This document shows, one piece after another, positions 1 to 64,000 of a DNA stretch of 64,000 nucleotides. The notes beneath the pieces are model-generated. The model was not told the origin of the DNA. It made no database searches and saw nothing but the letters and a program-made list of their open reading frames with translations. Position numbers and translations under genes: made by a program. How positions within the stretch are numbered: position 1 is the first letter of the stretch; each line of letters begins with the position of its first letter. Origin of the DNA: Ignavibacteriales bacterium (lineage in GTDB: Bacteria; Bacteroidota; Ignavibacteria; Ignavibacteriales; Ignavibacteriaceae); NCBI GenBank assembly GCA_015709675.1, contig CP054182.1, positions 785,448 to 849,447 of the forward strand, read 5' to 3'.

Positions 1-38
1 CAACCTATTACGGAAATTAAATTAAAAAAATATTAGCT

Positions 39-1304
39 ATGCATAATGAATACATCAATAGTTTGATTTTACGGCTTTGTAAGCAACCTCGAACTTTTGA
101 ATTCATTTCAAAGAATTTCAGTGGACACGACCCAATCCAACTAAGGGATGCCCTTGAAATATTAGAGAACAAAGGATCGTTATATAAGCAAAGCGATATG
201 TGGTCCGTAAAAGAGGATAAGAAAACACCCACTTTTGATTTACTTTCAGAAGACCCACAACTTTACCTAAAAAAGTACATGGGGTACTTTGATTTTCTAA
301 AAATTCCACATCCTTTAGATTTTGAGTGGAGAAATTCTACTGCAAGTTTGAATTATTTGATTAATGAAATTCAAGAGATAAATTCTGTAAACGACAGAAT
401 TTTATTATTGGGAATGCCAACACTGTTTGCGACTGCGTGTATAAAAGATATCCCTCAAAAAATTACTTTGGTTGAAAGAAACAAACCCATTGTGCGAGGT
501 TTATCGAAATTAAGCGCTGATAAGGTTAGATTTCGAATTCTTGAAGCAGATATTTTTGAAGTTTCACCCAAAGCTATTGGTAAATTTTACAGTGTAATAA
601 TGGATCCACCTTGGTATTCACCTCACTTTTATCAATTCATGTGGTTGGCTGCTCAATGTGTTGAATTGGGTGGGGTTATTGGTATAAGTTTGCCACCTAT
701 CAATACTCGACCTAAAATTGAAAAGGAAAGAATTGATTGGTTTTCGTTTTGTCAGCAACAGGGCTTGTGTTTAGAAAATTTGTTTGCTCAGAAGTTGCAC
801 TATGCAATGCCATTCTTTGAGTTTAATGCTTTTCGTTCAGCCGGGGTAACAAATATTTCCCCTTTTTGGCGTAAAGGTGATTTTGCGTTATTCCGCAAGG
901 TTCATTCTGCTGCCATTGAAAGACCTGAATTTAATGAAACAAAACCTAAATGGGTTGAAAGGGATATTGATACTGTCCGAATAAGGGTTAAGGTTGATGA
1001 GTGTTCTGTAACTAATGATTTGGAAATACTGAGCCTAATAAAAGGTGATATACTTCCAACGGTGAGTACCAGAGATAAACGAAGGGACCTGGCGAATGTT
1101 TGGACTTCGGGGAACAGAATATTTAAAGTGAATAACACAAAGAAATTTGTTAAGTTGCTTGACGATTTTAAAACTGGTAAACGAATAACGAAAGAACTAA
1201 AACTCGTTGCAGATTTTGTAAATGCAATTACAGGATTTGAGAAAGGAGAATACAATAACTATCTAGACTGGCTATATCATGAAATGGAAAGGCAAACTAA
1301 TTAA
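39..1304 (+). CDS. Winged-helix plus DPPW-type methyltransferase-like protein
   Basis: A 421-residue soluble protein. The first ~60 residues alternate short helices and read like a winged-helix DNA-binding or dimerisation module. From about residue 115 a Rossmann fold is suggested: a glycine loop LLLGMP at 122-127 ending a beta strand, an acidic LVER a strand later, and DPPWY at 189-193. DPPW is the catalytic motif of N6-adenine methyltransferases of the MT-A70 and related classes, so an amino group on a nucleobase is the expected target. The C-terminal ~150 residues are lysine-rich and unassigned. It is the first gene of an overlapping three-gene operon; the next ORF starts 26 bases before its stop. 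Base composition is clearly AT-richer than the genes after 3879, suggesting transfer. Enzyme class is inferred from motifs; the substrate is unknown. Confidence 0.6.
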   Translation: MHNEYINSLILRLCKQPRTFEFISKNFSGHDPIQLRDALEILENKGSLYKQSDMWSVKEDKKTPTFDLLSEDPQLYLKKYMGYFDFLKIPHPLDFEWRNSTASLNYLINEIQEINSVNDRILLLGMPTLFATACIKDIPQKITLVERNKPIVRGLSKLSADKVRFRILEADIFEVSPKAIGKFYSVIMDPPWYSPHFYQFMWLAAQCVELGGVIGISLPPINTRPKIEKERIDWFSFCQQQGLCLENLFAQKLHYAMPFFEFNAFRSAGVTNISPFWRKGDFALFRKVHSAAIERPEFNETKPKWVERDIDTVRIRVKVDECSVTNDLEILSLIKGDILPTVSTRDKRRDLANVWTSGNRIFKVNNTKKFVKLLDDFKTGKRITKELKLVADFVNAITGFEKGEYNNYLDWLYHEMERQTN

Positions 1305-1806
1305 TTACTTGATTGAACAACTGAAGGAAGATTCTCAATGGGGAAATACTATTGAGCACTTGCTGTTTGATCTGTCTATTGGAATTCACTTGGCAATTTT
1401 TAATGAGCCGTTTTTATCTCTTGTTTATAAAAAGGAAAAGAAAATTGAATCAAGGTTTTCGGTAAATCGAAGAATTCCATTTGAAAGAGTAAAAAAGGGT
1501 GATGTGATTATTCTGAAAGAATCCGGTAGTTTTGTTACTGGTGTTTTTGTTGCAGGTGAGGTAAATTTTTTTCATTTGGCAGATAAAGAGACTCTCAAAT
1601 ATATTGAAGCGAATTTTGGAAAAGCAATTTGTGCAGATTATGATACTAACTTTTGGAAAAACAGAGCAAAGTCAAAGTATGCCACTTTAATTGAAGTAAA
1701 AAAGATAAAAAAGATAGCACCATATAAAAGTGAAAAGAAAGATAGAAGCGGGTGGTCAATTTTGAGAGAAGGAATTTCGGAAGACCTGTTTACACAATCA
1801 AAATGA
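1279..1806 (+). CDS. ASCH/PUA-like domain protein
   Basis: A 175-residue protein. Residues ~70-100 hold the strand-turn pattern KKGDVIILKESG followed by a V-x-G strand, and ~124-140 hold FWKNRAKSKYATLIEV, then KKDRSGW near the C terminus. This order (a KxGD turn, a strand with GEV, and KYATLI followed by a tryptophan near the end) matches PUA-fold ASCH-type domains, which bind RNA or modified nucleotides. It overlaps the preceding gene by 26 bases and shares an ATGA stop/start with the following kinase, so the three are translationally coupled. A reader of, or processing factor for, a modified base is a reasonable role given its partners, but nothing in the sequence proves a ligand. The start at 1279 is the only ATG that gives a full domain. 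Confidence 0.55.
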   Translation: MKWKGKLINYLIEQLKEDSQWGNTIEHLLFDLSIGIHLAIFNEPFLSLVYKKEKKIESRFSVNRRIPFERVKKGDVIILKESGSFVTGVFVAGEVNFFHLADKETLKYIEANFGKAICADYDTNFWKNRAKSKYATLIEVKKIKKIAPYKSEKKDRSGWSILREGISEDLFTQSK

Positions 1807-2354
1807 AGTTAAAGTCTATAATCACAATAAGTGGTCGTATCTGTTCGGGAAAGTCGTATATTGCAAAATTGATTCAAGCCGAATATGGATTCCCAATAGC
1901 TTCATTCGGCGTTTACTTGAAATATTATTGCGTGAAAAATGGTTTGCCTACTGACAGGAAAGCACTTCAAGATACTGGTGAAGCATTTGTGAAGGAAAGT
2001 CCTAAGAGGTTTTTGAGTGATGTGCTTTCACATTTTATTGGCTTTTCAAATATAATTGTATTGGAAGGAGTAAGACATAGATCAATCCTTGAAGAAGTAT
2101 ATCAGCTAACCGAAAACCACTTGACGATTTTCGCTGAAGCTGATTTTGAAACTCGTTTTAAAAGATATTATTCAAGAAATAAAGATACAGATGAAGTAAA
2201 AACCCTTGAGTACTTTAAAGAAGCAGATAATCATCCCGTTGAACATGATATAGCATTCTTAAAATTTCTTTGCAATCTTTCAGTTGATTCTACATCAGAC
2301 AAAGATATTTCACCAGAGTTATTTACATTCCTTTCACATAAACTAAAAAGGTAA
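1803..2354 (+). CDS. P-loop nucleotide/nucleoside kinase-like protein
   Basis: A 183-residue protein of the small P-loop kinase type (dNMP kinase, adenylate kinase or dephospho-CoA kinase-like). Walker A is GRICSGKS at residues 11-18 directly after the first strand. Further on, NIIVLEGVRHRS has the look of the Walker B strand, and a basic stretch FETRFKRYYSRNKDT resembles the arginine-rich lid of dNMP and CoA kinases. I chose the ATG at 1803 because it overlaps the upstream stop as ATGA and places the P-loop at the usual distance from the N terminus; a longer reading from 1752 only adds residues in the overlap. Phage hypermodification systems use kinases of this class on modified deoxynucleotides; that link is by analogy. 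The exact substrate cannot be read from the sequence. Confidence 0.65.
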   Translation: MKLKSIITISGRICSGKSYIAKLIQAEYGFPIASFGVYLKYYCVKNGLPTDRKALQDTGEAFVKESPKRFLSDVLSHFIGFSNIIVLEGVRHRSILEEVYQLTENHLTIFAEADFETRFKRYYSRNKDTDEVKTLEYFKEADNHPVEHDIAFLKFLCNLSVDSTSDKDISPELFTFLSHKLKR

Positions 2355-2435
2355 ATAGGATTTAAAAAGGCTTTGCCAAAAATGTCTCTTTTGGCTTTGA
2401 TTGAGCAATTTGTTGAGCATGTTTATATCTAAAAG

Positions 2436-3002
2436 CTAATCTCTACGAAGTTCCCATATTTTCCAAAGTGCATAATCAATAACTTGAACTTCAATATTTT
2501 GCTCACTTGCGTATGGTCTGATATTGGTCAAATAATTCAGATAATCACCAATTGAAAAGTTATGGGTTATAGAAGGTAAAACCGGATCTCTTTCGTTAAT
2601 TTCATCCCAGGTACGAAAATCAATTATTCCATACAACTCTGGATAATATAGTGTTAGTATTGCTGATGCAATTCCGAGACCAACCCCAGGTAAAGACCTT
2701 AAAATATTAATTCTAACTCTTGTTAAAATATTGTAATCGTGGTGATTTAAGATTAGTGCGGTTTTCGTAACCTCGTTTATCATTTGCTTGTTTAAATATT
2801 GCAAATGATGATTGACTCTATGTATTTGGTCGCCAAGTTTCCATTGAATAATTTGGTTAAATAGACCCTCTGATAAACCTTGATTTGGAAAATGAATCCG
2901 ATAGGTCTGAATACTGCTTTTGAGTAAATTCGTTTGTTGCCATTCTTGACTATTTTGCCAATTGTCGTTTAATAAAAATTCAGTTACTCTATCTTGCCAC
3001 AT
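2436..3002 (-). CDS. Helix-hairpin-helix glycosylase-like protein
   Basis: A 188-residue protein convergent with the kinase gene. The core is LPGVGLGIASAIL, a helix-hairpin-helix of the base-excision glycosylase superfamily, followed about 15 residues later by IIDFRTWDE, where the aspartate sits where the catalytic Asp of HhH-GPD enzymes lies. The iron-sulphur cysteines of EndoIII are absent and the protein is shorter than classical glycosylases. The same fold also includes the thymine-modifying pyrophosphorylase-like enzymes described for phage DNA hypermodification, so either removing or installing a modified base is possible. Its AT-rich composition matches the three genes before it, which argues they arrived together. 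No ribosome-binding site is obvious. Family assignment to the HhH fold is good; function is inference. Confidence 0.6.
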   Translation of the reverse strand: MWQDRVTEFLLNDNWQNSQEWQQTNLLKSSIQTYRIHFPNQGLSEGLFNQIIQWKLGDQIHRVNHHLQYLNKQMINEVTKTALILNHHDYNILTRVRINILRSLPGVGLGIASAILTLYYPELYGIIDFRTWDEINERDPVLPSITHNFSIGDYLNYLTNIRPYASEQNIEVQVIDYALWKIWELRRD

Positions 3003-3498
3003 AGTTTAAGTGCCAAACCATTGCCTAACTGGAAACAAATCAGCAGTGTTTCGTAACAATATGGAAGAATTGTTTTTTTCGAAAACTCCCGAATTTTCAC
3101 GGTTCATCGGACTTAACTCATTAATGCGAATTTTTTTGAAAAAACTTCTATGGTTGTGTGGTTTCTCACCCATTTCCATAATCTCTGAAAGGTACCGTCT
3201 AAAAACTATTTATTTATTTGGCCAAATGCAAGTAAAATTTACCATTGGGCTGGGGTGCTCAAATCTGTAAGAAGATGGGATTTAGGGGGCTGGGTGGCGT
3301 TTATCTGTGGGAAAAGGAGTTTAAAAGCAGAGGGAGCATAATAATTGAGAGTGGATAATGCAGAATGGAAAACCCTGTGGCAAAGTATGGCCACTAAAGC
3401 CCGAACAAGGAAGGGTTTAACGCAAAGGGAGCAAAGTTGGCGTGAAGTAGCTAAGAGTTTTAATGCCGTTGTCCCCTGAAGAACACATGCGAGGGAAG
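3003..3498. other. Gene-free stretch after the AT-rich island
   Basis: About 500 bases with no convincing gene. An open frame at 3010-3270 has no recognisable domain, no ribosome-binding site and poor composition, and looks accidental. Base composition shifts from AT-rich to the window average somewhere in 3240-3500, so the right boundary of the island probably lies here. No integrase, tRNA or clear direct repeat marking an attachment site was seen. Confidence 0.5.
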
Positions 3499-3840
3499 TT
3501 TCCCGCAGATCTCGCAGATTAGCGCAGAAACCGCTACGATTTCCCTCCCGTACATTGTAAATTGTTCATTGTGCATTGGTTTGTTTCCCGCAGATCAGCG
3601 CAGAGACTGCTACTAATTCCCTCCTGTACATTGTAAATTGTTCATTGTGCATTGATTTGTTTCCCGCAGATTTCGCAGATTAGCGCAGAGACCGCTGCTA
3701 ATTCCCTCCTGTACATTGTTAATTGTGCATTGGTTTGTTTCCCGCAGATTACGCAGATCAGCGCAGAAACCGCTGCTAATTCCCTCATGTAAATTGTTCA
3801 TTGTACATTGATTTGTTTCCCGCAGATTAGCGTAGATCAG
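3499..3840. repeat. Five-copy ~80-bp intergenic tandem repeat
   Basis: Five imperfect copies of a unit beginning TTTCCCGCAGAT start near 3499, 3585, 3660, 3738 and 3816. Each continues with CGCAGATTAGCGCAGA, then CCGCTGCTAATTCCCTC and an AT-rich run built from words such as TACATTGTAAATTG. Period varies from 75 to 86 bases. An ORF reading through it on the minus strand (3613-3801) gives repeated peptides and is a by-product of the repeat. The array sits in the 3' region of corA. Confidence 0.85.
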
Positions 3841-3878
3841 TCCCCAATTCCATTACTAATTGCTCATTACTAATTATC

Positions 3879-4973
3879 TCAGAGCCACTGCTTTTTTCTG
3901 AAGATATACAACATCACTAAACTGACGGCGGTCATTAGAAACAGAACAAGGGGATAACCCCAGCGCCATTGCAGTTCAGGCATAAAATGAAAATTCATGC
4001 CATAAACTCCCGCGATAAAGCTGAGCGGTATGAAAATAGTAGTGATAATGGTGAGCACTTTCATGATTTCGTTCATCCGGTTGCTCAGGCTTGAGTGGTA
4101 AAGGTCCTGAAGACTGGAGAGCATATCACGGTACATTTCTATGGTCTCAATTGCCTGGAAGATATGATCGTATATATCACGCACATAGATGCGGTTCTGA
4201 TCGTCAAAGAAGTTTCCTTCATCACGTTCAAGCCGGCTGACAATTTCCCGCATCGGCCAGACAAGTTTCCGGAGTTCCATCAGTTCGGTTTTCAGGTTGT
4301 GGATTTCTCCAAGAACGGATTTTTGCGGGGAGGCGAGTATTTTTGCTTCAGCAAGTTCAAGTTTATCCCCTGTTTTTTCGATGATAATAAAATAATTATC
4401 AATCACGGAATCAAGCAGCTCATAAAGCAGGTAATCGGTTCTCATGCGGCGCAGGCGACCTTTTCCTTTGTCAAGACGTTCCCGCACCCGTTCAAACACA
4501 TCCCCCTGCAATCCTTCCTGAAAAGTGATAAGAAAATTCCTGCCAAGAACAAAGCTGACCTGTTCGGCTATTACTCTCCCGGAGTCATTATCAAAGGAAA
4601 GCATTTTAACCGTGAGAAAAAGTTTATCTTCGTATATCTCTGTTTTTGGTCTCAGGTCAGTATTAAGAATATCTTCAAGAAGCAGGGTGTGCAGACCGAA
4701 GACCTCTCCGGTTTTTTCAATCAGTTCGGTGTCGTGCAGACCGTCAATATTCAGCCAGGTCATCTGATGCTTAGGAAGAACATTCATCAGATCGCTGGCG
4801 GACTCAATAATCCTTTGGCTGCATTCATGCTGATTATAGGTGAAAACGGTGACCAGGGCTTTATCCAGTTTTTTTTCACCCAGGAAGAGCAGAGTTTCCG
4901 GCGGCATTCCGGCTCTCTGTGAAAGGCGTGTTCTTTCCTTAAACCGCGATAATGGCGGGGTAAATCTTCGCAT
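3879..4973 (-). CDS. corA: CorA-family magnesium/cobalt channel
   Basis: A 364-residue divalent cation channel of the inner membrane. The family hallmark GMN is at residues 325-327, at the end of the first transmembrane helix (IITTIFIPLSFIAGVYGMN), followed by the short periplasmic loop FHFMPELQWRWGYP and a second helix ending in the basic tail RKKQWL. The MPEL loop is typical of CorA. The N-terminal ~280 residues are the cytosolic funnel domain with long charged helices. Length and architecture are normal for the family. It imports Mg2+ (sometimes Co2+ or Ni2+) as a pentamer. Next upstream on this strand is a Nudix gene 357 bases away, with a small plus-strand gene between, so it is probably transcribed alone. 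No riboswitch was recognised upstream. Confidence 0.95.
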   Translation of the reverse strand: MRRFTPPLSRFKERTRLSQRAGMPPETLLFLGEKKLDKALVTVFTYNQHECSQRIIESASDLMNVLPKHQMTWLNIDGLHDTELIEKTGEVFGLHTLLLEDILNTDLRPKTEIYEDKLFLTVKMLSFDNDSGRVIAEQVSFVLGRNFLITFQEGLQGDVFERVRERLDKGKGRLRRMRTDYLLYELLDSVIDNYFIIIEKTGDKLELAEAKILASPQKSVLGEIHNLKTELMELRKLVWPMREIVSRLERDEGNFFDDQNRIYVRDIYDHIFQAIETIEMYRDMLSSLQDLYHSSLSNRMNEIMKVLTIITTIFIPLSFIAGVYGMNFHFMPELQWRWGYPLVLFLMTAVSLVMLYIFRKKQWL

Positions 4974-5211
4974 TGATAAATCCTTACTGTGGTTCCTGTT
5001 TGCTCTGCTGAGTTCTTCGTTTATGCGAAAATAGTAAAAAGGAGATTATGAATACTATTCCTTACCGGCCAAATGATATCAGACAGGGTCTCGCCCGCAG
5101 GCTGGATGCCTCCCGATCATCGCTCTGAAAAAAATCTGTTGATTACTAAATCCGGAGTTCCTCTGTTTGCGTATTACACCGTATGATTAACAAACTAATA
5201 AGGAAATTCAA

Positions 5212-5322
5212 TTGACAACCGGCGGTGTAGTATTTATGGTTCTTGCGTGGGGATGTGTTATTGCTCTCACGGCGATTACGTTTTATAAAATTATGAGAGG
5301 GAATACTAAGCAGCCGGAATAA
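5212..5322 (+). CDS. 36-residue single-helix membrane peptide, MetS/symporter small-subunit-like
   Basis: A very short gene with start TTG at 5212, preceded by an AAGGA ribosome-binding site about 8 bases upstream, and stop TAA at 5320. The peptide starts MTTGGVVFMVLAWG, continues as one hydrophobic helix to AITFYK, and ends in a basic, polar tail. This layout (a short TTG or STG start, one helix with a tryptophan, a positively charged tail) resembles the small accessory subunits of sodium symporters of the MetP/MetS type. Such subunits normally sit beside the large symporter gene, but none is in this window. Assignment as a real small membrane protein rests on the ribosome-binding site, helix and clean stop; the family link is tentative. 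Confidence 0.5.
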   Translation: MTTGGVVFMVLAWGCVIALTAITFYKIMRGNTKQPE

Positions 5323-5329
5323 GACCCGG

Positions 5330-5737
5330 TTACATTTCGTTTCTGTCCAGATATGCCCGGGCAACCGGGATGTCAGCTTCCGCCAGATCGTAACTAAAAA
5401 TTTCTTCCGGGGTGATCCAGCGTACCTCAGCATGATCCCGCAACAGAAGCTCACCCCCGGTCACAACACAGACGCAGGGGAAAAGGTGAATACCAGCATA
5501 TTCATAGGAGTGATAGTTTTCTTTCATCCGGTAAAGCACCGCTATATCCAGATTAAGCTCTTCTTTTATTTCTCTGACGATACACTCTTCAACTGACTCC
5601 CCCTCTTCAAGTTTGCCGCCGGGGAACTCCCATTTTAGTCCGAGTTTCATTCCCTCTTTTCTCTGAGCGAGCAGAATACGCCCCTCCTTTTCAATCAGAG
5701 CGCAGGCCACCAGATGTTTAACTGAAGATGAATTCAT
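5330..5737 (-). CDS. Nudix hydrolase, MutT-like (8-oxo-dGTP/CTP pyrophosphohydrolase type)
   Basis: A 135-residue MutT-type enzyme. The Nudix box runs GGKLEEGESVEE then REIKEEL, giving the G-x5-E-x7-RE-x2-EE metal-binding pattern intact. The N terminus (VACALIEKEGRILLAQRKEG) and WEFPGGK before the box are typical of nucleotide-sanitising MutT/NudG enzymes, which hydrolyse oxidised dNTPs or pyrimidine triphosphates to monophosphates. Length is normal. It ends 7 bases from the stop of the small plus-strand gene at 5212-5322 (convergent), and follows the sensor kinase on the same strand by 51 bases, so co-transcription with the kinase is possible. Substrate cannot be told from sequence alone. 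Confidence 0.9.
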   Translation of the reverse strand: MNSSSVKHLVACALIEKEGRILLAQRKEGMKLGLKWEFPGGKLEEGESVEECIVREIKEELNLDIAVLYRMKENYHSYEYAGIHLFPCVCVVTGGELLLRDHAEVRWITPEEIFSYDLAEADIPVARAYLDRNEM

Positions 5738-5788
5738 AAGGGAGGTTTTCCGGAGTTAAAAAATTAGTATATACAAGGTTTTTGCGCG

Positions 5789-8700
5789 TTATTTGAGAAG
5801 TTTTTTCAGGCACTTCTCAACAGCATCCTTAAAGCGCGCGAGGTTAACCGGCTTGCTGAATACATATTCAACGCCCAGATCATTATAAGCAAGAGTTTCG
5901 CTCTGCCCCACATCACCGCTGAGAATAATGACCGGAGGTTTCCCCTTGATGGTGGAGTATTGCAGGGTGCGGACAAAATCCAGACCGTTCATCACCGGCA
6001 TGATATGATCCATAATCACCAGAGCCGGTGCGGCGGTTTCAACTATCTTGAGTGCTTCTTTTCCGTTGGATGCCGTAATCACTTCATAATCATGCGTAAC
6101 GTTACGGATGATTTTTGAGTAAAGAATGCGGTCGGTGTTACTGTCATCAACCAGCAGAATAGAAGCTGAAGCTTTGGGGAGTGTAAAGATGAAAGATGAT
6201 CCTTCATTCTTTTTGCTCTCAGCCCAGATTCTGCCTCCGTGCCGGTTAATAATCTCCCAGACCAGCGTAAGGCCGAGTCCGGTTCCTTTTTCTCCCGCGG
6301 TTCCTTCGGTAGTGAGTTTAGAATCCAGTTTAAAAAGTTTCTGCAGGTTTTCCTCACTCATTCCCACACCGTTATCCCTTACGGTTATCTGCAGGAAGCG
6401 TGGATGCTCGGAGTGTTCTGCCAGAATCTCAATTCTTCCGCCGGGGCGGGTGAATTTCAGCGCGTTGGAAAGCAGATTGTTAAACACCTGCATCAGCAGT
6501 CCTTCATCAACAAAGACGTATATATCGTTATCTATATGACTGATGATCTCAATTTCTTTTTTCATTGCAACCCCCTGAACGGTCGAGATAATCTTTGAAG
6601 CAATGTCGGCAAGGTCATGCCGGTTTGGTTCAAAGTTTATTCTTCCGGTCTGAATCTTTGTCCAGTCAAGCAGGGAGTTCACCAGCGTGAGCATGCTCTG
6701 CGCGGAGTCGCGAATAAACCCGACGTAGCTGCGCATATCATCGGTTGTCAGATCGTTCTCATTCATCAGGATATCGGTAAAGCCCATGATGGAACTGAAC
6801 GGAGTGCGCAGGTCGTGGGAGATTATGGAAATAAAACGGTCTTTGGCTTCATTAAGTTTGGAAAGATTTTCAGCTGACTCCTGCAGCACCTGCTCAGCGT
6901 GTTTCTGAGCGGATATATCACTCACCAGGCCGTACATTTTGATAATCTCCCCTTTGCGGTCACGGATAGCGGTCAGTTTATTTCTCACCCACACCACATT
7001 CCCCTGTTTATGCAGAATACGGAAGACCAGTTCGGTGGATTTCTTGTAAAAGTTCTGATAGAATCTTTTCAGGTCATCCTTAACATCGGGGAAATCATCA
7101 GGATGAATCATCTTCAGGAAGAGTTTTGAATCTTCCAGAAGTTCGGTCTGCGAGTAGCCGGTCATCTTTTCAACCGCGGCTGAGTAAAAGATGGTTTTCA
7201 TCTGTCCCTTGAAGCGCTCGGCGGTCCAGAAGAAATCATCAAGGTTTTCGGTAATGCTGCGGTAGCGTTCTTCAGACTCTTTAATTGCCTGCTGGGTGCG
7301 TTTGCGTTCGGATATATCGCGGACGATAATAACGGTAAATTCCTGCTTCTGAAACATAAAGTGCGTCACAGAGGCCTCAATGTGAAAGCGGGCGCCGTCT
7401 TTTTTAATGCCGAGGAACTCAAGACGGTTTGTCCCCGCTGTTCCTGCCGCCCGGGAGTGTATATACTGTTCAAACAGGTTTTTTTCTTCGGGGGAAACGA
7501 TGGTGAAGTAATCCGTGCGGGTTAGTTCATCAAAAGAGCGGTAGCCGAACATGGCTATGAATGCATCGTTGGCAAGTATATATTTCCCTTCGCTTTCAAT
7601 AGCGATGCCGTCTTCACTGGTCGCAAAAACCGACTGCATCAGGGAGAGTTCTTTTTCAAAAACAAGCTGAGCGGTGATATCCCTGATAACCGCGGTAAAG
7701 GAGGGGTTTCCTTTTTCGTCGGGTATATCTTCAGAAACGCGCACCTGAGCCGTAAATGGTTTGCCGCCGGCTGTAAGAAATTCGGAGACAAACTCTTTGC
7801 CGGTGCTGGCGGTGGTCATCTCAGAAACCAGGCGGGTTTCAGTAACAAAATCATAGAGGGAAACGCCTCCGGAGGCAGGCGTGAAGCCAGCGGTTTTTTC
7901 AAATGCCTGGTTCCAGGTGAGCAAACGTCCTGCCGCGTTATATCTGATAACCATGTCGGGCAGCGTGTTATATACTTCATGCAGGCGTTTTACCTGTTCA
8001 TCAGCGCGGGCAAAGAGCCGGGTCCGTTCCGTGATATCCGAGCAGAGCAGCAGAATTTCCTCTTTTCCTTCAGCAGGGAAGAGGAGGGAAAAGATAAGCT
8101 GAACAACAATTTCGCGCTCCTGCAGATAATAGCGGACCTCCCGCTGAACCGGCTCATCAACGGTAATGTTTCTGATCAGGGAGTTAAATTCATCCTGTTC
8201 AAAAATCCTTAGTGTGCGGTTAAAATTCTTTCCGTATATCTGAGATCTGCTCAGGCCGAAGAGTTCTGCAGCAGCGGTATTCCAAAACAGAACATCACCT
8301 CTGCGGCTCAGGGTGATCACAGCATCGGCTGAAGCTTCGGTAATCTGTTCGTAGTGGCGGAGTTCTTCAATCTGCATCCTCAGTTCCTCGCTTTCACCAA
8401 GGAGACCGGTAACATCATGCAGGTGGATCAGGTGAAGCATCTTTCCCGGAAGGTCAGCATATATACTTGTAACGGAAGTCTCAATTTTTTTTGGTATTCC
8501 GTCCTGATATGCAGTAAAAAGGAAATGCCCCTTTTTGTTTTCTCCGTGAAGAATCAGATTTCTGCTGTCAAGTTCATCAAGCAGTTCCTGGGTGAATGCA
8601 TCGCGGAAGTAGGTTTCGCCCGGGTGAATTTTTTTCAGGAGCCAGCCGCATTCTCCCTGCCTGCCTGAAACGGTAAGAGCTTTTCCGTTTCCGTCAAAAG

Positions 8701-9160
8701 TGATAATGGTATCTGCAATTGCATTAAGAATGAGAGAACCCTGTCCACCCGAATCGTGGGAGTCAGCAGCCGGCTGGGCTTTTATTTTAAGGTCTTCAAT
8801 CAGGATAACTCCGCCGGCAAAGTTTTCTCCTTCAAAGAGAGGTGTGGCTTTAAGCATGACGGAGATTTCATCACCGCTGAGTGTTTCAGAGGAATGCAGC
8901 TCCCGTTCTATTACATCGCCAAGGGGAAGCCTCTGCAGTTCTTCCTCAATGCCGGATGCCGCGGTGAAAATGCCGGAAAGAAGCGAAACACCCGGAGCGG
9001 GTTCGCTTTCCGGACTGATAACGTTAAAGCGGTATATATTATCGTTGAGGAAAGTAATGATGAAATTGCGGTCGAACGCAAGAATCCCCGCCGGAATGGA
9101 TTCCAGCAGTTTAGCCGGAGAAGAAGTCTCCTGAATATTTGGATTGCCCGTTTCGTCCAT
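5789..9160 (-). CDS. Multi-PAS hybrid sensor histidine kinase with C-terminal receiver
   Basis: A 1123-residue cytosolic signalling protein without membrane helices. About six PAS domains fill residues ~10-760, each recognisable by an N-terminal helix plus a phrase such as ITLSRRGDVLFWNTAAAELF or MVIRYNAAGRLLTWN. They are followed by HisKA (~775-845, phospho-histidine in IISHDLRTPFSS), HATPase (N box NNLLSNALKF, G1 DNGVGMS, G2 GTGLGLTLVWEI), and a receiver domain (~1005-1120) with DD in LLVDDSN, phospho-acceptor aspartate in VIMDHIMPVMNG and the conserved lysine in FSKPVN. The receiver implies a phosphorelay to a separate phosphotransfer protein or an output regulator not found here. PAS domains could sense redox, oxygen or small ligands; no haem or flavin signature is certain. 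A STAS gene lies 103 bases upstream on the same strand, with a terminator-like hairpin between. Confidence 0.93.
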   Translation of the reverse strand: MDETGNPNIQETSSPAKLLESIPAGILAFDRNFIITFLNDNIYRFNVISPESEPAPGVSLLSGIFTAASGIEEELQRLPLGDVIERELHSSETLSGDEISVMLKATPLFEGENFAGGVILIEDLKIKAQPAADSHDSGGQGSLILNAIADTIITFDGNGKALTVSGRQGECGWLLKKIHPGETYFRDAFTQELLDELDSRNLILHGENKKGHFLFTAYQDGIPKKIETSVTSIYADLPGKMLHLIHLHDVTGLLGESEELRMQIEELRHYEQITEASADAVITLSRRGDVLFWNTAAAELFGLSRSQIYGKNFNRTLRIFEQDEFNSLIRNITVDEPVQREVRYYLQEREIVVQLIFSLLFPAEGKEEILLLCSDITERTRLFARADEQVKRLHEVYNTLPDMVIRYNAAGRLLTWNQAFEKTAGFTPASGGVSLYDFVTETRLVSEMTTASTGKEFVSEFLTAGGKPFTAQVRVSEDIPDEKGNPSFTAVIRDITAQLVFEKELSLMQSVFATSEDGIAIESEGKYILANDAFIAMFGYRSFDELTRTDYFTIVSPEEKNLFEQYIHSRAAGTAGTNRLEFLGIKKDGARFHIEASVTHFMFQKQEFTVIIVRDISERKRTQQAIKESEERYRSITENLDDFFWTAERFKGQMKTIFYSAAVEKMTGYSQTELLEDSKLFLKMIHPDDFPDVKDDLKRFYQNFYKKSTELVFRILHKQGNVVWVRNKLTAIRDRKGEIIKMYGLVSDISAQKHAEQVLQESAENLSKLNEAKDRFISIISHDLRTPFSSIMGFTDILMNENDLTTDDMRSYVGFIRDSAQSMLTLVNSLLDWTKIQTGRINFEPNRHDLADIASKIISTVQGVAMKKEIEIISHIDNDIYVFVDEGLLMQVFNNLLSNALKFTRPGGRIEILAEHSEHPRFLQITVRDNGVGMSEENLQKLFKLDSKLTTEGTAGEKGTGLGLTLVWEIINRHGGRIWAESKKNEGSSFIFTLPKASASILLVDDSNTDRILYSKIIRNVTHDYEVITASNGKEALKIVETAAPALVIMDHIMPVMNGLDFVRTLQYSTIKGKPPVIILSGDVGQSETLAYNDLGVEYVFSKPVNLARFKDAVEKCLKKLLK

Positions 9161-9176
9161 ACGTACTGTTATTGCT

Positions 9177-9214
9177 CAAAAAAATTCCTGCATGAAAAAC
9201 TGACATCATGCAGG
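9177..9214 (-). terminator. Intercistronic terminator-like hairpin between STAS and kinase genes
   Basis: Read on the minus strand, CCTGCATG and CATGCAGG form an 8-bp perfect stem (arms 9207-9214 and 9187-9194) with a 12-base loop, followed by AATTTTTTT. Stem plus T-run is the classical Rho-independent form. It lies after the STAS gene and just before the kinase start, so it could end the STAS transcript or act as partial attenuation into the kinase. Confidence 0.65.
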
Positions 9215-9263
9215 AGACAACTCACCGGCCCCGGTATATATGAATCCGCCCGTGGGGGCGGGT

Positions 9264-9608
9264 TCAGGCCTCTGAAAAACTTGCTTCTGCCTGGGAAGCA
9301 TCATCAAAAATTTTAAATACATCATTCAGATGCATCAGATTAAAGATCGGGGTTATGGTCTGGTTAAGCCCTGAAATACGGAGATCTCCCCCCTTGAGCC
9401 GGATTTTTTTGGTGCAGGAAACCATAGCGCCAAGGAAAAAACTGTCAATAAAAATGACCTGCGAAAAGTCAACAACAATTTTTCTGATATCCTGATCTTC
9501 AATCAGTTTAGTGAGCAAATCTTTAAACTCATGAGCGATATCAGCGGTTGCTCTTTTCGGTTTTATGTTCAGCAGGAGGAAACCCTCCTTTAATACTGTT
9601 TCAAACAT
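9264..9608 (-). CDS. STAS-domain protein (anti-sigma antagonist-like)
   Basis: A 114-residue single STAS domain, the fold of SpoIIAA/RsbV anti-sigma-factor antagonists that bind switch kinases. The conserved strand-helix junction reads VVDFSQVIFIDSFFLGAMV; the usual DSSG is DSFF at residues 55-58, so the second serine, normally the phosphorylation site in SpoIIAA, is phenylalanine while Ser56 remains. The protein may therefore be regulated differently or be constitutively binding. The final residues (DDASQAEASFSEA) form a polar tail. The gene lies upstream of the multi-PAS kinase on the same strand, suggesting shared signalling. No RsbW-type kinase or PP2C phosphatase was found in the window. 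Family call is good; partner is unknown. Confidence 0.8.
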   Translation of the reverse strand: MFETVLKEGFLLLNIKPKRATADIAHEFKDLLTKLIEDQDIRKIVVDFSQVIFIDSFFLGAMVSCTKKIRLKGGDLRISGLNQTITPIFNLMHLNDVFKIFDDASQAEASFSEA

Positions 9609-9757
9609 AACCCAAAACTCCTGTTTTACCTGGTCCTGGCGTAAAGGAGGTTAACTTAGAAACCTTTACTGCCGGCCGTAAAATATCACTTTCAGGGGTG
9701 GAATCCAAAGAAAAACAGGACTTTGAGCGCTAACCGGCATCAGAAGGAGATAAATGA

Positions 9758-9784
9758 CCCCGGAACGGGTTTTCCGCTCCGGGG
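9758..9784. other. GC-rich hairpin downstream of the SIMPL gene
   Basis: CCCCGGA (9758-9764) pairs with TCCGGGG (9778-9784), with an inner CGG/CCG pair of arms and a GTTTT loop. There is no T-run on either side, so it is at best a weak terminator for the SIMPL gene transcribed towards it; it may also be an RNA-stabilising 3' structure. Confidence 0.4.
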
Positions 9785-9850
9785 GTAAATTCAGACAAAC
9801 CGCCGGTCAAAAGAGGGGCGGTTAAGCAGCGGGGTGAAAAACCTGAATGC

Positions 9851-10582
9851 TTAGTAAATCACAAAAGAAGCATTTACCACGGCTGTGATTTCCTTCTCGA
9901 TGGAATATTCATCATTTATGCCATAGTCGGAAATCTGGTTGGAGTTCTTCGGAGTAATCTGCAGTACTCCCATGCGGGCATTGCGCAGCTCTCCCAGCGT
10001 GCGGTCGGTTGCTGATGCCACCCGGTTAGCCCGGTTCATGGCATCTTTGGCAGCTTCTGACTGCACTTCAATCTTCACATCCGCGAGCTTTGTATATATG
10101 AAGCGGGGCGGTTCGGTAACCACGTTTACTCCTTTTTCGATCAGCGAGACAATTTCCAGAGAAATTGACTGTATGAGCTGAACGTCGGCGGATTTAATTT
10201 CAAACCGCTGAGAGTAGTTCCGGCCGATGACCCTCTGTGTGGTATAGCCGCTGGCGGAGACTTCGAAGATGTCATAACTGGACGGCGGTGAAAGTGATAC
10301 AGCATCCTTCTTAAAGCCCTTTCCCTCAAGATAAACAAGTACCTGACTGAGCTGGCTTTTCATCTGACGGTAGGCCTCCTGCGGAGAGGATGACTGTGAG
10401 GAAACCGTTGCGGCAAGGAATCCGAGGTCGGATACGATATCCATCTTGGCCGAGCCGGTCACATTGATGGTCTGGCTGTCCTTATTGCGGTCTCTTAGTG
10501 TATCGTTGATAATCAACACTGCAATAAGCAGAAAAATACCGCCTACAGCCGTGGCGATAATACCTTTGTTTATGTCGTTCAT
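9851..10582 (-). CDS. SIMPL-domain (DUF541/YggE-like) membrane-anchored protein
   Basis: A 243-residue protein. The N terminus MNDINKGIIATAVGGIFLL then VLIIND is a single membrane anchor, and the rest is a periplasmic SIMPL domain: INVTGSAKMDIVSDLGFLAA opens it, and EAAKDAMNRANRVAS is the typical helix near its C-terminal half. SIMPL proteins such as YggE and BP26 are envelope proteins tied to oxidative stress and oligomeric assemblies, without a known catalytic function. I chose the ATG at 10582 over one 69 bases upstream because the extra residues encode repeat-derived sequence (TACAATG words) rather than protein-like sequence. Neither start has a clear ribosome-binding site. It is likely monocistronic, with repeat arrays upstream. 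Confidence 0.85.
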   Translation of the reverse strand: MNDINKGIIATAVGGIFLLIAVLIINDTLRDRNKDSQTINVTGSAKMDIVSDLGFLAATVSSQSSSPQEAYRQMKSQLSQVLVYLEGKGFKKDAVSLSPPSSYDIFEVSASGYTTQRVIGRNYSQRFEIKSADVQLIQSISLEIVSLIEKGVNVVTEPPRFIYTKLADVKIEVQSEAAKDAMNRANRVASATDRTLGELRNARMGVLQITPKNSNQISDYGINDEYSIEKEITAVVNASFVIY

Positions 10583-10629
10583 GTTTAATAAAGATAATTT
10601 GATGGTGATGAAATATAGGTAAAAAAATA

Positions 10630-10910
10630 ATGTACAATGAACAATGTACAATTTACAGAACGGTCAATCCTGTTACTCCTGTCCATCCTTTGATCGCGTT
10701 CAACTCCCGGATGGGCCGCGGATGATACGGATGCAAGCAGCGCGGATTAAAACGGATCGGAAAATACAATGAACACTGTACAATGGCGGGGCGGTTTATC
10801 TTGTTAATCCTATCTATCCTTTAATTGTGTACAACTGCCCGATGGTCCGCGGATGATACGGATGCAAGCAGCGCGGATTAAAGAGGATCGGAAAACACAA
10901 TGAACAATTT
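10630..10910. repeat. Direct-repeat array A, left of hipBA
   Basis: Two copies of a ~127-bp unit: CGGTCAATCCTGTTA-like opening, then GATGGGCCGCGGATGATACG, GGATGCAAGCAGCGCGGATT, an AAACGGATCGGAAAA link, and a tail of TACAATGAAC words. The first copy starts near 10660 and the second near 10788. The same unit, in the same orientation, recurs at 12804-13214 beyond hipBA. The remaining sequence to 11130 shows no gene and no other structure. Confidence 0.9.
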
Positions 10911-11130
10911 CAGAAATGGATTAACCTTCGTACAGACAGATACAAACTGTCTAAGAAGTTTTAAGTTTGAAAGGCATCTTCTATACCTTTGTTAAGGCTG
11001 ATAATAGACTGTCTTCTCCAGTGTTCTATGGAAAGCATAAAAATCCTGTTAATCTTTTAATCCGGTTTTAACCAATTTGCGGCGCGTAACAAATTCGCAG
11101 GCTTCTACCCGTCTGTCTATATATGATAAT

Positions 11131-12402
11131 TCAGGGTTTAAATCTAAAAGCGGGTTCCATTTCTTCAATTTCATATTTTGGAATTCCTGTCCGGGCGGCT
11201 ATATGGTGCCAGTTGCTTACTGCTTCACGTATTTTTTTTATCAGAACGTTCGCTCTTTTCTGTTCAACCTTATAATATGGCGCGGTTTCAAGTACAAGAT
11301 CGAAACTGAGGGTATTATCATTTTCAGAAATATTGAGACTCAAGCCGTTCCCTGCCGGGTTTGCATTCACATCATACATTGGTGAAAGTATCCATCCATC
11401 GGCGGTAAGGAGAAAACCGTGATTTCTCAAGTGATCATCCGTGTTTGCGACAGCAACGGAGAATACAATTCTTTTCCAGAGTTCTTCAAGATTAAAATTG
11501 ACCTGAGCGCCAAATCGCTTAATAAAATCAGCCATTTCAAGATAGCTTGCTCCTGCTGAAAAATTATCACCGTCTTTGTACCCAAGCAATGTCATAGCCG
11601 ATGTGAAATGAATCCTCTTGTTATCCGCTCTGTCAAACCGTTTTACCAGAAAAGTATGATGCACATTGCTGAAAGGAATAGCTTGTGCCGGAGGCAACAA
11701 TATACCAGCCTGTTCTGCAAGCCGGTGAATAACCATCTCCCAGCCACCGATATTTTTTGTATCCTGAGAGCTTGGGAATTTGGCAATCCAAAGGTTTCCC
11801 TCAGCATCAGCCACATTGGCCTTGGGGCGGGCTCCGCCAAGTGAAGAACCCGGAGCAATAAGCCGGAGAAGCCATTTTTTGTATTCCAGACTTTCATATT
11901 CATCAGATTGTTCAATCATAAAACTTGCGTGCTGCAATTCCGCGAGCGAAGACCAGGGAGGAACAGCAAGTTGATGATCTGAATTGATAAACTCACCGTC
12001 TTCGCTCAATTTAAATCGAAGCCCTCCCATTCTGCTTTGATCATAAACACCAAGTAAAAAATCCGATTCAGATAATGTATTGGGAGTTCTTGCTTCTTCA
12101 CGGGCGGTAATCGCTTCGCGGCGTTTCATTAAAAGGCGGCCCCAGCGATCTGGCGACGAATCAAGAAAAACTCCAAAGTTCGAGTGTCCGGACTGAGGAT
12201 ATTGAGTTCCTGAATAGTTTTGCAATTGTGGATCCAGGTAAAGTGCAGAGTTGTTTTTTAGCCACCCTGCTGAATATTCAAACGAGAATATCTCACTACC
12301 TCTTACAATCTCAGCATAGAGATATCCCACTAATTCTGGTTTTTTGAAGGGTATCCAGTCAGCATACACCAGAATTTCTTTTCTTCTCCGTGATTTAGCC
12401 AT
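11131..12402 (-). CDS. hipA: HipA-type serine/threonine kinase toxin
   Basis: A 423-residue HipA-family kinase, the toxin of a type II toxin-antitoxin pair. E. coli HipA phosphorylates glutamyl-tRNA synthetase and halts translation. Seen here: the phosphate-binding loop SSLGGARPKANV, the ATP-site phrase LVKRFDR, the catalytic NTDDHLRNHGF at about residue 315, and SPMYDVNA as the metal-binding DFG-like segment. All catalytic residues look intact, so it should be active. I chose the ATG at 12402 because MAKSRRRKEILVYADW is the normal HipA start; it overlaps the end of hipB by 8 bases. The coupled hipB-hipA order and overlap match the classic operon. The operon is flanked on both sides by copies of one direct repeat. 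Confidence 0.93.
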   Translation of the reverse strand: MAKSRRRKEILVYADWIPFKKPELVGYLYAEIVRGSEIFSFEYSAGWLKNNSALYLDPQLQNYSGTQYPQSGHSNFGVFLDSSPDRWGRLLMKRREAITAREEARTPNTLSESDFLLGVYDQSRMGGLRFKLSEDGEFINSDHQLAVPPWSSLAELQHASFMIEQSDEYESLEYKKWLLRLIAPGSSLGGARPKANVADAEGNLWIAKFPSSQDTKNIGGWEMVIHRLAEQAGILLPPAQAIPFSNVHHTFLVKRFDRADNKRIHFTSAMTLLGYKDGDNFSAGASYLEMADFIKRFGAQVNFNLEELWKRIVFSVAVANTDDHLRNHGFLLTADGWILSPMYDVNANPAGNGLSLNISENDNTLSFDLVLETAPYYKVEQKRANVLIKKIREAVSNWHHIAARTGIPKYEIEEMEPAFRFKP

Positions 12403-12706
12403 TATCAGACCTTCTCTTCCCGGGAGCACGTTTTTTAACAATAATTCCCGCATCCTGTAGTTTTCTGCCAAACACATCATCGCGGGCAACGGCGGTGAGA
12501 TCATCAAGCAATCCGAGTATAAAAAGCACCATTGCATAATTACCGATGCTTACGTTGGGTTTACCCGCTTCGATAGCAGTAAGTGTCGGACGGCTTATTC
12601 CGGCTCTTTCAGCAATCTGTGCCATGCTGAGCCGTCTGCGAAGACGGGCGAGCTGAATATTTTCACCCAGGAGTTTAAGAGTTTTGGAAACTTTGAGAGG
12701 GAGCAT
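12395..12706 (-). CDS. hipB: HipB-type XRE antitoxin
   Basis: A 103-residue Cro/CI-type DNA-binding antitoxin. The helix-turn-helix covers GENIQLARLRRRLSMAQIAE, then RAGISRPTLTAIEAGKPNVS, the standard XRE core. The C-terminal tail (KLQDAGIIVKKRAPGKRR) is basic and longer than the domain needs; in HipB the tail contacts HipA. It is the promoter-proximal gene of the pair, with an AT-rich 12-bp inverted repeat directly upstream as likely operator, so autorepression by HipB or HipAB is expected. Its stop overlaps the start of hipA. Confidence 0.9.
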   Translation of the reverse strand: MLPLKVSKTLKLLGENIQLARLRRRLSMAQIAERAGISRPTLTAIEAGKPNVSIGNYAMVLFILGLLDDLTAVARDDVFGRKLQDAGIIVKKRAPGKRRSDNG

Positions 12707-12719
12707 TTTTCACACACCT

Positions 12720-12772
12720 AATGTAAATTATGTTTTACAAATATAGGCAATTTGGCAAATATAATTTACATT
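12720..12772. promoter_or_regulatory. hipBA promoter/operator inverted repeat
   Basis: AATGTAAATTAT at 12720-12731 and its exact reverse complement ATAATTTACATT at 12761-12772 flank 29 bases. On the minus strand the space between contains TATATTTG, close to the TAnnTTTG -7 element of Bacteroidetes-type promoters. The nearer arm starts 14 bases upstream of the hipB start codon. Position and symmetry fit a two-site HipB operator that overlaps the promoter. Confidence 0.65.
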
Positions 12773-12803
12773 ATTACCTGATTGCTTGCACATTTTACTA
12801 TGG

Positions 12804-13214
12804 GGGGCGGTTAATCCTGTCTATCCTTAAATCGTGTTCAACTGCCCGATGGGCCGCGGATTATACGGATGCAAGCAGCGCGGATTAAAACGGATCGAAA
12901 AATACAATGTACAATGGCGGGGCGGTTCATCCTGTTAATCCTGCCTATCCTTAAATCGTGTTCAACTGCCCGATGGGCCGCGGATGATACGGATGCAAGC
13001 AGCGCGGATTAAAGCGGATCGGAAAATACAATGAACAATGTACAATGGCGGGGCGGTTCATCCTGTTAATCCTGCCTATCCCTTAAATTGTGTCAACTTC
13101 CCGTACATCGCCCGCGGATTAAAGAGGATCGGAAAACACAATGAACAATGTACAATGAACAATGGCGGGGCGGTTCATCCTGTTAATCCTGCCTATCCCC
13201 TAATCGTGTTCAAC
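12804..13214. repeat. Direct-repeat array B, right of hipBA
   Basis: Two full and two shortened copies of the same ~127-bp unit found at 10630-10910, in the same orientation: opening GGGGCGGTTCATCCTGTTAA, middle CCGATGGGCCGCGGATGATA, and AAGCAGCGCGGATTAAA, with TACAATGAACAATG tails. Full copies begin near 12804 and 12915; shortened ones near 13048 and 13166. An ORF at 13038-13292 repeats a peptide because it reads through two units; it is not a gene. Confidence 0.9.
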
Positions 13215-13296
13215 GATGCATTCATTTCCCCTGGATTTACTGGCTTTGTAGATACACGCCGCGGCGTGTATCTACGCAACCATGTATTGTGAAATA

Positions 13297-14451
13297 CTAA
13301 AACGCGGAAACAAATCCCATACTGAATGAAGGATACTTATGCGTGAAGTTGTATCCGTATTCCGCAACAAGACGGATGTTTCTGCGGGTAACATGTCCGA
13401 AGTGAAGGGCAGCACTGCGGTGGTTCTGCCAGGTTTCGTCTGATTCAATCCAGTTGAATACTGCGACGCCGTAAAAACGGCTGTCATCACCGTTTGGCAT
13501 ATATATCAGTTCAGCCATTGCGCCCTGTGTTTTTATTTCTTTTACAGAACCGCCGGACATGGTGGCATCATCTGTTCTGCTCAGATACATCGTATTCAGT
13601 TCAAAATTACCAGCATTGAGCGTAAGATCAGGGCCGAACATAGTGATGCCATTATCAGAGAAACGCTGACGCTCGGCACCGAGATAGGTGAATCCGCCGA
13701 TTCTTACTCCCTCAAACAGATCCTGTGAAATGCGGCCGATAAAGTTCTTAAAAGGATCTGAGTCAAACGTCCCGGCAGGACCCGGAACGCCGATACCCGT
13801 ACCATTCACCAGTTCAACAAAAATATCCGTTCCTGTCGGGAGCGAATAATTAACCATGATGCCCCGGTCATAAGTGAGATTTATCTGCGATGCAGAAGGA
13901 GCAAATTTTAATATCTGATAATCTTCTCTCGTTAAACGAACTTCCCGTTTGAACAGAGGATCGGATACCTGGAACTGTCCGAGATATATATCAAGCTCGA
14001 GCCCCGCGATGTTATTGAACATCAGATAGGCATCCTCAATTTTTCCGGTGTGCCCTTCTTCCAGTATATAATAAAAATAATACGACATATATTTGGAAAG
14101 TGCGCCTCCCGAAAGCAGTTTAACTACTGAGGGAGCATAAAAATCCGACTGTTTTGACTGGTCCTGATTATAGGTCACATGCCCCTCTAAGCGCATGGCC
14201 AGGGGAAAATCGCGGATAAGAGAGACCTGATCATCGCCGGTATCCTGATAGTAACGGGGTGCTTCCTTGTCCTTCAGTTCAAAACCGTTTGCAGCAAACT
14301 CTTCGCCATAGTCTTTGAGTTTGGGAGCGGGTGCATGGCAGGTTTTGCATGACATGCTGTATTTACGGGCGAAGGCAGGAATGGCGTGAGTTTCAGCCAG
14401 CAGGCCTGCGAGAAAGACCAGTCCGGTCAGGAAGTATATATAATGTTTCAT
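13297..14451 (-). CDS. Outer-membrane barrel-like protein with one N-terminal c-type haem
   Basis: A 384-residue exported protein. A signal peptide (MKHYIYFLTGLVFLAGLL) precedes IPAFARKYSMSCKTCHAPAP with a haem-binding CKTCH at residues 35-39. After ~70 residues the rest is rich in alternating hydrophobic/polar strands ending in aromatic residues and finishing with GFVSAF, as in outer-membrane beta-barrels. Proteins opening PAFARKY-x-M-S-C-x-x-CH are common beside multihaem cytochromes in metal-reducing and sediment bacteria. It follows the multihaem cytochrome gene by 16 bases and is surely co-transcribed. A barrel that positions a haem at the outer membrane, perhaps with the multihaem partner, would suit electron transfer across the envelope; that role is inferred. 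Confidence 0.8.
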   Translation of the reverse strand: MKHYIYFLTGLVFLAGLLAETHAIPAFARKYSMSCKTCHAPAPKLKDYGEEFAANGFELKDKEAPRYYQDTGDDQVSLIRDFPLAMRLEGHVTYNQDQSKQSDFYAPSVVKLLSGGALSKYMSYYFYYILEEGHTGKIEDAYLMFNNIAGLELDIYLGQFQVSDPLFKREVRLTREDYQILKFAPSASQINLTYDRGIMVNYSLPTGTDIFVELVNGTGIGVPGPAGTFDSDPFKNFIGRISQDLFEGVRIGGFTYLGAERQRFSDNGITMFGPDLTLNAGNFELNTMYLSRTDDATMSGGSVKEIKTQGAMAELIYMPNGDDSRFYGVAVFNWIESDETWQNHRSAALHFGHVTRRNIRLVAEYGYNFTHKYPSFSMGFVSAF

Positions 14452-14467
14452 AAGTGTTCCTTTGGTG

Positions 14468-15826
14468 TTATGGTAAAACCTGAATCTGTGTTGCGTGTTT
14501 GTTGACCATCACGATTTCCGCTTCATCGGGGACTCCGAGAAAATCAGCTACCGGCCTCACTAATTTCTGATAATTCAGCACTGCTGTAACCTTCAGCGTT
14601 CCGGGAGGTATATTATCAGGCAGATTAAATGTAAGAGTCTCAAGCTTGGTTTCTCTCGGGCCGAAACGGTAATCTACGCCGAGCGATGCTGTGTTCCACT
14701 GCTGAATGGTCATGCGTCCCTGCGGATCAAAATAGGCCATGCGGAAAATACGGTCGCCAACCGGAATACCGTCCCGCTGCAATCCCCTGAAGTTTGGATC
14801 ATTAAGCGCGATACCCATATCCTGGTATGCAAGCACATCCGCTCCGATGGTATATTCCTCGCCGGGGAATCCTTTTTTGTCAACCTTCAGGTGATATATA
14901 TTGCCGTTCGCGTCAACGGCTTCTACATGCATCCAGACGATGCGGTCTTCAACAGAGCCGCTGGGGAACTTGTGTCCGGTTTTCTGATTAAAAAGCGCTA
15001 CCGTGAATTTTACTTTATCACCCGGTTCAGCTTCATTGATATCAGGGTGGATGCGCAGTTCGATGGTACCGGCTATTTTTCCGTTATCATGCGCGCCGTG
15101 GAACAGATGCTGGCGAACATCGGGATAGGTCTTGCCCATTGAAGCGGATTTCCCCTCAGCATAAGTCATGTGGCACTGCTGACAGGTAACTCCCTGCTTT
15201 GCATACGGGCCTTCCTTCCATTCAAGATGAGTGGATTTAACCCATACACCGTATGGACTTTTCTCATTGTGGCAGGTGCCGCAGAACTCACCTGTTGCAA
15301 GGAAGTCAGATTTCACGGTCTGATGTTCGGGTGAGTTGGTGCCGCCGCGAGGGCCGTATTTTATTTTTCCGGGGGAAGAGATAAAGTTAAAATTATAGGG
15401 AGTATCTCCTTCATATCCGGTAACCGTATGGCAGACATCGCAAGAGACACCTTCGTTGGCACGGCTGTTGAATTCCGGTTTGGGAGGGGGCACATCACCT
15501 GCCAGGAAAGAAACAGGTGCGTGGCAGCCGTTGCAGCCGGCTTTCACACCGGCAACCTTTGCATCTTTTTCTGCATGAGGAACAGCCAGTTTGAAATACT
15601 CAACCTCATCCCAGTCATGCGTGTAGGACTGGGACATCATGGACTGTTTCCACTGCTGGTAGATATCAGTGTGGCAGGAGGTGCCGCAAAACTGGGGAGT
15701 CTGATAATCCTCATATTTGCGTGTGCCGAGTGCCGCTTCTCCGGCGGTCTGCGGTAGTATATATTGCGGTAAAGTGAATAAAATCAGGGTAAGAACGAAA
15801 AACGGAAGAGGTACAGGTGTTTTCAT
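14468..15826 (-). CDS. Periplasmic multihaem cytochrome c (c554-like), five haem motifs
   Basis: A 452-residue secreted cytochrome. Signal peptide is residues ~1-25 from the chosen ATG at 15826; a start 42 bases upstream adds unlikely residues. Haem motifs: CNGCH 98-102, CDVCH 129-133, CGTCH 182-186, CQQCH 215-219, and an expanded CGTSCH at 47-52 with three residues between the cysteines. TDIYQQWKQS after the first motif is the cytochrome c554-type start. The C-terminal ~200 residues are haem-free and strand-rich (an Ig-like or sandwich domain with GHKFPSGSVEDR). It is the first gene of a pair with the haem-bearing barrel protein. Role: electron carrier or oxidoreductase of the periplasm; substrate unknown. 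Confidence 0.88.
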   Translation of the reverse strand: MKTPVPLPFFVLTLILFTLPQYILPQTAGEAALGTRKYEDYQTPQFCGTSCHTDIYQQWKQSMMSQSYTHDWDEVEYFKLAVPHAEKDAKVAGVKAGCNGCHAPVSFLAGDVPPPKPEFNSRANEGVSCDVCHTVTGYEGDTPYNFNFISSPGKIKYGPRGGTNSPEHQTVKSDFLATGEFCGTCHNEKSPYGVWVKSTHLEWKEGPYAKQGVTCQQCHMTYAEGKSASMGKTYPDVRQHLFHGAHDNGKIAGTIELRIHPDINEAEPGDKVKFTVALFNQKTGHKFPSGSVEDRIVWMHVEAVDANGNIYHLKVDKKGFPGEEYTIGADVLAYQDMGIALNDPNFRGLQRDGIPVGDRIFRMAYFDPQGRMTIQQWNTASLGVDYRFGPRETKLETLTFNLPDNIPPGTLKVTAVLNYQKLVRPVADFLGVPDEAEIVMVNKHATQIQVLP

Positions 15827-16001
15827 GAGAGTACAAAATTGTATTATGAATACACAAAAATACGACATGCATATTCAGGCACAAGAAGTTTAAGCTTAAT
15901 TAAGATTAAGTATAAGTAATAATTCAAACTGACAATCTGACCAGAGTGCGCTTCAGAATATCTGAGCACCGGTAAACAAACCGATATCCAATAATATAAC
16001 A

Positions 16002-16025
16002 AAAACCCCGCCGGAGCGGGGTTTT
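16002..16025. terminator. Bidirectional Rho-independent terminator
   Basis: AAAACCCCGC (16002-16011) pairs fully with GCGGGGTTTT (16016-16025) around a CGGA loop; A-runs on one side give T-runs on the other strand. It lies 17 bases after the stop of the ricin-fold gene on the minus strand and is well placed to end that transcript. Confidence 0.85.
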
Positions 16026-16041
16026 AAAGATCAGAAAATTA

Positions 16042-18141
16042 TCAGTTGGCCATTTGAACCGGTTTGTAAGCAATAAGAGAGGCAATCTTTGCGCTGTAAT
16101 CATCAAGTGAAGCACTTTCACCTCTGATTTTTTTAGTAACTTCAACACTTTCAGTCAGAAGATTTTTGAATTCATCAGCGCCGGGTACTTCAGGCATTTT
16201 AATTTTAAGTTTTTTCAGTACCGGTTTAAGTGCATCTTCAACAAAGTCGCCCACATATTTTTCCGCTATTTTACCGACTTTGCCTCCCTCAAGCACATCT
16301 CTCACGCTGATATTAATTTTCACTTTTGCTATTTCTTTTTTGAAGCGTTTATCAAGCACTTTGTTAATCTCGTCGGCTATTTTATCAACCTGCTTGATGG
16401 ACTTATCAAATCCCTTCACACCTTTTACAATTTTTTCGGCAGGGGCATCAATCTTGTTAATGAGTTTACAGTTCTTTTCTGTTTCAGAAAGACTTTTATT
16501 AAGCGCAGAGAATGAAAGAGTCAGCTCAGAAATTTTCTGACGCATTACCGCGAAATCATTCTTTGAATATGATATGCCGTCTTTTGAAAGACCTGAAATC
16601 TGCTGTTTTACTCCAACGAGATATTGTTTCAGATACCTGATCTGGGAATTAAGAAGAATGTTTTGCCTCATGGCGGTCTGCATGTTAGTCACGGAGGGCT
16701 CTATAACGTTATCTTTAATTGCTCCGAGTGCCGCATCAACTCTTTCCAGCTGCTTGCCGGAATAATCAAGTGATGTTGACATTACTTTTACAGCGGGGCC
16801 GATAAACGGGAGCCGTTCAAAAACAACTATTGCATCATTAATGTCATTCACTTTAGAATTGAGCGAACTGACCTTAATCGAAACATTTCGGGCATCACTG
16901 AGCGCGTTACCTGACTTAAGAAGATTCTTAACAACCGAAGCTGATTTGCCTTCAACACCGCCGATTTCACGGTACATATTATCTATCTCAGCAGCGAGTG
17001 ATGCAGCATCCGGATCACTTCCGGGAGAAAGCACAACGGAAGAGATATCAGGATCGCCCCCTTTTTGTTGTTTGGGAAGATACGGCTGATTGGTATTTAC
17101 ATCAATCAGATACCATTCAGTCCATGCGCCGGACTCATCCACACCTGTTTGTATATTGCTGCTGTTGGCATCGGTCCGGTTTGCAAGGGAAATCACTTTT
17201 CCGTTTTGGGCGACAATTTTATATCGTCCGTTCCCCAGGTGTCTGAAAGAAAAGTTCTGACCCTCACTGTTGTTCATGTCAACAAGCGAGATATTTGTGC
17301 CGGCAGGGGAGGAGGGATTTCCTGCATCAACCAGCAGGGTATTGTTTTCAGCGAGAGCGATGCTGTAATATTGTATGTTTGAGTTTGACGGAATAATCTG
17401 ATACTTCCGGTCATCATTAAAATCACTGAGCCAGTAAACCTGCAGATTATTGCCGTTCACAGCCTCCGCAACACCGGGAACGTCAAAGTAGCCGTTCAGA
17501 TTTTTTCCGTAGCTGAGAGCTGACTGTATATATACGATTCCGGCATCCTCAATCTTGTCTCCTGTGCCGCCGGCGAGTTTGTTGATTTCAGCATCAAGGT
17601 TGAGCGGCTTTCCTGTTTCAACATTAATCAGCAGCCATTCGGTGAAGAGCCCTTCGTGGTCCTCCCACATCACCAGATCGCTGCCGTTGGAGGATTTTCT
17701 TCCGGCAAGAGTAATCAGTGATCCGTTCTGGTTATATATTTTAAATCTTCCGTTCCCCACATAGCGGAACGTAAAGTTCTGTTCAGGAAAGGAAGAAGGC
17801 TGGGCAAGAGCAAGTTTGGTGCCGTTTTTTGAAGAGTTCCCCTTAACGCAGATATTTCCGGCGACACCTGCTATATGGATGTTTACATATCCCGGGGTCT
17901 GCGAATTTTTTACTGCATAGCGCCGGTCCTTTTCATTTTTCTCGAGATTATATACCTGAATTTCAGCGCCGGTACGGATTTTATCTTCACCGCCGCTTAT
18001 ATCCCAGTATCCGCCCGGCTTTCCTTCATTCTGAGCGGACTGAATGAAGAATGCCGTTCCTTTTGGAATCAGATCGTTAATGCTCTGGGGGTAAAGAACA
18101 GAAAAAAAGATGAGAAGAAAAATTGAAATGCGTAGCAACAT
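16042..18141 (-). CDS. Secreted protein with two ricin-type beta-trefoil domains and a long coiled-coil region
   Basis: A 699-residue exported protein. Signal peptide MLLRISIFLLIFFSVLYPQS. Two ricin-type lectin domains follow, at ~25-175 and ~205-355; each carries the repeated pattern GYWDISG/GYFDVPG, IQVYNL/LQVYWL, DRRY/DRKY, and GNGRFKIYNQNG/GNGRYKIVAQNG. Ricin trefoils usually bind sugars. The remaining ~310 residues are lysine- and leucine-rich amphipathic helices (for example KQYLVGVKQQISGL and EKNCKLINKIDAPAEK), without membrane spans, suggesting a long coiled coil. There is no T9SS tail. Function is unknown; surface attachment to polysaccharide is one possibility. It is transcribed alone and ends at a strong terminator. 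Confidence 0.75.
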   Translation of the reverse strand: MLLRISIFLLIFFSVLYPQSINDLIPKGTAFFIQSAQNEGKPGGYWDISGGEDKIRTGAEIQVYNLEKNEKDRRYAVKNSQTPGYVNIHIAGVAGNICVKGNSSKNGTKLALAQPSSFPEQNFTFRYVGNGRFKIYNQNGSLITLAGRKSSNGSDLVMWEDHEGLFTEWLLINVETGKPLNLDAEINKLAGGTGDKIEDAGIVYIQSALSYGKNLNGYFDVPGVAEAVNGNNLQVYWLSDFNDDRKYQIIPSNSNIQYYSIALAENNTLLVDAGNPSSPAGTNISLVDMNNSEGQNFSFRHLGNGRYKIVAQNGKVISLANRTDANSSNIQTGVDESGAWTEWYLIDVNTNQPYLPKQQKGGDPDISSVVLSPGSDPDAASLAAEIDNMYREIGGVEGKSASVVKNLLKSGNALSDARNVSIKVSSLNSKVNDINDAIVVFERLPFIGPAVKVMSTSLDYSGKQLERVDAALGAIKDNVIEPSVTNMQTAMRQNILLNSQIRYLKQYLVGVKQQISGLSKDGISYSKNDFAVMRQKISELTLSFSALNKSLSETEKNCKLINKIDAPAEKIVKGVKGFDKSIKQVDKIADEINKVLDKRFKKEIAKVKINISVRDVLEGGKVGKIAEKYVGDFVEDALKPVLKKLKIKMPEVPGADEFKNLLTESVEVTKKIRGESASLDDYSAKIASLIAYKPVQMAN

Positions 18142-18852
18142 AGTATTGTTCCTGGATTATTATGAAATAAGAAAGGAGCCGGCTTGCAGAATAAGATATT
18201 TGCTGAATGTAAGGCCGGCAGTACTGATGCGGCTGAGATATGAGTAACAGCGGAACATTAAACCCTGATGCATCTGATTGCAGAACCGTGGCAATACCTG
18301 AGTGTGATGGTATTGCCGCTGATTGTCCGCCCGGATGAATCAACGCTCTCTTCCCGAAAGAATATGTAACGCAGTCTCTGTCATTTTTTATAGCCGTACG
18401 GCAAATTATAAAATTCCGCGGTAAGTTCAAATAATAAACCGCGGAAAAACTGGCTTTTAGAGTCTGACGATTTCAGCATTATATATATTGTTGAAAATAT
18501 ATATATGTTCTGTAAAAATATTCTACAGCTTCCGGGCAGTCTGCGTTGCCTGCTGTATGCGCAGAATACTGTATCGGGTGAAAAGCAGCCCTCGAAAACC
18601 GGAGCGGTTAGTTCCGGTATGAAGAGATTGTCTGCATTTCCGGCGTGCAAGCAGGGGAGGAATGAAATACCGCTTGTCACGCATTTTTTCCGGTCAACAG
18701 ACCGATTGCTCTGATTCAGAAGAATTCTTGCCAGGTTCCTGAAAAACCCGTATGTTTTCCTCCGGATTTCATGGGTTTTCCATCTGTCTTCCTGAACAAC
18801 TTCTTTCTTATTTCGTCTTTAAAAAACACTCATCAAATAAAAGGGCATAACC
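18142..18852. other. 711-base gene-free region
   Basis: No convincing gene. Short open frames (18077-18430 and 18381-18680 on the minus strand, 18505-18714 on the plus) have no ribosome-binding site or family features. At 18480-18506 two ATATATAT tracts face each other around TTGTTGAA, the most AT-rich spot here. The last ~100 bases should hold the promoter of the diheme cytochrome gene, but no clear -10/-35 pair stands out. Confidence 0.5.
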
Positions 18853-19860
18853 ATGAAAGTACTAAAGATACTTGGTATCAGCGTTCTCGTTTTAGTTGTT
18901 CTTGCCGGAGCATTTTTGCTCTGGTTTAATTCCGCCTATCCAAAGGTCAGCGAGCCGGTTAAACTGAAAGTTCAGATGACTCCGGAGCAGATTGCACGGG
19001 GCAAATATCTTGCTAACCATGTAACCGTTTGTATGGACTGCCACTCATCGCGTGACTGGTCGAAGTATTCCGGTCCGATGGTCAAGGGTACTGAAGGCAA
19101 AGGTGGGGATATGTTTAATGAGCAGATCGGCGGAGTGCCGGGGACCATTTACGCGCCGAATATTACTCCCGCCGGCATAGGCAGCTATACTGACGGAGAA
19201 CTGCTCAGAGCATTTACTCAGGGCGTTACCGCCTCACACCGCGCGCTTTTTCCGCTGATGCCTTATACCTCATATAGTAAACTTTCCATGAGCGATGCTG
19301 AAGCAATTATTGCGTATATACGCTCGCTTGAGCCGATTGAGAATGCTGTTCCGGTATCGGAACTGAACTTCCCGATGAACCTGATTGTAAAAACCATTCC
19401 GCTGGAAAAGTATAATCCGTCTCCGGAGCAGGATACCGCTGATATCGTGGCTTACGGAAAATATCTGACCACCATAGCTGCCTGCGGCGACTGCCACACT
19501 CCTGCAGATAAAGGAACACCGCTCCCCGGTATGGAATTTGCCGGCGGATTTACGTTCCAGATGCCGGGCGGATTGCTTGCATCAGCCAATATAACACCCG
19601 ACAAAGAAACCGGAATCGGGAGCTGGACCAAAGAACAGTTTGTAGCCCGCTTCAAATCATTCTCAACCGACAGCGCCATGAATATTGCAGTCAATGGTAT
19701 ATATGACTTTAATACCGTGATGCCCTGGACAATGTACGGAGGCATGACCGAGCATGATCTCGGAGCCATTTATGAATACCTTGCAACCCTGAAACCGGTA
19801 TCAAATAAGGTAACCCGGTGGGATAACAGCAAACAGCTCCCGGGCATGGTAATTAAATAA
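18853..19860 (+). CDS. Membrane-anchored diheme cytochrome c
   Basis: A 335-residue protein with an uncleaved N-terminal anchor (ILGISVLVLVVLAGAFLLWF) and two class I cytochrome c domains on the periplasmic side. Haem motifs are CMDCH at 60-64 and CGDCH at 211-215. Possible axial methionines occur in each half, for example FPLMPYTSYSKLSMSD and MPWTMYGGMT. The two-domain layout with ITP phrases (APNITP, SANITPDKETGIG) matches the diheme cytochromes related to alcohol dehydrogenase and thiosulphate or nitrite-linked electron carriers. It stands alone between a long gap and a strong terminator, so its redox partner is not evident. Function is electron transfer. Confidence 0.88.
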   Translation: MKVLKILGISVLVLVVLAGAFLLWFNSAYPKVSEPVKLKVQMTPEQIARGKYLANHVTVCMDCHSSRDWSKYSGPMVKGTEGKGGDMFNEQIGGVPGTIYAPNITPAGIGSYTDGELLRAFTQGVTASHRALFPLMPYTSYSKLSMSDAEAIIAYIRSLEPIENAVPVSELNFPMNLIVKTIPLEKYNPSPEQDTADIVAYGKYLTTIAACGDCHTPADKGTPLPGMEFAGGFTFQMPGGLLASANITPDKETGIGSWTKEQFVARFKSFSTDSAMNIAVNGIYDFNTVMPWTMYGGMTEHDLGAIYEYLATLKPVSNKVTRWDNSKQLPGMVIK

Positions 19861-19884
19861 ACGGAACTTATATACTCTTCTCAG

Positions 19885-19913
19885 CAGCCGGAGGACCCCC
19901 CTCCGGCTGTTTT
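19885..19913 (+). terminator. Rho-independent terminator after diheme cytochrome
   Basis: CAGCCGGAG (19885-19893) and CTCCGGCTG (19901-19909) form a perfect 9-bp stem with a 7-base loop, followed by TTTT. It is 24 bases after the stop of the cytochrome gene on the same strand. Confidence 0.85.
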
Positions 19914-20088
19914 ATGTTCGGGGAATACTGCTGCTGCCGGCAGAGGGAAAATCACCTGTGAAATCAGCCGACTTGCCCCGGCATCATGGAAAAATCAAAA
20001 ATTTGAGTATCTTGCAGAAGTGCAGGAAAGCTCCTGTATCGGTTCCTTCTCCCGGTTAACTTTTTCACAATAATAAGAGCGGCAGTTA

Positions 20089-22710
20089 ATGAACGAAGAA
20101 AAAATCCGTCTGCTTCCGGAAAACAGAAAACAATGGCTATTATGGGGTCCTTATCTTTCTGACCGGCAATGGGGCACTGTCAGGGAAGATTACAGCCGGG
20201 GAGGTGATGCCTGGTCATATTGCACTCATGATCATGCCCGCAGCAAAGCCTACCGCTGGGGTGAAGAGGGTATCGGCGGCATCTCTGATGCAAAGCAGCG
20301 GTTATGTTTTTCCCTGGCGATGTGGAACGGTAAAGATCCTTTTATCAAAGAGAGATTCTTCGGGCTTGCCGGTCCGGAAGGGAATCATGGTGAGGATGTA
20401 AAGGAGATGTATTACTATCTGGATTCGCTCCCTTCGCACGCCTATATGAAAATGCTTTATAAATATCCGCAAAACAGATTTCCATACGAAGACCTTCTTG
20501 ATACCAACCGCAGGCGCAACCGCTCCGAACGGGAATATGAGCTGATGGATACCGGCATATTCGATAATGATGAATATTTCGATGTATTCATCGAGTATGC
20601 AAAAGCCGGACCGGTTGACATTTGTATCCGCATAACTGCTGAAAACAGGGGAAAGCAGGATGCTCCACTGTATCTGATTCCGCAGCTCTGGTTCCGCAAC
20701 CGCTGGTCATGGGGGCAGGATGAATACAAGCCTGAAATGCAGCTTCAGAATGACGGGGATATATATATACATCACCGCTCCATGGGAGAAAAACATCTGT
20801 ATTATGAAGGTGAGGCGGTGCCCGCGTTTTGTGAGAATGAGACAAATATTAAGCGGCTGTACGGGGTGAAGAAGGATGGATTTTTTAAGGATGGCATAAA
20901 TGATTATGTTATCTCAGGGAATAATGAGACGGTAAATCCGCAGCAGCGTGGGAGCAAAGCGGGGCTGATATATACAGTAACCGTGCCCGCGGGCGGAAAA
21001 AAAGAACTCCGGCTGCGGCTTACTTCAGGCACGGTAAAGAAGCCGTTTGCGCAGTTTAACGCGGTTTTTACCAAACGGATAAAAGAGGCAGACCAGTTTT
21101 ACCGTGAACTGCAGACTCATACCTCAGGCAGGGATGCACGCAATATACAGCGGCAGGCATGGGGGGGGATGCTCTGGACAAAACAGTTTTATTATTATGA
21201 TGTGTCCCAGTGGCTCCGGGGTGATCCGGGTCAGCCTCCTCCTCCCCCGGAGCGGAACTTCGGAAGAAACAATACCTGGTTTAATCTGAATAATGCCGAT
21301 ATAATTTCCATGCCCGATAAGTGGGAGTACCCGTGGTATGCCGCCTGGGACCTTGCATTTCACTGCATTCCTCTTGCAATGATAGATCCGCAGTTTGCAA
21401 AGGATCAGCTAAAGCTCCTTACGCGTGAATGGTATATGCATCCGAACGGACAGCTTCCGGCGTATGAGTGGAACTTCTCGGATGTTAATCCTCCTGTGCA
21501 TGCATGGGCTGCCTGGCGTGTATATAAAATAGACCAGAAACTGAATGGCGGCAAGGGCGATACTGATTTTCTTGAAAGTATTCTCCATAAGATGCTGCTC
21601 AATTTTACCTGGTGGGTGAACCGGAAAGATGAAAACAACAGGAACGTATTTCAGGGGGGATTCCTTGGGCTGGATAACATCGGTGTTTTTGACCGCAGTT
21701 CGGATCTGCCGACAGGAGGACATCTTGAGCAGGCGGACGGCACCAGCTGGATGGCAATGTTCTCCCTTAATCTGCTCAGAATCTCGCTTGAGCTTGCAGG
21801 CAAAAATCCTGTTTATGAAGACATTGCCTCAAAATTTCTTGAGCACTTTTTATATATAGCAGGAGCAATGACCAATATAGCCGGAGAAGGAATCAGTCTT
21901 TGGGATGATGACGATGCGTTCTTTTATGATGTACTGCACATGCCGGGGGACCGCGTGATGCCGCTCAAGGTCCGTTCCATGGTTGGACTGATACCGCTCT
22001 TCGCTGTTGAAGTAATTGAACCGGAGATTATCAGTCATGCACCGGGGTTCGCAAGCCGCATGGAGTGGTTTCTTAATTACCGGAAAGATCTGGCGGGATT
22101 AGTGAGCAGATGGACTGTTGAGGGGAAAGGGGAAAGACGGCTTTTCTCGCTGCTGAGAGGACACCGTCTTAAGAAACTGCTGGTGAGGATGCTTGATGAA
22201 ACGGAATTTCTCTCTGATTACGGCGTGCGTGCACTCTCAAAACATCACGAGAAGCATCCGTATATACTCCACGCCGGAGGAGGCTCATTTTCGGTGAAAT
22301 ATATACCGGCCGAATCGGATACGGGGCTTTTCGGCGGAAACTCTAACTGGCGGGGACCCATCTGGTTTCCGGTGAATTTTCTTATTATTGAATCGCTGCA
22401 GAGGTTTCATCACTATTTTGGCGATGAATTTAAAATAGAATATCCGGCGGGCTCCGGTACGTTTATTACTATCGAGCAGGCGGCAAGTGAGCTTTCAGAA
22501 CGGCTCGCGCGTATCTTTCTCCGCGATAAAAACGGAAGAAGGGCAGTATTTGGAGATAACCGGAAACTGCAGGAGGATCCTCATTTCCGGGATTATATAC
22601 TCTTTTATGAATATTTCAACGGGGATACCGGCGAGGGGCTTGGCGCTTCACATCAGACCGGATGGACCGGCCTGATAGCGAAGCTGCTGACTCTTCACCG
22701 AGATCACTGA
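20089..22710 (+). CDS. GH63/MGH1-like glucosidase
   Basis: An 873-residue enzyme with no signal peptide, so probably cytosolic. The opening DRQWGTVREDYSRGGDAW, then HDHARSKAYRWGEEG and GPEGNHGEDVKE are characteristic of the large bacterial glucosidase family in clan GH63, with an (alpha/alpha)6 toroid in the C-terminal half. There the phrases WEYPWYAAWDLAFHCI, NGQLPAYEWNFSDVNPPVHA and GGNSNWRGPIWFPVNFL carry the likely acidic residues and sugar-contacting aromatics. Members act on alpha-glucosides such as trehalose-like or glucosylglycerate-type solutes, but the substrate is not settled by sequence. Length is normal. The gene stands alone and converges on msrA with only 5 bases between stops. 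Confidence 0.88.
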   Translation: MNEEKIRLLPENRKQWLLWGPYLSDRQWGTVREDYSRGGDAWSYCTHDHARSKAYRWGEEGIGGISDAKQRLCFSLAMWNGKDPFIKERFFGLAGPEGNHGEDVKEMYYYLDSLPSHAYMKMLYKYPQNRFPYEDLLDTNRRRNRSEREYELMDTGIFDNDEYFDVFIEYAKAGPVDICIRITAENRGKQDAPLYLIPQLWFRNRWSWGQDEYKPEMQLQNDGDIYIHHRSMGEKHLYYEGEAVPAFCENETNIKRLYGVKKDGFFKDGINDYVISGNNETVNPQQRGSKAGLIYTVTVPAGGKKELRLRLTSGTVKKPFAQFNAVFTKRIKEADQFYRELQTHTSGRDARNIQRQAWGGMLWTKQFYYYDVSQWLRGDPGQPPPPPERNFGRNNTWFNLNNADIISMPDKWEYPWYAAWDLAFHCIPLAMIDPQFAKDQLKLLTREWYMHPNGQLPAYEWNFSDVNPPVHAWAAWRVYKIDQKLNGGKGDTDFLESILHKMLLNFTWWVNRKDENNRNVFQGGFLGLDNIGVFDRSSDLPTGGHLEQADGTSWMAMFSLNLLRISLELAGKNPVYEDIASKFLEHFLYIAGAMTNIAGEGISLWDDDDAFFYDVLHMPGDRVMPLKVRSMVGLIPLFAVEVIEPEIISHAPGFASRMEWFLNYRKDLAGLVSRWTVEGKGERRLFSLLRGHRLKKLLVRMLDETEFLSDYGVRALSKHHEKHPYILHAGGGSFSVKYIPAESDTGLFGGNSNWRGPIWFPVNFLIIESLQRFHHYFGDEFKIEYPAGSGTFITIEQAASELSERLARIFLRDKNGRRAVFGDNRKLQEDPHFRDYILFYEYFNGDTGEGLGASHQTGWTGLIAKLLTLHRDH

Positions 22711-22715
22711 GGAGG

Positions 22716-23366
22716 TTATTTCAGTTTGTCCTTAAAGACTTTTCTGAACTTCTCCAGTTTCGGGGTAATCACAAAAGCACAGTAGGGCTGCATACCGTTC
22801 TGGCTGTAATAATCCTGATGATAGTTTTCAGCAGGATAAAACTTTGTGAGAGGCTCAATTTCGGTGACGATGGGGTTCGTCCAGATTTTTGCTTCGTCCA
22901 GTTTCTTTTTATACCCTTCAGCCAGCTGTTTTTGCTCATCATTGTGATAATATATAACTGAGCGGTATTGGGTGCCAACGTCGTTCCCCTGACGGTTGAG
23001 TGTGGTGGGATCGTGAGTTTTCCAGAAAATTTCAAGCAGCTGATCATAGCTGATAACCGCGGGATCATAATGAATCTGGCATACTTCGGCATGGCCGGTG
23101 GTACCATCGCAGACCTCGTTGTAAGTCGGGTTTTCTTTATGGCCGCCCGCATATCCGGATATAACGGAATGAACGCCTTTTACTTCTTCGAATACCGCTT
23201 CCACACACCAGAAGCATCCGCCTCCGAATGTAGCTGTTTGTAATGAATCTGACACTGCATCTCCTTGTGTTGATATATTGTTTTTCTTTGCCTCATTTGA
23301 GCATGAGCTCAAAAGAAAGAGAAGGATGATAAAAAATAAATTATTAACGATTTGTTTGTTGAACAT
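22716..23366 (-). CDS. msrA: Lipoprotein peptide methionine sulfoxide reductase A
   Basis: A 216-residue MsrA. The catalytic motif GGGCFWCVEAVF has its nucleophile at Cys51; GYAGGH and GTQYRSVIYYHN, HAEVCQI and the C-terminal YHQDYY are all family features. It reduces methionine-S-sulfoxide in proteins using thioredoxin-type donors. The N terminus MFNKQIVNNLFFIILLFLLS ends at a lipobox LSSC (Cys22), so this MsrA is lipid-anchored in the envelope rather than cytosolic. This suits repair of oxidised exported proteins. It appears to be a single-gene unit. Confidence 0.95.
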   Translation of the reverse strand: MFNKQIVNNLFFIILLFLLSSCSNEAKKNNISTQGDAVSDSLQTATFGGGCFWCVEAVFEEVKGVHSVISGYAGGHKENPTYNEVCDGTTGHAEVCQIHYDPAVISYDQLLEIFWKTHDPTTLNRQGNDVGTQYRSVIYYHNDEQKQLAEGYKKKLDEAKIWTNPIVTEIEPLTKFYPAENYHQDYYSQNGMQPYCAFVITPKLEKFRKVFKDKLK

Positions 23367-23410
23367 AATATATGTAACAGGTAATTTCGGTAAATTTGAT
23401 CAGTTTTGCT

Positions 23411-23615
23411 CAATAGCTCCCGGCTTAAGCCGGGAGCTATTGAATGTAAATAATTTAATTGATTTTATCCGGTTGCATTTATTAGGTGCCCGGTAAAACC
23501 CGTGAAATACATTTGATCGGACAAGCTCCCGGTTAAAACCGGGAGACAAGCTCCCGGTTAAAACCGGGAGCTATTGAATGCAAATAATTCAATAGCCACC
23601 AGCTTTAGCTGGTGG
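23411..23615. repeat. REP-like palindromes next to an IS200-type transposase
   Basis: Four hairpins in 205 bases. The first (23411-23442) is a perfect 32-base palindrome, CAATAGCTCCCGGCTT joined to its reverse complement. The second and third are tandem copies near 23526 and 23550 with stem CTCCCGGTT/AACCGGGAG and loop AA. The fourth (23596-23615) has stem CCACCAGCT/AGCTGGTGG and loop TT. Flanks TTGAATGTAAATAATTT and TTGAATGCAAATAATTC repeat after the first and third. The layout resembles REP/BIME clusters that serve as substrates for IS200-like transposases; one lies 77 bases to the right. Confidence 0.85.
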
Positions 23616-23660
23616 ATCTGTAATGTTAAAATTAAAATCAATCAACCCCAAATGCCACAA

Positions 23661-23688
23661 ATAAAAAATTCCAATCATGATTTGGAAT
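23661..23688 (-). terminator. Terminator of the transposase gene
   Basis: On the minus strand ATTCCAA and TTGGAAT (arms 23682-23688 and 23668-23674) form a 7-bp stem followed by TTTTTATTT. It is 4 bases after the transposase stop. It may equally be a subterminal hairpin of the IS end. Confidence 0.6.
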
Positions 23689-23691
23689 AAA

Positions 23692-24132
23692 TCATAGATT
23701 TTCGGATCCTTGAAATCCGTGATATTTTATGAATCTGTCATATTCCGCGTCAAAGGTCTCGCGGGTATGATGGATTTCCTGATTCTGTATATATTTGCGG
23801 ACCCGGTCAAGATGGTCCTGTGCTACCGATGCGGCAAAATATTCCTCCTGCCAGCGGAAATGACCTTTTACCAGTTTTTGCTCGTTAATCCATCTGGATG
23901 ATTCTCCTTTAATCAACCGTACAATCTCTGATATATTTTGTGTCGGTTTAAGCGATACCAGACAGTGGCAATGTTCCGAGTAGCCGTTGACGTGATCAAG
24001 GTGAATCTCTTTAGCCCGGGCATTGCAGAGAATGTGATTCCATACCGCGGTGCGTAATTCAGGCGTATCGAGAAATTTTTCCCTGAATTTTGTGCTCCAG
24101 ACTATGTGAATATATACTGAAATTAACGACAT
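23692..24132 (-). CDS. tnpA: IS200/IS605-type (REP-associated) tyrosine transposase
   Basis: A 146-residue Y1-HUH transposase, full length for the family. HIVWSTKFR opens the fold, HCH at residues 54-56 in YSEHCHCLVSL is the metal-binding HUH motif, and Tyr114 in VRKYIQNQEIHH is the catalytic tyrosine that cuts single-stranded DNA at hairpins. All key residues are present, so it should be active. No accessory TnpB is nearby. REP-like palindromes lie directly downstream (23411-23615), which fits a RAYT-like housekeeping or non-autonomous partnership. It begins 4 bases from the stop of the GNAT gene upstream on the same strand. Confidence 0.92.
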   Translation of the reverse strand: MSLISVYIHIVWSTKFREKFLDTPELRTAVWNHILCNARAKEIHLDHVNGYSEHCHCLVSLKPTQNISEIVRLIKGESSRWINEQKLVKGHFRWQEEYFAASVAQDHLDRVRKYIQNQEIHHTRETFDAEYDRFIKYHGFQGSENL

Positions 24133-24136
24133 TAGT

Positions 24137-24715
24137 TCACACCTTTGCCCGGTAAATAGGCCGTGCCTCAGAAAACCGTGCTGCTTCCTTATAACCCGCC
24201 CTGAGATATGCGCTGCTCAGGCCGGTCCAGACAAAAGCGCCGGGGAGTTTTCCTTTTGGCTCATAGGGGTAGCCCTCAACAATATTGCCGCCCCGTTCCT
24301 TTACAAATTTCTTTACGGCTTTTAGTAATTGGACGCTTAACCCCTTTTCTCGGCAGTCTTTTCTGATAAAGAGACAGCTTACTGACCAGACCGGTTTGTC
24401 ATCAACCGGTTTCAGAACTCTGCTCCGGCTGAGGTAATCATAGTCCAGCCGCGGGGCAGCGGCAATCCAGCCGACCGGCTCATCGTTGTAATATGCCAGG
24501 AGACCGGGCTCTTTACCCGAGCGCACTAAGCGTCTCATCCGGTTGCGATTAGTGCTCCCTTTCCCTTCATTAAACTCCTTTTTACCAATCAGCCAGTTCA
24601 TGCACCAGCATCCTCCGCATGCGCCGTTGCTGCCGAAGAGGGTTTCAAAATCCTCAAGCGTTTCGGGGGTCAGCGGCTTAAATATGAGATTTCGTGCTGT
24701 TAGTCGTATAATCAT
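24137..24715 (-). CDS. GNAT-family N-acetyltransferase
   Basis: A 192-residue acyltransferase. The N-terminal half contains the cysteine-rich CGGCWCMNW, a phrase found in one GNAT subfamily. The acetyl-CoA site reads VSCLFIRKDCREKGLSVQLL, giving the R/Q-x-x-G-x-G/S-like loop with KGLS in place of the usual RGxG. Members of this subfamily acetylate small amines or antibiotics, but the acceptor is unknown. The gene is followed by the transposase on the same strand, 4 bases away, and preceded by a gap of ~190 bases. Nothing suggests truncation by the insertion. Confidence 0.85.
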   Translation of the reverse strand: MIIRLTARNLIFKPLTPETLEDFETLFGSNGACGGCWCMNWLIGKKEFNEGKGSTNRNRMRRLVRSGKEPGLLAYYNDEPVGWIAAAPRLDYDYLSRSRVLKPVDDKPVWSVSCLFIRKDCREKGLSVQLLKAVKKFVKERGGNIVEGYPYEPKGKLPGAFVWTGLSSAYLRAGYKEAARFSEARPIYRAKV

Positions 24716-24860
24716 AAAACATCTGCCTTTTCAGGATTGTTCCTCTTTGGTTTGAAGTGTAAGCAAAAAATAAGGAAAAAGGGGGAAAGAAAACAGAGCG
24801 GGTTCAGTAACCGGTGGCGGGTGCCGCAATACCCACGCCGGAGGAAGAGGTATATATAAA

Positions 24861-24888
24861 GAAGGGAGGCGGGTACAATCCGCCTCCC
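24861..24888 (-). terminator. Terminator after the T9SS lamin-tail gene
   Basis: GGGAGGCGG (24864-24872) pairs with CCGCCTCCC (24880-24888). On the minus strand the stem is followed by TTCTTTAT. It is 21 bases after the stop of the gene at 24910 and likely ends the long phosphate-locus transcript. Confidence 0.7.
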
Positions 24889-24909
24889 TGTATCAAGAGA
24901 GGAAAGAAC

Positions 24910-26058
24910 TTATTTTAGGAGATTCAGTTTCCTGGTTTCGGTATAATTCTCTGATGTGAGCTGATAAAAATAAACACCGCTTGAAAGTCCGGCGGCATTA
25001 AAGGTAACCTGATGTGCTCCTGCATTCATGGTTTCACTGATAAGGGTACTTACTTCCACGCCAAGGATGTTATAAATCTTCAGGGTGACAAAGCCGGCTG
25101 ATTTCAGCGTGAATCTGATGGTTGTTGAGGGATTAAACGGGTTTGGATAGTTCTGGCTTAGTGAATAGTTATCAACAACGGTTTCATCTTCAATGCTGGT
25201 AATGATATTAGCAGAGCCTCTGGTAATGGTATTCAGGAGCTGCCAGAAAGGGGAACCGTCGGGATATCTGCCATATGACTGTGTTTCGGTCATAGCGGTG
25301 AAAGCAACTGAATCAAGAAGCAGTCCTGTTGCGTCTTCAATCCAGACTTTTTCTCCGCCGCTGGAAAGTCCGAATCCGCTTGCAGTGGTGTCATCAGTTA
25401 CGATTACCAGGAATCCGTTCGCGGGAATAATGCTTCCGGCAGGGAATTCCTTCTTTGGCTTTGTTCCGGTCATGCCGCCGTTGTCATAAATTTTGAATCC
25501 GGTGATATCAACCGGAGCTGCTGATGAGTTATATATTTCAATCCAGTCAGGAGCTTCGGTAGTTCCGCGGGAATAAATTTCATTCATCTTAAACAGAACA
25601 TTTGATGTGCCTCTGGTGATGGTATTCAGCAGTTTAAAGTTAGCAGAACCATCAGGATATCTGCCGTACGTTTGAGTAACATCCATTGCAGAGAAAGTAA
25701 CCGTATCAATCACGGTACCGGTTGCGTTTTCGAGCCAGACTTTCTCACCGCCGCTTGAGAGTCCGAATCCGCTTGCCGCAGTATCGTCAGTTACAATTAC
25801 CAGGAATCCGTTTGCGGGAATGATGCTTCCTGCAGGGAATTCCTTTTTTGGTTTGGTTCCGGCCTGTCCGCCGCTGTCATAAATCTTAAAGCCGGTAATA
25901 TCAATCTGAGTCTGACCGGGGTTATATATTTCAATCCAGTCGGGGGCTTCTGTTGTTCCCCGTGAATAAATTTCATTCATCACGGCAGTCTGTGAAAAGC
26001 CCGTCTGAATCATAAGCACTGCTGCAAAGAGTGCTGAACGGAGTAGTGAATGTTTCAT
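24910..26058 (-). CDS. T9SS-secreted protein with two lamin-tail domains
   Basis: A 382-residue exported protein. Signal peptide (MKHSLLRSALFAAVLMIQTG). Two near-identical lamin-tail (LTD) domains at ~28-150 and ~158-280, each with NEIYSRGTTEAPDWIEIYN, GFKIYD and ASGFGLSSGGEKVW. A type A sorting domain closes it: NYPNPFNPSTTIRF at ~303-316, then LKIYNILGVEV and SGVYFYQL, directing type IX secretion and surface attachment or release. Bacterial LTD domains often sit with extracellular nucleases and phosphatases and may bind DNA or other polymers. It is the last gene of the phosphate-locus run. The two LTD copies are alike even at DNA level, pointing to recent duplication. Confidence 0.88.
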   Translation of the reverse strand: MKHSLLRSALFAAVLMIQTGFSQTAVMNEIYSRGTTEAPDWIEIYNPGQTQIDITGFKIYDSGGQAGTKPKKEFPAGSIIPANGFLVIVTDDTAASGFGLSSGGEKVWLENATGTVIDTVTFSAMDVTQTYGRYPDGSANFKLLNTITRGTSNVLFKMNEIYSRGTTEAPDWIEIYNSSAAPVDITGFKIYDNGGMTGTKPKKEFPAGSIIPANGFLVIVTDDTTASGFGLSSGGEKVWIEDATGLLLDSVAFTAMTETQSYGRYPDGSPFWQLLNTITRGSANIITSIEDETVVDNYSLSQNYPNPFNPSTTIRFTLKSAGFVTLKIYNILGVEVSTLISETMNAGAHQVTFNAAGLSSGVYFYQLTSENYTETRKLNLLK

Positions 26059-26090
26059 TGTTGTTATCCTTAATAAGGTACGTTTTATAG

Positions 26091-26870
26091 TTAATTAACT
26101 GGTTTGGAAAAAAGGTACATCCTGTTTTCCTGATCATTTACGATATAAATTTTATCCCCCGCAATGGCTATACCCTCCCCTTTCGAAAATGGAATATTCC
26201 ATGATGCGATGAGTTCACCAGTGAGTGTAAGTTTCAGAACTTTTCTTGATTCATCACTGACTATCCAGAGAGCGCCAGTGGTTTCGTCATAACAAATACC
26301 GGAAATATCAGAAGTAAAACTAAGCGGTTTCCGCCACAACTCGGTGGTATCATTATAACAAAACAGCATAACAGGGTCTTTTTCGTTAATAATGTATAAA
26401 TGGCCGGTTGCGGTATTAACCGTAATGCCTTCGAGTCCGCTGTTGCCAGGGGAACCGGCGTTGATGGTAAAACTTCTGAGAAGGGAACCGCTGCGGGTAA
26501 TTGCGGAGACTCTTCTTATCCGCTCTTCTGCAAAATAAAGAGTATCTCCCGTGACGGAAAGTGCTACCCCTTCCATATCGGTGCCGTTTGCCGGGATGGT
26601 GCCGTATGTGCTGCCGGTAAGGGAAATTTCATAAATATCCGGCTGACTGTCTGAAACGGTGAGAAGAGTATTGGTGTGTTTGTTATATACCAGCCCTGAT
26701 GGTTCAGATACGGTGAGTGAGTAGAACGTTTCCGGTTTCATTTCAGAGGAAACCGGAGGAGCAGGTGCCGCGGTTGTGGGCTCTTTGCGTCCGCAGTTCC
26801 AGGCTGTGAGAATGAAAAGAATAATGACAATAATTGTCAGGATATACAGTTTCGCGATGCGTTTTTTCAT
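26091..26870 (-). CDS. SdiA-regulated-type beta-propeller, envelope protein
   Basis: A 259-residue protein anchored by an N-terminal helix (LYILTIIVIILFILTAW) with a cysteine just after it (WNCGRK), possibly an atypical lipobox. The remainder is a six-bladed beta-propeller of the SdiA-regulated/phytase-like type. Blades are visible as repeated phrases: PSGLVYNKHTNTLLTVSDS, MEGVALSVTGDTLYFAEER, LEGITVNTATGHLYIINEK and ISGICYDETTGALWIVSDES. The fold is shared with 3-phytases, but the catalytic residues cannot be confirmed here. It lies between two LTD genes, 32 and 51 bases away, within the phosphate locus. A surface enzyme or ligand-binding role for organic phosphate is inference. Confidence 0.75.
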   Translation of the reverse strand: MKKRIAKLYILTIIVIILFILTAWNCGRKEPTTAAPAPPVSSEMKPETFYSLTVSEPSGLVYNKHTNTLLTVSDSQPDIYEISLTGSTYGTIPANGTDMEGVALSVTGDTLYFAEERIRRVSAITRSGSLLRSFTINAGSPGNSGLEGITVNTATGHLYIINEKDPVMLFCYNDTTELWRKPLSFTSDISGICYDETTGALWIVSDESRKVLKLTLTGELIASWNIPFSKGEGIAIAGDKIYIVNDQENRMYLFSKPVN

Positions 26871-26882
26871 AGTAAATAAACA

Positions 26883-26907
26883 GGGAACCAGACTTTGCCC
26901 GGTTCCC
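26883..26907 (-). terminator. Hairpin after the lamin-tail lipoprotein gene
   Basis: GGGAACC (26883-26889) pairs with GGTTCCC (26901-26907); on the minus strand it is followed by TGTTTATTT, a weak T-rich tail. It could be a partial terminator that lowers expression of the two surface-protein genes beyond it. Confidence 0.5.
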
Positions 26908-26921
26908 GTAAAGTATATAGA

Positions 26922-27845
26922 TCAGGGCTGATTAGCTGCACCCTTAGTTATGGTATTTGAAATCACCCAGTTTGCGCTTCCGTCAGGAATCCGGCAATAG
27001 GATGTAGTTGCAACCGGCATTGCGGGAACAACCTGATGGTCAATTACCGTACCGCTGGCATTTTCGAACCAGACCTCATCTCCGCCGCTGCCGATGCCAA
27101 ATCCCGCAGCTTCCTGAACATCAACGATAATAACATAGAAACCGTTTGCCGGAACGGAGGCTCCAGCCGGGAATTCCAGCTTTGGCTTTGTGCCGGCATT
27201 GCCGCCGCCATCATAGATCTTATAACCTGAGAGATCTATGCTTACCGGATTGGGATTATAGATTTCGATAAAGTCGAAATTCGGATCAGCGCCTCGTGAG
27301 AAGATTTCATTCATTACTACCGGCTGAAGGGTGACATTTCCTGTACCATTGGTTACACCTTTGGTTGAAGGGAAAATAACTTCCCAGTTGGCAGTTCCGT
27401 CACTTCTTCTGCCCCATGATGAATCAACACCCAGTGCGGGGAATGTTACTGTGTCAATAACGGTGCCGGATGCCTTTTCGAGCCATACTTTTTCACCGCT
27501 GCTTGAAAGGCCAAAGCCCGCTGATGTTGTATCATCCACAACAATTACCAGAAAACCGTTTGCTGCAATGGATGTTCCGGCAGGAAGAGTCATTTTAGGT
27601 TTTGCGCCGGTCTCTCCGCCGCTGTCATATATCTTGTAACCGGAAACATCAACCGATGCGGTACCGGTGTTATAGAGTTCAATCCAGTCAGGTGCCGCAG
27701 TTGTTCCGCGGGAATACACTTCGTTGATCTTAATGGTCTCTACCACAGGAACCGGCGGCACAACCGGCAGTGAAGGTTCATCCCTTGAGCAGGCAGTAAA
27801 TACCAGCGGAAGAATGATGATAAAAGCTGATAAAAGGTTTTTCAT
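26922..27845 (-). CDS. Lipoprotein with two lamin-tail domains
   Basis: A 307-residue lipoprotein. Lipobox FTAC ends the signal peptide MKNLLSAFIIILPLVFTAC. Two LTD domains follow at ~40-165 and ~180-300, with NEVYSRGTTAAPDWIELYN / NEIFSRGADPNFDFIEIYN, GYKIYD and GFGLSSSGEKVW / GFGIGSGGDEVW. There is no sorting domain, so unlike the gene at 24910 it is anchored by lipid rather than secreted by T9SS. It directly follows the OprO/P-like porin (18 bases), placing it at the envelope with phosphate uptake genes. Ligand and function are unknown. Confidence 0.85.
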   Translation of the reverse strand: MKNLLSAFIIILPLVFTACSRDEPSLPVVPPVPVVETIKINEVYSRGTTAAPDWIELYNTGTASVDVSGYKIYDSGGETGAKPKMTLPAGTSIAANGFLVIVVDDTTSAGFGLSSSGEKVWLEKASGTVIDTVTFPALGVDSSWGRRSDGTANWEVIFPSTKGVTNGTGNVTLQPVVMNEIFSRGADPNFDFIEIYNPNPVSIDLSGYKIYDGGGNAGTKPKLEFPAGASVPANGFYVIIVDVQEAAGFGIGSGGDEVWFENASGTVIDHQVVPAMPVATTSYCRIPDGSANWVISNTITKGAANQP

Positions 27846-27863
27846 TATTTATTTCTCCTGTTA

Positions 27864-29162
27864 TTATAATGATGCCTGGAAGCGGATCTGAATAAAGGCA
27901 TGGTCATCATCACCTTTCAGGTTGCCCTTACGGGTTGCGTATTCATCCAGGTTTACATAGGAATAATTGAACTGAATTTTAATGTTTGGATTGGGCATAA
28001 AATTGATTCCAAACATATACTGATTTGCCATACCGCCCTTTACGCCGGCTTCGCTGTCATTAAGGTTTGTATGAGTGTAACGTGCTGCAATTTCGAGCGC
28101 GCCCCATGAGTTTTTGGGTTTTTCAACCGGACCAACTTCTCCCTCATCCACATAGTAATAGCGGGTTTCACCGGTAAGAAGATAAGCTGCGGTGATATAT
28201 CCTCCGCCGAGAGTAACCTGCGGTTTGCCGAAAAATCTTTCAATTGATGTACCCATCACTTCAGTCTGAAGATAGAGAGGACCGTTGATATACATCAGTT
28301 CGGTACCGCCGCGGAGATAATAATTTACATCAGCAATGTCACCGGTATGGAGGAATTTTGGATTGAATACATAAGATTCGGTTCTTGAGCTGAGTTCAAT
28401 GGTATTGGCACGAAGTTCTGAAGTTGCATCGGGTATCTTATATGAACCGGCGAGACCGAAGTGGAAATTTTTGCCAAACTCGTTCACCGGAGCGATGGAA
28501 GCTCTGATGTTTGTTGAGTAACCTTCGTCTCTCTGACCTTTGTCAATACGGGTTCCGGGTTCATGTCCCATGATTGCGCCGGTTATCTGATACCAGTCTG
28601 ACCAGGTGCGGACTGAAGCGCCGACTCTTCTGCCCATAGGCAGTGCACTTGAAATAGATGATCTTTCAAGAAAGGTAAGCAGACGTGAGCTGTTTAATCT
28701 TTCCATACCGAAAGGCTCTTTGAAGTGACCGACCATAAAGGACAGGTTTTTATTCGGGACATTGTATTTTATCCACATATCACGGAGTTCGTTTTGTTCG
28801 TCAACATCCGTGTCTTCTCTCATATCAATATCAAACTCTGCTTCCCAGTCCCTATAGAGGGTTGCTTTAAGAGCGAATGTTAATCTTCTGAAGTGGAAAC
28901 CATTGCTCATGCCGTTCTTGGTCTCTGATACAAAATCAGGAGCGAAATACATAGCTCCGTCAAACTGAATACGTGAATCAATCCACCAGCGGAAGTTACC
29001 GTCGGCTGATTCAAACACTAATTTTCCGTTTTTTACATCAACTGACATGGGAACTTTCTGGTCACCGCCCGGCACTTTAGCATCCTGTGCTAAAACAGCC
29101 GGCGCTGCAAACAGAAATACCGCAAGCTGAACAATTGCGTATATATGGGTAAGTTTTCTCAT
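27864..29162 (-). CDS. Phosphate-selective porin O/P family
   Basis: A 432-residue outer-membrane porin. Signal peptide ends at LFAAPAVLA. The barrel begins with FRWWIDSRIQFDGAMYF and FHFRRLTFALKATLYRDWEA; KEPFGMERLNSS and FLERS are the recognised OprO/OprP signatures. It ends in the aromatic/hydrophobic strand FIQIRFQASL typical of barrels. OprP-type trimers pass phosphate or pyrophosphate. It sits 17 bases after pit and 18 before the LTD lipoprotein, so the locus covers outer and inner membrane steps of phosphate entry. Length is normal. Confidence 0.92.
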   Translation of the reverse strand: MRKLTHIYAIVQLAVFLFAAPAVLAQDAKVPGGDQKVPMSVDVKNGKLVFESADGNFRWWIDSRIQFDGAMYFAPDFVSETKNGMSNGFHFRRLTFALKATLYRDWEAEFDIDMREDTDVDEQNELRDMWIKYNVPNKNLSFMVGHFKEPFGMERLNSSRLLTFLERSSISSALPMGRRVGASVRTWSDWYQITGAIMGHEPGTRIDKGQRDEGYSTNIRASIAPVNEFGKNFHFGLAGSYKIPDATSELRANTIELSSRTESYVFNPKFLHTGDIADVNYYLRGGTELMYINGPLYLQTEVMGTSIERFFGKPQVTLGGGYITAAYLLTGETRYYYVDEGEVGPVEKPKNSWGALEIAARYTHTNLNDSEAGVKGGMANQYMFGINFMPNPNIKIQFNYSYVNLDEYATRKGNLKGDDDHAFIQIRFQASL

Positions 29163-29179
29163 TATGGCACCTTTATTTG

Positions 29180-30727
29180 TTATGGTTGAGTTTTATCTGG
29201 AAATAGTTTGTTTCTTTGGATGTTCCTGTTTTTGCCGGGTGTTTCCCGGAGATCCGTTTCGGCACGAAACAGGTTCTCAATAAAAAGCAGTTTCTCTTTT
29301 ACAATTTTGTTATGCAGGAGGTCGCCGTTTTCTTTCCATTCGGGAAGCAGGCTGCTGATAACAGCTTCAAAATCAATGCGGTGACTGAAGGCCCTGCCAT
29401 GCAGCGGTTTTAAGAGGTCTATTTCCGCCTGAGTAAAGAGATCAGTATTCATCTTTTCATTAATCAGCAGTGAGTCTACTTTAAAGCTATCAACTATTGC
29501 ATAGGTAAAGATTGCATAGAGCTGCTGATTATTAAACTCATAGCGGCTCAGTAGTTCATTACGGAATACCTTTTTATTGGTAAAGCGTTTTCCTTTCAGA
29601 TCTTTAATCAGTTTAGTATTAATATTTTCCGATTCAAGTTTTTGAATGACTGATGTGGTTATCTGATACGGCACTGGATGAATTACTTTTTGTTCAAAGA
29701 CATTCTGTACAAAGAACAGCATAATGAACGCGAGAACACCTGCAGTAACAGGGGCAATAATCCACCCCAGACTTATTTTTCCGAATACTTTGAAGTTTAT
29801 GGACTGCGGATCCTTTGCAAGCCCGACACCAATGACCGCACCAACAAATGACTGCATTGCTGAAAGCGGAACAAGCGGAATTGCAGGAAGTCCGATTGAT
29901 AGCAGAACGCTTTCCAGGGTTTGTGAAGTAAAGAGGAAAAGCACAATTGACTCAGCCAAAACCACAGCGAATCCGGTTATGGGGGAAATCTTATAGAGAT
30001 CATTTCCAACCGTGTTCATAACCTTATGGCCATAAGTGATAATACCAAGAGCAATAGAGAGTCCGCCGATAAAGAAAAGCTGCTCTATTCCACTGATGAC
30101 AAAATTTTCAGTTAATGGTATATCGTTAAACGGCGTAGCCGAAGCGAACATACCCATAACATTTGCTATATTATTTGCCCCCATTGAGTATGATGCAAGG
30201 GCTCCTACTAAAATCAGACCGATCCTGGTATAATTATCAAGCTCAAGCATATGAATCTTCCACTTCAGTACCGTATTCTTGATAAGCTTAAATATCAGAA
30301 AACCGATAGCAGCGGAGATAAGCGGGCTTGCTATCCAGCTGCTGAAGATTTTTGTAAGGGATTCCAAATCGGTTGGTGATCCGGTAAATATATTCCATCC
30401 GATGATTGCACCAACCACAGCTTGAGAAGTGGAGACGGGTAGTTCTGCTTTTGTCATCCAGGTAATTGCAATAGCAACCGAGAGCGCCACAGTAAAGCTG
30501 CCAGCTATCGCATTGATGCCGCCAAGATTGGTGAGCGTTGAAGTAGTTCCCGCACCGCTGATTACAGCACCGAGCAGCGTAAAGATTCCCCCGATAATGG
30601 CGGCAACCTTAAAGCGCACCATTTTGGAAGATACTGCCGTACCGAAGAGTCCCACAGCGTGATTGGCGCCAAGAGACCATCCGAGAAAGAGGCCGCTGCT
30701 GATGAAAAACCAGACCGATATATCCAA
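29180..30727 (-). CDS. pit: PiT-family inorganic phosphate transporter with long C-terminal domain
   Basis: A 515-residue inner-membrane transporter. Both PiT signatures are present, GANHAVGLFGTAVSS near residue 20 and GANNIANVMGMFAS near 185, with the usual set of hydrophobic helices up to about residue 350 (ending FIMLFFVQNVFEQK). PiT proteins couple phosphate or metal-phosphate entry to H+ or Na+. Unusually, ~165 residues follow with no membrane span, charged and helical (KSESENINTKLIKDL-like in style, with NELLSRYEFNNQQLYAIF). Most PiT proteins end soon after the last helix. The gene follows the PhoU-like gene by 2 bases, the standard DUF47-pit pairing. Confidence 0.92.
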   Translation of the reverse strand: MDISVWFFISSGLFLGWSLGANHAVGLFGTAVSSKMVRFKVAAIIGGIFTLLGAVISGAGTTSTLTNLGGINAIAGSFTVALSVAIAITWMTKAELPVSTSQAVVGAIIGWNIFTGSPTDLESLTKIFSSWIASPLISAAIGFLIFKLIKNTVLKWKIHMLELDNYTRIGLILVGALASYSMGANNIANVMGMFASATPFNDIPLTENFVISGIEQLFFIGGLSIALGIITYGHKVMNTVGNDLYKISPITGFAVVLAESIVLFLFTSQTLESVLLSIGLPAIPLVPLSAMQSFVGAVIGVGLAKDPQSINFKVFGKISLGWIIAPVTAGVLAFIMLFFVQNVFEQKVIHPVPYQITTSVIQKLESENINTKLIKDLKGKRFTNKKVFRNELLSRYEFNNQQLYAIFTYAIVDSFKVDSLLINEKMNTDLFTQAEIDLLKPLHGRAFSHRIDFEAVISSLLPEWKENGDLLHNKIVKEKLLFIENLFRAETDLRETPGKNRNIQRNKLFPDKTQP

Positions 30728-30729
30728 TG

Positions 30730-31374
30730 TTATTCGAACCTTTTAACGATTGCTATTGAAAGGCGGTCGCAGACATCCTCAGACTGCTCCGCGATTCTTT
30801 CAACATGGAAGGTGAAATAACGGATATGGATCTTGCGGCTGAGCTCAAGATCAGACCTGAATACCATGCGCTTGATCCTCTCAGCGATTTTGTTTGTCTC
30901 CTTTTTATAAAACTGCACTTTGGTGACATAGTCACGCACAGCATCGATGTTTTTAAAGTATGCCCTGATGCCGCTTACGGTATTCTCCAGGCAGGAAATT
31001 GAATTGTCTGATATATAGAGGAAATCCTGTTTCAGTTCAGGCAGGATTTCCGGAATCTCAACTGAGAACTCAAGCAGTGTTTCAGTGGTGATATTCAGCA
31101 CCTTATCGCAGCTTTCAAGAAGCCCGAGCACATCGCCGCGCGCTTCAGGTATGAGTGTGCGGGTGTAGAGCTTAATTTCGATATTACGGCGCAGGTCATC
31201 CGCGCGGTCTTCCATTTTTCTCAGGTCGCGCAGATGATGTTCAAACTCTTCAATCTGTCCGTCCATATAGCATTTAATCCCCAGCTTAAAAATAAGCCCG
31301 CCCTTGATCACCAGATCAAGGTATTCATCCATTTCGGATTCAAGCTTTTTTGTTTTCTTAAAAAATAATGACAT
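30730..31374 (-). CDS. PhoU-like DUF47 protein, Pit accessory
   Basis: A 214-residue all-helical cytosolic protein of the DUF47/PhoU-like family. It has two PhoU-type three-helix halves, with EFEHHLRDLRKMEDRADDLR in the first and conserved acidic/histidine positions (FEHHL, DVCDRLSIAIVKR) typical of metal-binding PhoU repeats. DUF47 genes sit next to pit in many bacteria and are thought to regulate it. Here the stop is 2 bases from the pit start, so translation is coupled. No odd features. Confidence 0.92.
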   Translation of the reverse strand: MSLFFKKTKKLESEMDEYLDLVIKGGLIFKLGIKCYMDGQIEEFEHHLRDLRKMEDRADDLRRNIEIKLYTRTLIPEARGDVLGLLESCDKVLNITTETLLEFSVEIPEILPELKQDFLYISDNSISCLENTVSGIRAYFKNIDAVRDYVTKVQFYKKETNKIAERIKRMVFRSDLELSRKIHIRYFTFHVERIAEQSEDVCDRLSIAIVKRFE

Positions 31375-31406
31375 TCAGTCCTCGTAAATCAGAAAAATAG
31401 ATACAG

Positions 31407-33005
31407 TCAGAATAAACCGAAAACACCGTTAGGCGTAATGCCGAGATACCGGAACCAGGTTTCACCGAGAATAATATTCAGCACCCACGCGCAGGTCATC
31501 AGCGTGATGCCCAGCTTAAAGGTATCACCGAGCGAATACTGATTTGTCTCGTAGAGCAGTGCCGCCGGTTTTGAATTAAACGGGAGCACATACACATGTT
31601 CAATCATAAAGGCAACCGGAAGCGCAAGGCTGATTACCGGGAAACCAAATTTGTTAGCAACACCAATTGCAATCGGAATAAAAATCATGGCGCGCATGGT
31701 CTTTGACTGAAACAGAAGAGCGCTATATATCATTACACCGGTCAGGAAAAGATAAAGAACCCAGAAATGCGCTTCGTTACTGATGCCCAGTGAATCAAAG
31801 ACGGCGGTGACCACATGAAGGGGAAGATCGGTTGTATCTAGTCCCGCGCCGAGTGTATATGCACCGGCCGAGAAGAGCATCAGGTGCCAGGGAATATCAA
31901 CATCATTCCACTTGACTATGCCAAACCGCGGCAGCAGCGCGATGATTGCGCCAAAGAACGCAACGGCGGTTGGGCTTATTCCATGCAGCTTATCAGTTGT
32001 CCACAGGGCAAGAATTGCAATAAAGATAATTGCGGCACGGATTTCAAGCAGGGTGATTTTGCCGAGTTTCTGGTACTCTTCCCTGAGGCGCTCCATACCC
32101 CCTTCAATCTGCGGGAGACGTTCTTCAGGCGTGAGCGGAAAGAAAACTTTCATGGCGAGTATATATCCAGTCAGCATGAGGATAATCATGGTAGGAAGCA
32201 TGGCAAACATCCAGTCGGCAAAAAAGATATTGCCGCCGATTGCACCGCCGATAATGCCGGCAGCCAGAAGATTAGCCCCGGACCCGGTGACAAATGCACC
32301 CGCGCCAAGATTGATATTAAGAAGATTCTGCAGGACAATACTACGCCCGAAGTTATTTTTATTCTCTCCTCCGGTTGCACCATAGATAGCGGCGATAACC
32401 ATAAAGATCGGGAGCAGAATAGCTGCTTTTGCCGTTGTAGCTGAAATAAACGCTGAGAGAATGAGATTGATTATAAGAAACGTTAGAAATATTGTGCTGG
32501 CATTTTTACCGAAACGGATAATAAGCCAGAGAGCAAAGCGCTTTGCAAGGCCGGTTACGACCAGCATGCTTGCGAGCACGAAGGACATGATATTAAGCCA
32601 CATCACCGGATGCCCGAGCTGTGCATACGCTGTTTTTTCTGTGAGCACTCCGGTCAGCACCAGAGATATAATGAGCATGAGCGAAGTGAGATAATTCGGT
32701 ATCGCCTGAGTCATCCAGAGAATGATACCTGCGGCAAAGATGCCAAGCATATATTCATTGTTTCTGGTGAAGGCCTCAGGACCGATTTTTTCAAAAGCTT
32801 TTTTTGCCGCATCAGAGACCAGATGATCAGGCTGAATGGCATAGAGGAAATCAAATTTGATGACAAAGCTGAAAAGAATAAAAGCAGCAAGCGCCAGAAA
32901 AGGGCCGCTTGCCGCAAGTATTCCTTCAAACCTGGATTTTTCCCGCTTGGGAAGTTTCTCGATACGGTAGTGGTGCATATCGAGCGGATCAAAGCTGGTT
33001 TTCAT
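31407..33005 (-). CDS. SLC13/DASS-family sodium:anion symporter
   Basis: A 532-residue membrane protein with about twelve hydrophobic segments. The N-terminal ~30 residues are basic and cytosolic (IEKLPKREKSRFEG). Helical hairpin-like segments FISATTAKAAILLPIF and FQSKTMRAMIFIPIAIG sit where DASS proteins have their two SNT-type substrate and sodium motifs. Family members carry dicarboxylates, sulphate or phosphate. Because it lies in a phosphate run (32 bases upstream of the PhoU-like gene), phosphate or a phosphorylated anion is the likely cargo here, but that is context only. Length is normal. Confidence 0.88.
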   Translation of the reverse strand: MKTSFDPLDMHHYRIEKLPKREKSRFEGILAASGPFLALAAFILFSFVIKFDFLYAIQPDHLVSDAAKKAFEKIGPEAFTRNNEYMLGIFAAGIILWMTQAIPNYLTSLMLIISLVLTGVLTEKTAYAQLGHPVMWLNIMSFVLASMLVVTGLAKRFALWLIIRFGKNASTIFLTFLIINLILSAFISATTAKAAILLPIFMVIAAIYGATGGENKNNFGRSIVLQNLLNINLGAGAFVTGSGANLLAAGIIGGAIGGNIFFADWMFAMLPTMIILMLTGYILAMKVFFPLTPEERLPQIEGGMERLREEYQKLGKITLLEIRAAIIFIAILALWTTDKLHGISPTAVAFFGAIIALLPRFGIVKWNDVDIPWHLMLFSAGAYTLGAGLDTTDLPLHVVTAVFDSLGISNEAHFWVLYLFLTGVMIYSALLFQSKTMRAMIFIPIAIGVANKFGFPVISLALPVAFMIEHVYVLPFNSKPAALLYETNQYSLGDTFKLGITLMTCAWVLNIILGETWFRYLGITPNGVFGLF

Positions 33006-33049
33006 GGGTTCAGGTTTCGTTGATCGTTATATATGTATATAATGTAAAG

Positions 33050-33517
33050 TTACCACCTGGTGAAGGGGTTTTTCATGAGCATGGAGTTATAGTACTTTGT
33101 ATCACCGGTAACTTCATCGCCAAGCCAGTCAGGTTTCTGGAATGACTCGTCCTCTGAGCTGAGTTCAATTTCAGCAAGGGTGAGTCCCTGATTTTCACCA
33201 TAGAACTCATCAACCTCAAAAGTGTGATTTCCTGATTTTACGAGGTAACGGGTTTTGTCAATTACGCCCGGTTCGCAGATCTTAAGCAGCTCTTCAACCT
33301 CTGAGGCGGGAATTTCTTTTTCCCACTCAAAGCGGGTTGCGCCTGATGCACTGCCGATTCCTTTAATGGTGATATATCCTTTATCACCTTTTATTCTTAC
33401 TCTCACGGTTCGTTCAGGAACCGAGGAAAGGTAACCCTGCACGATGCGGGTTTCTTTGCTGGCGAACTTTTTGAACTCACCCTTTACCAGAAACTTCCGT
33501 TCTATTTCATTTGCCAT
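33050..33517 (-). CDS. CYTH-domain protein (triphosphate tunnel enzyme)
   Basis: A 155-residue CYTH protein. The signature E-x-E-x-K is at residues 4-8 (EIERKFLV). TVRVRIKGDKGYITIKG carries the basic strand residues lining the tunnel, and VDEFYGENQGLTLAEIELSSE provides the acidic metal-binding side, so the tunnel looks complete. Related proteins hydrolyse inorganic triphosphate (tripolyphosphate) or other triphosphates with Mg2+ or Mn2+. It lies 9 bases after a second CYTH-like gene and 44 bases before the SLC13 carrier, in a phosphate locus, which supports an inorganic polyphosphate substrate. Confidence 0.9.
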   Translation of the reverse strand: MANEIERKFLVKGEFKKFASKETRIVQGYLSSVPERTVRVRIKGDKGYITIKGIGSASGATRFEWEKEIPASEVEELLKICEPGVIDKTRYLVKSGNHTFEVDEFYGENQGLTLAEIELSSEDESFQKPDWLGDEVTGDTKYYNSMLMKNPFTRW

Positions 33518-33526
33518 GGTAATGCC

Positions 33527-34111
33527 TCACTTCATTCCGACCAGGTTTTTAAGCCCGCGCAGATAGTTGATATTCGGGAACTTATCAAGTTCAAGTTCTC
33601 TGACAGTTTTTATGACCAGTGCAGGGTCCTCCATTTCAACAGCAGCAGTTTTAATCACTTTGCCGTCAACGGTAACTTCTGCAATTTCCACGATAGTGTT
33701 ATTGATGGTAAAGCCGGTTCTTTTCTTATGAACGTTAACGGCTTTGAGGAGTGTTGAAGGTTTAATCACTTCATCCAGATACTGCTGGAAGGTGTATTCA
33801 ACCCTGGCAAAATTCGGGAGGGCTACACGGAAGCACTTGAAAACTTTTTTGATTTCAGAGACCGGGAGAGGAAATTGGCCTTTCATGATCGGGAGCCAGA
33901 GCTCAAGACGGTCCTCGTTTACCTGCTGAAGAGTTTTGATATCCATTAGTCCGTCACGAACTTTGGTATTATCCATACTGACTTCCGAGAGAATGTAAAC
34001 CTCATCGCTCTCGCGGGTTTTGCCCTCAGGATGCCTGCGGATGTTTTCTTCGGCTTTGCCGAGATCGTTTGAAAAAGTGCGCCATTCCCAGCGGGGTATG
34101 ATTTCGCTCAT
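33527..34111 (-). CDS. CYTH-like protein, polyphosphate-associated family
   Basis: A 194-residue protein of a divergent CYTH-like family that opens PRWEWRTF and contains ESDEVYILS, KVRDGLMDIK and RLELWLPI, ending with AVEMEDPALVIKTVREL and NINYLRGLK. The E-x-E-x-K motif is not present in its usual form; WEWR takes its place. Relatives are often encoded beside polyphosphate kinase or exopolyphosphatase genes. I chose the ATG at 34111 because GAAGGAAG lies 6 bases upstream; the ORF open from 34171 adds only a low-complexity head. It is the first gene of the nine-gene phosphate run. Function may be polyphosphate binding or turnover. Confidence 0.75.
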   Translation of the reverse strand: MSEIIPRWEWRTFSNDLGKAEENIRRHPEGKTRESDEVYILSEVSMDNTKVRDGLMDIKTLQQVNEDRLELWLPIMKGQFPLPVSEIKKVFKCFRVALPNFARVEYTFQQYLDEVIKPSTLLKAVNVHKKRTGFTINNTIVEIAEVTVDGKVIKTAAVEMEDPALVIKTVRELELDKFPNINYLRGLKNLVGMK

Positions 34112-34253
34112 GAGTGAACTTCCTTCTATGTTAGTGTAAGATGAAATTGAATTACTGCCCTGGTTATCCAATTTCCATACCAGTAAAAGCCGGTTAAAAA
34201 ATGCCCAAATCCTTTGAAATCAGGGGAAATACTGCTATCGTTACTGAGAAAAA

Positions 34254-34299
34254 TGACGAAATTTAGTCACCCCCTCCTGAAACTCCCGGTTTTCAGGAG
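34254..34299. promoter_or_regulatory. Paired inverted repeats in the divergent phosphate/sensor promoter region
   Basis: Between the divergent CYTH-like and PhnD-like genes are an imperfect 16-bp palindrome, TGACGAAATTTAGTCA (34254-34269), and 4 bases later a perfect inverted repeat CTCCTGAAA / TTTCAGGAG (34274-34282 and 34291-34299). There is no T-run, so a terminator is unlikely. The spot is ~145 bases upstream of one gene and ~75 of the other, a natural place for a shared regulator such as the NtrC-like protein encoded nearby. Confidence 0.5.
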
Positions 34300-34374
34300 A
34301 AAAATCTGCCCGAGACACCTGTTTAAGGGCCTCCGGGATTGGTATAAAATTTTATTATGGAATGAGACGGCAAT

Positions 34375-35310
34375 ATGTCCGGTGATAAAAAAGTAATGCA
34401 AAAAAAGAAACTGATATACTCATTTCTCTTCCTGCTGGCAGGGGGGACTGCCCTGACGGTATTTTTCTACGGATACTTTCTGGATATTTCAGGGGTATAT
34501 ACACCCGCACGGGCAGAGTATGAGCAGGTTTCAGCCCGGCCGGAGAAACCGGTTGTTTATATTGGTGTAATCTCCCGGTATCCCCCGAATATCATTTACC
34601 GGGGTTATCAGCCGATGCTGGAGTATCTTACCGCCAATACCCCGTATCACTTTGAACTGAAGCTGAGCACGGATTACAACGAAGCAGTGCAGATGCTGGT
34701 TAAAGGGGAAACTGCCGCCGCGTTTCTCGGTTCTTATGTATATATAAAAGCGAGAGAAAAGTACCGGGTTATTCCCATTCTTAAACCGCTGAATGAGAAT
34801 TATCAGCCCTACTCACGATCGGTGCTGATCACCCATAAATCATCCGGGCTTAAGGAACTGAAAGATCTTAAAGGAAAGCGGCTTGCGCTCCCCTCACAGG
34901 AATCGTTTTCAGGCAACTGGCTGATCTCTTATGAACTGGGCAGGCAGGGTATAAAAGTATCCGATATCGCTGAAATTCAGCATTTTCCTCACCATCAGAG
35001 CGTTATCTATCAGGTTGCAAGCCGTTATTTTGATGCCGGTGTAACCAGGGAGTTCCTGGTGAACAGTCTGCAGAACAGGGATTCAATCAGGATTATTCTC
35101 TATTCAGAAAAGATACCCACCTCTCCCCTTGTTGCCGCGGTGGGGTATGATCAGAATATTATAAACGCGATCTCTGCCGCGCTGCTGATGCTGAACCGTT
35201 CTAATCAGAACCTTACTCAGATAACACGCAACTGGGACAGTGAATTTAAATACGGATTCGAAAAAGCAAATGATTCCGATTATGATTTTATCAGACTGAT
35301 TGAGAGGTAA
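34375..35310 (+). CDS. PhnD-like periplasmic phosphonate/phosphate-binding protein, sensor partner
   Basis: A 311-residue solute-binding protein of the PhnD family (phosphate/phosphite/phosphonate ABC binding proteins). The domain opens PVVYIGVISRYPPNIIYRGY and has LKDLKGKRLALPSQESFSGN in the middle, as in PhnD. An N-terminal hydrophobic segment (LIYSFLFLLAGGTALTVFF) without a lipobox looks like an anchor. No ABC permease or ATPase is near. Instead, a histidine kinase starts 6 bases later and a sigma-54 regulator overlaps that, so this protein most likely delivers ligand information to the kinase. The ligand, judged from the neighbouring phosphate locus, may be phosphate or a phosphonate. Confidence 0.85.
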   Translation: MSGDKKVMQKKKLIYSFLFLLAGGTALTVFFYGYFLDISGVYTPARAEYEQVSARPEKPVVYIGVISRYPPNIIYRGYQPMLEYLTANTPYHFELKLSTDYNEAVQMLVKGETAAAFLGSYVYIKAREKYRVIPILKPLNENYQPYSRSVLITHKSSGLKELKDLKGKRLALPSQESFSGNWLISYELGRQGIKVSDIAEIQHFPHHQSVIYQVASRYFDAGVTREFLVNSLQNRDSIRIILYSEKIPTSPLVAAVGYDQNIINAISAALLMLNRSNQNLTQITRNWDSEFKYGFEKANDSDYDFIRLIER

Positions 35311-35316
35311 CGAAAT

Positions 35317-36804
35317 ATGGTTGCTGTGAAATCGAGCCTGAAAACCAAAATCATCATGACCACGGGCGTGATGATTGTCGCTCTGATGCTGCTGATCTCC
35401 GTTGTGATGCTTGTTCAGTGGAGAAAGAATATTATTCATAAACACGCAGAGAATGTTTACGCGGTTACAAGAACTTTTTCAGTGACCATTGTTGATGCTC
35501 TGATCTTTGAGGAGAAGAGTGTCTTTCAGAAAGAAAATATTCTGCAGACCTATATTGATAATTTTATCAATTATCTTGGAAACGTAAAATACGTTACGGT
35601 GTATGATAAAAACGCAACCCCTATTGCCTGGCGGATTAACAATGGAGGGAGACTGAAAACCCCTTCCGGATATGCCGGAATTCAGGCGGATATATCATCC
35701 CAGTCAGAAAATAATATACTTATCAGCCAGAGCGCAGAACATGGCTGGGTGATTACATGCACAGCGCCGATGAACATGGCGGGAAATAACTGGGGTTATC
35801 TACAGGTGGGCTTTGACGCGGAACCAATCCGGCAGGAGATTGCTTCTCTTTTTCTGATGCTGGTGAGTGCCACGGTAATCATCACCTCAGGGGTTCTTCT
35901 TCTATTATATCTGCTGATAAACAGACTGACCGGTTCGCTGGGGCGGCTGGTTCATGAAATTGACAAGATTGATCTGGTGCCGCAGCAGGATATATCGCTG
36001 CCGGAAAAGGATGATGAAATAGGATTTTTGTATCATCATTTTGGGCTGCTGCAAAAACGCCTTGATACATCGCGCAGGGAGCTTGAGTCAGCGCAGAAGC
36101 AGATTTATCAGGCGGAAAAACTTGCTTCCATCGGGCGCCTTGCCTCGGGGGTGGCGCATCAGGTGAATAATCCCCTTAACGGCATAAAATCATGCCTGTA
36201 CGCGATAAAGAAAGACCCCGCTAATATATACCAGACAAAAGAGTACCTTGATCTGATCAGCGAAGGCATTGATAATATTGAAACCGTGGTGAAAAAGCTG
36301 CTTGGATTTGCACGGCAGCAGTCTAAATCGCAGACCAGCATTGACGTTAATGAGTCAATTCAGAAAGTGGTTCAGCTAACGGAATACCGCCTCAGGGAAA
36401 ACCAGATCCGGGTTACAACCGGACTGCAGTCCGATCTCCCCCGCGTGATGATTGATTACCATCTCTTCCAGGAGGTCATTATGAATCTGCTGCTTAACAG
36501 TTTTGATGCTCTCCAGCGGAATGGGGAGATATCTATATATACCCGCACCGGAACCAGGGGGGATGTTATTATTGAGATCAGCGATACCGGCTCCGGAATG
36601 GATGCTGAAACCATGAAAAAGATTTTTGACCCGTTTTTTACCACAAAGGATATCGGCATCGGAACCGGGCTCGGACTTTCGGTATGTCTTGGTATCATAG
36701 AATCACACAATGGAAAAATTGAGGTGAAGAGCACTCCCGGCGAAGGGACCAGATTCACCATATCACTGCCAATTGCAAAAGAACATGAAACTGTTAATAA
36801 TTGA
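35317..36804 (+). CDS. Membrane sensor histidine kinase, NtrB/PhnD-linked type
   Basis: A 495-residue kinase. Helices at ~12-34 and ~185-207 bracket a ~150-residue extracytoplasmic sensor domain; HAMP follows, then a coiled segment and HisKA with His281 in GVAHQVNNPLNGIK (the usual HEINNPL has become HQVNNPL). The ATPase has N box LLLNSFDALQRNG, G1 DTGSGMD and FDPFFTTKDIGIGTGLGLSV. The NtrB-like catalytic core matches its sigma-54 partner downstream. It starts 6 bases after the PhnD-like gene and ends inside the regulator gene (overlap of ~20 bases), so the three form one sensing unit. Confidence 0.93.
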   Translation: MVAVKSSLKTKIIMTTGVMIVALMLLISVVMLVQWRKNIIHKHAENVYAVTRTFSVTIVDALIFEEKSVFQKENILQTYIDNFINYLGNVKYVTVYDKNATPIAWRINNGGRLKTPSGYAGIQADISSQSENNILISQSAEHGWVITCTAPMNMAGNNWGYLQVGFDAEPIRQEIASLFLMLVSATVIITSGVLLLLYLLINRLTGSLGRLVHEIDKIDLVPQQDISLPEKDDEIGFLYHHFGLLQKRLDTSRRELESAQKQIYQAEKLASIGRLASGVAHQVNNPLNGIKSCLYAIKKDPANIYQTKEYLDLISEGIDNIETVVKKLLGFARQQSKSQTSIDVNESIQKVVQLTEYRLRENQIRVTTGLQSDLPRVMIDYHLFQEVIMNLLLNSFDALQRNGEISIYTRTGTRGDVIIEISDTGSGMDAETMKKIFDPFFTTKDIGIGTGLGLSVCLGIIESHNGKIEVKSTPGEGTRFTISLPIAKEHETVNN

Positions 36805-38122
36805 AGATGAAAAAATAACGCGCATTACCCTTGCCAACACGCTGCGCGGTGAGGGGTTTGAGGTCTTTACCGCCGAAGACGGTGAAGAGGGACTGGATAT
36901 ATTCAGAAAAGAACTTCCCGATATCGTGATCACCGATCTGCGGCTGCCTAAAACCGGAGGACTTGAAATTCTTGAAGAAATTATCAGAACAAAGCCGGAC
37001 TGCAAAGTGGTTTTGATTACCGCTTACGCGACGGTTGAAACAGCAGTTAAAGCACTGAAAATGGGGGCGTATGATTATCTGACAAAGCCTTTCTCGCCTG
37101 AGGAACTGCTTTCAATCCTGAGGAATATACGGCAGCTTCATTTTGTCATTAAAGAAAACAGAGAGCTGAGGCAGAGGATAAAGCAGCTTGAAAACAGAAC
37201 CCTGATTGGAAACTCAGCCCCGGTAAAGAAGCTGCGTGATGTTATTAATCATATTGCAAATAATGATGCATCAGTCCTGATAGAAGGGGAAAGCGGAACC
37301 GGTAAGGAGCTTGTCGCGCGGATGATACATCTCTCCGGAAACCGTGGCAAGGAAAAGTTTGTCGCGGTAAGCTGCTCCAGCATTCCTGAAACGCTGCTTG
37401 AAAGTGAGCTTTTCGGACATGAGAAAGGTGCTTTCACCGGCGCCGCGAAACGGCATATCGGCTATTTTGAAAGTGCCGATAAAGGAACACTCTTTATTGA
37501 TGATGTGGATGATATACCGCTCCAGCTTCAGGTTAAACTGCTGCGTGTATTGCAAGAGCATACCGTCATCCGTGTTGGCGGCACTGAACCTGTTCCGTTT
37601 GATGTAAGAGTGATTGCCGCCTCAAAAACCGACCTGCGCGCAAAAGCCGACCTGAAAGAGTTCAGGGAAGATCTCTATTACCGGCTTAATATCGTGACCC
37701 TTAAAGTTCCGCCCCTAAGGCAGAGGAAGGAAGATATACCGGAGCTTATTGAACATTTTTTTCGCAAGTATGACGCAGCAGATAAATTAGCGGTAATAAA
37801 TGATCAGCTGCTTTCATCACTGCTTGCGCATGAGTGGCCGGGGAATGTGCGGGAGCTGGAGAATATCTGCCAGAGAATCATCGTTCTTTCCAATCTTGGC
37901 AGTATTGATCCGGCGCTGCTTGATTTCAGCAGTCCGCACGCGCTTCCGAAACCGAATATATCATTTAACGGCGATTTTCCTTCACTTGAGGAATATATGG
38001 AGATGACGGAGAAGGAAGTAATAGAGCAGGCACTCAGGCAGAGCGGTAATAACATAACCCGCGCGGCAAGACTGCTGCAGATTCCGCGCACCACTCTTAA
38101 CAGCAAGCTGAAACAGTTGTAG
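36785..38122 (+). CDS. NtrC-family sigma-54-dependent response regulator
   Basis: A 445-residue regulator: receiver domain (phospho-acceptor Asp51 in VITDLRLPKTGG), AAA+ sigma-54 activation domain with Walker A GESGTGKE and sigma-54 contact loop GAFTGA, and a C-terminal Fis-type helix-turn-helix (NITRAARLLQIPRTTLNSKL). The Walker B strand reads TLFIDDVDD, with Asp240 where most relatives have glutamate (LDE). The ATG at 36785 begins MKLLIIEDE, the normal receiver start; an in-frame TTG 12 bases upstream is possible. It should drive sigma-54 promoters when the upstream kinase is active; the phosphate locus is the likeliest target. Confidence 0.93.
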   Translation: MKLLIIEDEKITRITLANTLRGEGFEVFTAEDGEEGLDIFRKELPDIVITDLRLPKTGGLEILEEIIRTKPDCKVVLITAYATVETAVKALKMGAYDYLTKPFSPEELLSILRNIRQLHFVIKENRELRQRIKQLENRTLIGNSAPVKKLRDVINHIANNDASVLIEGESGTGKELVARMIHLSGNRGKEKFVAVSCSSIPETLLESELFGHEKGAFTGAAKRHIGYFESADKGTLFIDDVDDIPLQLQVKLLRVLQEHTVIRVGGTEPVPFDVRVIAASKTDLRAKADLKEFREDLYYRLNIVTLKVPPLRQRKEDIPELIEHFFRKYDAADKLAVINDQLLSSLLAHEWPGNVRELENICQRIIVLSNLGSIDPALLDFSSPHALPKPNISFNGDFPSLEEYMEMTEKEVIEQALRQSGNNITRAARLLQIPRTTLNSKLKQL

Positions 38123-38149
38123 TAAAAAGGTGAGATAATCAGCCGCGGA

Positions 38150-38972
38150 ATTTGAGCGGAGGCAATCAACTGTGGTGATAACTCGCGAGTTGTTCTATTG
38201 TATGGTAAGATTTTACAAGGCATACATTAGGACGGGTCACGACCCGTCCCTACGAAATTCAAAATTCTAGCGTAGGGATAACTCGTGAGTTATCCTGTTG
38301 TGTATATAATTTTCCAACCCCGGCATGCATTAGGACAGGTCACGACCTGTCCCTACGAAATTCAAAATTCTAGCGTAGGGATAACTCGTGAGTTATCCTG
38401 TTGTGTATATATTTTCCCAATCTGCATGCATTAGGACAGGTCGCGACCTGTCCCTACGAATTTGTGTTTCAACTGTAGGGACAACTCGAGAGTTGTCCTA
38501 TCCTCATTAATGGTTTTCCAACCCGGCATTCATTAGGACAGGTCACGACCTGTCCCTACGAAATTTGTTTCATCTGCAGGGATAACTCGAGAGTTGTCCT
38601 ATCCCCGTTTATGGTTTTCTAACCCGACATGCGTTAGGACAGGTCACGATCCGTCCCTAAAAAATTCAAAATTCTTGCGTAGGGACAACTCGTGAGTTAT
38701 CCTATTGTGTATATATTATCCCAATCTGCATGCATTAAAACGGATCACGACCTGTTCCTACGAAATTTGTTTCATCTGCAGAGATAATTCGTGAGTTGTC
38801 CTATCCCCGTTAATGGTTTTCCAACCCCGGCATATGTTAGGACAGGTCACGACCCGTCCCTGTGAAATTCAAAATTCTTGCGTAGGGACAAATCGAGAGT
38901 TGTCCTGTTGTGTATATATTTTCCTAAACCCGGCATGCATTAGGACAGGTCACGACCTGTCCCTACGAAATA
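38150..38972. repeat. 102-bp tandem array with two palindromes per unit
   Basis: Seven full units and partial ends. Unit starts (TTAGGAC) fall at 38227, 38330, 38431, 38533, 38634, 38735, 38837 and 38940, spacing 101-103. Each unit has GGACAGGTC-AC-GACCTGTCC, then CTACGAAATTCAAAATTC, then GGATAACTC-GT-GAGTTATCC, then an AT-rich tail. Tails come in two types, GTTGTGTATATATTTTCC and CCCCGTTAATGGTTTTCC, mixed along the array. Mutations in stems are often paired (for example CGGGTC/GACCCG against CAGGTC/GACCTG). There are no CRISPR-like spacers and no coding frame. Confidence 0.92.
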
Positions 38973-39027
38973 TTATATATGATTTGCGGAAAACAATTCA
39001 TAATTCATACTTCATATTTCATAATTC

Positions 39028-39669
39028 TTATCGTTCTTTTTTGATCAGCACTACTTTATACATTCTTACTTCCCTTTTATTAAAAACCATCGGGGCTACG
39101 ATGGGGTTGAATGAGAGAAGGGCTACTTTGTGAGGATCATTAACAGGAAGACTGCAGAGTTTAATTGCGCCCCGGGTGTTATCCCACCGTGCGGCTACGA
39201 TATCATTATTGGCGACCGGTGCTGTTGAACTTACCAGAAGCATATCCCCCGGCTGAATGAACGGCATCATACTGTAGCCGTTTTCCTCATCCACCTTAAG
39301 AAAAAAATGATCTTCCGGTTTGAAGTTCAGCACTTCAGACTGCATCCACTCGCTCATGTCGTATATATCACCCCTTCCGGCGGGAACGGCTGCCTCAACG
39401 CGGTACTGAGGATATCCCGGATGAGTTTCGTTATGCTCATTTTCACCGGATCCGAAGAGAAGCCAGTCTATACTGCATCCCATATTTTTAAGCCGCTCGG
39501 TAAATGTTGCTCCGGGGAGGCTCTGTCCGTTCAGGTAACTGTTGCGGATGGAATCAGCGGTGGTGCCCAGCGCTTCAGCCGCTTCATTCATGGTAGGATA
39601 GCGGTTCAGAAGAAATCTCTTCAGACGCGCTCCCACAGCTTTTTTATCAATTTTCATCTTTTTATGCAT
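39028..39669 (-). CDS. CI/LexA-like phage repressor (XRE + S24 peptidase)
   Basis: A 213-residue repressor. The N-terminal helix-turn-helix covers GARLKRFLLNRYPTMNEAAE and GTTADSIRNSYLNGQSLPG. The C-terminal S24 domain has Ser133 in NGYSMMPFIQPGD and Lys170 in RGAIKLCS, the catalytic Ser-Lys dyad of self-cleaving repressors, so RecA-triggered cleavage is possible. It is divergent from a lysozyme-like gene, with a palindromic operator between. This is the layout of a temperate phage switch, but no integrase or structural genes follow. Start could be Met1 or Met5. Confidence 0.88.
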   Translation of the reverse strand: MHKKMKIDKKAVGARLKRFLLNRYPTMNEAAEALGTTADSIRNSYLNGQSLPGATFTERLKNMGCSIDWLLFGSGENEHNETHPGYPQYRVEAAVPAGRGDIYDMSEWMQSEVLNFKPEDHFFLKVDEENGYSMMPFIQPGDMLLVSSTAPVANNDIVAARWDNTRGAIKLCSLPVNDPHKVALLSFNPIVAPMVFNKREVRMYKVVLIKKER

Positions 39670-39676
39670 TTCCGGC

Positions 39677-39724
39677 TTGACATGACAGAAAAAATCTAAT
39701 AAGTTAATATAAGTAAATTACTTA
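39677..39724 (+). promoter_or_regulatory. Promoter and operator of the phage-like switch
   Basis: TTGACA at 39677-39682 and TAAGTT at 39700-39705 (17-base spacing) fit a sigma-70 promoter towards the lysozyme-like gene. TAAGTAA-A-TTACTTA at 39710-39724 is a perfect 7-bp inverted repeat about one base centre, overlapping the expected transcript start, well placed for the divergent CI-like repressor. The downstream gene has GGAGG 5 to 9 bases before its ATG. Confidence 0.6.
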
Positions 39725-39762
39725 GAATTATCAATTATTAACGAAGTAGAAATGGAGGATAG

Positions 39763-40257
39763 ATGAACCGGGAGAACCGTTATGATTCACTTTTCAGATA
39801 TTACGGGGAGTTAAACGGAGTTGACTGGCTGCTGTTGAAGGCACAGGTCAGGGCAGAGAGCGGATTCAACCCGGACGCGGTCAGTCCGGCCGGGGCGGTT
39901 GGTTTAAGCCAGTTTATGAAAAATACCTGGAAAGAATGGGGGGACGGCAAGCCGGGGGTGAATCCGGTTCCGCCTGATGTCAGTTACGATCCCCGTGATC
40001 CGGAGGATGCAATCAGAGCGCAGGCGGCCTATATGTCCTGGCTGAAGCGTCAGTTCGGGGGAGATATCCGGCTTTCGCTTGCGGCTTATAACTGCGGCAT
40101 CGGCCGGGTAATGAAACTTGCTGCCGACAAAACCTACCGCTCCATTCAGCTCAAACTGCCAAGGGAGACCAAGGATTACATAGCACGTGTATCGGCTTTT
40201 TATGAGGAATATATACAGGAACAGACTAAAAGAAGGGAGAGCACGCATGCAGTATGA
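39763..40257 (+). CDS. Lytic transglycosylase-like (SLT) protein without signal peptide
   Basis: A 164-residue SLT/lysozyme-like protein. Catalytic Glu32 lies in AQVRAESGFNPDAVSPAGAV, followed by GLSQFMKNTWKEWG and the closing AYNCGIGRV of goose-lysozyme-type transglycosylases, which cleave peptidoglycan glycan strands. There is no signal peptide or membrane span, unlike housekeeping SLTs, which suits a phage endolysin-type protein needing a holin or another route. It has a good ribosome-binding site (GGAGG) and follows the phage-like promoter. The Mor-like gene overlaps its end by 11 bases. Confidence 0.85.
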   Translation: MNRENRYDSLFRYYGELNGVDWLLLKAQVRAESGFNPDAVSPAGAVGLSQFMKNTWKEWGDGKPGVNPVPPDVSYDPRDPEDAIRAQAAYMSWLKRQFGGDIRLSLAAYNCGIGRVMKLAADKTYRSIQLKLPRETKDYIARVSAFYEEYIQEQTKRRESTHAV

Positions 40258-40510
40258 CTGGCTCAGAGAAGTTGACATAAAACATCTTACCGGAGATATG
40301 AGGGAGGTGGCGGAGATAACAGGAATGGAAAAATTCATTCTTCTCTTTCATGCATTCAATAAATCCGAACTCTACTTTTCAGAGAATCAGCTTGAAAACG
40401 CCGCGGCTGCCTACGTGAAGCGCCATCCCGATACCGATCACAAGGTCCTTGCCAGAAAGCTGGGGATAAGCGTCCGCAAGGTAAAGAAGCTGCTAAACGG
40501 GGAAAGGTAA
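40247..40510 (+). CDS. Mor-like phage transcription regulator
   Basis: An 87-residue protein resembling the Mor/C family of Mu-like phages: an N-terminal helix pair (TGDMREVAEITGMEKFILLF), a strand-like SELYFSE, and a C-terminal helix-turn-helix HKVLARKLGISVRKVKKLL. Mor proteins activate middle promoters. I chose the ATG at 40247 because it overlaps the SLT stop and MQYDWLREVD is a natural start; a longer frame from 40187 would overlap further without support. With the repressor and lysozyme it looks like a compact relic or satellite of a Mu-like phage. Family call is moderate because the protein is small. Confidence 0.6.
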   Translation: MQYDWLREVDIKHLTGDMREVAEITGMEKFILLFHAFNKSELYFSENQLENAAAAYVKRHPDTDHKVLARKLGISVRKVKKLLNGER

Positions 40511-40560
40511 GTTGTACGTATTTTTGCGGTATCACATTAACAAATAAAGGCAGATACCCT

Positions 40561-41046
40561 ATGCCCGGGACGATGTCACTTAAAGATGCAGCAGCAGAAT
40601 TCCTTTCTTATAAGAGAATAGCTGTTGCAGGTGTTTCACGAACGAAGAAAGACGCAGCCAATCTGATTTACACAACTCTCAGAAAGAGAGGATATCAGGT
40701 TTATGCTGTTAATCCGCATGCTGAACAAATTGAGGGGGATTACTGTTTCTCTTCACTTGCAGATATTCCGGGCGGAGCAGAAGCGCTGGTAATAGCTCTC
40801 TCACCAGAGAAGACTGATACCGTTGCACGTGAGGCAGTGAACTGCGGTATAAAAGCAGTATGGATGCATAAATCTTTCGGAGACAGTGTCTCGGAAAGTG
40901 CCGCGGCGTATTGCAGAGAGAAGGGGCTGCTGGTGATTCCGGGAGGATGCCCTATGATGTTCAGCAAGCCGGTTGATTTTGGTCATCTCTGCATCAGGGG
41001 AATCCTTGGTGCAATTGGACGTATCCCGGGAAGGATTCCGGTTTAA
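40561..41046 (+). CDS. CoA-binding domain protein (YccU-like)
   Basis: A 161-residue Rossmann-fold protein of the CoA-binding family: KRIAVAGVSRTKKDAANLI at the first nucleotide loop, GYQVYAVNPHAEQIEG for the second strand, VWMHKSFGDSVSE and VIPGGCPMMF near the end. The family resembles the CoA-binding half of succinyl-CoA synthetase but has no catalytic domain; function is unclear. Either Met1 (40561) or Met5 could start it. It stands alone, about 50 bases after the phage-like genes, and converges on the LytTR regulator across a shared terminator. Confidence 0.85.
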   Translation: MPGTMSLKDAAAEFLSYKRIAVAGVSRTKKDAANLIYTTLRKRGYQVYAVNPHAEQIEGDYCFSSLADIPGGAEALVIALSPEKTDTVAREAVNCGIKAVWMHKSFGDSVSESAAAYCREKGLLVIPGGCPMMFSKPVDFGHLCIRGILGAIGRIPGRIPV

Positions 41047-41051
41047 AAAGA

Positions 41052-41082
41052 AAAAGGGACGGCCAAACACGCCGTCCCTTTT
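41052..41082. terminator. Shared bidirectional terminator
   Basis: AAAAGGGACGGC (41052-41063) and GCCGTCCCTTTT (41071-41082) form a perfect 12-bp stem with a 7-base loop, with A- and T-runs on each side. It lies between the CoA-binding gene (plus) and the signalling operon (minus) and can stop both. Confidence 0.9.
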
Positions 41083-41102
41083 CTTTATATATAAGGGTAA
41101 AA

Positions 41103-41894
41103 TTACTTAAGCTGGCTGCGCAGTTTACGGCTGTATCGCTGGCTCACGGTAATGGGTTCCGGTATTTCATTCATGGTCAGTTTGTAGGTATAGTTATACC
41201 AACGGTCAAATCTGAGCACATGATCTGTGTTAATGATATACGAGCGGTGAACCCGCATGAATTTTTCTTCCGGAAGAATCTCTTCCCACTTCTTCATGGT
41301 TTTACGGAGCACATAGGAAGTGGATGTGGTGGTGACCACCGTATAATCATCATTAGCTTTTATGAGAACAATGTCCGCCAGTTTAACCATACCGGGCGCA
41401 TCAGCATCATCAATAAAAATCTTTCCGCTGTAACTGAGACGTGATTTCGGCTGATCATCGGATTCAACCATTGATGCCCCCCCTTTAACCTGTACAAAGT
41501 GAATATCTTTAAGCAGTTCATTCCGCTTGGCTGTCTGAATCTCAATAGCTTTAAGCAGTTCAGCGCGGGTGAAGGGTTTGGTGATATAGTCGTCCGCGCC
41601 GAGTTCCATACCATGTCTGACATCCTGACGGTCAACCCGTGCGGTCAGAAAGATAAACGGCGGAATTTTTGGAAAGTTGAGCGTTCCCCTGATCTCTTCA
41701 AAGATTTCAAACCCGGATTTCACAGGAAGTGATATATCGCAGATAACCAGGGAAAACTTGTTATCATTTATCTGCTGAAGCACTCCGCTTCCGTCAACGT
41801 TAACGCTGACCTGAAACCCTTCATTGGTGAGCAGCTCCACGATATCTTCTCTCACTCTGAAATCGTCTTCTATTAATAAGATTTTCTTGTTCAT
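41103..41894 (-). CDS. LytTR-family response regulator
   Basis: A 263-residue regulator. Receiver domain at ~1-125 with phospho-acceptor Asp53 (VICDISLPVKSG) and lysine in ITKPFTR. The C-terminal LytTR DNA-binding domain at ~165-262 reads IVLIKANDDYTVVTTTSTSY, EEKFMRVHRSYIINTDHV and RYSRKLRSQL. LytTR proteins bind paired direct repeats at promoters. It is the last of three co-directional signalling genes (18 bases after the REC-kinase), so it is the likely output of that system. No target promoter was recognised. Confidence 0.93.
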   Translation of the reverse strand: MNKKILLIEDDFRVREDIVELLTNEGFQVSVNVDGSGVLQQINDNKFSLVICDISLPVKSGFEIFEEIRGTLNFPKIPPFIFLTARVDRQDVRHGMELGADDYITKPFTRAELLKAIEIQTAKRNELLKDIHFVQVKGGASMVESDDQPKSRLSYSGKIFIDDADAPGMVKLADIVLIKANDDYTVVTTTSTSYVLRKTMKKWEEILPEEKFMRVHRSYIINTDHVLRFDRWYNYTYKLTMNEIPEPITVSQRYSRKLRSQLK

Positions 41895-41912
41895 GCGGCC
41901 TCCAAATATATG

Positions 41913-42989
41913 TTAATTTACTCGCTTAAATGTACATGTTACGCTCACGGATTCTTCCGTGCTTGAGATGACCAGTCCGGCATTTATCAGTCCGCAGATA
42001 TTCTTAACGATGCCGAGCCCAAGTCCCATACCCTTACGTTCTTTGATATGTTTTTTAAATTTGACAAATTCATCAGTTGCGGCAATTTCTTCCATGCTCA
42101 TTGAACTGCCCAGGTTATGCACCGTGAGGATATAATCGGATCCGGAAACTGTGCCGGTGACCATGACCTTATCTCCTTTTTTGGAAAACTTCAGTGCGTT
42201 TTCCGTCAGTTCGGAAACCAGGCGGGTGAAGTGTTCGTATTTGATGGCAAGGTCGGTATCCTCGGCGTATATACCAAGATCTTCAGGGCGGTTAAGCAAT
42301 CTTGCAACCGATTCGGCTGTTGACTGCAGGGTCTTGTTTGCCGCAGGTGTAATCTCTTTTTTTAGCTGTGCAATCTGATCGGGATCACTTTTTATCATCA
42401 TCAGATCAATAAGGAAAAAATATTTATCAATCGTCATCTTCAGAGTATCCGCCGAGCGGTTGATAATTCTGACAAAATCATACGTCTGCTGAGTTTCCAT
42501 TTTCCCTTCCTCTTCCAGAATAATCTGAGAAGCCGCAAGGATGGCGCTCAGCGGAGTAAGAAACTCATGAGGGAGGGCATATTTAACGTTTGATTTCAGA
42601 CGGATATATTTATCCTCATACAACTGTCCCCGCTTCAGGCGGCTTTTAATTGCGTTAAGCAGCTCGGTCCGGGTGAAGGGCTTGGTAAGATAGTCATCAG
42701 CGCCGGACTCCATTCCCGTGCGGTAATCTTCGCGGGAGGTTTTTGCGGTGAGGAATATAAACGGACTGTGATGAGACCCTTCGCTGCGGATAGTGTTCAG
42801 GACGTCATAGCCGCTGAGCCCCGGCATTGAGATATCGCAAAGTATCAGATCGGGGTTTTGTGCCTTAATAAGCTGCAGTCCTTTGATGCCGTCAGGGGCT
42901 TCAATCACCGTGTAACCCTCCGCGGAAAGCAGTTCAACAACATTTTCTCTGATATTGCTGTCGTCTTCTATAACTAATATTTTTTCCAT
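41913..42989 (-). CDS. Receiver-histidine kinase hybrid (REC-HK)
   Basis: A 358-residue protein with an N-terminal receiver (Asp52 in LILCDISMPGLSG, lysine in LTKPFTR) followed by a kinase core: His141 in ALPHEFLTPLSAIL, an N box ELTENALKFS, and GMGLGLGIVKNICG. No sensor or membrane region exists, so the receiver is the input, probably taking phosphate from the large PAS-GAF kinase encoded 16 bases upstream. It may pass phosphate to the LytTR regulator 18 bases downstream. The receiver regions of this gene and the LytTR gene are much alike, suggesting local duplication. Confidence 0.93.
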   Translation of the reverse strand: MEKILVIEDDSNIRENVVELLSAEGYTVIEAPDGIKGLQLIKAQNPDLILCDISMPGLSGYDVLNTIRSEGSHHSPFIFLTAKTSREDYRTGMESGADDYLTKPFTRTELLNAIKSRLKRGQLYEDKYIRLKSNVKYALPHEFLTPLSAILAASQIILEEEGKMETQQTYDFVRIINRSADTLKMTIDKYFFLIDLMMIKSDPDQIAQLKKEITPAANKTLQSTAESVARLLNRPEDLGIYAEDTDLAIKYEHFTRLVSELTENALKFSKKGDKVMVTGTVSGSDYILTVHNLGSSMSMEEIAATDEFVKFKKHIKERKGMGLGLGIVKNICGLINAGLVISSTEESVSVTCTFKRVN

Positions 42990-43005
42990 GGCCTGTTTGT
43001 ATATA

Positions 43006-46000
43006 TTATTCAGTTACCGGAATGGTAATGGTAAACGTAGTGCCTTTTTGCAGTTCGCTCTGCACATTGATAATGCCGCCGTGAAACTGCACGGCATTTT
43101 TCATTATGGGAAGCCCGAGTCCCGTACCTTCGATACCGGCGGTATTATTGCCGCGGAAGAACCTGGTAAAGAGGCGCTGTATATCTTCGGGTGAAATGCC
43201 GATACCCTGATCCGACACTTCTATAATCAGGATATTATCTGATTCGGTAACGGAGAGCCGTATGTGTCCTCCGCTGGGAGAATACTTAAACGCGTTGCTT
43301 ATAAGATTGCGGAATATCTGCCCGCTTAGTTTCTCATCGAGACGGTAATACTCACGCGGGCAGTCGTATATAAACTCAAGAGTGAAGATATCACTTTTAT
43401 ACAGGGAGAACTCCTCAATGATATCACTGACAAAGGACTTGAGACGGATGGGCTGAGGATTAAACTGCAGCTTACCGCTTTCCACCTTGTCAATCAGGAG
43501 AATGTCATCAAGCAGCCCTTTCAGCTGAGTAACCACGCGCTGTATTTTCTTATAGTAATAGTTCCGCTTTTCATCATCCCACTTATGACCATAATGCTCC
43601 AGCAGTTCCGCAGATGAGAAGATGGAAGTAAGCGGCGTCCGGAACTCATGAGAAGTGGTTGAGATGAAGCGGGACTTCAGTTCATTCAGCTCTTTCTCTT
43701 TAATGAGTGCCTGCTGAGTTGCCATTTCAATATTCTTTGATTCAGTTATGTCGGTTGCAATACCTTCAACGCGGATGGGATTACCCTGCTGATCGTGCAC
43801 TACCCAGTTTCTGTCCCACAGCCAGCGGACAGCGCCGTTCTTATCAATGATGCGGTACTGGAATGAAGCCTTTTTGTGCTGGAAGGTCTTGCCTGAGAAT
43901 GTGTTAAAACCCTCACGATCATCCGGATGAACCACATGATTAATCCAGTAATCATTGTGGTCAATGATCAGTTTCGGATCCATGCCGATTACTTTTTCGT
44001 AAAAATCATTCGCGAAGGAAGACCGTTTGGTTTTGAAATCATAGAAATAGATAAGATCATTGATTGCAGTGAAGTAATTATCGAAGCGCTCCTGATTTTC
44101 AGCAAGCTGTTTAATCATCTCCTTAATCTTGCTCATATCAACGCAATAGGTAATCACTTCATCATCATCAAGCAATGAAGCCACCATGTTCACTTCGGTT
44201 TTGCTGCCGAACTTACCCTGGATGAGCATTTCGTCAGCTTTGGTGCCAAGGCGCAGCACATCAAGGAAGTGCCTGGTGTGAACCGCTTTGCTTTCATCGG
44301 GAATAAGATCGCTGATAAGCATGTGTGAAAGATCATCATAGGTAAAGCCGGTCAGAGAGCAGGCTGCTTTATTCGCGTGCAGAATGCTGCCGTTGCCTTT
44401 AATGATAAATACGGCAATAGGCGACTGATCTATATACTTTCTGTATTTACGTTCACTGTTTTCAAGAGCTATTTCAGCAAGACGCCGGCGGGTAATATCA
44501 AGCATGGTGCCGTGCAGAACCGGCATCTCTGATCCGTTCCGGGACTCCTTATTGATCTGCACTTCAACATATGTAATGGTGCCGTTGGGCAGCATAAGCC
44601 GGAGTGTTACCTCGTGCTGAGTGCCGGTTGTGCTTACTTCAGTGAGAATGGTCTGCAGCAGCTTTTTATCGCCGGGATGGATAATCTGCATGATAACATC
44701 AACAGAGGGCTCAACTTCATTGGCATCATAGCCAAGCAGTTCAAACATCTTGTTGGAAAAGAAGGTGCGGCCGGTATTCAGATCCACATTCCAGTATCCG
44801 AACTGGGCAATGCGCTGTGCTTCTTCAAGGTTTGCCTGGCTTTCGAGCAGTTTATTCTGCGCGCGGGCGCGCTCGGTATCATCGCGGATGATTGCAAGAA
44901 TTTTGTCGTCCGAGATGGCGTATATACGGGCCTCAAAAACAAACTCAAGTTCATCAATGTGCACCGAGTAGTAAAAGCTGACAACGTCTTTCTTTTCTTT
45001 TGCTTCCACAAACTTATCCATAAAGGCGTCAACCTGATCCTGCGGGAAGAAATCCCCGAGCGATTTTCCTATGATGGATGACTGATCCGCAACAAGAAGA
45101 CCGGGCTGATTAGCATAGAGCTCAAGATACACACCATCGGCGGAGAAAATAAAGATATTATCCGGCAGTGAGGTAAGCAGACTGCGCAGTTTGGCTTCGT
45201 TCTGTTTAATGATTTCGGTTTGCGCGCGCTCTTCAGTAATATCGGTATGCGTTCCGATCATGCGGAAAGGTATGCCATCTGCAGTTCTTTCAATAACGCG
45301 GCCCTGATCCAGCACCCACACGGGCTCACCGGTTTTAGAGATTAGCCGGTATTCACACCGGTAGTATTCAAGTTCACCGTCAAGATGCCTGCGAAGAGTA
45401 TCAAGCGGAATCCGGACATCATCAGGGTGGAGCAGTTTTACGAAATGATCAATCTCATTTTTAATCTCATGATCCTGATATCCGATCATTTTTTTCCATT
45501 CAGGAGAAAGATAAAGTTTGTTTGTGGGGATTTCGAGATCCCACAGACCGATGCCGGTTGCTTCAAGCGCGAATTTATAACGCAGCTCGGCGGTGCGTAC
45601 CTGCTTTTCGAGCTCCATTTTTTTGAGTTTGGAGCCGAGAGCATTAGCGGCGGTTTTAAGGAAGTGTATATCAATCTCCAGCCATTCACGCTCGTTAGTG
45701 CAGTCATCAAACCCGATAAAACCCCAGAGGGCATTATTCACAAAAATAGGGATAAGAATGATGGAGATGATTCCCTGCATTTCAAGAACTTCTTTAAGAA
45801 CAGGGTCTCCTTCAATATTTTTAACCAGTCCGTAAAAGGATTTGTTCTGCAGGAAGTGAGAGTGATATACTCCCATTTCTTCTATCGGGGATTCAACCAG
45901 CTCAGGGTTGTCTATCTGGGCCTCAATATTTGCCTTGGTCCATTCAAAACGCTGCGTGGCAACATTAGTGCCGGCTGATTCGCTGTAATATATATCAAAA

Positions 46001-46527
46001 ATATAGGTGCGGTCAACATTGGCGGCGGTGCCCAGCATTCTGAGAGCTTCGGTAATGGCCTGCTGGTAATCATCATTTACCAGAAGACTCTGCGTGCCGA
46101 GCGCTATATATTCAAGAAGGGTCTGCGTGCGGTGAAGATGTTCCTGCGTTGTTTTTTCATCGGTGATATCACGGCCAAATGAACGGATTTCAACAAAGTC
46201 ATCTTTCTCATCAAACACGGAGATATTATCCCACCGGATCCAGCGGTAGCCGCGGATAGTCATCTGGCGCATATCCACTTTCAGGCGGGCAGGCAGGGTA
46301 AAGAGTTTCTCGGCATGCTCTCTTGCCGCGGGAAGATCGTCAGGATGAATAAACTGATGAAAAGAACTTCTCATTAACTCGTCAGGAGATTTGCCGGTTA
46401 AATTGCAGAAGGCCGGGTTTACATAAAGGTATTCGCCTTTGCTGTTTACCCGCACGATCAAGTCCTCGTGGGACTCTACGAGCTGGCGAAAGCCGGTTAC
46501 ATCTGTGTTATCGTTTGCTATACCCAA
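43006..46527 (-). CDS. Large PAS/GAF sensor histidine kinase
   Basis: A 1173-residue cytosolic kinase. Domain order: PAS (~10-125), GAF-like (~140-310, LLEYIALGTQSLLVNDDYQQ), then about five PAS/PAC domains to ~935 (for example GIGLWDLEIPTNKLYLSPEW and ARIAQFG-type openings), HisKA (~950-1015, histidine in STTSHEFRTPLTSIFS) and HATPase (NLISNAFKYSPSGG, DQGIGISPEDI, GTGLGLPIMKNAV). There is no receiver of its own. It leads the three-gene operon with REC-HK and LytTR proteins. The GAF module and numerous PAS domains imply integration of several soluble signals; none can be named. Confidence 0.93.
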   Translation of the reverse strand: MGIANDNTDVTGFRQLVESHEDLIVRVNSKGEYLYVNPAFCNLTGKSPDELMRSSFHQFIHPDDLPAAREHAEKLFTLPARLKVDMRQMTIRGYRWIRWDNISVFDEKDDFVEIRSFGRDITDEKTTQEHLHRTQTLLEYIALGTQSLLVNDDYQQAITEALRMLGTAANVDRTYIFDIYYSESAGTNVATQRFEWTKANIEAQIDNPELVESPIEEMGVYHSHFLQNKSFYGLVKNIEGDPVLKEVLEMQGIISIILIPIFVNNALWGFIGFDDCTNEREWLEIDIHFLKTAANALGSKLKKMELEKQVRTAELRYKFALEATGIGLWDLEIPTNKLYLSPEWKKMIGYQDHEIKNEIDHFVKLLHPDDVRIPLDTLRRHLDGELEYYRCEYRLISKTGEPVWVLDQGRVIERTADGIPFRMIGTHTDITEERAQTEIIKQNEAKLRSLLTSLPDNIFIFSADGVYLELYANQPGLLVADQSSIIGKSLGDFFPQDQVDAFMDKFVEAKEKKDVVSFYYSVHIDELEFVFEARIYAISDDKILAIIRDDTERARAQNKLLESQANLEEAQRIAQFGYWNVDLNTGRTFFSNKMFELLGYDANEVEPSVDVIMQIIHPGDKKLLQTILTEVSTTGTQHEVTLRLMLPNGTITYVEVQINKESRNGSEMPVLHGTMLDITRRRLAEIALENSERKYRKYIDQSPIAVFIIKGNGSILHANKAACSLTGFTYDDLSHMLISDLIPDESKAVHTRHFLDVLRLGTKADEMLIQGKFGSKTEVNMVASLLDDDEVITYCVDMSKIKEMIKQLAENQERFDNYFTAINDLIYFYDFKTKRSSFANDFYEKVIGMDPKLIIDHNDYWINHVVHPDDREGFNTFSGKTFQHKKASFQYRIIDKNGAVRWLWDRNWVVHDQQGNPIRVEGIATDITESKNIEMATQQALIKEKELNELKSRFISTTSHEFRTPLTSIFSSAELLEHYGHKWDDEKRNYYYKKIQRVVTQLKGLLDDILLIDKVESGKLQFNPQPIRLKSFVSDIIEEFSLYKSDIFTLEFIYDCPREYYRLDEKLSGQIFRNLISNAFKYSPSGGHIRLSVTESDNILIIEVSDQGIGISPEDIQRLFTRFFRGNNTAGIEGTGLGLPIMKNAVQFHGGIINVQSELQKGTTFTITIPVTE

Positions 46528-46850
46528 TGGAAAAGTCCGTGATAATAAAAATCAGTCTAAATCAGGAATAAAAATAACAGAAACTCCGTCCAATTAAAAC
46601 AACCCCCGGCGGGTTAACGCTGAAAATTTGCGGTTTTTGCCAAAAAAACGGGGTGAAATTAAAAAAAATTGTAAAAAAAGAGGGGATTTCTGCTGTGATA
46701 AACTAACGGACTGACAGGGGAAACTTACCGGAAACCGGCACGCACTACCCTGCCGTAAAATGAATTACGGCAGGGTTACAGGCGTGGAACGAGCCTTCAT
46801 GTGACTCAGGGAATCTTTCGTTCCCCCGGGTCTCTCTGCCTGAGAGACTG
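46528..46850. other. Gene-free region with two hairpins after the propeller gene
   Basis: No gene. CCCTGCCGTAA (46748-46758) pairs with TTACGGCAGGG (46765-46775), an 11-bp stem with a 6-base loop, and GTCTCTC/GAGAGAC form a smaller stem near 46832-46850. Neither has a convincing T-run, but they are the likely 3' structure of the gene at 46851 on the minus strand. The 46560-46690 part is A-rich and would hold the promoter of the PAS/GAF kinase. Confidence 0.5.
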
Positions 46851-49325
46851 TTATTTCATCAGCGTCATCTTGCGGGACTGGCTGAAAGAACCGGCTGTGA
46901 TGGTATATATATAAACTCCGCTCGGCAGGCTGCTGCCGCTGAAGCCGACGGTATAGCTGCCTGCTTCTTTGGTTTCATTGAGAACAGAAGCAACCTGTTT
47001 GCCAAGAATATCATAGACGCTTATCGAAACATGCTCTTTCTGAGGTATGGCAAATCTGATGGTTGTTTCCGGGTTAAACGGATTAGGGTAGTTCTGCATT
47101 AGAGCAAACTCAGCAGGAATGCCAATGGTTACGTTTTCGGCAAGGTTATATACCGTGACGGTTCCATCGTAATCAAGCTGCTTTATCCGGTAGCTGTATG
47201 AGCCGGAAGAGAGGTTATAATCAGTGAAGGAATAGGAATTCATCTCCGCGCTTGAACCTCTTCCCTCTGTATATCCCGCGGGCACCCAGTCAGATGAACC
47301 TGCCAGAGCGCGTTCAATTTCAAAACCGCGGTTGTTGGTTTCGCTCGCGGTTACCCAGTTAAGGGTAACATCACTGCCGGAAACGGACGCGGTAAATGAG
47401 GTGAGTTCAACCGGAATCTGTGAAGGCATAACAAACTTCACCACATAACCGCCGGCACCGGCAACGATGCAGGTATCAGGATGGGGGAAAGCAGCGCCGA
47501 GAATCTGACCATTGAGCTGCACGCGCATTCCGAAATTATATGAAGCCCATGAGGTGCCGCCATTGCTGGTGTAAAAGATATTTCCTTCAGAACCGACAAT
47601 AACAAAATCATTCAGGCCTCTTAATGCCATGCTGTAAAGGCGTGTTGTGGCGAACGGGAAATTCGTGTTTTCCCAGGTAAGGCCGCCGTCGGTGGTTTTG
47701 TGCAAAAAGCCAACCGCGGTAACACCGGTCGCGCCGATGATATAGCCGTTATTTTCATCTGTGAATTTAATGTCGCTGATGCTGGCGGGAGTTGTTCCTA
47801 TTGTAGGGAGCAGAAACCATGAGGTGCCGCCGTCAGTTGTTTTATATACTCCGCCGTTGATGAATGATCCGGCAATATAGGTTGACGGATTCAGAATAGC
47901 CGCGGCGTTAATACCTCCGGTCAGTCCTGTGCCGTTAATGGATGCCCAGGTTACGCCGCCGTCGGTGGTTTTATACATACTGCCGCCGTTGCCGACTGTA
48001 ATTCCGAGATTCTCATTATAAAAATAGATGCGGGAAAGCGCCTGAATGGACGTGGTATATATAGAATCCCATGAAGCGCCGCCGTTAGTGGTTTTGTAAA
48101 TCTTTCCTCCGCTGCCGCAGGCATATCCCGTTGTTGAGTTAATCATGGATAAACCGCGGATATCATTGGATGAAGAGGAAAGACTCACACCGTTCCAGGT
48201 ATTTCCGTAATCGGAAGAATACATAAACTGGGCAATGCCTATGGGGTTTGTTGCGCCTTCTGCTGTGCCGCCGGCAATAATTCTGCCGTTGCCGTCAGCC
48301 CAGAGCGCCTGAATAAATCCGGCTTTTGCAATCTGTGTGGGAGTGGTCCAGGTTGATCCGTTGTCGGTTGATTTGTAGAACGCACCGTTATCACCCGAGA
48401 TATATACCGTATTGCCTGAGGAGGAAACCCCTCTCATAATAATATCGGGAATGTTTGCGGGTCTGAACTGCACCGCGCTAAAGGTTGCGCCGCCATCGGT
48501 GGAGCGGACAACAAAGGTGCGGTCACCAACCAGAAAGATATTTGAACCGCTGATGTGCATTCCGAATATTGATGACGCGGAGGCGGCAGCAGAAGGAAGT
48601 TCAGCCCAGGTATAGCCGCCGTCTGTAGATTTAAACGATTTGCCTGAAGCGCCGGCAGCATACGCTGTGAGAGAATCAGTGAACTCAAGCGCGTAGAGGG
48701 TGCCTGTACCCGCAGCCGCTCCGGTCCAGGTAGCACCGCCATCGGTGGTTATTCTGACATTAAAGCCGCCGTTAGCGCTGCCGGCAACAATTATCTTATT
48801 AGTGCTGAATGCATGAACAGCATAGTACGTAGTTGAAGGAAGATTAGAATTCATCACCCATGTCTGCCCGCCGTCCGTGGTTGATGACATTCTGAAAGTG
48901 GAGGTGCCAGCCAGAAATCCGTTATTGGCATCAATAAACTGAATATCTCTTCCTGTTCCGTTAATAGCGAGAGTGGGCATGCTTGTCCAGGTCTGTCCGC
49001 CGTCTGTGGATTTTGTTCCGCCTCCGGCACCAGCCGTATAGACCAGATTATTATCTACCCAATACATAGCATAGATATCATATCCGAAGTTATTTGCCGG
49101 GCCATAAGCCACGCCTGCCTGAAGATTGGCGGCAAAGGACTGCCCGCCATCAGTAGTTTTCAAAAAAGTACCGTTTTGGCCAGCCATATAAATGGTGTTT
49201 TCGCTGAATGCCTTCATCCAGCCGATTCCCTGGCCAAAGGGTTTGGGATTCAGCCAGGTATAACTGGGTGTTATCTGGGAAAACGAGATGGTGTTCAGAA
49301 GAAGTAAAAGGAACAATTTTTTCAT
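46851..49325 (-). CDS. T9SS-secreted YCF48-type beta-propeller protein
   Basis: An 824-residue exported protein. Signal peptide MKKLFLLLLLNTISFSQ. About a dozen repeats of the form F-x-S/K-TTDGG-x-TW (for example KTTDGGQSF, KSTDGGQTW, KTTNGGASW) build one or two YCF48/BNR-type propellers across ~20-640. A fibronectin-like stretch follows (VELTSFTASVSGSDVTLNW), then a sorting domain with NYPNPFNPETTIRF and SGVYIYTI. Such surface proteins are common T9SS cargo; binding or structural roles are likely. It is directly downstream of the HTCS gene on the same strand, with a triplicated site between that may control it. Confidence 0.88.
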   Translation of the reverse strand: MKKLFLLLLLNTISFSQITPSYTWLNPKPFGQGIGWMKAFSENTIYMAGQNGTFLKTTDGGQSFAANLQAGVAYGPANNFGYDIYAMYWVDNNLVYTAGAGGGTKSTDGGQTWTSMPTLAINGTGRDIQFIDANNGFLAGTSTFRMSSTTDGGQTWVMNSNLPSTTYYAVHAFSTNKIIVAGSANGGFNVRITTDGGATWTGAAAGTGTLYALEFTDSLTAYAAGASGKSFKSTDGGYTWAELPSAAASASSIFGMHISGSNIFLVGDRTFVVRSTDGGATFSAVQFRPANIPDIIMRGVSSSGNTVYISGDNGAFYKSTDNGSTWTTPTQIAKAGFIQALWADGNGRIIAGGTAEGATNPIGIAQFMYSSDYGNTWNGVSLSSSSNDIRGLSMINSTTGYACGSGGKIYKTTNGGASWDSIYTTSIQALSRIYFYNENLGITVGNGGSMYKTTDGGVTWASINGTGLTGGINAAAILNPSTYIAGSFINGGVYKTTDGGTSWFLLPTIGTTPASISDIKFTDENNGYIIGATGVTAVGFLHKTTDGGLTWENTNFPFATTRLYSMALRGLNDFVIVGSEGNIFYTSNGGTSWASYNFGMRVQLNGQILGAAFPHPDTCIVAGAGGYVVKFVMPSQIPVELTSFTASVSGSDVTLNWVTASETNNRGFEIERALAGSSDWVPAGYTEGRGSSAEMNSYSFTDYNLSSGSYSYRIKQLDYDGTVTVYNLAENVTIGIPAEFALMQNYPNPFNPETTIRFAIPQKEHVSISVYDILGKQVASVLNETKEAGSYTVGFSGSSLPSGVYIYTITAGSFSQSRKMTLMK

Positions 49326-49401
49326 GGTCCGGGCTCTCTCTTTGTGTACGAGAATAATTAATTACGTACCGAAAAATAAAGGGATCAATAGGGGAGAGTG
49401 T

Positions 49402-49439
49402 TTGCCGGATTGCGCAAAGCTTGTGCAGATTTGCGCAAA
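49402..49439. promoter_or_regulatory. Helically phased TTGYGCA repeats upstream of the propeller gene
   Basis: TTGCGCAAAGC (49410), TTGTGCAGAT (49421) and TTGCGCAAAA (49431) are three direct copies spaced 11 and 10 bases, one helical turn each, with an imperfect fourth (TTGCCGGAT) at 49402. The outer copies also form an inverted repeat TTGCGCAAA/TTTGCGCAA. It ends 5 bases before the HTCS stop and lies ~85 bases upstream of the propeller-gene start, where an AraC-type activator site would be expected. Confidence 0.6.
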
Positions 49440-49443
49440 ATTA

Positions 49444-52400
49444 TCAGTTTTGGGTGAATTCGCCCGGGGCTTTGCCAAAATAACGTGAAAAGGCTCTTGT
49501 AAAGGTTGACTGGTCACTGAAGCCAACCATAAGGGCAATTTCCTTAATGGGGTAATCCCCCTTTTGAAGCAAAAGAGCTGCCTTTTCCATCCGGGCAGAG
49601 CGGATAAGCTGACCTGCCGGCTGACCGATCAAGCCCTTAAGTTTTCTGTTCAGCTGCGATACGCTGACTGAACATTTTGAGGCAAGAATTTCAGCGGAGA
49701 AGTTTTCATCAGCCAAGGAAGAGGTGATTTCAGACTGCACCTTTTCAAGAAATCTCCGGTCAATATCTGAAGCGCTCACTTCGGAAGGATTAAATGAGGC
49801 GGTGCGGCTGAATTTCTCGATAATCTTTTTTCTGCCGGCAATCAGATTTCTGGTTCTGAGGAGGAGTTCTTTTGTGCTGAAGGGTTTAACCAGATAATCA
49901 TCCGCACCGGTTTCAAGTCCGGTCAGCCGGTCTTCCTCTTCAGACTTTGCGGTCAGAATAATAACCGGGATGTGGCTGGTAAGCGGATCCTCTTTAAGTT
50001 TTTTGCTCAGGGTGAAGCCGTCCATACCGGGCATGCGGACATCAGTGATAATCAGGTTCGGTATTGATTCCCTTGCGCTGTCAAACCCCTGCAGGCCGTC
50101 ATGAGCTTCAAGCACGGAAAAGGAGTCTTCAAGCTGCTCTCTGATAAACTGCCGGATATCGGAGTTATCATCCACAACCAGAACAAGATCGCGGTCGGCA
50201 TCGTGATGCTGATGCGGGGCATAAAAGAGGGACGGGGAGGTATATATATCAATTTCCCGGGTGAGGGAAGCTTCTTCGCCGGAGAGTTCCTCCTGAACGG
50301 ACTGTGAGGAAACCAGCGGAAGGGTTACGGAGAAAACACTTCCCCTGCCTTCAGTGCTTTCGACGGAGATGCTGCCGCCGTGCAGATCAACCAGTTCTTT
50401 CACCAGAGAAAGCCCGATGCCGGTCCCTTCCAGCTCGCTCCGGCCGGTCCGCTCCACCTGATAAAAACGGTCGAATATATACGGCAGCCGGTCAGCCGGA
50501 ATTCCGATGCCGGTATCTTCAACGGATATTTTAACCTGCTCCTGTTCATCAATGCTGAGGGAACGGATGCGGCTGATATGGAGCTGAACACTTCCTCCGG
50601 ATGAGGTGAACTTGACAGCGTTGCCGAGCAGATTCACCATCACTTTTTCCATTTTTTCAGGATCAAAGGGAATACGCAGCGACTCATCTTCGGAGGTGAA
50701 GCGGAGGGTGATTCCCTGATTGTCTGCGTACGATTCAAAATTATAAAACAGATGACGGCAGAAAGCGACAATATCTTTACTGACAAGTTTCAGCTTCTGC
50801 TCCTGCGATTCAAGCCGGGTAATCTCAAGAATCTGGTTTACCAGTTTGAGCAGTTTTTTCGCGTTGCGGAAGCTCATTTCAAGTTTTTGTTTAAGCCCCC
50901 GTTCGGAAGTTGATTCCATGACTGACTCAATCTGTCCGAGCGTTAAGGTAAGCGGAGTGCGGAACTCGTGTGATATATTAGCAAAGAAGCGTGATTTAAT
51001 TTCATCAAGATGGCGGAGTTTTTCTGCCTGTTCACTGATGATTTTGGTCCTGTCCGCTATGATTGCCTCAAGCCGCAGATTGCGTCTGATGAGATAATCA
51101 GTTGTCCAGCGGAGCAGCCCCGCGACGGCGAGCACAGCCAGGAGCAGGTAGAAAAGGTACATATACCACGACGAATACCAGGGATGCAGAATGGTAAAGG
51201 TAAAAGTGGATTCAGCGCCGGTAAGACCGGAGGCAGAAACCGCCCGTACTCTGAATATATAGCTCCCCGGAGGCAGGCTGGTATAATCACGGGAGGTTTC
51301 ATCGGTCCGGGGAGACCAGGATTCCTCCAGCCCTTCGAGTATATACTGATAACGGGTGAGTCCGGCATCGAACGTGAGTCCTGAATAGCTGAAGCGGATT
51401 GAATTTTCTTCATGCGAAAGAATGAAGCCGTCACCTTCTTGAAGTGAAGCACGCAGAAGGTCATCACCGGCAAAAAGAAGCGAATCTCCGCGCAGGGACA
51501 CTTTTCTGATAACCGCGGCGGGCGGGGTATGCAGAGTGTCTATTGGGCTGAACTCCGGTTTATAACTCACAATACCGTCAGCGCCGCACAGCCAGATTAC
51601 CCGGTTCTTTTCATCGGGATATATACGAAAAACAGCGTTGTTGTTTGAAAAATCAATAATGCCGCGGAGCGCTGAGGGTTCACTCCACTGATATGTGCCT
51701 CCGGTCTTCCGTGCCGTGCCGATACGGAGCTCTGATGAGGGAGTAACCGCTGCCGCCCAGAGAGTTCCGGACGATTCTTTTAGCTCGGTTATAACATCCG
51801 AGCCGCGGGTCCATGCACTGAAGTTATATATATCATCCGGAATAAGCTGCCCGGTTTTGTAATCATAGCGTAACATACGCGCTCCGGTACTGACCAGAAG
51901 GTCGTTCCCGATTCTGAAGACCCGCACCTCGCCGGAACGGGGGATTTCCTCCTCAGGGAAATGCCTGATTGACGGGGAAGAAAAGCCGCCGGGGGAGGTG
52001 AGGGAAATGCGGAAAAGCCCGTAGTAAGCAGTGCCAAGCCAGATATTACCGAGCGAATCCTCAGCAAGGTTGCGCACCGCTGTAGTGATGCCGGGTATTT
52101 TTCCGCGGTCAAACCATTTTCCGGCGCGGTTCTCAATAACCGCCACGCCGTCTTCAAGCCCTGCATATACGCGCTCAGGAAAGCGGACTGACTGATACAG
52201 AAAGTAAATCCGGCTCCAGGATACGGGAACCACTGCCACCCGGTTTCCATCAGCGCGGAGCAGATTATCGGATGTGGCAACAAGCAGTGAGTTCCCGGTC
52301 TCAAGCAGCGACCAGCATTCTGCATCCGCGACGGTTATGCGCCGGATATCATTCTGGCTAAGATAACGGTTTTTTAATTCCACGGAGAAAAGCCCGGCGG

Positions 52401-53541
52401 TAGTTGCCGCATAGAGATTGCCGCCGCTGACCAGAACATCACTCACGGAGCCCTCAAGTCCGGTAGTCTGGTTTATATATGCCGCTGGTGAGGGGAGCTC
52501 AACGGCTGAGATGCCGTTTTGCAGAGCGAGCCAGAGTATATTGCCGTATTGCTGGGCAAAGAGAACGCCGTTATCGGGAATGCCGTTTGATTTATTCACC
52601 CGGTGGACAACATCTCCGTTTTTATCAATGATGATAATGCCTCCCCGTGTAGTGGTGAACACAAAACTGCCGTCGGTCAGACGGAGGCGGGATATATACA
52701 TATTTTCCTTCAGGAGAAAACCGGCTGCCTCAGATCGGAAAGGGGTAAAGGTACTGCCGTCAAAAAGATGCAGCCCGACCTCACGCGTTCCTAAAAGAAT
52801 GCGCCCCTGATCATCAAAGGGAATCATGGCGGCAATCATTTTATCGGCAAACTGTTCACTGCCGGGAATAAGCCGGAGCGAACCGCCGGAGAATTTTTTA
52901 AGTCCGGCACCCGTTTCAAGAACATATATATCATTGCCAATCTGATGGGCAGCCCTGAAACGCTCCCGCGGTTTCCAGGATTCAACCTGCGGTTTGCTCC
53001 CGGCTCCCGAGGGGAAGGTATAGCGGAAGATATAATTATTGGATATAAAATAAACGGAGCTGTCGGAGGCAAAGGTGTACCAGATGTGCCCAACGGGCCC
53101 GGAAACACCGGTGTGGGAAAGGAGCGACGTATATACCAGCCGTCCGTCCCGCTCTCGTTTGAGATAACCAAAGTCATCGGCGGAGCCGGCGTAAATGGTG
53201 CCGTCATCAGCGCAGGCAAGGGAGCGGACTATCTGATTAGGCACTCTGATCAGATTCCAGGTGATGCCGTCATACTCAAGAACTCCGTAGGAATTTCCGA
53301 AATACATGACGCCGCGCTTGTCCCGGGTGATAGCCCAGTTCTGGCTGTGGGCTTTATAATCCCGCGGCATAAAGTTTCTGATAACAGGAAAACCAAATTT
53401 ACCGGAGCCGTCTGAGCCATGAAGAAGGTTTTCCGCAGAAAACAGAATCAGAAACAGAGCCGCAAAGAAAACCCTGATCACGGAGTCACACCCGCGGGGA
53501 AGATTTCTGCCAAGCCATGAGGGAACACCTGATTGCTGCAC
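49444..53541 (-). CDS. Hybrid two-component system (HTCS) sensor-regulator
   Basis: A 1365-residue one-protein signalling system. Order: N-terminal signal/anchor (VIRVFFAALFLILFSA), periplasmic two-component propellers (~50-720), a Y_Y_Y domain (~735-800, LTRYQYILEGLEESW), one membrane span (MYLFYLLLAVLAVAGLL), HisKA (ANISHEFRTPLTLTLGQ), HATPase (NLLGNAVKFTSSGG, GTGIGLSLVKELV), receiver (VVDDNSDIR, ITDVRMPGMDGF, LVKPFS) and an AraC-type helix-turn-helix pair (ILASKCSVSVSQLNRKLKG, VGFSDQSTFTRAFSRYF). In Bacteroidetes such proteins sense oligosaccharides and switch on adjacent genes. Here the neighbour is a secreted propeller protein. All catalytic residues appear intact. Confidence 0.95.
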   Translation of the reverse strand: MQQSGVPSWLGRNLPRGCDSVIRVFFAALFLILFSAENLLHGSDGSGKFGFPVIRNFMPRDYKAHSQNWAITRDKRGVMYFGNSYGVLEYDGITWNLIRVPNQIVRSLACADDGTIYAGSADDFGYLKRERDGRLVYTSLLSHTGVSGPVGHIWYTFASDSSVYFISNNYIFRYTFPSGAGSKPQVESWKPRERFRAAHQIGNDIYVLETGAGLKKFSGGSLRLIPGSEQFADKMIAAMIPFDDQGRILLGTREVGLHLFDGSTFTPFRSEAAGFLLKENMYISRLRLTDGSFVFTTTRGGIIIIDKNGDVVHRVNKSNGIPDNGVLFAQQYGNILWLALQNGISAVELPSPAAYINQTTGLEGSVSDVLVSGGNLYAATTAGLFSVELKNRYLSQNDIRRITVADAECWSLLETGNSLLVATSDNLLRADGNRVAVVPVSWSRIYFLYQSVRFPERVYAGLEDGVAVIENRAGKWFDRGKIPGITTAVRNLAEDSLGNIWLGTAYYGLFRISLTSPGGFSSPSIRHFPEEEIPRSGEVRVFRIGNDLLVSTGARMLRYDYKTGQLIPDDIYNFSAWTRGSDVITELKESSGTLWAAAVTPSSELRIGTARKTGGTYQWSEPSALRGIIDFSNNNAVFRIYPDEKNRVIWLCGADGIVSYKPEFSPIDTLHTPPAAVIRKVSLRGDSLLFAGDDLLRASLQEGDGFILSHEENSIRFSYSGLTFDAGLTRYQYILEGLEESWSPRTDETSRDYTSLPPGSYIFRVRAVSASGLTGAESTFTFTILHPWYSSWYMYLFYLLLAVLAVAGLLRWTTDYLIRRNLRLEAIIADRTKIISEQAEKLRHLDEIKSRFFANISHEFRTPLTLTLGQIESVMESTSERGLKQKLEMSFRNAKKLLKLVNQILEITRLESQEQKLKLVSKDIVAFCRHLFYNFESYADNQGITLRFTSEDESLRIPFDPEKMEKVMVNLLGNAVKFTSSGGSVQLHISRIRSLSIDEQEQVKISVEDTGIGIPADRLPYIFDRFYQVERTGRSELEGTGIGLSLVKELVDLHGGSISVESTEGRGSVFSVTLPLVSSQSVQEELSGEEASLTREIDIYTSPSLFYAPHQHHDADRDLVLVVDDNSDIRQFIREQLEDSFSVLEAHDGLQGFDSARESIPNLIITDVRMPGMDGFTLSKKLKEDPLTSHIPVIILTAKSEEEDRLTGLETGADDYLVKPFSTKELLLRTRNLIAGRKKIIEKFSRTASFNPSEVSASDIDRRFLEKVQSEITSSLADENFSAEILASKCSVSVSQLNRKLKGLIGQPAGQLIRSARMEKAALLLQKGDYPIKEIALMVGFSDQSTFTRAFSRYFGKAPGEFTQN

Positions 53542-53663
53542 ATTTTTGCCATGTGCTAATATAACAATTCAGGGGGAGATGGGAGATGATCAATGTACAA
53601 TGTACGATTTACAATGTACAATTAACAATGATGAGGCGGCTGAGACGAATGGACACAAACCGA

Positions 53664-54590
53664 GGGCAAACAGAACTCACCCTCCGACAAGTCGGAGCAA
53701 TTGCCCAACTCCCCCTCTCTTTCCGTAAAATGATGGTTTTGCGTTACTGTGGCTTTTGTGGATGATGATACTATTTCAGTGGTAAAAATCCGTTCGGAAA
53801 AAGAGGGGGCTTCCGGAAAAGGGAGCTTGGAGGAAAGAGACGGCTTCCGGGAAAATTGTTCGCTGTGGATTGGATTTGCATATATATAATCATTTTCGTT
53901 GTTGGGCAAACAGAACTCACCCCCCAACCCCCTCTCTTTCCGTCAAATGATGGTTTTGCGTTACTGTTGCTTTTGTGGATTATGATACCATTTCAGCGAT
54001 AAAAATCCGTTCGGAAAAAGAGGGGGCTTCCGGAAAAAGAGGGGTCTTTCGCAAAAAGTGGGGCTTTGAAATAAATAGACGGCTTCCGGGAAAATTGTTT
54101 GTTGTGGATTGGATTTGCATATATATAATCATTTTCGTTGTTGGGCAAACAGAACTCACCCTCCGACAAGTCGGAGCAATTGCCCAACTCCCCCTCTCTT
54201 TCCGTCAAATGATGGTTTTGCGTTACTGTTGCTTTTGTGGATTATGAAACCATTTCAGCGATAAAAATCCGTTCGGAAAAAGAGGGGGCTTCCGGAAATG
54301 TTGAGGCTTTGAAAGAAAAATAAGGCTTCCCGGAAATAAAGATTGGGTTTGCTTTGTATAAAAAATCATTTTCATTGTCGGGCAAACAGAACTCACCCTC
54401 CGACAAGTCGGAGCAATTGCCCAACTCCCCCTCTCTTTCCGTCAAATGATGGTTTTGTGTTACTATAGCTTTTGTGAATTATGATACTATTTCAGAAATA
54501 AAAATCCGTTCGGAAAAAGAGGGGGCTTCCGGAAAAGGGAGGCTTCCAGGAAAAAGGGGCTTTAATATTTGTAAAACTTTAAGAATGACT
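53664..54590. repeat. Four tandem ~240-bp repeats left of the DUF559 gene
   Basis: Units begin GGGCAAACAGAACTCACC at 53664, 53904, 54143 and 54380 (spacing 240, 239, 237). Each has a small stem CTCCGACAAGTCGGAG (absent in the second), a CCCCCTCTCTTTCCGTCAAA block, ATGATGGTTTTGCGTTACTG, CCATTTCAG, AAAATCCGTTCGGAAAAAGA and GGGGGCTTCCGG. The last unit drifts after 54520. Minus-strand frames through the units encode the same peptide (GELGNCSDLSEGEF); they are reading of the repeat, not genes. The short leader 53570-53640 is made of ACAATGTAC words. Confidence 0.92.
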
Positions 54591-54622
54591 ATATTTTATA
54601 GGATGAAATATCAAGGTGCTTT

Positions 54623-55000
54623 ATGTCAAGTCAAAGATTAATCATAGTGCGTCGCTGCAGGGAGTTGCGTAAAAGAATAACTCCTGCTGAATCAGCGGTG
54701 TGGGAAATTGTGAGAAACAGGAAATTCAATAATCTGAAATTTTTACGCCAGCCTCCAATAATTCATAATCTGATTAATGGTCAGCTATATTATTTTATTG
54801 CGGATTTTTATTGTGCAAAACTGAAACTTGTCATTGAGATAGACGGAGCATCGCATAATGAATCCAAGGATTACGATCTGATGCGGGACACTATTCTTAC
54901 AGAATATGGCTTAACAACTCTCAGAATAAAAAATGATGACGCGGTGAATGAAAAAACTCTGATCCAAATACTCAGCGAGGCCATAAAACAGAAGGGGTGA
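54623..55000 (+). CDS. DUF559 (Vsr-like) endonuclease-fold protein
   Basis: A 125-residue protein of the DUF559 family, restriction-endonuclease-like fold. ITPAESAVWEIVRNRKFNN opens it; then FLRQPPI and FIADFYCAKLKLVIEIDGASH carry the D-x(n)-E-x-D catalytic arrangement, and LTTLRIKNDDAV closes the domain. Relatives are small and often flanked by repeats in genomes of this group. Here four 240-bp repeats lie to the left and an inverted copy of part of that repeat to the right, suggesting the gene is cargo or a driver of a small mobile unit. Cleavage target is unknown. No ribosome-binding site stands out. Confidence 0.85.
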   Translation: MSSQRLIIVRRCRELRKRITPAESAVWEIVRNRKFNNLKFLRQPPIIHNLINGQLYYFIADFYCAKLKLVIEIDGASHNESKDYDLMRDTILTEYGLTTLRIKNDDAVNEKTLIQILSEAIKQKG

Positions 55001-55183
55001 TTAAATCATCAGCTTTTACAACAACATGAAAGCAATGTACACTTTTTAATCCATCCCGTGTTTCTGTCCTGAATTAATTATCCAAGTAAGCCACAATTCT
55101 TAAGCCCCCTCTCTTCAAAACAGTTTTGAATAAATGAAGAACGTTGGTTCTGTCAGAATCTCTATCGCTTACAAACTTGATTT

Positions 55184-55214
55184 GTCGGAAGAGAGGGGGT
55201 TTGGGGGTGAGTTC
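55184..55214. repeat. Inverted partner of the DUF559-flanking repeat
   Basis: GTCGGAAGAGAGGGGG then TTTGGGGGTGAGTTC; its reverse complement matches the block at 53913-53944 (GAACTCACCCCCC, AACCCCCTCTCTTTCCGTC) over ~30 bases with a few single-base differences. A shorter copy (CCCCCTCTCTTC) lies at 55108. With the left-hand repeats it encloses the DUF559 gene as imperfect terminal inverted repeats. The rest of 55001-55288 contains no gene. Confidence 0.75.
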
Positions 55215-55288
55215 GAAGACCGCGTACAAGCTCACCCCACAGCCCGCCGTTTATTAACAGGGGTTTGGAGTATGTGTAATTCTTTACG

Positions 55289-55744
55289 TCACTTTGCCTC
55301 GGCAATCGCCTTCAGTTTTTGGAGAGCTTTACCCCACAGTTCGGTAAAATTTACATGGTGCTGATCTTCAATATCCATATCAACGCTGAACTTAGTAGTA
55401 TGTTCATTAATTTTTTCAAAAGAGTAATTCTCAAACGAAGGCACCCATGCTTTAACTGCATCGCTGGTTCTGTCTTCAACGCCGTCTAAAATAAAACCAA
55501 GGTGCTGAATGGAAATGAATTCAGGATATATACTTTCCGCAATCTCTGAAATCATGCCTTCTTTTTTGCCATTTTGATTAACAACTAAAAATTGAATACT
55601 ATCTCCCTTGTTCCAGCCCCCTTCAAAGAAGGAGCCTTCCATGAAAGCTGCTGCCCAGCCCCGGTATTTTGCATCGCTGACAATTGCATCCCACACTTTT
55701 TCGCGCGGTGCATTGATTGTTATATCAAGATTGATTTTTTTCAT
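55289..55744 (-). CDS. SRPBCC (START/AHSA1-like) domain protein
   Basis: A 151-residue helix-grip protein. ITINAPREKVWDAIVSDAKY at the N terminus is the classic SRPBCC opening, and the C-terminal helix FTELWGKALQKLKAIAEAK closes the ligand cavity. Such proteins bind hydrophobic ligands; those beside VOC proteins are common in stress and detoxification pairs. It follows the VOC gene by 13 bases on the same strand. No catalytic residues can be inferred. Confidence 0.88.
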   Translation of the reverse strand: MKKINLDITINAPREKVWDAIVSDAKYRGWAAAFMEGSFFEGGWNKGDSIQFLVVNQNGKKEGMISEIAESIYPEFISIQHLGFILDGVEDRTSDAVKAWVPSFENYSFEKINEHTTKFSVDMDIEDQHHVNFTELWGKALQKLKAIAEAK

Positions 55745-55757
55745 GGTATCCTTATGA

Positions 55758-56165
55758 TTATTGTTGTGATTTTCCGGAATTTAAATACATAACTTCCCAC
55801 TGGTGCCCGTCAATATCTTCAAAAGTATCATAATACATCCAGCCATGGTCTGCTGCTTCTCTGTACCGCTTGCCTCCGTTTTTTAGCGCGGCTGCAACTA
55901 TTTCATCAACTTTTTCCCTGCTTTCAACTTCAATGGCCAGCAGAACCTGAGTGGTGGAACCATCAGCAATTGGTTTATTGGTAAAGGTTTTGAAATACTC
56001 GCGCGAGATAAGCATCGAATAAATAGCTCCTTCATTCATAACTAAGCAGAGAGCTTTATGATCACTGAACTGCTCGTTAAAGGTGAATCCCAGTTTAGTC
56101 CAGAATTCTCTTGTCGCTTTAAGATCATGTACCGGCAGATTAATATAAACTGATGTAACGGGCAT
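55758..56165 (-). CDS. VOC-family (glyoxalase-like) protein
   Basis: A 135-residue vicinal oxygen chelate protein: VYINLPVHDLKATREFWTKL starts the first beta-alpha-beta-beta-beta module, and DHGWMYYDTFEDIDGHQWEV ends the second, giving the usual metal-side histidine and glutamate positions. The family includes glyoxalases, extradiol dioxygenase-like proteins and antibiotic-binding proteins; this sequence looks like the uncharacterised group annotated as glyoxalase-like. First gene of a two-gene unit with the SRPBCC protein. Confidence 0.9.
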   Translation of the reverse strand: MPVTSVYINLPVHDLKATREFWTKLGFTFNEQFSDHKALCLVMNEGAIYSMLISREYFKTFTNKPIADGSTTQVLLAIEVESREKVDEIVAAALKNGGKRYREAADHGWMYYDTFEDIDGHQWEVMYLNSGKSQQ

Positions 56166-56339
56166 AACAACTCCTTATAAAGTAAAATACAATACGTGGA
56201 AAAAACAGGTGAGGCGGACAATCAGTAAGGCGGATTATCCCGGTAAAAACAGAGGCCAATAATACAAAAAAAACTTAAAATACCAGCAAATCGGGCCGGC
56301 AGGGGTCTGGAGTTTTCATTTTTTGAAAAATCTAAATAT

Positions 56340-56397
56340 CGGCAGTAAATAGGTTTTACTGCCGGAATATGGAAATTTTGTATTTTTGCAGTAAACC
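56340..56397 (+). promoter_or_regulatory. AbiE promoter palindrome and half-site
   Basis: CGGCAGTAAA (56340-56349) and TTTACTGCCG (56355-56364) form a perfect 10-bp inverted repeat with a 5-base centre. A half-site GCAGTAAA recurs at 56388-56395, 13 bases before the antitoxin start. TATTTTTG at 56381-56388 matches the TAnnTTTG -7 element. AbiEi-type antitoxins repress their own operon through inverted repeats at this position. Confidence 0.75.
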
Positions 56398-56408
56398 AAG
56401 AGAAAGTT

Positions 56409-57149
56409 ATGGCCGCAGAAAAATTACTGATTGATAAAATTGAGCACCGGTTCAGCGGAAAGCCCTTCTTCGAAGCTCGTGAAATAGCCGCTTTCTACAG
56501 GATGAAAGAGAAGGAAATTTCCCCGGCAGCGATAAACTGGAGAATTCATTTTCTTGTCAGATCGGGAGTTTTTCAGAGAATCGGAAAGGGAAAATATGTT
56601 CTCGGAAAAGGCAGGAGCTACTTCCCTGAAATCTCAGGAACGCTGAAAACGCTTTTCCTGAGAGTTACTGAAGAGTTTCCTTACAGCGATGTTTGTATCT
56701 GGAACACCTCCTCGTTCAATGAATTTATGCTGCACCAGCCCGCCAGGTTTTTTACTATTATTGAAATAAGCAAAGAAACATCTGAAGCGGCTTTTTATTT
56801 TCTGAAGGATTTGAAGAAACAGGTGTTTCTGGAACCCGACGAAGAGATTCTCGAAAAATATCTCTCGGGTGACAGAGAAGCATTTGTCGTAAAGCCGCTG
56901 GTCACCGAAGCACCGACACAAATTATTAAAGGGGTTACAACAGTCACATTGGAAAAAATGCTGGTTGACATATTTTGCGGTGAAGATATATTTGCTGTGC
57001 AGCAGGGAACTGAATTAAAAACGATTTTCAGAGAAGCACTTGTAAAATACACCGTTAACCGGAGCAGAATGATGCGTTATGCCGACCGGAGGGGAAAGAA
57101 AGAACAGCTTGGGCGGTTTTTAAAATCGTTTTCTAATTTACGGCAGTAA
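56409..57149 (+). CDS. AbiEi-like type IV antitoxin (DUF6577-type)
   Basis: A 246-residue protein preceding an AbiEii toxin gene. The N-terminal third is winged-helix-like (ISPAAINWRIHFLVRSGVFQ and RIGKGKYVLG), the usual DNA-binding part of AbiEi antitoxins; the rest includes VCIWNTSSFNEFMLHQPARF and ATQ-type strands with GVTTVTLEKMLVDIF, a phrase shared with this antitoxin group. It should neutralise the toxin indirectly and repress the operon. Its stop lies inside the second palindrome (57141-57165). The toxin follows 27 bases downstream. Confidence 0.8.
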   Translation: MAAEKLLIDKIEHRFSGKPFFEAREIAAFYRMKEKEISPAAINWRIHFLVRSGVFQRIGKGKYVLGKGRSYFPEISGTLKTLFLRVTEEFPYSDVCIWNTSSFNEFMLHQPARFFTIIEISKETSEAAFYFLKDLKKQVFLEPDEEILEKYLSGDREAFVVKPLVTEAPTQIIKGVTTVTLEKMLVDIFCGEDIFAVQQGTELKTIFREALVKYTVNRSRMMRYADRRGKKEQLGRFLKSFSNLRQ

Positions 57150-57165
57150 ATCAAGTTTATTGCCG
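57141..57165 (+). promoter_or_regulatory. Second AbiE palindrome between antitoxin and toxin genes
   Basis: CGGCAGTAAA (57141-57150) and TTTATTGCCG (57156-57165) repeat the promoter palindrome with one change and the same 5-base centre. The antitoxin stop codon is inside the left arm. It ends 11 bases before the toxin start, so antitoxin binding or the RNA hairpin could limit toxin expression separately. Confidence 0.75.
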
Positions 57166-57176
57166 AATTATAGATT

Positions 57177-58274
57177 ATGATTAATCAGCGTGACGTAACA
57201 CCAGAGTGGCTGACTCAGAAAGCAAAACAGCATAACGGTACAGATAAAATACTAATTGAAAAAGTCATCCGGGCATTCCTGCTCCTTGAAGGAATTGTAA
57301 AGGTGAACATTCCCTTTATCTTCAAAGGAGGGACATCACTCATGCTTCTTTTTGACACCCCCAAGCGATTATCTATTGATATTGATGTTATTCTGGAGAA
57401 AAAACCAGAAATGTTTGAGGAGCAGCTGACCAGGGTGGCAAGAGAACAGGGTTTTTTCAAATGGGAGAAACAGCAGAGGAACACCAACTCAAAGATTGTA
57501 AAGGAGCATTACAGGTTTTTCTATGAACCGCTTCACAGGACGTTACAAACGGAAGAGTATATTCTTTTGGATGTACTGTATGAAAAATCCCCTTATACCC
57601 GGCTTATTTCTCTTCCAATTCAATCACCGGTTGTTCCTAATAAAGGTTTGCCACTTAGTGTAACCATTCCAAGCCAGGAAGATCTGCTCGGTGATAAACT
57701 AACCGCCTTTGCCCCAAACACAACGGGAATTCCTTATCAAAAAAAGGGGATAAGCATGAGTATGGAGATTATTAAGCAGCTTTATGACATTGGTAATTTA
57801 TTTGAGACGGTTACTGATTTGGACGTCGTTACATCAACGTTTCGCCGGATAGCCAATTTGGAATTAAACTACAGGGGCCTGACTCATATTTCAATTAATG
57901 AGGTTCTGGAAGATATATATAACAAATCTCTCTGCCTGATAACAAGGGGTAAGGATGGAAAAGGTGATTTTGAAATACTGCAAAAAGGAGTAAGAAGAGC
58001 AGCCGGTTATATTTTTTCTGAGAGTTATCATGTAGAAAAAGCAGTTAAGCATGCATCAAGAGCAGCATATCTTGCAGTACTAATCCAAAATAGCATTGCA
58101 GCTTTGGAAAAATATCACAGTCCGATCCAAATTGAAAATCAGCTGATAACTGAACCGGGCAGTTCAAAATTAAACAAGCTCAGGAAATCCGATCCAGAAT
58201 CGTTTTACTATTGGTATAAAATCGTTAAAATAATACGCTCCTCATCCGGACGAAAAAAACCCAAAGGTAATTGA
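57177..58274 (+). CDS. AbiEii-type nucleotidyltransferase toxin
   Basis: A 365-residue nucleotidyltransferase toxin of the AbiEii/AbiGii family. Catalytic region FKGGTSLMLLFDTPKRLSID has GGTS at 51-54 and the metal-binding SIDID at 66-70; further conserved phrases are EDLLGDKLTAFAPNTTG and KQLYDIGNLF. Members transfer nucleotides to tRNA 3' ends or other targets and cause abortive phage defence. All motifs appear intact. It is encoded after its antitoxin and has no clear ribosome-binding site of its own, implying low or coupled translation. Confidence 0.9.
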   Translation: MINQRDVTPEWLTQKAKQHNGTDKILIEKVIRAFLLLEGIVKVNIPFIFKGGTSLMLLFDTPKRLSIDIDVILEKKPEMFEEQLTRVAREQGFFKWEKQQRNTNSKIVKEHYRFFYEPLHRTLQTEEYILLDVLYEKSPYTRLISLPIQSPVVPNKGLPLSVTIPSQEDLLGDKLTAFAPNTTGIPYQKKGISMSMEIIKQLYDIGNLFETVTDLDVVTSTFRRIANLELNYRGLTHISINEVLEDIYNKSLCLITRGKDGKGDFEILQKGVRRAAGYIFSESYHVEKAVKHASRAAYLAVLIQNSIAALEKYHSPIQIENQLITEPGSSKLNKLRKSDPESFYYWYKIVKIIRSSSGRKKPKGN

Positions 58275-58474
58275 AAGAAGGAAATTGCTGACTCAATAAG
58301 CCGACGGGGGTGTTACTTTTCCAAACTAAAATATCGTGAGTAAATGCGTTCAAATACCGAAACACAGGAAGTGGCTGATGCAAAGTGATGAAGAAGTTAA
58401 CACGAATTGACACGAATTGAGAGCACGAATTATCACTAATCAGGATACCCCTAAAATGGAATGCATTCTTTTTC

Positions 58475-58650
58475 AACAGGTCACCCGCTCTGCGGGCTCA
58501 GGGAGGGTCTAGTCAAACCAGATATTATTAACAGGTCACCCCCGACGGGTCGGGGGTTCAGAGGGATCCGGTTATGATCTGTTTTGGCGATTTTCGAAAT
58601 TTTTTGATGGGTGTCTAGTAACAGGTCACCGCGATGCGGTTCAAGGGGTT
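58475..58650. repeat. Three REP-like units with covarying hairpins
   Basis: Units start AACAGGTCACC at 58475, 58530 and 58620. Each is followed by a different GC-rich hairpin (CCCGC-TCT-GCGGG; CCCCCGAC-GG-GTCGGGGG; CCGC-GAT-GCGG) and then a TTCA-(A/G)GGG-like tail. The frame is constant while both stem arms change together. The rest of 58275-58740 holds only an AT-rich spacer with the promoter of the next gene; no other gene was seen. Confidence 0.75.
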
Positions 58651-58740
58651 GTTTATTTTGAGATTCTCAAGAATTTCACCTGGCCGCCCGATTAAGCTGC
58701 GACCAGGAACACTTTATCTCCGGAATTGGTTTACACTATT

Positions 58741-60183
58741 ATGAAAATCCTCCTCACCGGTGCCACCGGTTATATTGGCAAACGGCTTCTGCCGGCTTTG
58801 ATTGACAAGGGGCATCAGGTTGTCTGCTGCGTCCGTGATAAAAACCGCTTTCCCGCAGAGGGCATCTATGCTCATCAGAATGTCTCCGTATTTGAAGCTG
58901 ACTTCACCAAAGAGATTACCGGGGCTGATCAGATAGCTGACATTGACGCCGCGTATTATCTGATTCACTCGATGAGTTCAAATGTAACTGACTTTGAAAA
59001 GCTGGAGGAAACTTCAGCACGGAACTTTAACAAGCTCATAGCACAGACCTCAGCCCGGCAGGTGATCTATCTGGGGGGTATTGCCAACGAAGATCATCTT
59101 TCCAAACATCTTGCCTCACGGAAGAAAGTAGAAGAAATCCTGCATGAAGGAGCGGCTCCTTTGACCGCACTCAGGGCCGGGATTATTGTCGGTTCAGGCA
59201 GCGCATCATTTGAAATCATCCGCGATCTTGTTGAGAAACTTCCGGTGATGATTACGCCGAAGTGGCTGAACACACCGCATCAGCCGATAGCAATACGCAA
59301 TGTGATTAATTATCTGACCGGTGTTCTGATGCGGGAAGATACCTTTAACCGCTCATTTGACATTGGAGGGCCGGATATATTAACCTACCGCGAGATGCTC
59401 CTGCAGTTTGCCGGAGTGCGCGGGCTGAAGCGGTATATATTCACCGTTCCGGTCATGACGCCGCGGCTCTCTTCTTACTGGCTCTATTTTGTGACCTCAA
59501 CATCATATAAGCTGGCGGTTAATCTGGTGAACAGCATGAAGATTGAAGTGGTCGCGAAAGACAATGAACTTGAAAAGATGCTGAATATATCCCCGCTCAC
59601 CTACCGGGAGGCGGTTGAACTGGCATTCCAGAAGATTATGCAGAATGATGTGATCTCAAGCTGGAAAGATTCGCTCAGCTCAAGTTATGATGATAACTCC
59701 CTGCTTGACCATATACACGTTCCGGTCTTCGGGTGTTATAAAGATATCCGTGAGAAAGAAATAACCGGGAGCGCTGAAAAGGTACTGGAGAATATCTGGT
59801 CAATCGGCGGTGATAAGGGGTGGTATTACGGTGACTGGCTATGGCATATTCGCGGTTTTATAGATAAGCTTGCCGGAGGCGTGGGCTTAAGAAGGGGGAG
59901 GACAAATCCTGTTTCAATTCATACCGGTGATACGCTGGATTTCTGGCGGGTGCTTGCGGCAGACCGGAAAAATATGCGGCTGCTGCTTTATGCTGAAATG
60001 AAACTTCCCGGCGAAGCATGGCTTGAGTTCAGTATTATTAAAAAGCAGGGGCGTTTTTTTCTGCGGCAAATTGCGACCTACCGTCCGAAAGGACTTCTGG
60101 GAAGGGCTTACTGGTACGCGGTGCTGCCATTCCACTTTTTCGTTTTTGAGGGGATGGCAACAAATATAATTAATGAAAAATGA
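58741..60183 (+). CDS. SDR-type NAD(P)-binding protein with DUF2867 domain
   Basis: A 480-residue fusion. Residues ~1-280 are an atypical/extended SDR fold beginning MKILLTGATGYIGKRLLPAL (GATGYIG nucleotide loop at 7-13) with the YLGGI and FDIGGPDILTYREM phrases of NmrA/epimerase-like proteins. Residues ~310-480 are DUF2867, ending in AYWYAVLPFHFFVFEGM. Such fusions are common in bacteria and may act on lipids or quinone-like substrates; no reaction is established. The ATG at 58741 gives the standard start; the ORF opens 15 bases earlier. Transcribed alone. Confidence 0.88.
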   Translation: MKILLTGATGYIGKRLLPALIDKGHQVVCCVRDKNRFPAEGIYAHQNVSVFEADFTKEITGADQIADIDAAYYLIHSMSSNVTDFEKLEETSARNFNKLIAQTSARQVIYLGGIANEDHLSKHLASRKKVEEILHEGAAPLTALRAGIIVGSGSASFEIIRDLVEKLPVMITPKWLNTPHQPIAIRNVINYLTGVLMREDTFNRSFDIGGPDILTYREMLLQFAGVRGLKRYIFTVPVMTPRLSSYWLYFVTSTSYKLAVNLVNSMKIEVVAKDNELEKMLNISPLTYREAVELAFQKIMQNDVISSWKDSLSSSYDDNSLLDHIHVPVFGCYKDIREKEITGSAEKVLENIWSIGGDKGWYYGDWLWHIRGFIDKLAGGVGLRRGRTNPVSIHTGDTLDFWRVLAADRKNMRLLLYAEMKLPGEAWLEFSIIKKQGRFFLRQIATYRPKGLLGRAYWYAVLPFHFFVFEGMATNIINEK

Positions 60184-60595
60184 AGAATTAGTTTTCAGCA
60201 GCGAATAACACGAATTTTAACGAATCAAATAATCCCCCCACAAAAAAGAATCTCCCCCAAAAGTAATCCGCTGAATCCTTTAATCCGATTAATCCGTGAT
60301 GAAGATTCTGGCTCGGTATTTGAAGAATACACAGCGATAACCTTGTAAATCCGGAATTTCCGCCTTAAAATTGCCTTAAAACAGCATAAAAAGCCGGATT
60401 TAGCCGTTGAATTTTTCATCAATCTCTTTTTTGAGAATTCAGACGTGGTTTCTGTCAATTTTGTAATTAATTCATGAGTAAATCATCGTGTTTCATCCGG
60501 AATTGTTCCGGGGACATAGTGAGGGAAGAAAACAGGCGCCAAAGCGCAGGCCTGGCTCTGTTGTTCTGCCCGAACGGCCTCAGGAGGGTCAGCGG
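60184..60595. other. Gene-free region before the methyltransferase operon
   Basis: No convincing gene: a minus-strand frame at 60225-60458 has no family features, and a GTG frame from 60488 only extends the next gene by 36 low-complexity residues. AAATCATCGTG-type AT-rich sequence at ~60440-60490 may hold the promoter. No riboswitch motif was recognised despite the sulphur-metabolism gene downstream. Confidence 0.5.
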
Positions 60596-61234
60596 ATGAC
60601 ACCGGACTTCTTTAAGAAGATTCCGAAGTCGCAGAGTGATTTGCTTCTGAATCACTGGGGCTACGACGTGATGGAAGAATACACGGAGATGATCTCAGGC
60701 GCCGGCTTTCCGGATGGATGCCAGATACTTGATGTGGCAACCGGAACGGGGCGTGCCGTTTCCATCCTGGTGCGGCTTGGCTACAGGGTGGTAACCGGTG
60801 ATATCAGCTTTGACGGGAAGCATGATGCCGATAAACGGGTGACCCCGATGTATTATCACCGTGTGCAGTATGTGAAGCTTAATCTGGAGCAGGCACCTTT
60901 TGGTGATGACAGCGTCCGGAATATCGTCTGCATGAATACACTGCACGAACTTGAAAACCCCAATGCATGCTTAGATGAAATCTTCAGAATCCACTCCCCC
61001 AACGGAACGCTGCTGATTGCAGACTTTAACGCCGAAGGGATGGATATTATGGATAAGCTGCATATCATTAAGTTCGGCGAGCGGCACCCGAAGGGGAAAA
61101 GTTCACTCCGGGAGCTTGAGTGCTGGCTGAAGAGCAGATATACGAACATCAGGGAGTTCCACACACGCATGAACCGGGGATTTATCGTCACAGGAAAAAA
61201 AGACCCCTCGGCCGAACCTCTTCAGGATGGATAA
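60596..61234 (+). CDS. Class I SAM-dependent methyltransferase
   Basis: A 212-residue methyltransferase. Motif I ILDVATGTGRAVS at ~45-57 binds S-adenosylmethionine; VVTGDIS follows as motif II, and NIVCMNTLHELENPNACLDE is the motif IV region. The ATG at 60596 has GGAGG 8 bases upstream. Substrate is not evident. Its stop overlaps the thioesterase start by 8 bases, so these genes form an operon with the methionine gamma-lyase-like gene. Confidence 0.88.
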   Translation: MTPDFFKKIPKSQSDLLLNHWGYDVMEEYTEMISGAGFPDGCQILDVATGTGRAVSILVRLGYRVVTGDISFDGKHDADKRVTPMYYHRVQYVKLNLEQAPFGDDSVRNIVCMNTLHELENPNACLDEIFRIHSPNGTLLIADFNAEGMDIMDKLHIIKFGERHPKGKSSLRELECWLKSRYTNIREFHTRMNRGFIVTGKKDPSAEPLQDG

Positions 61235-61643
61235 CCTCTTTCCCGTAAAAGCGGCGCTCCGCTTTACCGTTCACACTTATGATATAGACGCTGCCGGACA
61301 TGTAAACAATGTTGTATATATACGCTGGCTTGAAGACCTGCGCAACATGATTGTGGAAAGCACGTTTACCTTTAAACATCTGCTTGAGCGGAATCATTAT
61401 CTGGTGGTGATTTCAACCGAGGCAAAATACCGGAAGCAGATAAGCCTTTTTGACAGCCCCGAGGGGGAGATGACTCTTACCGGAATGAAGCACGGCATAT
61501 TTGAGCTGCATGCGAAAATTATCCTGAACGGAAAGCTTTCATTCAGCGCGGTGCAGAAGTGCGTGCTGATGAACACCAGGACCGGCACGATGTTTACCGG
61601 CAAACTGAACGATTTTACCATTCCCAAGGATATACCTCTTTAA
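61227..61643 (+). CDS. 4HBT-type acyl-CoA thioesterase
   Basis: A 138-residue hotdog-fold thioesterase. TYDIDAAGHVNNVVYIRWLE at 17-36 is the 4-hydroxybenzoyl-CoA thioesterase active-site pattern (Asp near GHVNN). The rest has the regular strands of a single hotdog domain. It hydrolyses acyl-CoA or acyl-ACP thioesters; the acyl group is unknown. It overlaps the methyltransferase by 8 bases and precedes the lyase by 19 bases. Confidence 0.9.
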   Translation: MDNLFPVKAALRFTVHTYDIDAAGHVNNVVYIRWLEDLRNMIVESTFTFKHLLERNHYLVVISTEAKYRKQISLFDSPEGEMTLTGMKHGIFELHAKIILNGKLSFSAVQKCVLMNTRTGTMFTGKLNDFTIPKDIPL

Positions 61644-61662
61644 TAATTGAAAAGGAAGCAGT

Positions 61663-62865
61663 ATGGATACAAAGAATAAAGGTTTTAACACAAAGCTGAT
61701 TCACAGCGGAGAGATACGCGATCAGTTCGGAAGCGCAACCGTGCCTATCTATCAGACTTCCACATTCCGTTTTGAAAGCGCTCAGCACGGGGCAGACTGC
61801 TTTGCCGGAGTGAGCAACGGATTTATATACAGCCGCATCGGCAACCCAACCATCCGCTCGTTTGAACAGAGCATAGCCGAACTTGAAAACGGTTATGACG
61901 GCATTGCAACCAGCAGCGGCATGGGAGCCATCACCAGTGTGTATATGGCACTGCTCGGGGCGGGGAGCCATTTAATAGGGACATCCTCGGTTTACGGTCC
62001 GGCCCGCGCGGTGCTCGAAAAAGATTTCAGCCGTTTCGGGGTAGAGTCCGATTTCTGCCATACTTCCGATCTTGATGCAATAAGAAAGCTGATACGCCCG
62101 AACACGAAGGTGTTATATATCGAAACACCTGCCAACCCGACCATGGAGATTTCCGATATCGCTGCCTGTGCTGCCCTTGCGCATGAGCATGGAATGATTC
62201 TGGTGGTGGACAACACTTTTGCAACACCGCTCTACCAGCGCCCGCTTGACCTCGGGGCTGATGTGGTGCTGCATTCGGTCACCAAATATATAAACGGACA
62301 CGCGGATATTGTCGGGGGTATTGTGGTCACCCGCGATAAAAAAACCTATGACAGCATCCGCCACACAATGGTATATATGGGGTGCAACATGGATCCTCAT
62401 CAGGCGTATCTGGCAATCCGCGGCATGAAAACGCTGGCACTGCGGGTTGAGCGGAATCAGGAAAACGCGATGAGGGTTGCAGAGTTTCTGGAGAATCATC
62501 CTAAAGTGGCGTGGGTGCGGTATCCGGGGCTGAAATCGCATCCGCAGTATGAACTCGCGAAAAAGCAGATGGGGGGACCCGGTTCAATGATTTCCTTCGG
62601 CGTGAAGGGAACGGAGAAATCAGGTGGATGCGGCTTTGTTGCCGGCAAAACACTTATGGACTCAGTAAAAGTAGCAATGCTTGCCGTATCACTCGGAGGA
62701 GTTGAAACACTGATACAGCATCCGGCTTCGATGACTCATGCAGCAGTGGGACAGGAAGACAAATTAAAAGCTGGTATTACGGACGATCTGGTGCGCCTTT
62801 CTGTCGGAATCGAGGATGTGGAGGACATTATTGATGATCTTGCACAGGCGCTGGAAAAAGTCTGA
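61663..62865 (+). CDS. Methionine gamma-lyase / Cys-Met metabolism PLP enzyme
   Basis: A 400-residue pyridoxal-phosphate enzyme of the Cys/Met metabolism family. Lys208 in SVTKYINGHADIVGG binds the cofactor; YSRIGNPT near the N terminus and ATSSGMGAITSV, YIETPANPTMEI are family signatures. The overall pattern, including an IYQTSTFRFE opening, fits methionine gamma-lyase (methionine to methanethiol, ammonia and 2-oxobutyrate) better than cystathionine gamma-synthase, but substrate assignment between them is not certain. GGAAG lies 7 bases upstream of the start. Third gene of the operon with the methyltransferase and thioesterase. Confidence 0.88.
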   Translation: MDTKNKGFNTKLIHSGEIRDQFGSATVPIYQTSTFRFESAQHGADCFAGVSNGFIYSRIGNPTIRSFEQSIAELENGYDGIATSSGMGAITSVYMALLGAGSHLIGTSSVYGPARAVLEKDFSRFGVESDFCHTSDLDAIRKLIRPNTKVLYIETPANPTMEISDIAACAALAHEHGMILVVDNTFATPLYQRPLDLGADVVLHSVTKYINGHADIVGGIVVTRDKKTYDSIRHTMVYMGCNMDPHQAYLAIRGMKTLALRVERNQENAMRVAEFLENHPKVAWVRYPGLKSHPQYELAKKQMGGPGSMISFGVKGTEKSGGCGFVAGKTLMDSVKVAMLAVSLGGVETLIQHPASMTHAAVGQEDKLKAGITDDLVRLSVGIEDVEDIIDDLAQALEKV

Positions 62866-62872
62866 ACTTAAT

Positions 62873-62961
62873 TGTGAATTGTGAATTGTGAATTGTAAAT
62901 TGTAAATTGATAGTCATAAATTATACGTTGATTACTAATTACTAATTACTCTTTACTAATT
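62873..62961. repeat. Short iterated AT-rich words between two genes
   Basis: AATTGTG repeated (AATTGTGAATTGTGAATTGTA) gives way to AAATTGTAAATTG, then after a short gap to ATTACTAATTACTAATTACT. This simple 7- to 8-base iteration ends 3 bases before the PaaI-like start, replacing a normal ribosome-binding site. Confidence 0.75.
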
Positions 62962-62963
62962 AT

Positions 62964-63425
62964 ATGAATGCTGTTCAGGATTTTTATCCCGATGATGCCG
63001 CGCATTGTTATGGCTGCGGTAAACTGAATGAACATGGCCACCAGATAAAAAGCATCTGGGAAGGGGAGGAAACAGTTGCCAGGTTTACTCCGAAGGAATA
63101 TCATACTGCTATTCCGGGGTTTGTTTATGGCGGGCTGATTGCTTCACTGATTGACTGCCACGGTACCGGCTCGGCTGCGCTTCAGGCATATAAAAATGAA
63201 AACAGGGAATTGGGCACCGAACCCGCATTCAGATTTGTAACTGCTTCGCTGCAGGTAGATTATCTGAAACCAACTCCGCTTGGTCCGGTTCTGGAACTGC
63301 GCGGTACTATTGTTGAAAACAAAGGAAAGAAAATCACTACCGAAATCACCCTGGGCGCGAATGGCGTGGTAACCGCAAAAGGAAAAGTGATTGCGATAAT
63401 GCTGCCGGAAAACTTCGGGAAATAA
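62964..63425 (+). CDS. PaaI-like hotdog thioesterase
   Basis: A 153-residue hotdog protein of the PaaI type. CYGCGKLNEHGHQIK opens it, and GFVYGGLIASLIDCHGTGSA has the GG-x2-A-x2-D helix-start pattern of the PaaI subgroup, with LQVDYLKPTPLG in the next strand. It hydrolyses acyl-CoA thioesters. It is unrelated in sequence to the nearby 4HBT-type thioesterase, so the window encodes two thioesterases of different subfamilies. Start is certain from family length; upstream is repetitive. Confidence 0.88.
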   Translation: MNAVQDFYPDDAAHCYGCGKLNEHGHQIKSIWEGEETVARFTPKEYHTAIPGFVYGGLIASLIDCHGTGSAALQAYKNENRELGTEPAFRFVTASLQVDYLKPTPLGPVLELRGTIVENKGKKITTEITLGANGVVTAKGKVIAIMLPENFGK

Positions 63426-63426
63426 T

Positions 63427-63471
63427 TAGCAGTTAGTAATTAGTAATTAGTAGTTAGTAGTTAGTAATTGG
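63427..63471. repeat. Iterated TTAGTAATTAG words after the thioesterase gene
   Basis: AGTTAGTAATTAGTAATTAG and two AGTTAGT copies in a row, immediately after the thioesterase stop. It is the mirror of the ATTACTA words before that gene (62931-62961), so the gene is enclosed by inverted simple repeats. Confidence 0.75.
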
Positions 63472-63769
63472 GGATATATATTGTTACTAGAAATTTCTAA
63501 TTGACCTAAGAGTTTTCTTCAGACTGCTGATTGATACGGAAGTTATCCGGCTATTACTTATCATTTCTCTAAGTTTCAGATATTTTCTTCTCACCTTTGC
63601 TGATAACACATTCTCCCCCGATGGCAATAATATAACTGCCTTCCAACTTTTTCTGCCTTAATAACCAGTCAAGTTTTTACAATTCTGTGACAACTCAGGA
63701 GGGTGCACCTTCTAATTTTGCTTTTAAAACAACAAAGTTCTTAATAGCCATCATCAATGAGGTGCGGAA
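63472..63769. other. Gene-free promoter region of the last gene
   Basis: No gene or strong structure. Only the GAGGTG ribosome-binding site 3 bases before the ATG at 63770 stands out; a promoter must lie in the AT-rich 63640-63740 stretch, but no clear elements are visible. Confidence 0.5.
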
Positions 63770-64000
63770 ATGAAAAAAAAGTCATTATTCAGGCTGCTGC
63801 CTGTGCGGCTGACAGCGCTTATTACCGGATTTTTTCTTTATGGCTGCGCGGGGGGTTATACGGAAATACTTACACTGTCTGAAGCCGAGCAGGATCCCGG
63901 GGATGTATCATCGGTTTTTCTTAAGGACAGTACTGAAATCCGTCTTGAAGGGAGTGCAGAGTTTGATTTCCGCCCTATAGGTATTACTGGAACCACCTCT
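63770..64000 (+). CDS. Lipoprotein, start only (cut by window edge)
   Basis: The first 77 codons of a gene that runs beyond the window. ATG at 63770 has GAGGTG upstream. MKKKSLFRLLPVRLTALITG leads to a lipobox LYGC (Cys26), then a polar region ETILTLSEAEQDPGDV-like, so it is an envelope lipoprotein. No family can be named from this fragment. It is new relative to the complete genes here because it was too short to be called as a full ORF. Confidence 0.75.
   Translation, partial: MKKKSLFRLLPVRLTALITGFFLYGCAGGYTEILTLSEAEQDPGDVSSVFLKDSTEIRLEGSAEFDFRPIGITGTTS

Follow-up and report, generated by a model that had tools for sequence, protein, structure and literature searches.

A mobile operon of radical SAM, DUF4186, methyltransferase-like, ASCH and kinase genes, with a putative role in modified-nucleotide chemistry

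Introduction

Several described systems share components with the operon reported here. Prokaryotic viperins associated with nucleotide kinases likewise combine a radical SAM enzyme with a P-loop nucleotide kinase, are mobile and patchily distributed, and plausibly deal with a modified nucleotide. Viperin products are ddh-nucleotides derived from CTP, GTP or UTP. The regulators of CapH/CapP, PprI/DdrO and RosmerTA (RmrA) resemble the present one in that an XRE-type HTH and an M78 peptidase with a HExxH motif precede the operon. Activation of the M78 peptidase by ssDNA is established for PprI, and there is a report of the same for CapP (PMC10904395). In (PIN)-GNAT-EVE operons, as here, an ASCH gene lies beside that of a P-loop kinase of the AAA_17/18 type, at times with an XRE-HTH gene, and ASCH/PUA domains are known to bind modified bases (PMC7641849). 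The branched-chain polyamine synthase BpsA, an aminopropyltransferase, together with the family PF10237 (N6-adenineMlase, EFM5-like), is the closest relative in fold of the methyltransferase-like (MT-like) catalytic domain, PF10237 being the family most often matched.

The window analysed is a stretch of 64,000 nucleotides cut from a 4.21-Mb single-contig genome (C1), starting at C1:785448. Its left surroundings were read from locus L003 (C1:780448-795447), a window position being the L003 position minus 5000. The original prediction described a four-gene cassette at the left edge of the window, transferred as a unit and making, reading or removing a modified base.

Gene content and order of the operon

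The three plus-strand genes at the left edge of the window are the 3' half of a larger operon of six to seven genes (Table 1). The predicted open reading frames all lie where they had been placed, including the minus-strand frame convergent on the others. The suspicion that the left part of the operon lay outside the window also proved right: extension to the left recovered four more genes, all on the plus strand and encoding a DUF4160 protein, an XRE-HTH/M78 protein, a DUF4186 protein and a radical SAM protein. The four-gene boundary itself was wrong, as the operon continues leftward and the helix-hairpin-helix (HhH) gene falls outside the conserved unit (1 of 86 loci). The genes are tightly packed, with distances ranging from a 26-base overlap between the MT-like and ASCH genes (1279-1304) to +12 bases. 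The ASCH and kinase genes overlap by ATGA (1803-1806), and the radical SAM gene stops at window base 36, the MT-like start following three bases later. The block forms a low-GC island, with 32-37% GC against 42-50% on both flanks.

Table 1. Features of the operon and the adjoining convergent frame (window, L003 and C1 numbering)
Feature	Position	Strand	Remarks
DUF4160, 91 aa listed / 85 aa from inner ATG	L003 1626/1644-1901 = C1:782091-782348	+	left of window
XRE-HTH + M78 (ImmA/IrrE) peptidase, 506 aa	L003 1898-3418 = C1:782345-783865	+	left of window
DUF4186, 203 aa	L003 3431-4042 = C1:783878-784489	+	left of window
Radical SAM, whole gene, 335 aa	L003 4029-5036 = C1:784476-785483	+	mostly left of window; CNWRCWYC cluster motif
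Radical SAM gene 3' end, last 36 bases	window 1..36	+	within window
MT-like, 421 aa	window 39..1304	+	winged-helix N-terminus, Rossmann domain with DPPWY
ASCH/PUA-like, 175 aa	window 1279..1806	+	K-x-I-E-S-R-F motif
P-loop NMP-kinase-like, 183 aa	window 1803..2354	+	GRICSGKS; SFG; LQ..G; EG.RH
HhH-labelled ORF	window 2436-3002	-	convergent on plus-strand genes

Loci were collected with the radical SAM protein as bait: a scan of the genomes of 84,980 species yielded 88 confirmed loci, 80 of which were kept. These 80 chromosomal or MAG loci and 7 plasmid records form the locus set. Co-occurrence was counted by profile searches in the 64 loci having at least 3.3 kb on each side. The kinase gene is present in 63 of these, the ASCH gene in 62, the M78 regulator gene in 60 and the DUF4186 gene in 59. 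The MT-like gene, found in 58, is absent from 6 loci that retain the rest or most of the cassette. The exact order M78-DUF4186-rSAM-MT-ASCH-kinase occurs in 31 of the 64, and in a further 8 the same series is preceded by DUF4160. Overall, DUF4160 is found in 14 loci, and DUF6932, another small protein, takes the same place in about 56. The composition is fixed as (DUF4160 or DUF6932)-(XRE-HTH + ImmA/IrrE peptidase)-DUF4186-radical SAM-MT-like-ASCH-NMP kinase. Of the genes first grouped together, three are found almost without exception in the company of the radical SAM, DUF4186 and M78 genes, in about 15 phyla; the HhH gene never is. The refuting conditions set for the original prediction thus give a mixed result.

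Spacing is conserved as well, with distances of at most 30 bp between M78 and DUF4186 (54/74), DUF4186 and rSAM (64/75), and ASCH and kinase (66/69). Divergences of the cassette gene pairs tested correlate (Spearman 0.32-0.55) and none of 300 permutations reached such values; the cassette genes have therefore largely co-travelled. The MT-like, ASCH and kinase frames are genuine, for each can be aligned with 66-78 usable homologues from other loci, and nearly all of these retain the catalytic motifs.

Properties of the encoded proteins

The radical SAM protein keeps its CxxxCxxC cluster motif in all 85 homologues. Its match to the Radical_SAM domain (4e-6, 27.5 bits) is slightly under the cut-off of 29.5. 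The family shows a strongly conserved N-terminal region, DL-x-x-P-x-NC-x-G-x-GR, as well as the motifs GGQPDL, WSDDNLS and CCFKG. No named family could be assigned, the top NCBIfam scores reaching ~20 bits against cut-offs of 130-850. Identity with viperin was rejected (NF038283, 21.3 bits, E 1.3e-4, against a cut-off of 180 bits), and the PADLOC pVip match (4.4e-6) is partial, covering the radical SAM core alone.

DUF4186 carries two Cys/His clusters (C24-C29-H34-C52-C55 and H147-C152-C153-C156). Its predicted model (pLDDT 94.3) gave no Foldseek match at E<=0.001 against solved structures and no Z>=5 in a second look by VIA, which does not amount to proof of a new fold. The family is represented in E. 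coli by yneG; otherwise we know of no explanation for it.

The first gene in the window had been read as a DPPW methyltransferase-like protein with a winged helix, in agreement with the winged-helix-like N-terminal topology of its AlphaFold model (pLDDT 87.8) and with PF10237 matches in 26 of 38 family members (E<=0.1, best 1.9e-8); the window protein itself reaches 15.4 bits, the Pfam cut-off being 23.2. The nearest fold of the catalytic domain is BpsA (Z 21.0, 3.2 Å over 224 residues; Foldseek 1.6e-11), and the next unrelated methyltransferase scores Z 17.7. An ordinary rRNA/tRNA methyltransferase, the identity that would have spoken against the original prediction, is not the top match: RNA methyltransferases trail with many others at Z 16-17, and on the model an RNA substrate is possible. 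Membership of the BpsA family was also rejected. The GDDD motif, indispensable in Tk-BpsA (PMC12979288), is missing from the window protein and forms no conserved column in the family, and LLLGMPTLF stands at the motif-I position. Conserved features include a C-terminal VSxRDxxR...WTSGNR motif. Because DPPWY is kept and the BpsA GDDD is absent from a BpsA-like fold, the model suggests alkyl transfer, with the acceptor left unspecified.

The second and third genes had been correctly recognised as ASCH/PUA-like and as a P-loop nucleotide kinase. PF04266 (ASCH) is matched by 32 of 39 family members. In the family motif KxxExR the Lys and Arg are kept, and the nucleophile position is occupied in almost all rows by Glu (Asp in a few). 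The catalytic residues of the amidohydrolase YqfB are Lys21, Thr24, Arg26 and Glu74 (PMC6972931). A YqfB-type ASCH amidohydrolase was rejected since Glu replaces the Thr nucleophile, and this sequence feature favours binding over YqfB-type hydrolysis. The kinase matches AAA_18 (1.6e-7), and its nearest solved proteins are UPF0200/AdkA-like, together with the ADK and CMP kinase fold. The ASCH domain is fused to the kinase in two loci (L031 and L043), to the MT-like protein in one (L066) and to DUF4186 in another (L049).

The regulator contains HTH_3 (1.6e-14) and Peptidase_M78 (3e-6) domains over cut-off, keeps HExxH in 75 of 77 homologues, and has RmrA of RosmerTA as its best PADLOC match (1.5e-14). 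Its N-terminal 91 residues match nothing in Pfam, and DUF2442 was accordingly rejected as their identity. By analogy with related HTH-M78 regulators, ssDNA or DNA damage may release the operon.

Spread and mobility

The operon is mobile and moves between bacteria of about 15 phyla and one archaeon. The loci carry 15 phylum labels, and the carriers span cyanobacteria, rhizobia and actinomycetes, plus one thaumarchaeal assembly. On the rSAM tree the phylum label changes 27 times, against a minimum of 14 for 15 labels, and none of the Ignavibacteria, Chloroflexota, Acidobacteriota and Planctomycetota stays together as one group. Plasmid copies are known from 7 records (Nostocales cyanobacteria, Rhizobium, Roseovarius), 6 of them typed as conjugative; in the five plasmid neighbourhoods examined, the gene order is identical to that of this operon. 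A number of loci are flanked by recombinases or conjugation genes. An 18.4-kb insertion that distinguishes Tolypothrix PCC 7712 from PCC 7601 contains the cassette genes (PMC9679502). The notion of a transferred unit is thus borne out by multi-phylum spread, plasmid carriage and this insertion.

The closest relative of the window rSAM copy, at 80% identity, belongs to a Chitinophagaceae genome. A second genome of the same genus, 88% complete, yielded no radical SAM relative, and the two genomes are syntenic only from the CorA (right) side of the island onward. Among 296 genomes of its phylum, the window's own is the only one with a full-length MT-like gene. A local ~78-bp tandem repeat lies to the right of the island, and a flanking-repeat search around it revealed no long terminal repeats. 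Distribution is very patchy, with 88 confirmed loci in 84,980 species. A phage origin was rejected, as searches of 2.9 million viral contigs and of 50,697 phage records turned up no radical SAM relative, and the proposed analogy with phage DNA hypermodification is weakened by the same result.

Possible functions

Nucleotide chemistry is what the sequences point to: the kinase is the most constant partner, the ASCH domain is repeatedly fused, and nucleotide enzymes have been recruited several times. In five loci, from Ignavibacteria, Spirosoma and three Acidobacteriota, a DCD/dUTPase-family gene separates DUF4186 from rSAM, and two more loci have one elsewhere. Five cyanobacteria have a dGTPase next to the operon, and L049 has a deoxynucleoside kinase (dNK); such accessory dCTP-deaminase, dGTPase and dNK genes mark a minority of loci. 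Of the original claim, modified-nucleotide chemistry remains plausible, while a specific action on DNA bases is unsupported.

We tentatively favour, at somewhat less than even confidence, a mobile, protease-controlled operon that makes or handles a modified (deoxy)nucleotide, likely for defence. In the order of steps and direction of reaction that we infer, the fused repressor/peptidase would keep the operon off until ssDNA or damaged DNA, arising for instance when a phage or plasmid enters, sets off cleavage by the peptidase and thereby lifts repression, in the manner of PprI-DdrO and CapP-CapH. This link to DNA damage is drawn from family analogy only. The radical SAM enzyme and its obligate partner DUF4186 would then alter a (deoxy)nucleotide or base, to which the MT-like enzyme would add a group in most versions, a step presumably optional because the gene is absent in 6 of 64 loci. 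The kinase would convert the product to its active phosphate, the ASCH protein would bind the modified nucleotide or base, and the product might poison the invader's replication or mark nucleic acid. With its mobility, damage-type control and absence from the phage sets searched, the operon would be best accommodated as host defence. The fuller version is an immune or conflict system, so far nameless, whose radical SAM enzyme, of a new family, and DUF4186 zinc protein, of an apparently unseen fold, build a modified nucleotide; the kinase activates it, ASCH binds it and a ssDNA-sensing repressor-protease switches the whole on. This version is possible, if on balance doubtful, and its chemistry would be of a sort for which no defence system is known.

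A different use of the same proteins, rather unlikely, would be self-marking: the MT-like and radical SAM enzymes would equip the host's DNA or RNA with a modified base or side chain, ASCH would read it, and the kinase would prepare the donor nucleotide. The DPPW motif, typical of N6-adenine/N4-cytosine methyltransferases, is kept in 63 of 66 homologues, and the binding of modified bases by ASCH/PUA domains (PMC7641849) suits a reader. However, the conserved set contains no nuclease or other effector, the MT-like gene is missing from the six loci mentioned, BpsA, the nearest fold, acts on a small molecule, and the radical SAM enzyme has no phage homologues in the sets searched.

The operon might instead have no part in defence and serve to repair or detoxify damaged nucleotides by stress-induced salvage or sanitation, as a fitness trait borne by mobile elements. 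This unlikely reading draws on the dGTPase-, dUTPase/DCD- and dNK-like partners, the NMP kinase and a regulator of the DNA-damage type, but the very patchy distribution and the conjugative plasmids look more like conflict than housekeeping.

Modification of a peptide or protein (RiPP-like, or a toxin or target protein) is quite improbable. Peptide maturation is common among radical SAM enzymes, the weak NCBIfam matches include peptide maturases, and PF10237 includes protein-lysine methyltransferases; DUF4160 or DUF6932 beside the XRE protein also looks like a toxin-antitoxin pair, which the upstream small gene and the HTH-peptidase would form under this explanation. Against it, the abutting or overlapping genes leave little space for a conserved precursor, the most constant partner is a nucleotide kinase, and no SPASM family reaches its cut-off.

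Removal of a modified base by an HhH glycosylase-like member of a four-gene cassette is very improbable and refuted as a conserved unit, since the gene, although adjacent, convergent and likewise low in GC, is present in the window only and has its relatives among pleomorphic viruses of haloarchaea and on one Deinococcus plasmid. It takes its label from nothing but an LPGVG motif, reaches no Pfam family at cut-off and matches only phrog_24538 (function not known; 6.7e-11).

Should the favoured modified-nucleotide operon be real, one of the more complex among the conserved but nameless operons would make a nucleotide or base of a novel type, extending the viperin principle to new chemistry and giving DUF4186 a function. 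As a candidate immune system, it would be directly testable in culturable laboratory organisms, among them Nostoc, Tolypothrix and Bradyrhizobium.

Comparison with known systems

In line with the original supposition, the libraries and papers searched yielded no named system made up of these genes. Full-text searches of openly accessible journal papers, on DUF4186, on DUF6932 and on radical SAM enzymes combined with ASCH, kinase and defence, gave no account of the operon. The PADLOC 2023 system models do not recognise the whole set and, apart from pVip, give only generic hits to HTH/M78 and weak ones to kinases. Applied to 121 flanking proteins, PADLOC found pAgo, AbiE, MADS, type I RM and others; no defence-island enrichment is claimed, because 68 control proteins from the window surroundings and relatives also include AbiE and RM genes, the control region itself holding AbiE and the relatives' loci RM genes.

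Each of the closest systems differs from the operon in definite ways. Phage hypermodification systems are set apart by the viral and phage sets searched, in which its radical SAM protein has no relatives. Unlike BpsA, the MT-like protein lacks GDDD and has DPPWY and a C-terminal VSRRD...WTSGNR. The (PIN)-GNAT-EVE operons differ in that radical SAM, DUF4186 and MT-like genes are present here, and the cassette proteins have no match to GNAT, PIN or EVE domains. In contrast to CapH/CapP, PprI/DdrO and RosmerTA, HTH and peptidase are joined in one protein, and other genes are under its control. Finally, prokaryotic viperins share the pairing of radical SAM enzyme and kinase, whereas the present enzyme scores 21 bits against the viperin cut-off of 180 and is accompanied by the additional DUF4186, MT-like, ASCH and M78 partners.

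Variation in the operon

The layout and surroundings of the operon, which ends in the genes of the methyltransferase-like (MT-like) protein, the ASCH protein and the NMP kinase, vary between loci. In four alphaproteobacterial loci (L009, L079, L081 and L082), a DUF763 gene lies directly 3' of the kinase, the L082 copy matching PF05559 at 3.7e-121. The Chloroflexi locus L049 is rearranged, with a divergent radical SAM gene, a DUF4186-ASCH fusion, two kinases, one of which is a dNK, and a candidate TylF-like methyltransferase. Five loci harbor a DCD/dUTPase-family protein inserted in the operon (Table), which possesses a hydrophobic stretch at its C-terminal end. By eye, Arg or Lys appears to occupy the usual position of the dCTP-deaminase catalytic Glu, and the dUTPase-type Asp seems to be retained.

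Table. Features in the window and in related loci (local coordinates)
Feature	Location	Strand	Remark
HhH-like gene	window 2436-3002	-	
Imperfect tandem repeat, ~78 bp	window 3471-3836		noncoding gap, HhH-like gene to CorA
AbiEi/AbiEii-type toxin-antitoxin pair	window 56409-57146 and 57177-58271	+	PADLOC; protein pair chosen by eye
DCD/dUTPase-family insert	L016:7233-7973		
DCD/dUTPase-family insert	L048:7189-7968		
DCD/dUTPase-family insert	L040:7226-7978		
DCD/dUTPase-family insert	L060		
DCD/dUTPase-family insert	L074		
Distant MT-like homologues	L011, L012, L013, L014: ~6000-6900		alphaproteobacterial plasmids

Neighboring genes in the window

The helix-hairpin-helix (HhH)-like gene, convergent with the operon, has relatives at 26% identity over 91% in pleomorphic viruses 3 and 4 of Haloarcula hispanica, an archaeal-virus connection that is unusual for a bacterial gene. 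Among the control proteins, taken from the surroundings of the window and from its relatives, PADLOC detected AbiEi at 8.4e-83 and AbiEii at 9.2e-129.

A second context of MT-like homologues

The L012 plasmid homologue shares 27% identity with the window MT-like protein, together with the DPPWY and VSxR...W(T/S)S motifs. The surroundings at these four plasmid loci constitute a second uncharacterised context: a metallophosphoesterase gene adjoins the homologues, as does, at two loci, an adenylosuccinate-synthetase-like gene. In L012, AAA-ATPase and UvrD genes are also adjacent, and these two are similar to Gabija.
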